Below, in pieces: positions 1-17,446 of a stretch of 17,446 nt of DNA. Origin of the DNA: a bacterium (lineage in GTDB: Bacteria > CSSED10-310 > JAJRTK01). The DNA lies in the NCBI GenBank assembly GCA_024278345.1, contig JAJRTK010000107.1, positions 1-17,446 on the forward strand, written 5' to 3'. The position numbers and the translations under genes were made by a program. Within the stretch, counting starts at the first letter, position 1. Every line of letters begins with the position of its first letter. The notes under the pieces were generated by a model. The model worked only from the letters and a program-made list of their open reading frames with translations. It ran no database searches and was not told where the DNA came from.

Positions 1-187
1 TACCGGCCACCCGAAAAAAGCGCGCAGCGCACAAAGATGTGGGTCCAGGGAGCTGGCTCCCTGGCGTGGGTCTGGGAGCGGCGCTCCCAGCGGAGGTCCG
101 GAGGCAGAGCCTCCGCCGGGTTCCAGGGCTGGAAGCCCTGGCGCGGCGTCTGAAATCTGCCCCGTGGCCGGTACCATGACCGAGGCC
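1..187. repeat. Hairpin-rich repeat, copy A1 (truncated at window start)
   Basis: Four hairpins follow one another: stems at 45-53/56-64, 72-79/83-90, 99-105/109-115 and 123-130/134-141. The unit starts with TACCGGCCAC at 1-10 and ends with its reverse complement at 164-173. The right inverted repeat continues to 187 (24 bp in all), and the matching left arm is visible complete at copy A5 (17308-17331). The core hairpin with arm CCAGGGAGC also occurs in copies at 2182, 4043, 16905 and 17360. No protein is encoded. The structure is that of a MITE-like or REP-like non-autonomous element; this is inferred from structure, since no transposase is present in the window. Confidence 0.8.
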
Positions 188-519
188 GGTTCGAGGTCCG
201 AGGAGACGGACTCGTACACGAGCTGAGTCGGGTCATCGGTTTCCAGCGGCGTTGGCTTGTCCTGTGCAAAGGACTGGCCGGAACGGCGTAACGCCGAAAC
301 TGCCGGCGTCTCCCGAATTTGGGGTGGCCGATGGCGAAAGCGGCGAGCATGGCTCCCGGCGCCGGACGGATTGCCGGCGACGGGAGCGGAACGCAACGCC
401 AAGGAAACGTGCGATTCTAGGAAAAACCGTGCGACAACGAAAGGTAACATCGAATCCGGGGCGCTTCCCAAGATGGAGTTGACCGGCGTTTGGGCAACGA
501 ACGCGCATGGAGGAACATG
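188..519. other. Non-coding stretch upstream of the spermidine-synthase-like gene
   Basis: No credible gene lies here; the short open frames overlap each other on several frames and read as arginine/proline-rich shadows. It contains repeat copy B1 (about 330-410) and small inverted repeats: GTCC/GGAC around 259-274 and GGCGT/ACGCC around 285-295. A good ribosome binding site, GGAGG at 509-513, closes the stretch. I could not identify a convincing -35/-10 pair. Confidence 0.5.
330..410 (-). repeat. Dispersed repeat family B, copy B1
   Basis: Read on the minus strand this carries the family signature GTTGCGTTCCGCTCCC followed by a GC-rich inverted repeat (359-382 on the plus strand; arms GGCGCCGG and CCGGCGAC around an ACGGATTG centre). 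The same arrangement recurs at about 2405-2475, 6388-6455 and, split by another element, 16735-16806 plus 17087-17100. The four copies share the signature and hairpin pattern but differ in hairpin sequence. Boundaries are approximate. Confidence 0.6.
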
Positions 520-2175
520 ATGACGGGCAGAAAGATCGGAGTGGAGCCGGAGGTTTCCAGGGGAAGGCTGGTCCTTCTGGGTGGCACCTCCCTGGTTTGC
601 GGAGCTGCCATCATGGTGGTGGAAGTTCTGGGTTCCCGGGTAATAGGGCCTTTTTTCGGCGTGAGCCTTTTCGTCTGGACTTCCCTCATCACGGTGACGA
701 TGATCTCCTTGGCCCTGGGCTACGCCATGGGTGGCCTTGTCGCCGATCGGATGAGGAACCTCGACACCCTCTACCGGATCATCCTTCTGGCGGGCCTGGC
801 GGTGGTGGCCATTCCTCTTATGAAATCGCCCATCCTGAAGCTTTGCCGGCCTTTGGGACTGCGGCTGGGGGCCTTTACCAGTAGTTTGCTGCTGTTCGGT
901 CCGTCGCTCTTCCTTCTGGGCTGCGTCTCGCCCTACGTGATCAAGGCCGCGGCGCGGGAAGTGTCGAAGATCGGCACCACGGTGGGCTTATTTTACGCCA
1001 TTTCCACCACTGGGAGTATCATCGGGACCATCGCCACGGGGTTCATTCTAATCTCTTATTTGCGGGTGAGCACGATTTTTACGGTGACGGGGTTGGTTCT
1101 GGTCGCCCTGGGTCTCGGCTACGCCCTGTTTCACCGGCGATTTTGGGGCGTCGCCGCGCTTCTGGCTGCGCTCCTGCCGCCTCCCTCCGCGGAGCCGGGC
1201 CTCTCCAGGCTCATGCCCAGCGGTACCCGCGTGACCCTAGTGGAGTCAATCGACAGCCACTACGGCAGTCTGAAGGTCGTGGAGTACAGCTACGGACCCA
1301 GGAGAACCCGGGAGCTCATCATCGACGGCTTCGTCCAGGGCGGGATCGACGTCCGTGACGGCCTTTCCGTCTATGCCTACAACTATCTGATGCAGCTCTT
1401 GCCACGCGCCGTGAAACCCGATGGAAAGCGCTGCCTGGTGCTCGGGCTGGGCGCCGGGCTGATCCCCCAGTGGTACGAAGCCCGGGGCGTCGAAACCGTC
1501 GCCGTGGAGATCGACCCCGATATCGTGGGCCTGGCCAGGGACTATTTCGGTTTTCAGGGCGAGAAGAATGTTCGGATCGAGGACGCCCGCACTTTCTTAG
1601 CACATGGCGAAACCCACTACGACTACGTGATCCTCGATGTTTTCAACGGTGACGTCACTCCGGCACACCTCCTCACCGTCGAGGCGTTCCGCTCGGTGCG
1701 CAGCCGCTTGAGCCGGGACGGAGTGCTGGCCATCAACTACGCGGGTCCCTTCACTGAGAGGAATCAGATGACAGCCTCAGTGCTCCGGACCCTCGGAGAG
1801 GTTTTTCGGACGGTGGAGGTCTATCCAACCTTCGATCCCGCGAAGGAGTCCAGCGGGAATATGGCGATCCTGGCCTACGACAGCGATCCGGTAGCGCTCG
1901 GGCCGGATCTCTTCATGGCCCAGCCGATCCACCCCATGGCTCGCCCCGCCGCAGTGGGCTCCGTGACCTGGAAGGGACCACTTCCCAAATCGAAGGATGC
2001 CTTCATTCTCACCGATGACTACAGCCCCGTAGACCTCCGTGATTCCTGGTACAGGGAGCTATTACGAGACCGGATTCTCAAGACGACCCATTGGGACATT
2101 CTCCTTGCCCGGAGTCGCTGGGTGCGCCCAAGGAACGAGCAATGGCCTCTTAAAAAAAGAGGCGAAGCGTCGTAA
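520..2175 (+). CDS. Membrane protein with spermidine-synthase-like domain
   Basis: The product has about 551 residues. The N-terminal ~210 residues are hydrophobic with several membrane helices (for example around LVLLGGTSLVCGAAIMVVEV). The C-terminal half is a Rossmann methyltransferase-like fold of the spermidine synthase family: a glycine motif LGLGAGLIPQ, an acidic strand VAVEIDPD, YDYVILDVFNGD, and the family's late motif LTDDYSPVD. This is the 'fused MFS/spermidine synthase' architecture common in bacteria, whose substrates are mostly unknown. The usual polyamine-site residues (the E and H of a Y-H-E...H-P pattern) are not apparent after DGFVQGGID, so true spermidine synthesis is doubtful. 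I chose ATG 520, 6 nt after GGAGG (509-513); ATG 517 and an in-frame TTG at 490 are alternatives. The gene stands alone, convergent with the TMTC-like genes. Its last codons run into a CCTCTT/AAGAGG inverted repeat (2146-2162) next to repeat A2. Confidence 0.85.
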   Translation: MTGRKIGVEPEVSRGRLVLLGGTSLVCGAAIMVVEVLGSRVIGPFFGVSLFVWTSLITVTMISLALGYAMGGLVADRMRNLDTLYRIILLAGLAVVAIPLMKSPILKLCRPLGLRLGAFTSSLLLFGPSLFLLGCVSPYVIKAAAREVSKIGTTVGLFYAISTTGSIIGTIATGFILISYLRVSTIFTVTGLVLVALGLGYALFHRRFWGVAALLAALLPPPSAEPGLSRLMPSGTRVTLVESIDSHYGSLKVVEYSYGPRRTRELIIDGFVQGGIDVRDGLSVYAYNYLMQLLPRAVKPDGKRCLVLGLGAGLIPQWYEARGVETVAVEIDPDIVGLARDYFGFQGEKNVRIEDARTFLAHGETHYDYVILDVFNGDVTPAHLLTVEAFRSVRSRLSRDGVLAINYAGPFTERNQMTASVLRTLGEVFRTVEVYPTFDPAKESSGNMAILAYDSDPVALGPDLFMAQPIHPMARPAAVGSVTWKGPLPKSKDAFILTDDYSPVDLRDSWYRELLRDRILKTTHWDILLARSRWVRPRNEQWPLKKRGEAS

Positions 2176-2181
2176 ATAAAC

Positions 2182-2358
2182 GTGGGTCCAGGGAGCGAGC
2201 TCCCGGGTGGGTGCAGGGCAAAGCCCTGCCAGGGGACGGGGGACGGAATCCCCAGACCACCTTCGGGCAACGCGCGGCGTGACCCGCCGAGCGACAGCGA
2301 GGCGTTGCCCGGACGCATGAAGTTCCATAATCCAGTATCCCGTCTTGCCTGGAGACCC
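2182..2358. repeat. Hairpin-rich repeat, copy A2
   Basis: It starts 6 nt after the stop codon of the gene at 520-2175. It contains the family core (GTGGGTCCAGGGAGC), a perfect GCAGGGC/GCCCTGC hairpin at 2213-2219/2223-2229, and a long-range stem GGGCAACGC (2265-2273) with GCGTTGCCC (2302-2310). It ends in a terminal motif at 2338-2358 that matches the ends of copies A3 and A4 (17 of 21 positions to the left end of A3). No clear left terminal repeat was found; a weak candidate lies near 2126-2145, inside the coding region. Confidence 0.7.
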
Positions 2359-2404
2359 CCCCCAATAATGTTGGCGAGTTTCCAGGCAACCCCTTTGTTT
2401 TTCC

Positions 2405-2475
2405 ATCTGTTGTGTTCCGCTCCCATCAGGCGCCGTCCGGCGCCCGCTGTCCGCCAACTTTTCCGCTGTTTCGCT
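2405..2475 (+). repeat. Dispersed repeat family B, copy B2
   Basis: It has the family signature GTTGTGTTCCGCTCCC at about 2409, followed by a perfect GGCGCC-GTCC-GGCGCC hairpin (2429-2444) and a CCGCTGTTT-like tail. It lies in the 344-bp gene-free gap between two convergent genes, together with copy A2. An extra inverted repeat, TTGCCTGGA (2345-2353) with TCCAGGCAA (2381-2389), bridges A2 and B2. I saw no classic U-tailed terminator in this gap. Confidence 0.6.
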
Positions 2476-2519
2476 CGATTGGCCCGGGGCCGAGGTTTGG
2501 CGGCATTCCCTTTCGAGGC

Positions 2520-4661
2520 TCATTGGCCCAGCCTCTTTAGAATCGCCCTGGCTTCCTGATTAGAGGGGTAGAGCTGAAGCTCCAGAGCCGCTTCCCGCTT
2601 CGCCTCCGGAAGCTGGTTCCTCAACAGGTAGGCCTTGGCCCGGAGAAGATGAAGCTTGGGATAGCGCGGGTTTCCTCGGGCCAGGTAGTCCAAATAATGG
2701 TGAGCCCCCGCCGCGGTCCCCTTCCGAATCTGGAGCTTGGCCATGTTGACGATGCAGTCCGGGCTGTTGAATAACTGAAGAGCGCGGCCCATGAAGAGCT
2801 CCGCCTGCCCCAGATCGCCGAGGTTCATCCAGGCGATGCCATTGCAACAGTAAAGAGCCGCCCGGGACGTCACATTTTCGTCCACGGCGCTTTTCATGCC
2901 CTTGGAGTAGATCTCGATGGCTTCCTTCGGGCGTCCCTGGGTGTCCCGGATGACACCGAGGTTGATGTAGCCCCGAAGGCTACCGGGTGCCTTGGCTACG
3001 GCATCGCTCCAGAACGTTTCCGCGGAGCCCCAAACTTCGGCCCTAATCTTGAACCCTGCGGAGTACAGCGCCAGAATGAGAATGATGACGGCTCCAAGAA
3101 GGCGCCTCCGAATCCAGGATTCCTCGGCCTCGCCGTCCCCGGTTTTCGGGTGGGGCCTTCCGTTTCCAGCTTTTCCGTCCCCGGTTTCCGGGTGGGGCCG
3201 GTCGCTTCCGGCTTTCCCAGCGGCCCAATGGAGAAGGGGCAGAAGCAGAAAAGCCGAGGGCAGGTAGCTCCGGTGAACGAAGGCAATCTCCAGCGGATAG
3301 ATCGTGGACTCCAGAAGATGGTTGCCGAAGAACCAGAGGATTGCCAGAGAGATTAAGGGCTGCCTCTTCCGGAGGGCGATGCCTCCGGCGATCAGGAGCA
3401 GGATGATCGTGGCGGCCGCCGCCGTGACCGGAGGCTGCCAAAGCGACCGGGAAATAGAGTAGTGGAGGGTGAAAGAGAGTCTGCTTGGCAGGGGAACGAA
3501 AAAAGAGGTCAGATAATCAAGAAGAACCCGGCCTTCCGTCAGGAGACGCTCCCATGCCGTAAAGGAGCGACCGGCCCCGGGGGAGATGATCGCTTCCACG
3601 AGAGCCGACGGATGGTAGCCCAGGAGAAGTAGACCTCCCGGGAGAATCCCGGCGGTGGCCAAAGCCGTCAAAAGAAGCCGCCTCCAGCTCCAGGCCTTGC
3701 TCTTTCCCCGTCGGGGAAACAACCAGTGGAGAAGACCCAGGCCCAACGGAATCAAGAGCGCCGTCTCCTTGCAAAGAAGGCTCGCGCCAGCGGAAAGCAG
3801 GACGGCAGCCCACCACCCCACGGCCGCCCGGCCCGTCCGGATCCGGGCCTCGAAATAAAGGAGACACGCCAAGAAATAGAAGGTCGCCGAAAGGAGGGCC
3901 ATCCGCTGGATCACGTAGAAGACGGCGTCGGCATGAAACGGGTTCAGGCCCCAGAGAAGAGCGGCGGCAAGAGGAACGAACCAGCTTTTTTGCCTCCGGC
4001 CCACACAGGCGGGTATCCACGTAAGGCGGGACGGAGAACCACGTGGGTCCAGGGAGCGAGCTCCCTGGTGGGTGCAGGGCAAAGCCCTGCCAGGGGACCG
4101 GGGCCGGAGTCCCCGGACGACCGCCGAGCCGAGCGAGGCGCAAAGGAGTGTCCAACTGTCCCGCCTTGGGTGGATACCCACACAGGCCAGGATCTGCCGG
4201 ATCAACAAGGCAAGCAGAAAGATGTTCAGGGTGTGGATCCCGACGTTTACCAAGCGGGATGCACGCGGGGAGAGCCCGAAGATTGCGGCTTCTACCAGAA
4301 AACTGAGACTGGGAAGGAAACGCCGCGCACCGGGAAGGGGGTTCGCCGTGACCAGATCCCTGATCGTTTGCCAGGAAAGATCCGGAGACCGAAAGTAGGG
4401 GACGGATCGAAAGTGTCCAAGGGAGTCCAGATAGAAAGGGCCACTGGTCGCGGACCAGGAACAGGCGGCCAGAAGCCCGAACAGGGTCAGCGCTAGAGTG
4501 GCCCCCAAAAAAGCTCTGGTGCGACGGGTCGTGGGTTTCACCGGTGGGCTCCCGGAATGTTGGCCGTTTTGTGTCGATGAGTCGGGAGCCGCGGCTCTCC
4601 CGCTTTGAGTAGACACCCCAAAAACGGCTAGCCACCCTGTCCCTAGGATGGTGTTTGCCAC
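2520..4661 (-). CDS. TMTC-like membrane protein with C-terminal TPRs (repeat insertion inside)
   Basis: The 713-residue product resembles the TMTC/GT-C-like proteins: an N-terminal membrane helix followed by FYLDS (residues 76-80), a multi-helix core with VIQRMALLSATFYFLACLLYF, the signature FVHRSYLP, and TPR repeats over the last ~150 residues (INLGVIRDTQGRPKEAIEIY onward). TMTC proteins are GT-C O-mannosyltransferases in eukaryotes; the bacterial substrate is unknown. The paralogue at 4704-6290 has FYLDD at the first-loop motif where this copy has FYLDS, which may weaken catalysis. A mobile repeat at 4011-4177 adds 59 codons in frame. A loop at 3133-3216 holds a 14-residue tandem duplication. 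The GTG at 4661 has a weak ribosome site; GTG 4541 (residue 41) has GGAG 7 nt upstream and may be the true start. The gene may still be functional, but this is uncertain. Confidence 0.8.
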   Translation of the reverse strand: MANTILGTGWLAVFGVSTQSGRAAAPDSSTQNGQHSGSPPVKPTTRRTRAFLGATLALTLFGLLAACSWSATSGPFYLDSLGHFRSVPYFRSPDLSWQTIRDLVTANPLPGARRFLPSLSFLVEAAIFGLSPRASRLVNVGIHTLNIFLLALLIRQILACVGIHPRRDSWTLLCASLGSAVVRGLRPRSPGRALPCTHQGARSLDPRGSPSRLTWIPACVGRRQKSWFVPLAAALLWGLNPFHADAVFYVIQRMALLSATFYFLACLLYFEARIRTGRAAVGWWAAVLLSAGASLLCKETALLIPLGLGLLHWLFPRRGKSKAWSWRRLLLTALATAGILPGGLLLLGYHPSALVEAIISPGAGRSFTAWERLLTEGRVLLDYLTSFFVPLPSRLSFTLHYSISRSLWQPPVTAAAATIILLLIAGGIALRKRQPLISLAILWFFGNHLLESTIYPLEIAFVHRSYLPSAFLLLPLLHWAAGKAGSDRPHPETGDGKAGNGRPHPKTGDGEAEESWIRRRLLGAVIILILALYSAGFKIRAEVWGSAETFWSDAVAKAPGSLRGYINLGVIRDTQGRPKEAIEIYSKGMKSAVDENVTSRAALYCCNGIAWMNLGDLGQAELFMGRALQLFNSPDCIVNMAKLQIRKGTAAGAHHYLDYLARGNPRYPKLHLLRAKAYLLRNQLPEAKREAALELQLYPSNQEARAILKRLGQ
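3133..3216 (-). repeat. 42-bp tandem duplication inside TMTC-like gene
   Basis: Two adjacent 42-bp units, both beginning CCGTCCCCGGTTT on the plus strand (3133-3174 and 3175-3216), encode the 14-residue units AGSDRPHPETGDGK and AGNGRPHPKTGDGE. They lie in a charged loop before the last membrane helix and the TPR region. The period is a multiple of three, so the frame is kept. The units differ at several bases, so the duplication is not brand new. Confidence 0.75.
4001..4187. mobile_element. MITE-like repeat A3 inserted in-frame, with flanking direct repeats
   Basis: The 22-bp inverted ends at 4011-4032 and 4158-4179 (GGGTATCCAC... and its complement) match at 20 of 22 positions. Between them lie the family core hairpin (from 4043) and the GCAGGGC/GCCCTGC hairpin. 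The direct repeat CCACACAGGC flanks the element at 4001-4010 and 4178-4187, overlapping the last bases of the right end; this looks like a target-site duplication. The copies are 177 bp apart, exactly 59 codons, and no stop is introduced on the coding (minus) strand. The host protein therefore shows ACVG twice, before and after the insert. With one copy of the direct repeat and the element removed, the loop returns to a length like that of the paralogue. The element carries no gene, so it is non-autonomous. Confidence 0.85.
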
Positions 4662-4703
4662 TTTTCCCGGCGGTATTGGTGACCCAGGGCCAGCCGCCCC
4701 TCT

Positions 4704-6290
4704 CTAGGGTGGCGGACTGGATGGCTCCGGGAGCGAAATGCCTAGCCTGGCAGCGGTCTCCAGGGCTCTCTTTCGCACTTGTGGGTCGGGATTGTCAAAG
4801 GCGCGACGAACGAACTTCTTATAAGTGCGGAGCGCTTCGGGTAAGCGCCCCAAACGCTCCAAGGCAATGCCAGCGTTGTAGATCGCCTCCACAAAGCGAG
4901 GCTCGATCTCCATCGCCCGCCGGAAGTGAGCCAACGCCCTTTCGTCATCGCCTTCCAGCAGGTAGCAGTTTCCAAGATTGGTCTGCGCCCTCACGGTGTG
5001 CGGCGACTTTTCGACGACATCGAGCCAGAGGGCTTTGTTGGACCTCCAGACCCTGTTCCGAAGAGAGGTTGCGCTTCCAAGGCAGAGCAGAATCACCCCG
5101 AAAACAAGAAGCGCCCGCCACCGAAGCCTGGAAAGAAGCGGAACCCACAGAAACGCCAGCATCGCCAAGGGGAGGTAGTTTCGGTGCTCGAACACCAACT
5201 CCAGGTTGATGGGGCCAGACTCCAAGAGATGGAGCAGGGCGTAGGACGCCAGGGGGAACCCCACCTGGGGATGCTGGAAGAGCAATAAGCTGGCAATGGC
5301 CAGAAAAATGACGATCCCCGCCATGGCGGCAAGTGTGGACGGCGGGGAGAGAACTCCCCGCGACGGCTCTATGGCGTGGGCAATGTTGAGGCGGCTTGGA
5401 GCGGGCCAGACAACAAGCGTTGCGTAGAACGCCTGGACCCGGGCTTCCGTCAAGACCCGTTCATAGCCGCTGAAGTCGCGATTCGGGAATCGCTCCGTCC
5501 ATCCCACGATCTGCGATGAGCCCACGCGTTGGAGCGCCGTGGCTCCAAGAAACAAGAGTGTCCCCAGGAGGATCGCAAAGAGAACTCGATTGCGTCGGCT
5601 CCGCCGGACTCGGCGCCACAGCCCGGCCAGATCCGTCCTGTGAAAGGCAAGCTCGTAGAGGAAAAGAATGCCGGGCATGGCCACGGCGATCTCCTTGCTG
5701 CCCAAAGCCAGAAACCAAGACAGAAATCCCACTGCGAACCATCGCCTCGATGCCCTGGAGCGGAGCGCCTGCTGCCTGCCGCAAATGTAGCTTCCCAGGG
5801 CCAGGAGCGAAAAGAGGGCCGCAAGGCTCGTCATCCTCTGGACGATGTAGGAAACCGCCTGCGTCGCCAGCGGATGGAGAAGAAAGAACCCCGCCGCAAC
5901 CACTGAAACCACCGCGAGCTTCCCACCATCGGCCGGCCGAGGATGAGCCTCTCGCGCCAAAAGAAACGCCACCCAGGCAACGGCCGCGCCCACTAGAAGG
6001 TGGATCAGGAGATTCGTCCGGTGATAGGCGTGGGGATCGAGCCCCGCGCGCAAGTAGTCAAGGCCGAAGGTCAGGTTTGCTACAAAGCGCGTGGAGAGCC
6101 GTCCGTTCATCAAACCGCGGAGATTGTCCAGGCTCAGGCTGCTCCATTGAAGGGCTGGAACATCGACGATGTTCGGGTAGTCGTCCAGATAGAATTCACC
6201 CTCCATGGCCGGCAAGTAAGCGCCCACAACCGCCAGGCTGAGCAGGAGGAAAAGTCCCGCCGCTGGCCAAGTTTTTGCCGGAATCTCCAT
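4704..6290 (-). CDS. TMTC-like membrane protein with C-terminal TPRs
   Basis: The product has about 528 residues from ATG 6290. After a first membrane helix comes FYLDDYPNI, the first-loop Asp-Asp motif typical of GT-C-like TMTC proteins. Many membrane helices follow, with the family signatures YIVQRMTSLAALFSLLALG and LELVFEHRNYLP. The end of the protein has two TPRs (TNLGNCYLLEGDDERALAHF and IYNAGIALERLGRLPEALRT). It is a likely lipid-linked sugar transferase or a protein of envelope assembly; its acceptor is unknown. It is a paralogue of the next gene downstream (ending 2520), which lies 42 bp away on the same strand, so they probably form an operon. The open frame extends to a GTG at 6374 without a ribosome site. 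ATG 6290 is preferred because membrane helix 1 follows directly, though its AGGA lies only 3 nt upstream. Confidence 0.85.
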   Translation of the reverse strand: MEIPAKTWPAAGLFLLLSLAVVGAYLPAMEGEFYLDDYPNIVDVPALQWSSLSLDNLRGLMNGRLSTRFVANLTFGLDYLRAGLDPHAYHRTNLLIHLLVGAAVAWVAFLLAREAHPRPADGGKLAVVSVVAAGFFLLHPLATQAVSYIVQRMTSLAALFSLLALGSYICGRQQALRSRASRRWFAVGFLSWFLALGSKEIAVAMPGILFLYELAFHRTDLAGLWRRVRRSRRNRVLFAILLGTLLFLGATALQRVGSSQIVGWTERFPNRDFSGYERVLTEARVQAFYATLVVWPAPSRLNIAHAIEPSRGVLSPPSTLAAMAGIVIFLAIASLLLFQHPQVGFPLASYALLHLLESGPINLELVFEHRNYLPLAMLAFLWVPLLSRLRWRALLVFGVILLCLGSATSLRNRVWRSNKALWLDVVEKSPHTVRAQTNLGNCYLLEGDDERALAHFRRAMEIEPRFVEAIYNAGIALERLGRLPEALRTYKKFVRRAFDNPDPQVRKRALETAARLGISLPEPSSPPP

Positions 6291-6387
6291 GGATCCTGAG
6301 CGATCTTCCTCATGGATCACGGTTTCGCCATTCCAAAGGATTTTCCGTTCCAGGGCGCAACTACCAAGCTCCACGTGTTTTCAGGGT

Positions 6388-6455
6388 GTTGAGTTCCGCT
6401 CGCGGCGGCGGCAGTCCGTCCGCCGCCACTCGCCATTTTTGCCCCGCTTTCCATC
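6388..6455 (+). repeat. Dispersed repeat family B, copy B3
   Basis: It has the family signature GTTGAGTTCCGCTCG at 6388, then a GGCGGCGG (6404-6411)/CCGCCGCC (6420-6427) hairpin and a CGCCATTTTTGCCCCGCTTTCC tail resembling copy B1 read in the same sense. It lies between the redox gene ending at 6509 and the TMTC-like gene, so it marks the left border of the redox locus. Confidence 0.6.
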
Positions 6456-6508
6456 GATCTTCCCGGAAACGGAGCGTGCCGAGAGAAAACCGCGGCTCCA
6501 ACCGCCTT

Positions 6509-7555
6509 TTACAATCCTTCTACGACGATCTTGGCGGCCTTTTCGAAATGGGCCACAGCCTTCTTTTCATCCTTAGCCTGTTTCGCCGCCAGGGCGGCAT
6601 CGAGCTCTTTTTGGAGCAGGCTGGTCTTCTTGGGAGCGAGATCCGCGGCCAGCTTTGATGTCAGCTCTTTCTCTCCGAGTCCGGCAAGAGCCGTGGCCAC
6701 GGCTTTTTGGATCTCTTCAGCGGTGGCGCCCTTTTCTTGGGCCAGGGCGAATTTTTCTAGGGCTTCCTTGGGTTTGCCATCCAGGAGCAGCCCTTCCCCC
6801 ATGATGGCATGGGCCGCGGCCAGATCGGGGTCGAGGGCCAGGGCCTCCCGGGCGATTTGTAGCGCACGCTCCAGGTGATGGCGCTTGAGCATCATCCGGG
6901 CCAAGCTGAGTTTCCTCTTCGCTTTCTTTTGATCGGCACTGGGCTTTTTTGAACCGCCGCCGGTGAGAATCTTGGTCCGTTCCGCATCTGTCTTGTCCCC
7001 CAGAAGAACTTGGAGTGCAAGATCCACCGAGGTCCGAAACCGGGGGGCGTGGATCGGTTCGTAGTAGCGGAAAACCATCGTCTTGTCGAAGATTGCCGTT
7101 GTGGGGGAAACGATCAGCCCGAACGTTCCGTACACGTCACGACCGGGATCGAGAAGGAACGGAAAGGTGATGCCCAGTTCCTTTGCCAGGGTTCCCGTAG
7201 CTCCTTTCCCATTGGTATCGACGCTGATCGCCACAAAAGCGACGCCACGCTCTTTGTACCGATGGAAGAGCGTCTGAAGATCCGCCAACGCCTTTTTGGA
7301 GTTCGGCTGGTGAGGCTTGAAAAAGAATAGAACCGAGACCTTCCCTTCCAGCCCGGCTGAATCAAAGGTACCTCCGCTCATTCGCGCCGCTTTGAAATGT
7401 GGCATATTCTGCCCCACGTCCAGGTTGCGGAAGGCCACGGTGTCCTGGGGAAAGACCACGCTCTCCAGAAAAACGAGCAAGAGAGCCAGGAGCGACGTGG
7501 AATAAGGCCATGGCAACCTCATCACTGGGATCCTTGCTTGTCGTTTCGTCCTCAT
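6509..7555 (-). CDS. Exported cysteine-free thioredoxin-fold protein with TPR region
   Basis: The product has about 348 residues. A hydrophobic export segment (YSTSLLALLLVFLESVVF) is followed by an AhpC/TlpA-like redoxin domain at about residues 45-185: DVGQNMPHF, GKVSVLFFFKPHQPNSKKAL, FVAISVDTNG, FPFLLDPGRDVYGTFG and PTTAIFDK. At the place where TlpA/peroxiredoxin proteins have the active Cys-X-X-Cys, this one has His-Gln-Pro-Asn (about 82-85), and there is no cysteine anywhere in the protein. It cannot do thiol chemistry and is more likely a binding or assembly protein. A lysine/alanine-rich helical region with TPR-like pairs (LERALQIAREALALDPDLAAAHAIMGEGLL) follows to the end. It lies just downstream of the multihaem cytochrome on the same strand. 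ATG 7555 (GGGAG 3 nt upstream) was chosen; ATG 7576 and ATG 7522 (AAGGA 8 nt upstream) are alternatives. Confidence 0.8.
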   Translation of the reverse strand: MRTKRQARIPVMRLPWPYSTSLLALLLVFLESVVFPQDTVAFRNLDVGQNMPHFKAARMSGGTFDSAGLEGKVSVLFFFKPHQPNSKKALADLQTLFHRYKERGVAFVAISVDTNGKGATGTLAKELGITFPFLLDPGRDVYGTFGLIVSPTTAIFDKTMVFRYYEPIHAPRFRTSVDLALQVLLGDKTDAERTKILTGGGSKKPSADQKKAKRKLSLARMMLKRHHLERALQIAREALALDPDLAAAHAIMGEGLLLDGKPKEALEKFALAQEKGATAEEIQKAVATALAGLGEKELTSKLAADLAPKKTSLLQKELDAALAAKQAKDEKKAVAHFEKAAKIVVEGL

Positions 7556-7627
7556 CTCTTCTCCCTTCCCGTCCATAGGGTATGCCCCGCACGGTGCTGC
7601 CCGCCCGTGATCGTTCCTGACCAGAGA

Positions 7628-8986
7628 TCAGTACTGGACCGGCTTGATCCGGTCGTAGGTCTTCTCCTTATGACAGCCTGGCTTGCAGCTTCCCCCTGTG
7701 TCGTGTGTTTTGAAATTGAGAGGAAGACTCCACTTTCCGAAGGGCACCGCGTCTCGAATATGCTTGGAATGCGTGCTGGCGTGGGTTTCATGGCAGGCCC
7801 GGCAGGTGCGCCCTTTTCTCACACGGTTGACGTGCAGGAAGTGGAGGTTCCGGTCACCGTTTCTGAAGTTGGTCAACTTCGTAGTCTTTTCCTCCAAAAC
7901 ATTGTCTTCTTCGTGGCAGGTGAAGCAGAGGGCGAAGTTCTCAAGCTTGAAGGGCGCGTAAAACTTCTTCGGGTAGACGGCATTCAGGAGCCGGAAGTAC
8001 TTTGAGCCGTGGGGAGAATGGCATCCCGAGCAGTCTTTTTGCCGGATCGGGCCGTGATGATCCGGGTTCTCTTTCAGGAGTTTTGCGATATCCTGGAGCG
8101 GACGGTCGTCTGCCTGAACGGGCCGGTTGTGGCAGCTTAGGCAGAGATCCATCGGCTCGAGCTTGAGCATGGCGGCAAACTTGCCGGCATGGGGATTATG
8201 GCAATTCGCGCACTCCTTGCCTTGGGTGACGGCGCCATGTTGAACCGGAAGTGTAAGATCTTGCTTCTTCTCTTCGTGGCAAGTGAAGCAGAGGTCTCGA
8301 AGATTGGTTTTCGTCTCAAGCTGAAACTGAACCGGGCTTCCATGGGGATCATGGCAGTTGAGGCATGAATCCTCGGCCGGTGGATGGACATACTCGTTGG
8401 AGCCCAACGCCTCTTGGATCTCCGTGTGGCACTCGAAACAGAGCTCGTTGCCAGAGGTTCTGAGCAGCGATGGATTCGGCGAGCTGTGAGGTTCGTGACA
8501 AATGGCGCATTCCCCTACGGCCACGGGGCCGTGGACGTATTCTTGCTTCGTCTTGTCGTCTTCGTGACAGGTGAAGCAAAGCTCGGGGCCTGAGGGCGCG
8601 ATGAGGTTAAACTGATTGTCCGACTCATGGGGGTTGTGGCAACTGATGCACTCTCCGGCTTCCACTGGAGGGTGAATGTTCTTGCCGGTATTCTGGGCAT
8701 CGTGGCACCCGTAGCAGAGCTCGGCGTCTTGGGCTGCCAGCTTGAACTTGTGCTTTTTCTTTGGAAGAGCCACGTGGCAGGCATCGCAAGCTTCGGCGGC
8801 TACCGGTCCGTGAACCCATTTCTTCTTGCCCATGGTCTTGGCGTGGCATTTGGCATCCATGCAGCCCTTTTCCTTGGCCCGGGAAGGAGGGGCTGTAAGT
8901 CCGAAGATGACCACCATGTAGGCGATGCCAGCCATGAGGCTGAGGTTCATTCCCGGTCGTGTGTGGCTAAGATGGAGGACTCTCAT
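7628..8986 (-). CDS. Exported multihaem cytochrome c, doubled-CXXCH type, up to 15 haems
   Basis: The 452-residue product has a signal sequence ending about residue 37 (GIAYMVVIFGLTAPPSRA). It carries thirteen CXXCH sites plus one CX4CH (C42-C47-H48) and one CX3CH (C434-C438-H439). Most sites alternate as the pair types GECxxCHxPH and ELCFxCHxE, the paired-CXXCH pattern of periplasmic or surface electron-transfer cytochromes. No catalytic motif of NrfA or hydroxylamine oxidoreductase was seen. The role is probably long-range electron transfer in the periplasm or on the cell surface. ATG 8986 follows GGGGGAG with 7 nt spacing; the longer open frame to 9202 lacks a ribosome site and is not cytochrome-like. 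It sits between the OB-fold gene (115 bp upstream) and the cysteine-free redoxin gene downstream, all on one strand. Confidence 0.93.
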   Translation of the reverse strand: MRVLHLSHTRPGMNLSLMAGIAYMVVIFGLTAPPSRAKEKGCMDAKCHAKTMGKKKWVHGPVAAEACDACHVALPKKKHKFKLAAQDAELCYGCHDAQNTGKNIHPPVEAGECISCHNPHESDNQFNLIAPSGPELCFTCHEDDKTKQEYVHGPVAVGECAICHEPHSSPNPSLLRTSGNELCFECHTEIQEALGSNEYVHPPAEDSCLNCHDPHGSPVQFQLETKTNLRDLCFTCHEEKKQDLTLPVQHGAVTQGKECANCHNPHAGKFAAMLKLEPMDLCLSCHNRPVQADDRPLQDIAKLLKENPDHHGPIRQKDCSGCHSPHGSKYFRLLNAVYPKKFYAPFKLENFALCFTCHEEDNVLEEKTTKLTNFRNGDRNLHFLHVNRVRKGRTCRACHETHASTHSKHIRDAVPFGKWSLPLNFKTHDTGGSCKPGCHKEKTYDRIKPVQY

Positions 8987-9101
8987 GCTCGTGCTCCCCC
9001 GGAGGGTGGGTAACGTCTCTTGTTTTTCGTCTTCGCGCGGAAAAAAATGCGTGCAACCTCGTCGCCAAGTTGACCTGAGAATCCTAAGTTTTTTCCACGC
9101 T

Positions 9102-9893
9102 CTATTTGGCTGTGGGTTCCAAAGTCGCTTCTTCCACCAAGACCGCGTACCGATAGCCGGCACCAAAATCCTGATCGAGACGCACCGTGCCTCGCACCAC
9201 AAGGATCTCTCCCACTTCGGTGGTCTGTTGCGTCGTGATGGTCAGGTCCGACGTGCCCGCTTCCCTGCTTCCGGTTCCGTCTTCGATGTGCAGCCAGTTT
9301 CGGTTCAAAATACCGTCATTGAACTTCGTGACTTTGCCTCGGATGACCACGGTTTTCCCGCCAAGGGCATCTTTTTTTTCGTGAAGTTCGGCGATGGTCA
9401 TCGCATCGGCGCCTTCCGCTTTCTTCAGCGGCGCGGTCAAAGCTTCCGTGGCAGCCGGCCCAGCATGGGAAATTTCCAGGTTCTCCGACCCCTTGCTCGA
9501 GGATGCTAGCGGTTTCGCCAGGAGAACGCCAAAGATGATGTCCTGGAATTGCCGGCCAAGCGATGGGCTCGTGAAAGCTCCCATTTGGGTCCCGTTGGTC
9601 ACCGTGACTTTCTCTCCAACGGTGACCTTCGATTTCGGAACCGCAGCCCATTCTTGCCCAGTTGATGTTTCGATCTGAAGATAGGTGTAGTTGCCCGCGT
9701 CGATGACTTCCAGCACCTTCCCCTCCACGGTCTCCGATTGGCCCATCCCCGGGTGACCGGCCGGCAGCCCGGAAGAGGCGCCACCCATGGCGTGGGACCC
9801 CGCATGAGCGTCCGAGGCCAACAAGAGCATCATCAGTCCGAAGAACGACCAAAACGACATTCGAGGAATTTGAGAAATGATTTGGGATCGCAT
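9102..9893 (-). CDS. Exported protein with two OB-fold-like domains (NrfJ-like)
   Basis: The 263-residue product starts with a signal peptide (MSFWSFFGLMMLLLASDAHA, cleavage near residue 31). Two small beta-rich domains follow: about 56-126 (VEGKVLEVIDAGNYTYLQIET, EWAAVPKSKVTVGEKVTV) and about 168-258 (GKTVVIRGKVTKFN, NWLHIEDGTG, VGEILVVRGTVRLD). They look like OB folds of the periplasmic kind found in 'NrfJ-related' proteins beside cytochrome genes. The family is poorly characterised and the NrfJ label is from memory. Both domains lack haem sites and cysteines. ATG 9893 has AAGGAG 10 nt upstream; the in-frame GTG at 9896 has better spacing (7 nt). Its neighbours are the cytochrome gene downstream and the response regulator 253 bp upstream, all on the minus strand. 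Confidence 0.8.
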   Translation of the reverse strand: MRSQIISQIPRMSFWSFFGLMMLLLASDAHAGSHAMGGASSGLPAGHPGMGQSETVEGKVLEVIDAGNYTYLQIETSTGQEWAAVPKSKVTVGEKVTVTNGTQMGAFTSPSLGRQFQDIIFGVLLAKPLASSSKGSENLEISHAGPAATEALTAPLKKAEGADAMTIAELHEKKDALGGKTVVIRGKVTKFNDGILNRNWLHIEDGTGSREAGTSDLTITTQQTTEVGEILVVRGTVRLDQDFGAGYRYAVLVEEATLEPTAK

Positions 9894-10023
9894 CACGTCA
9901 ATACTCCTTAGTCCAGAGTCGATGGTTGGGGAATTCGGACCCGGAGATAGGTCCGTTGGTTCTCGCAAGTTTCTCTGCTCGCGGACCCCTGTTTCCCGCG
10001 CCTGCCCGATAAGCGATGAGATT

Positions 10024-10054
10024 GCTTCCCAAAGAAGGTCACTTTTGGGGAAGC
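10024..10054. promoter_or_regulatory. Inverted repeat between response regulator and OB-fold gene
   Basis: GCTTCCCAAA (10024-10033) pairs with TTTTGGGGAAGC (10043-10054) with one bulge and a 9-nt centre. It lies in the 253-bp gap between the regulator stop and the OB-fold gene start. It has no T-run, so an intrinsic terminator is unlikely on either strand. It could be an upstream binding site for the neighbouring sigma-54 regulator or an RNA stem; this is not established. I found no GG-N10-GC promoter on the minus strand in this gap. Confidence 0.35.
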
Positions 10055-10146
10055 ACTGGCGGAGGTGAGCCTCTGCCGGGTCGTCCAACCCCTTGCAGGG
10101 AAAGGTGTGCAGAGTTCCGCGCACTGTGCGGGAGCAGATGTGCGGA

Positions 10147-11508
10147 TTATGGCTTGGGCTCCAGGGAAATACCAAGGCGAGCCATCTTGTCGTAAAGAGT
10201 CCTGCGGCCCATTTCAAGTTTTTTGGCCGTTTTTGTCCGATTCCAGTTGCACTCGCGCAATGTGCGAATGATGAGATCTCGCTCCGCGTCTCGGACCTCC
10301 TCCATGGGGTTCCTGGGGGTTGCTTCGTATCGTGCCAGGTCACTGGGGAGGTGCTCCGGAAGGACTTCCTCGCCCTGATCGACCATGATGACGGCCCGTT
10401 CGATGACATTTTCCAATTCGCGGACGTTGCCGGGCCAGGGATACTGCTGGAGGATCACCAGGGTTTCGCTGCTGAGCCGGTTGACACGTCGCTTGATGCG
10501 GGTGGCGTAGAGTCGTAGAAAGTGATTTGCCAGGAGCGGGATATCCTCGGTCCGCTTTCGGAGAGGTGGCAGTAGAACTTGTACGACGCTGAGGCGATAG
10601 TAAAGATCGTCCCTTAGAGTGCCTTCGGCGATGGCTTCCTGGAGATTCCGGTTGCTCGAAGCAATGATGCGGACGTTGGTCTTGATGGGGCGGACACCGC
10701 CCACGCGGAGAAACTCCCTTTCCTGAATTACTCGCAGGAGCTTGGTCTGGAAGCTAGGGTGAGTTTCCGTGATTTCGTCAAGAAAGAGCGTTCCGCCGCG
10801 GGCGACCTCGAAGAACCCGCGCTTGGAGGCGATAGCGCCCGTGAACGCCCCTCGCTCGTGACCGAAGAGCTCTGATTCCAAGAGGGCCTCCGTAAGGGCG
10901 CCGCAATTGATGGCGAAGAAGGGCGCATCCTTGCGGTGGCTCTTGTCGTGAATAATTCGCGCAATGAGCTCCTTGCCGGTGCCGCTTTCTCCTACGATGA
11001 GGACCCGCGTATCGGTGGCTGCCACCTTGTTGACGAGATCGAGGACTTTTTGAAGGGCTTGGCTCCCGCCGATGATGGCCCGGCCCGATTCTTCTCCCGA
11101 CATCTGCTCTTTAAGCCGCTTGTTTTCTTCAAGCAGTGTGTTCCACCGAAGGGCCTTCTGCACGCGCAAAAGGAGCTCGTCCGTGGAGAAGGGCTTCGTC
11201 ATATAGTCCGCCGCCCCCATCTTCATCGCTTCCACGGCCGAGTCAACTGACGCATAGCCGGTGAGCAGAATCACGGGGATGGGGAGGTTTCGTTCCCGAA
11301 GCCCCTCAAGGATATGAATCCCATCGACGCCTGGCATTCGAAGGTCGGTGAGCACCAAGTCTGGCTGCTCCACTTCGATGCGCTGAAGCGCCCTTGTGCT
11401 GTCAGTTTCGACGATGGTCTCGAAACGCCGACGGAGAAACCTCGCAAGGTTCTCCGCCATATCGGGTTCGTCATCCACGATGAAAATCGTTAGGGTTCTG
11501 TCATTCAT
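10147..11508 (-). CDS. Sigma-54-dependent response regulator (NtrC family)
   Basis: The 453 residues hold three domains. The receiver domain (about 5-120) has the acidic pair D12/D13, phospho-acceptor D55 in LTDLRMPG, T83 and K105. The AAA+ domain has Walker A GESGTGKE (173-180), the sigma-54 contact loop GAFTGA (220-225) and Walker B GGTLFLDE (238-245). The C-terminal Fis-type helix-turn-helix is NWNRTKTAKKLEMGRRTLYDKM. All key residues are present, so it should be an active enhancer-binding activator working with sigma-54 RNA polymerase. It overlaps the histidine kinase gene by 4 bp (ATGA), so the pair is translationally coupled and almost surely cognate. Because it lies between the minus-strand redox genes and the divergent NrfD operon, those are its likely targets (inference). 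Confidence 0.97.
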   Translation of the reverse strand: MNDRTLTIFIVDDEPDMAENLARFLRRRFETIVETDSTRALQRIEVEQPDLVLTDLRMPGVDGIHILEGLRERNLPIPVILLTGYASVDSAVEAMKMGAADYMTKPFSTDELLLRVQKALRWNTLLEENKRLKEQMSGEESGRAIIGGSQALQKVLDLVNKVAATDTRVLIVGESGTGKELIARIIHDKSHRKDAPFFAINCGALTEALLESELFGHERGAFTGAIASKRGFFEVARGGTLFLDEITETHPSFQTKLLRVIQEREFLRVGGVRPIKTNVRIIASSNRNLQEAIAEGTLRDDLYYRLSVVQVLLPPLRKRTEDIPLLANHFLRLYATRIKRRVNRLSSETLVILQQYPWPGNVRELENVIERAVIMVDQGEEVLPEHLPSDLARYEATPRNPMEEVRDAERDLIIRTLRECNWNRTKTAKKLEMGRRTLYDKMARLGISLEPKP

Positions 11509-12758
11509 GCCCCAGCGCCCTCAAACGGCAATGTGACTCGAAAGATCGAACCCCTGCCGGGTTCACTTTCGACAACGATGTTGCCGCCATGAGCCTTGAC
11601 GATGCCGTAACTGACCGTCAGACCGAGCCCCGTCCCTCGCCCCACGTCTTTCGTGGTGAATAAGGGCTGAAAAATTTCGCTCCGAAACTCGGGTGCAATT
11701 CCCGTGCCCGTGTCCTGGATCTCGGTGATCAGGTTGCCTTCGGCGCACGCAGTCTTAATAGAGAGCATTCCACCGTCTGGCATGGCGTCTTTCGCGTTGC
11801 CAATCAGATTGACGAAAAGTTGCTCGAGATGCGTCTGACTTGCAAGGAGAGCGGGCAGCGACTCGGCCAGCTCAAGCTTCACCTGGACTCCTTCCGTTCC
11901 AAAGGATTTGCCCACGAATGACAAGGCATCTCGGAGCGCCGTGTTGAGGTCTGTCTTGGCCATTTCCAGGGGCGCGTCCCGGACGAAAGAGAGAAAGCCT
12001 TTGACAATGGCGCCAATGCGGTTCGCATGGCGCTCGATTGTCTCGAGATCTTCCAGGAGCTTACTTGGTGGCGGGCCTTCCTGGACATCTTCAATCAGCA
12101 AACGCACGCGGGTCAGAACAATGGAAAGAGGGTTGTTGATCTCGTGGGTGAGACCGGCGTAGACTCGCCCCACCGTCGCCAACTTGTCGGTGTGAAAGAT
12201 CTGGGCTTGAGTTGCTCGAGCTTCCCGGATCGCCTGATTCAGCGCCTTGAGGGGTAGCTGATACATGATGAGAGCCAGGATCGAGGCGACGATGCAGTGG
12301 ATACCGAAGATGCGAATCCCCTCTTTGTACAACTGCCAGGCGTCGCGCTGGATGGAGATCGAGTAGATGGGAGGTAAGGGCGGATCCAACTCCGAACGGC
12401 CTATGAGCCGCAGAAATTGCCGGATCGGCTTGCCAAGCGTGAAGACCACTTTGCCGTCTTTTCCAAGGCCCTGGACGAAGAGGAGCCGCCCGTGGGTCAT
12501 TTCCTGTTGGAGCATGGGGGGGAGGAAAGTCTTGTGTGCCGAGGGATCGCTCATGTGGTTCGTCATCTTGAGTGCCAGTTGTCCTGCCAAGAGGACAGTG
12601 ATTTCCTGTTGGTGCCGAGCCGCTCGAAAGAAAAAGAAGGAGGGTGGTAGGATTACGATGGAGACAAGGATTACGAGAAATAGGGTTCTGAGCCGCTGCA
12701 CGGATCTCTCGATGCGGCCAAATGAAGAAAGTGGTTTGATGGGGAGAGCTTTTTGCAT
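11505..12758 (-). CDS. Membrane sensor histidine kinase
   Basis: The 417-residue product has a first membrane helix at about 25-45, an extracytoplasmic sensor segment of about 100 residues, and a second membrane helix at about 150-167. The kinase core follows: HisKA with phospho-acceptor H205 in GLTHEINNPLS, N-box with N321 (VNLIGNAKDAMPDGG), G1 DTGTGIAPEF and G2 GRGTGLGLTVS. No PAS, GAF or clear HAMP domain was seen, and the periplasmic segment has no haem motif or cysteine, so the signal is unknown. ATG 12758 has AAGGA 6 nt upstream. The gene is first of the two-component pair and is divergent from the cytochrome/NrfD operon. Confidence 0.95.
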   Translation of the reverse strand: MQKALPIKPLSSFGRIERSVQRLRTLFLVILVSIVILPPSFFFFRAARHQQEITVLLAGQLALKMTNHMSDPSAHKTFLPPMLQQEMTHGRLLFVQGLGKDGKVVFTLGKPIRQFLRLIGRSELDPPLPPIYSISIQRDAWQLYKEGIRIFGIHCIVASILALIMYQLPLKALNQAIREARATQAQIFHTDKLATVGRVYAGLTHEINNPLSIVLTRVRLLIEDVQEGPPPSKLLEDLETIERHANRIGAIVKGFLSFVRDAPLEMAKTDLNTALRDALSFVGKSFGTEGVQVKLELAESLPALLASQTHLEQLFVNLIGNAKDAMPDGGMLSIKTACAEGNLITEIQDTGTGIAPEFRSEIFQPLFTTKDVGRGTGLGLTVSYGIVKAHGGNIVVESEPGRGSIFRVTLPFEGAGA

Positions 12759-12841
12759 TGGTCATCCTTGTCGGGTGAGGGATGAAACGGGGGACAAAAT
12801 GTGCCGGTTGGAGATGGTGTCCAGAACAACTGGGCAGTTTT

Positions 12842-12856
12842 TGGCACAGATCGAGC
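12842..12856 (+). promoter_or_regulatory. Candidate sigma-54 promoter (-24/-12)
   Basis: TGGCAC at 12842-12847 is a perfect -24 element, and GC at 12855-12856 is at the required GG-N10-GC spacing. The -12 element is GAGC, not the consensus TTGC, so the match is partial. It faces the cytochrome/NrfD operon but lies about 285 bp before the ATG, which would give a long leader. A weaker match, TGGGAT...GTGC, lies at 12902-12916. The adjacent sigma-54 activator makes the site plausible. Confidence 0.4.
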
Positions 12857-13091
12857 TAACCTCATGCCTCCGGATAGAAGTGAGCATTGGATCTCCCAGT
12901 TGGGATTCTTCGTGCGGAAGTGCCCCAAGATGGGCCGTAAAACGTTGGGGAAGGTCGATCGACCATAGTGGAAAAAAATGTTGAATCGCCGCCAGGTTTG
13001 TGAAAGATCCTCGACTCCGTAGGGAGTTTGGAATTGTGTTCGTCTTTCGGAATTTGGCGTTTTCTTGATCGGTCACGGTTGCTCGGCCAGG

Positions 13092-13118
13092 GGTCCTCGA
13101 GGACCACGGTCTCCGTGG
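13092..13118 (+). promoter_or_regulatory. Two overlapping inverted repeats just before the ribosome site
   Basis: GGTCCTCGAGGACC (13092-13105) is a perfect palindrome. CCACGG-TCT-CCGTGG (13104-13118) is a second stem with a 3-nt loop. They share two bases, so both stems cannot be complete at once. They end 8 nt before GGAGG (13127-13131). They may be an mRNA 5' leader structure or an operator. Confidence 0.4.
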
Positions 13119-13140
13119 CGTTGTTTGGAGGTTGCAAGTG

Positions 13141-13713
13141 ATGACTGGAGAACGCGTTTCTTTTCGCATGTTGTGGAGGAGCCTAGCTCTTTTTGCCGGG
13201 TTGGCTTTGCTCTCAGCCCCTGTTGCAAATGCTGGTGATGCAGAGTACGTCGGAGTCAAAAAGTGCAAGATGTGTCACATCAAGCAGTACAAGTCTTGGG
13301 CTGAAACCCCCATGGCAAAGGCAATGGATTCCCTGAAGCCTGGTGAAAGTGCCGACGCCAAGACGAAGGCCGGCCTGGATCCCAAGAAGGACTACACAAC
13401 AGACGAGAAATGTCTGGCATGCCATTCCACGGGTTACGGCAAGGCCGGTGGTTATTCCGGTCCCGATGATGTCGCGTTGGCTGGCGTGAGCTGTGAAGCC
13501 TGTCACGGTCCTGGAAGCCTTTATAAGAAGACCATGAAGAATAAGGCCTACAAGATGGATGACGTCATGGCGGCCGGTCTTGTTCATCCCAACGAAGAGG
13601 TGTGCAAGACTTGCCATAATGCAGACAACCCGACGGCGGGCGAGGATTATTCCTTCAAGTTCGACAAGGACAAGGATATCCACAAGCATATCCCGTTGAA
13701 ACACGAGCATTAA
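13141..13713 (+). CDS. Periplasmic tetrahaem cytochrome c, c554-like
   Basis: The product has about 190 residues. A signal peptide ends APVANA (cleavage near residue 31). Four CXXCH haem sites follow at C42, C91, C118 and C145. The phrases YVGVKKCKMCHIKQYKSW and GVSCEACHGPGSLY are typical of the cytochrome c554-like family, which carries electrons in the periplasm. ATG 13141 was chosen because the signal peptide follows; GGAGG lies 9 nt upstream. The in-frame GTG 13138 (6 nt spacing) is possible. It is the first gene of a four-gene plus-strand set, but an 87-bp gap with a stem (13727-13752) separates it from the next gene, so it may be made in different amounts. Confidence 0.93.
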   Translation: MTGERVSFRMLWRSLALFAGLALLSAPVANAGDAEYVGVKKCKMCHIKQYKSWAETPMAKAMDSLKPGESADAKTKAGLDPKKDYTTDEKCLACHSTGYGKAGGYSGPDDVALAGVSCEACHGPGSLYKKTMKNKAYKMDDVMAAGLVHPNEEVCKTCHNADNPTAGEDYSFKFDKDKDIHKHIPLKHEH

Positions 13714-13726
13714 ACCTGTTCTAACA

Positions 13727-13752
13727 GCGGCGGCGCGCATCAGCGTCGCCGC
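13727..13752 (+). promoter_or_regulatory. Stem-loop between cytochrome gene and the NrfD-complex genes
   Basis: GCGGCGGCGC (13727-13736) pairs with GCGTCGCCGC (13743-13752) at 9 of 10 positions with a 6-nt loop. It lies 13 nt after the cytochrome stop. There is no T-run, so it is more likely a 3'-end-protecting or processing stem, or a partial attenuator, than a true terminator. Confidence 0.45.
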
Positions 13753-13787
13753 ACCGGTTCGCCGTTCACCACCCAAAACAATCTTGC

Positions 13788-13803
13788 AGGAGGGGTTACG
13801 ATT
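13788..13803 (+). promoter_or_regulatory. Strong ribosome site in front of an ATT codon
   Basis: AGGAGGGG (13788-13795) is the best Shine-Dalgarno sequence in this operon. The codon 7 nt after AGGAGG is ATT (13801-13803), which opens the frame of the anchored cytochrome. There is no ATG, GTG or TTG in that frame before GTG 13870. The only other near-cognate choice is ACG at 13798. Confidence 0.6.
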
Positions 13804-14544
13804 AGCAGTCAGGACCATCGCCAAACAACTGGCGGCGACGGCGCTGGCCAGGAGCTGGAAAGCCCTTTTGTGGAGTCCACCTCGCTCGTTGTGCTGTTGC
13901 TCGTTTTTGCCGCCATCGGTTTCGGCGTTCTTGTTTACGCTGTGACCAAAGGTAGCCACTACAAACAGGGGGAAACTCTTCGCGTTGCCCATGCCCCGAA
14001 GGACTACCCAGAGATCGAATGGAATGTCGAGCTTCTTCCAGGGCTGGAAAAGCCCGCGAAGGAAGGTGAAGCGGAGACCTTTTCCGTACCGTCGCCCCCG
14101 TTTTCAGAGGACGTTTTTCCCTGCTCGGACTGCCACGAGGATATGGATCCTAACCCAGAACGCCGAGTCCTGGAAATGGCCCACGAGGAGATCGTGCTGG
14201 ACCATGGGCCTAAGAGCCGGTGGTGTTTTGACTGCCACAATCTAGAGGATCGGGACAAGCTTCGCCTCGTGAGTGGAAGCCTGGTGGATTTCAAAGAATC
14301 CTACAAACTTTGCGGCCAATGTCATGGTACGATCTACCGGGATTGGCGAGAGGGCATTCACGGGCGGCGCCGTGGGTATTGGAATGGACATAAGAGCTAT
14401 CTACTCTGCGCCCATTGCCACAACCCTCACAAACCCAGGTTCAAACCACTCAAGCCATTGGCGCCTCCTATTCGGCCAAGTTCCCAGCACTTCACCGAAC
14501 CGTCGGCCGAGCAAACGTCAAAAAGTGAAGGGGGCCACTCATGA
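13801..14544 (+). CDS. Membrane-anchored tetrahaem cytochrome c subunit
   Basis: From ATT 13801 the product has about 247 residues: a short hydrophilic N-terminus (SSQDHRQTTGGDG...), one membrane anchor (about 27-49, SLVVLLLVFAAIGFGVLVYAV) and a periplasmic domain with four CXXCH sites (CSDCH, CFDCH, CGQCH, CAHCH). The phrases FPCSDCHEDM, RWCFDCHN, LCGQCHG...RDWREGIHGRR...WNGHKSYLLC and CHNPHKPRFKPL belong to a family that sits beside ferredoxin and NrfD genes. It is likely the cytochrome subunit of that complex, similar in layout to Geobacter Cbc4 (CbcSTU). GTG 13870 would be the start by usual rules, but it begins right at the helix and has only weak GGAA upstream. The end overlaps the next gene by 4 bp (ATGA). 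Confidence 0.85.
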   Translation: MSSQDHRQTTGGDGAGQELESPFVESTSLVVLLLVFAAIGFGVLVYAVTKGSHYKQGETLRVAHAPKDYPEIEWNVELLPGLEKPAKEGEAETFSVPSPPFSEDVFPCSDCHEDMDPNPERRVLEMAHEEIVLDHGPKSRWCFDCHNLEDRDKLRLVSGSLVDFKESYKLCGQCHGTIYRDWREGIHGRRRGYWNGHKSYLLCAHCHNPHKPRFKPLKPLAPPIRPSSQHFTEPSAEQTSKSEGGHS

Positions 14545-15506
14545 GCCAAGATTATGCCGGGAAAGCACCGGCACCTCGAGTCCCGTGTGATGTCGCCCAC
14601 AAGGGAGCGGCTGACGGGGGATTGAACCGTCGAGAGTTCCTGGCCGGCGCAGGCTTAACCGCCATGTCGGCCATCGCGACGACGGTCGCCGGTGCGGCGC
14701 CAGGTTTCATAGAAAGCATGCTAAGGCGCCACTTCAAAGAGCTTTCTCCCGACGAGGTCCAAGAGCGCCTACGGCTTCTTGAGGAAGAGTACTCCTCCCG
14801 CTTCGGAAAAAAAGTGACCGTGGCCGCCACGCCTCCCATGGAGAACGTGCTGTTCGGTTACGCTCTCGACCTCTCTCGCTGTATTGGCTGCCGCCGCTGT
14901 GTTTATGCTTGTGTCCACGAGAACAACCAGTCCAGGGATCCGCAAATCCACTGGATCAGAGTCCTGGAGATGGCCAAGGAACGCGGTATCGATCTCGAGG
15001 AGGCAGACCCTTACTACGACCACGACACGGTGCCTCAAGAAGATTCCTTCTATATGCCCGTTGCTTGCCAGCAGTGCCGAAACCCTCCCTGCACCCGGGT
15101 CTGCCCTGTTCAGGCTACGTGGCAGGAACCCGACGGAATCGTGGTCATCGATTACGACTGGTGTATCGGTTGCCGTTACTGCATGGCCGCTTGCCCCTAT
15201 GGCGCTCGCCATTTCAACTGGGGCAACCCCCAGATCCCGGCGGCAGGACTGAACACTGACATGCACGTTCTTGGGAACCGTCCCCGGGTTGCCGGCGTCG
15301 TCGAAAAGTGTACCTTCTGTATCCAGAGGGTTCGCAAGGGGCGCTATCCCGCCTGTGTCGAAATCTGCCCGGTTGGCGCGCGCAAGTTTGGCAATCTGCT
15401 GGACGAAAACAGCGAGCTCCGCTACCTGATGCGCGAAAAGAGGGTCTTTGTACTGAAGGAAGACCTCAATACGCAACCGAAATTCTACTACTTCTACGCG
15501 ACGTAA
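14541..15506 (+). CDS. Tat-exported ferredoxin subunit with four [4Fe-4S] clusters
   Basis: The 321-residue product belongs to the DmsB/NrfC/HybA/TtrB type. A Tat motif NRREFL (29-34) followed by a hydrophobic stretch predicts export of the folded protein. Sixteen cysteines form four cluster sites: C114-C117-C120-C124, C176-C179-C184-C188, C208-C211-C214-C218 and C257-C260-C272-C276. It should wire electrons between the NrfD membrane subunit and the tetrahaem cytochrome. No molybdopterin subunit is encoded beside it, so this is not a standard DMSO, polysulfide or tetrathionate reductase. It overlaps the cytochrome gene by 4 bp and is followed 4 nt later by the NrfD gene, showing tight coupling. 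Confidence 0.95.
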   Translation: MSQDYAGKAPAPRVPCDVAHKGAADGGLNRREFLAGAGLTAMSAIATTVAGAAPGFIESMLRRHFKELSPDEVQERLRLLEEEYSSRFGKKVTVAATPPMENVLFGYALDLSRCIGCRRCVYACVHENNQSRDPQIHWIRVLEMAKERGIDLEEADPYYDHDTVPQEDSFYMPVACQQCRNPPCTRVCPVQATWQEPDGIVVIDYDWCIGCRYCMAACPYGARHFNWGNPQIPAAGLNTDMHVLGNRPRVAGVVEKCTFCIQRVRKGRYPACVEICPVGARKFGNLLDENSELRYLMREKRVFVLKEDLNTQPKFYYFYAT

Positions 15507-15510
15507 GGCC

Positions 15511-16728
15511 ATGAGAGGACCAATCAACTTCATCATCGGATCCGTTCGCCTCGTTTTGCGTGGCGGGAAGGCTTACTACGCTTGGATGGCGTTTCTTCTG
15601 GCCCTTATTCTCTGGGGCGGCATCGCCTATGTTGATCAGCTCCGCCACGGACTGATCATGACGGGGATGAGGGACCAGGTGTCATGGGCGTTTTACATCG
15701 GCAACTTCACTTTTCTGGTGGGAGTTGCGGCGGCCGCGGTGCTCCTTGTCATTCCGGCCTACGTCTATAGCTGGAAGCCCATCAAGGAGGTCGCCATCTT
15801 CGGCGAGCTGTTGGCCATCAGCGCTATTGTCATGTGCTTGCTGTTCGTGACGGTCGATATCGGTCGCCCAGAGCGGTTTTGGCATCTGTTGCCACTGGTC
15901 GGGGCGCTGAACGTTCCTGCTTCTCTGCTCGCTTGGGATGTCTTAGTGCTCAACGGTTACCTCGTTCTCAACGTGGTGATCGTGGTCTATCTGCTCTACA
16001 CGGCTTTCAATAAGCAGCCGTACAACAAAAACTTCGTTGTTCCGCTCATTCTGCTTTCGATTCCAGCCGCCATCAGCATTCATACCGTGACGGCATTCGT
16101 CTACAATGGCCTTGCGGCGCGGCCCTTCTGGAATGCCTCGATTCTGGCGCCTCGCTTTATCGCGTCGGCCTTCTGCTCGGGGCCGGCCATCCTGCTCATC
16201 CTTTTCCAGATCTTGCAGCGGACAACATCGATTCGGTTGCAGGATGAAGCCATCTGGAAGATCGCCGAACTCATGGCCTACGCCATGTTCTTCAACCTGT
16301 TCCTGTTTGGCGCCGAAATCTTCAAAGAATACTATTCCAACACCTATCACCTCTCTCACACCCGATATCTCTACAGCGGTTTGCATGGCCATACGGCCCT
16401 TGTTCCCTATGCGTGGGCCTCTTTCTTCTGTAGCGTCGTGGCGTTCTTGCTCTTCCTGATCCCCAGTACCCGAAAGAACATCGTCACCTTGAACTTGGGA
16501 TGTTTGCTCATTTATTCGGGGGTCTATATCGAAAAAGGGCTGGCACTCGTCATTCCCGGAATGACGCCGGATGTCCTGGGAGAGATCTACGAGTACACTC
16601 CGACTTTGACGGAGATACGGATCGGTGCTGCGATCTTCTCTATAGGTTTTCTAATCTTTACAGTGCTTTGCAAGATTGCAATTCCGATTATCCAAGGGGA
16701 GTATAGCGTGGACTCGCTCAAAAGCTGA
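15511..16728 (+). CDS. NrfD/PsrC-family quinone-interacting membrane subunit
   Basis: The 405-residue product is strongly hydrophobic with about ten membrane helices. Family phrases include VTVDIGRPERFWH (about 114-125), AISIHTVTAFVYNGLAARPFWN and APRFIASAFCSGPAILL, like the longer HmeC/DsrP/Cbc-type NrfD proteins. NrfD proteins bind menaquinone or ubiquinone in the membrane and exchange electrons with a ferredoxin partner. ATG 15511 lies 4 nt after the ferredoxin stop without a strong ribosome site, so it likely relies on coupling. The gene is last of the operon; only repeats follow. No intrinsic terminator with a T-run was seen after the stop. Confidence 0.95.
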   Translation: MRGPINFIIGSVRLVLRGGKAYYAWMAFLLALILWGGIAYVDQLRHGLIMTGMRDQVSWAFYIGNFTFLVGVAAAAVLLVIPAYVYSWKPIKEVAIFGELLAISAIVMCLLFVTVDIGRPERFWHLLPLVGALNVPASLLAWDVLVLNGYLVLNVVIVVYLLYTAFNKQPYNKNFVVPLILLSIPAAISIHTVTAFVYNGLAARPFWNASILAPRFIASAFCSGPAILLILFQILQRTTSIRLQDEAIWKIAELMAYAMFFNLFLFGAEIFKEYYSNTYHLSHTRYLYSGLHGHTALVPYAWASFFCSVVAFLLFLIPSTRKNIVTLNLGCLLIYSGVYIEKGLALVIPGMTPDVLGEIYEYTPTLTEIRIGAAIFSIGFLIFTVLCKIAIPIIQGEYSVDSLKS

Positions 16729-16734
16729 GTGAGC

Positions 16735-17100
16735 TCGGGCTGGATCCCGGCGGCGGACGGGGGGAACTCGCGCCCAGGCGCGGGTCGTGCCGCCGGGAGC
16801 GGAACGGGGTATCCACTTAAGCCCGGACAGAACAGAAAAAAAGGAAAACGTGGTGCCGAGCGAAGCGAGACGCCGAGCATAAGCGAGGCCCACCGTACAA
16901 AAATGTGGGTCCAGGGAGCTGGCTCCCTGGTGGGTGCAGGGCAAAGCCCTGCCAGGGGGCGGGGGACAGAGAGTCCCCAGACGACCGCCGAGTAACGCGA
17001 GGCGTTACCCGCCAAGCGGAGCGAGGCGTTGCCCAGACGATTGGATTTCCACAATCCTTGAAGTGTCCCGCCTTGCGTGGATGGCCGCGGAACGCAACCA
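16735..17100 (-). repeat. Dispersed repeat family B, copy B4, split by element A4
   Basis: Read on the minus strand, GGTTGCGTTCCGCTCCCGGCGG is reached only if 16807-17094 is removed. The outer pieces are 16735-16806 and 17087-17100. They contain the family signature and a GC-rich inverted repeat as in B1-B3. GCGGAACG is present on both sides of the insert. Confidence 0.65.
16799..17094. mobile_element. MITE-like repeat A4 with 8-bp flanking direct repeats
   Basis: The ends GGGTATCCAC (16807) and GTGGATGGCC (to 17086) are imperfect inverted repeats (17 of 23 positions over the longer match) and resemble the ends of A3. Inside are the core hairpin (16911-16930), the GCAGGGC/GCCCTGC hairpin (from 16936) and GTAACGC/GCGTTAC (16992-17008). 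The direct repeat GCGGAACG flanks the element at 16799-16806 and 17087-17094. The target is a family B repeat. No open frame of note lies inside. Confidence 0.8.
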
Positions 17101-17307
17101 TAAAAAAGAAAAGCGCTTCTAAGGAATGATCCCCCTGAAGACGGTCTCCACCAGCTTTCCAACCCATCCGTGAATCCCGTTCAAGGGTCGCCCGACGAAA
17201 ATGCCTGTGGGGACGGTGGATCGGACGCTGCAGCAGAGCCTCCGTGATGAAAGTTCCAGATCTACGGCTCCTGGAGCATCATTTGTGCCGCGGGAAAGGC
17301 AGGTCCG
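17101..17307. other. Gene-free gap between repeats A4/B4 and A5
   Basis: I see no supportable gene or RNA here. A minus-strand open frame (stop at 17119) runs into copy A5. Its C-terminal part reads plausibly as protein (NGIHGWVGKLVETVF), so it might be the tail of a gene cut by the repeat. There is no start or family match to support it. Confidence 0.3.
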
Positions 17308-17446
17308 GGCCTCGGTCATGGTACCGGCCACCCGAAAAAAGCGCGCAGCGCACAAAGATGTGGGTCCAGGGAGCTGGCTCCCTGGCGTGGGTCTGGGAGC
17401 GGCGCTCCCAGCGGAGGTCCGGAGGCGGAGCCTCCGCCGGGTTCCA
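17308..17446. repeat. Hairpin-rich repeat, copy A5 (truncated at window end)
   Basis: It begins with a 24-bp inverted-repeat arm (17308-17331), the complement of the right arm of A1 (164-187). From 17322 to the end it matches 1-125 with a single difference (G at 17427, A at 106). That difference falls in the 3-nt loop of the third hairpin, leaving all stems intact. Confidence 0.85.

Follow-up and report, generated by a model that had tools for sequence, protein, structure and literature searches.

Palindromic repeats that code for protein are best known from Rickettsia, and their contribution to proteins has been described as unexplored (PMC10969869). The RPEs are palindromic repeats of about 150 bp, with several families per genome, and are found between genes as well as in frame inside unrelated genes (PMC10969869). 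Nearly half of the R. conorii RPEs sit in ORFs, where they are able to modify the product, and RPEs are described as encoding a conserved peptide (PMC10969869). The RU-1/2/3 repeats of enterobacteria are ERIC-type MITEs with intragenic ORFs (Delihas, 2007; PMC2759123). Delihas found no such repeats within conserved domains of superfamily proteins, the fusions being at C-terminal regions (PMC2759123). The QMITE2 elements of Coxiella, 150-190 bp long, form strong hairpins and have direct repeats of 7-11 bp and inverted ends (TIRs) of 23-29 bp. In a few cases they are inserted in frame in hypothetical ORFs, while named genes are overlapped mainly at their 3' ends (PMC5896051; PMC10969869). In-frame insertion of MITEs in bacteria is already known; what is new in the present case is the scale, the lineage, the independence of frame and the position within domains.

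An F1 element in a TMTC-like gene

The window, 17,446 nucleotides, is the whole of one contig (C26) in a draft genome of 6.06 Mb, which comprises 550 contigs and is 88% complete. It contains on the minus strand a gene (2520-4661) for a TMTC-like multispanning membrane protein of 713 amino acids with C-terminal TPRs; it is called TMTC-like from its sequence layout, Pfam recognising only the TPRs. The reading frame is open through a complete, hairpin-packed F1 element of 169 bp (4011-4179). The TIRs of this element, GGGTATCCACGTAAGGCGGGAC (4011-4032, plus strand) and GGGTATCCACCCAAGGCGGGAC (4158-4179, minus strand), are 22 bp long and match at 20 of the 22 positions, as the initial annotation had it. 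Between them lie three hairpins, CCAGGGAGCGAGCTCCCTGG (4049-4068), a variant form of which is also found in F2 elements, GCAGGGCAAAGCCCTGC (4074-4090) and CCGGGGCCGGAGTCCCCGG (4098-4116), and the folded element is much more stable than its shuffles (z -4.7 and -5.5). A direct repeat of 10 bp was said to bracket the element, and the 10-mer CCACACAGGC is indeed present at 4001-4010 and 4178-4187. The duplication proper is, however, the perfect 8-mer ACACAGGC, with its left copy at 4003-4010 and its right copy at 4180-4187. A 10-bp duplication was rejected because the CC preceding the right copy is the end of the element itself and other copies have duplications of 8, sometimes 9, bp. The spacing of 177 bp between the direct repeats, and with it the gain of exactly 59 codons, stands. 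The claim that the element is open on the coding strand is right in that the ORF runs through it, but openness is not confined to one direction, five of the six frames being open.

The element has been inserted with a target-site duplication and with preservation of the reading frame. The frame has been kept because the element plus one duplication amounts to 177 bp and the element is nearly stop-free. Codon usage in the gene is coding-like on either side of the element, and when the element and one duplication are taken out, an ORF of 654 amino acids with ACVG at the joint is obtained. Nothing corresponding to the 59 residues is present in the paralogue next door (4704-6374, minus strand), where alignment confirms that the insert is missing, or in the homologues from other genomes, the nearest among those searched belonging to the same phylum only. 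Homologues that align across the insertion site have 9-16 residues there against 59 in the host protein, and one of them (G055:C6) matches residues 33-158 and 218-476 of the query as adjacent pieces 12 bp apart. Close homologues carrying the same segment without similarity to the repeat had been named in advance as evidence against an insertion; the homologues examined are without the segment. The insertion lies between ALLIRQILACVG and RRQKSWFVPLAAALLW, in a short loop joining two membrane segments, and the positive charges suggest that this loop is cytoplasmic. The segment itself would be translated as part of the protein. The intact TIR pair and the perfect duplication indicate that the copy is probably young. 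Elsewhere in the gene, at 3133-3216, a 42-bp direct duplication (83% identical) that is unrelated to the element adds 14 residues in frame (AGSDRPHPETGDGK / AGNGRPHPKTGDGE).

This element fits the description of a MITE (PMC10969869). It is 169 bp long with 22-bp TIRs, where MITEs are below 500 bp with TIRs of about 4-30 bp, it is too short to encode a transposase, it is flanked by a direct repeat, and it belongs to a family with many dispersed copies. With at most 3 mismatches, the F1 TIR is matched 445 times in the 6.06-Mb genome, 224 times forward and 221 times in reverse, while the reversed pattern used as a control has no match. A second family, F2, with the ends GGCCTCGGTCATGGTACCGGCCAC, accounts for 233 TIR matches (115 and 118). 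It likewise shows 8/9-bp duplications, and the first internal hairpin, part of the hairpin core, is common to both families. Paired members of the families are mostly 130-360 bp. A perfect duplication of 8/9 bp is present in 32 of the 63 paired copies having both flanks, against a mean of 0.65 and a maximum of 4 when flanks were mismatched between elements. The reading as a MITE is thus upheld by the TIRs, the duplications, the hundreds of dispersed matches and the lack of coding capacity of its own.

Repeat DNA makes up 1.5% of 20 contigs chosen irrespective of repeats, and in a sample of 1.53 Mb most copies appear intergenic. Outside this genome, 59 others, including seven from the same phylum, gave no match to the F1 TIR (at most 2 mismatches), and 20 of these 59 gave none to the full element. 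The element was also sought in phages and plasmids, where none was found, and contigs of named relatives searched by protein and by TIR gave no usable match. Further copies in the window are a second, apparently intergenic F1 element (16807-17086) with a perfect 8-bp duplication GCGGAACG, a degenerate F1 copy between genes (2180-2358; core 2180-2279, eroded right end 2337-2358), and two F2 elements truncated by the contig start (1-187; TIR 164-187) and the contig end (17308-17446; TIR 17308-17331). The two F2 copies have 125 bp in common, and the contig is probably not a circle but one interrupted by repeats. The window also contains, at 13132-16728, a row of genes for a multihaem cytochrome-like protein, a 4Fe-4S ferredoxin and an NrfD-type membrane protein, which probably make up a respiratory complex.

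Insertions in other genes

The 1.53 Mb surveyed for genes, roughly one quarter of the genome, were enriched for repeat-bearing contigs, and seven genes in them carry elements in frame and open. The TMTC gene with its F1 element is therefore not a lone case, whereas a lone pseudogene would, according to the initial annotation, have been damaging; six further genes behave in the same way. A DEAD-helicase/AAA fusion (L151) has gained 177 bp and shows the perfect duplication TTTCCAGG. A fusion of fatty-acyl reductase, AMP-ligase, carrier and acyltransferase (L131) contains two elements, an exosortase-like gene (L205) F1 and F2 elements, and an ApbE gene (L093) two elements located after the likely signal peptide and before the ApbE domain. 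The remaining two are a CHASE2-cyclase gene (L115) and a gene without assigned identity (L210).

In the L131 fusion one element lies inside the AMP-binding domain and the second further on. The 384-position profile of this domain is stretched over 488 residues, and relative to a solved adenylation domain the query has a gap of about 145 residues where the chain of the structure has 34. The repeats resemble RU-1/2/3 in being MITE-like and in having open frames that join those of host genes, but differ from them in that one copy interrupts an AMP-binding domain and another separates membrane segments. They have size, direct repeats, TIRs, strong hairpins and some in-frame insertions in common with QMITE2, whereas interior insertions in identifiable enzymes set them apart. 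TIRs can no longer be recognised in L131 and L093, which suggests that these insertions are older. The hairpin units also expand into short 24- or 27-bp tandem arrays, which encode repeated peptides in frame, among them RRAKRGENP and GVPAERSA (L093 17236-17471; L131 2852-3076; L109 5336-5592).

Four genes are broken by elements: an ISL3 transposase gene (L114), a gene of unknown kind (L125), a DUF2887 gene (L212) and a probable CHAT-domain gene named from its sequence (L098). An SNF2-like gene (L160) with an ambiguous frame relation and a methyltransferase gene (L139) with the insertion at its start were excluded from the tally, and L109 and L147 were rejected for want of coding evidence on both sides or for being upstream of a gene. 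These repeats invade insertion sequences too, as in L195 (335-535), where an ISL3-type transposase gene is interrupted by an F2 element flanked by the 9-bp duplication GTTCAAGCG.

An insertion in the TMTC gene that is recent, neutral or harmful, and in frame by luck would leave a gene that may be non-functional and a protein that is never usefully made. The probable youth of the copy fits such an event, and about 15% of random insertions would preserve an open frame. Against this expectation about seven open genes stand beside four broken ones (7 of 11 or 12; P about 0.0007 for 7/12), in a tally that was made partly by hand on about a dozen genes and in which decayed broken genes are harder to see. 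The excess of open genes is unlikely to be due to chance, and this supports, though it does not prove, a filter acting on the insertions. Luck is also argued against by the open frame and coding-like codon usage on both sides of the element, by six more genes of the same kind, one with its insert within a conserved enzyme domain, and by inserts whose eroded TIRs make them probably old. Chance alone is therefore regarded as a somewhat unlikely account of the TMTC insertion.

Insert lengths are not enriched for multiples of three in the family overall (22 of the 65 inserts, 34%). The in-frame excess among the copies in genes looks like survival.

Open frames and hairpins

The 65 paired elements have on average 2.68 of six frames open (45%), and the excess is seen in both families (2.69 and 2.62). 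Dinucleotide shuffles give 1.38 (SD 0.11; 23%), reversed, uncomplemented copies, in which composition and hairpins are kept, 1.37, and non-coding-like DNA from the same genome, of lower GC, 1.04; as the copies are related, fewer independent points lie behind this excess than the numbers suggest. Reversal leaves the hairpins in place but halves the number of open frames, so the scarcity of stops cannot be put down to the hairpins alone.

The elements might still act mainly as RNA or DNA structures, for instance as attenuators, RNase III sites or protein-binding hairpins, with the open frame as a by-product. The hairpins are strong, and the internal ones differ between copies by gain and loss of whole palindromes. 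Paired changes preserve them: 22 cells are altered on both sides, where shuffles give 5.9, and slid controls are exceeded as well; the majority of copies moreover appear to be intergenic. Template-switch repair of palindromes can, however, also give paired changes, and the halved openness of the reversed copies argues against a by-product. An Rfam search of the window gave no family match, so a structural role would imply an undescribed RNA. Such a role as the main one is considered unlikely.

With respect to translation, the initial annotation had proposed testing copies inside genes for an open frame in one direction, and such a preference was not borne out. Seven in-frame copies of the core, from five genes, include two frames in sense and two in antisense orientation. 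A single conserved peptide is not seen, as at least four of the six frames are used, on both strands. F1 and F2 are similar to the RPEs in that they are short palindromic repeats of several families, located both in intergenic DNA and, in frame, within unrelated genes. They differ in having clear TIRs, 8/9-bp duplications, hundreds of TIR matches and a GC-rich sequence, as well as in the use of at least four frames on both strands in place of one conserved peptide, and since that last feature fails they are not filed as RPEs. The suggested likeness to RPEs holds as one of behaviour, in the repeated in-frame use inside unrelated protein genes, and is not put forward as one of descent or sequence kinship.

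Mobilisation and fate of the insertions

A search with five DDE models and Y1_Tnp found no transposase with GGGTATCCACGYAAGGCGGGAC ends in the genome, which is 88% complete with contigs broken by repeats, and among the paired copies there was no TIR-bounded transposase. Matches to DDE_Tnp_1, IS1595 and ISL3 are fragmentary, those of the ISKra4 type are weak, decayed pieces, and none of them is bounded by F1/F2 TIRs; the IS256 model had no match. The IS1595 copies end differently (GGCTCTATATGCGATCC), and the ISL3 copy is itself split by an F2 element. Two IS1595-type copies (L192 and L193) have the end GGCTCTATATGCGATCCAGGGAT in common, which differs from those of F1 and F2. When 1.25 Mb was compared with itself for long repeats, no multi-copy insertion sequence emerged. 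The source element may be missing from the short-read assembly, since repeats of such copy number break assemblies.

The repeats are palindromic, of high copy number and mostly between genes, as are extragenic palindromes of the REP/RAYT type, which a Y1 tyrosine transposase mobilises, but the single Y1_Tnp match is weak and below the curated cut-off, and long TIRs and duplications of 8/9 bp do not fit Y1 chemistry, TnpA-REP leaving no target-site duplication; this origin is very improbable. It is equally hard to believe that the assembler joined the element into the gene, for although 75 of 162 contig ends in a TIR-enriched sample lie in these repeats and the window starts and ends within F2 copies, the flanks form one gene and, unlike those of a chimera, rejoin cleanly at the duplicated 8-mer, a duplication of the kind found in half of all paired copies.

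An F1 MITE has very likely inserted into the TMTC-like gene with the frame kept, its sequence would have become protein, and the same filter would operate genome-wide. A DDE-type transposase acting in trans would be the mobiliser, making 8-bp staggered cuts and inserting the non-autonomous F1 element with duplication of ACACAGGC. The protein would be made with a 59-residue loop rich in Arg and Pro, probably tolerated in the short loop between helices. F1 and F2 would insert widely, with most hits in genes being lost. Survivors in useful genes would be those that preserve the frame and contain no stop, most of them located in loops or linkers, and in-frame copies would persist because the host gene can still be used. 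The scarcity of stop codons in the families would increase the proportion of insertions that the host survives.

It may tentatively be proposed, as something less than probable, that F1 and F2 have been selected for translatability in most frames, and that an estimated two to three dozen proteins carry inserts, some of which are working parts. In this GC-rich genome from another lineage, the intact TIRs, the duplications and the apparent spread of ages make the insertions countable. Comparison with empty sites together with the reversed-sequence control allows a test between adaptation of such repeats to genes and mere survival in them. If the proposal is true, repeats that are translatable in most frames would be able to spread through coding DNA with little damage.
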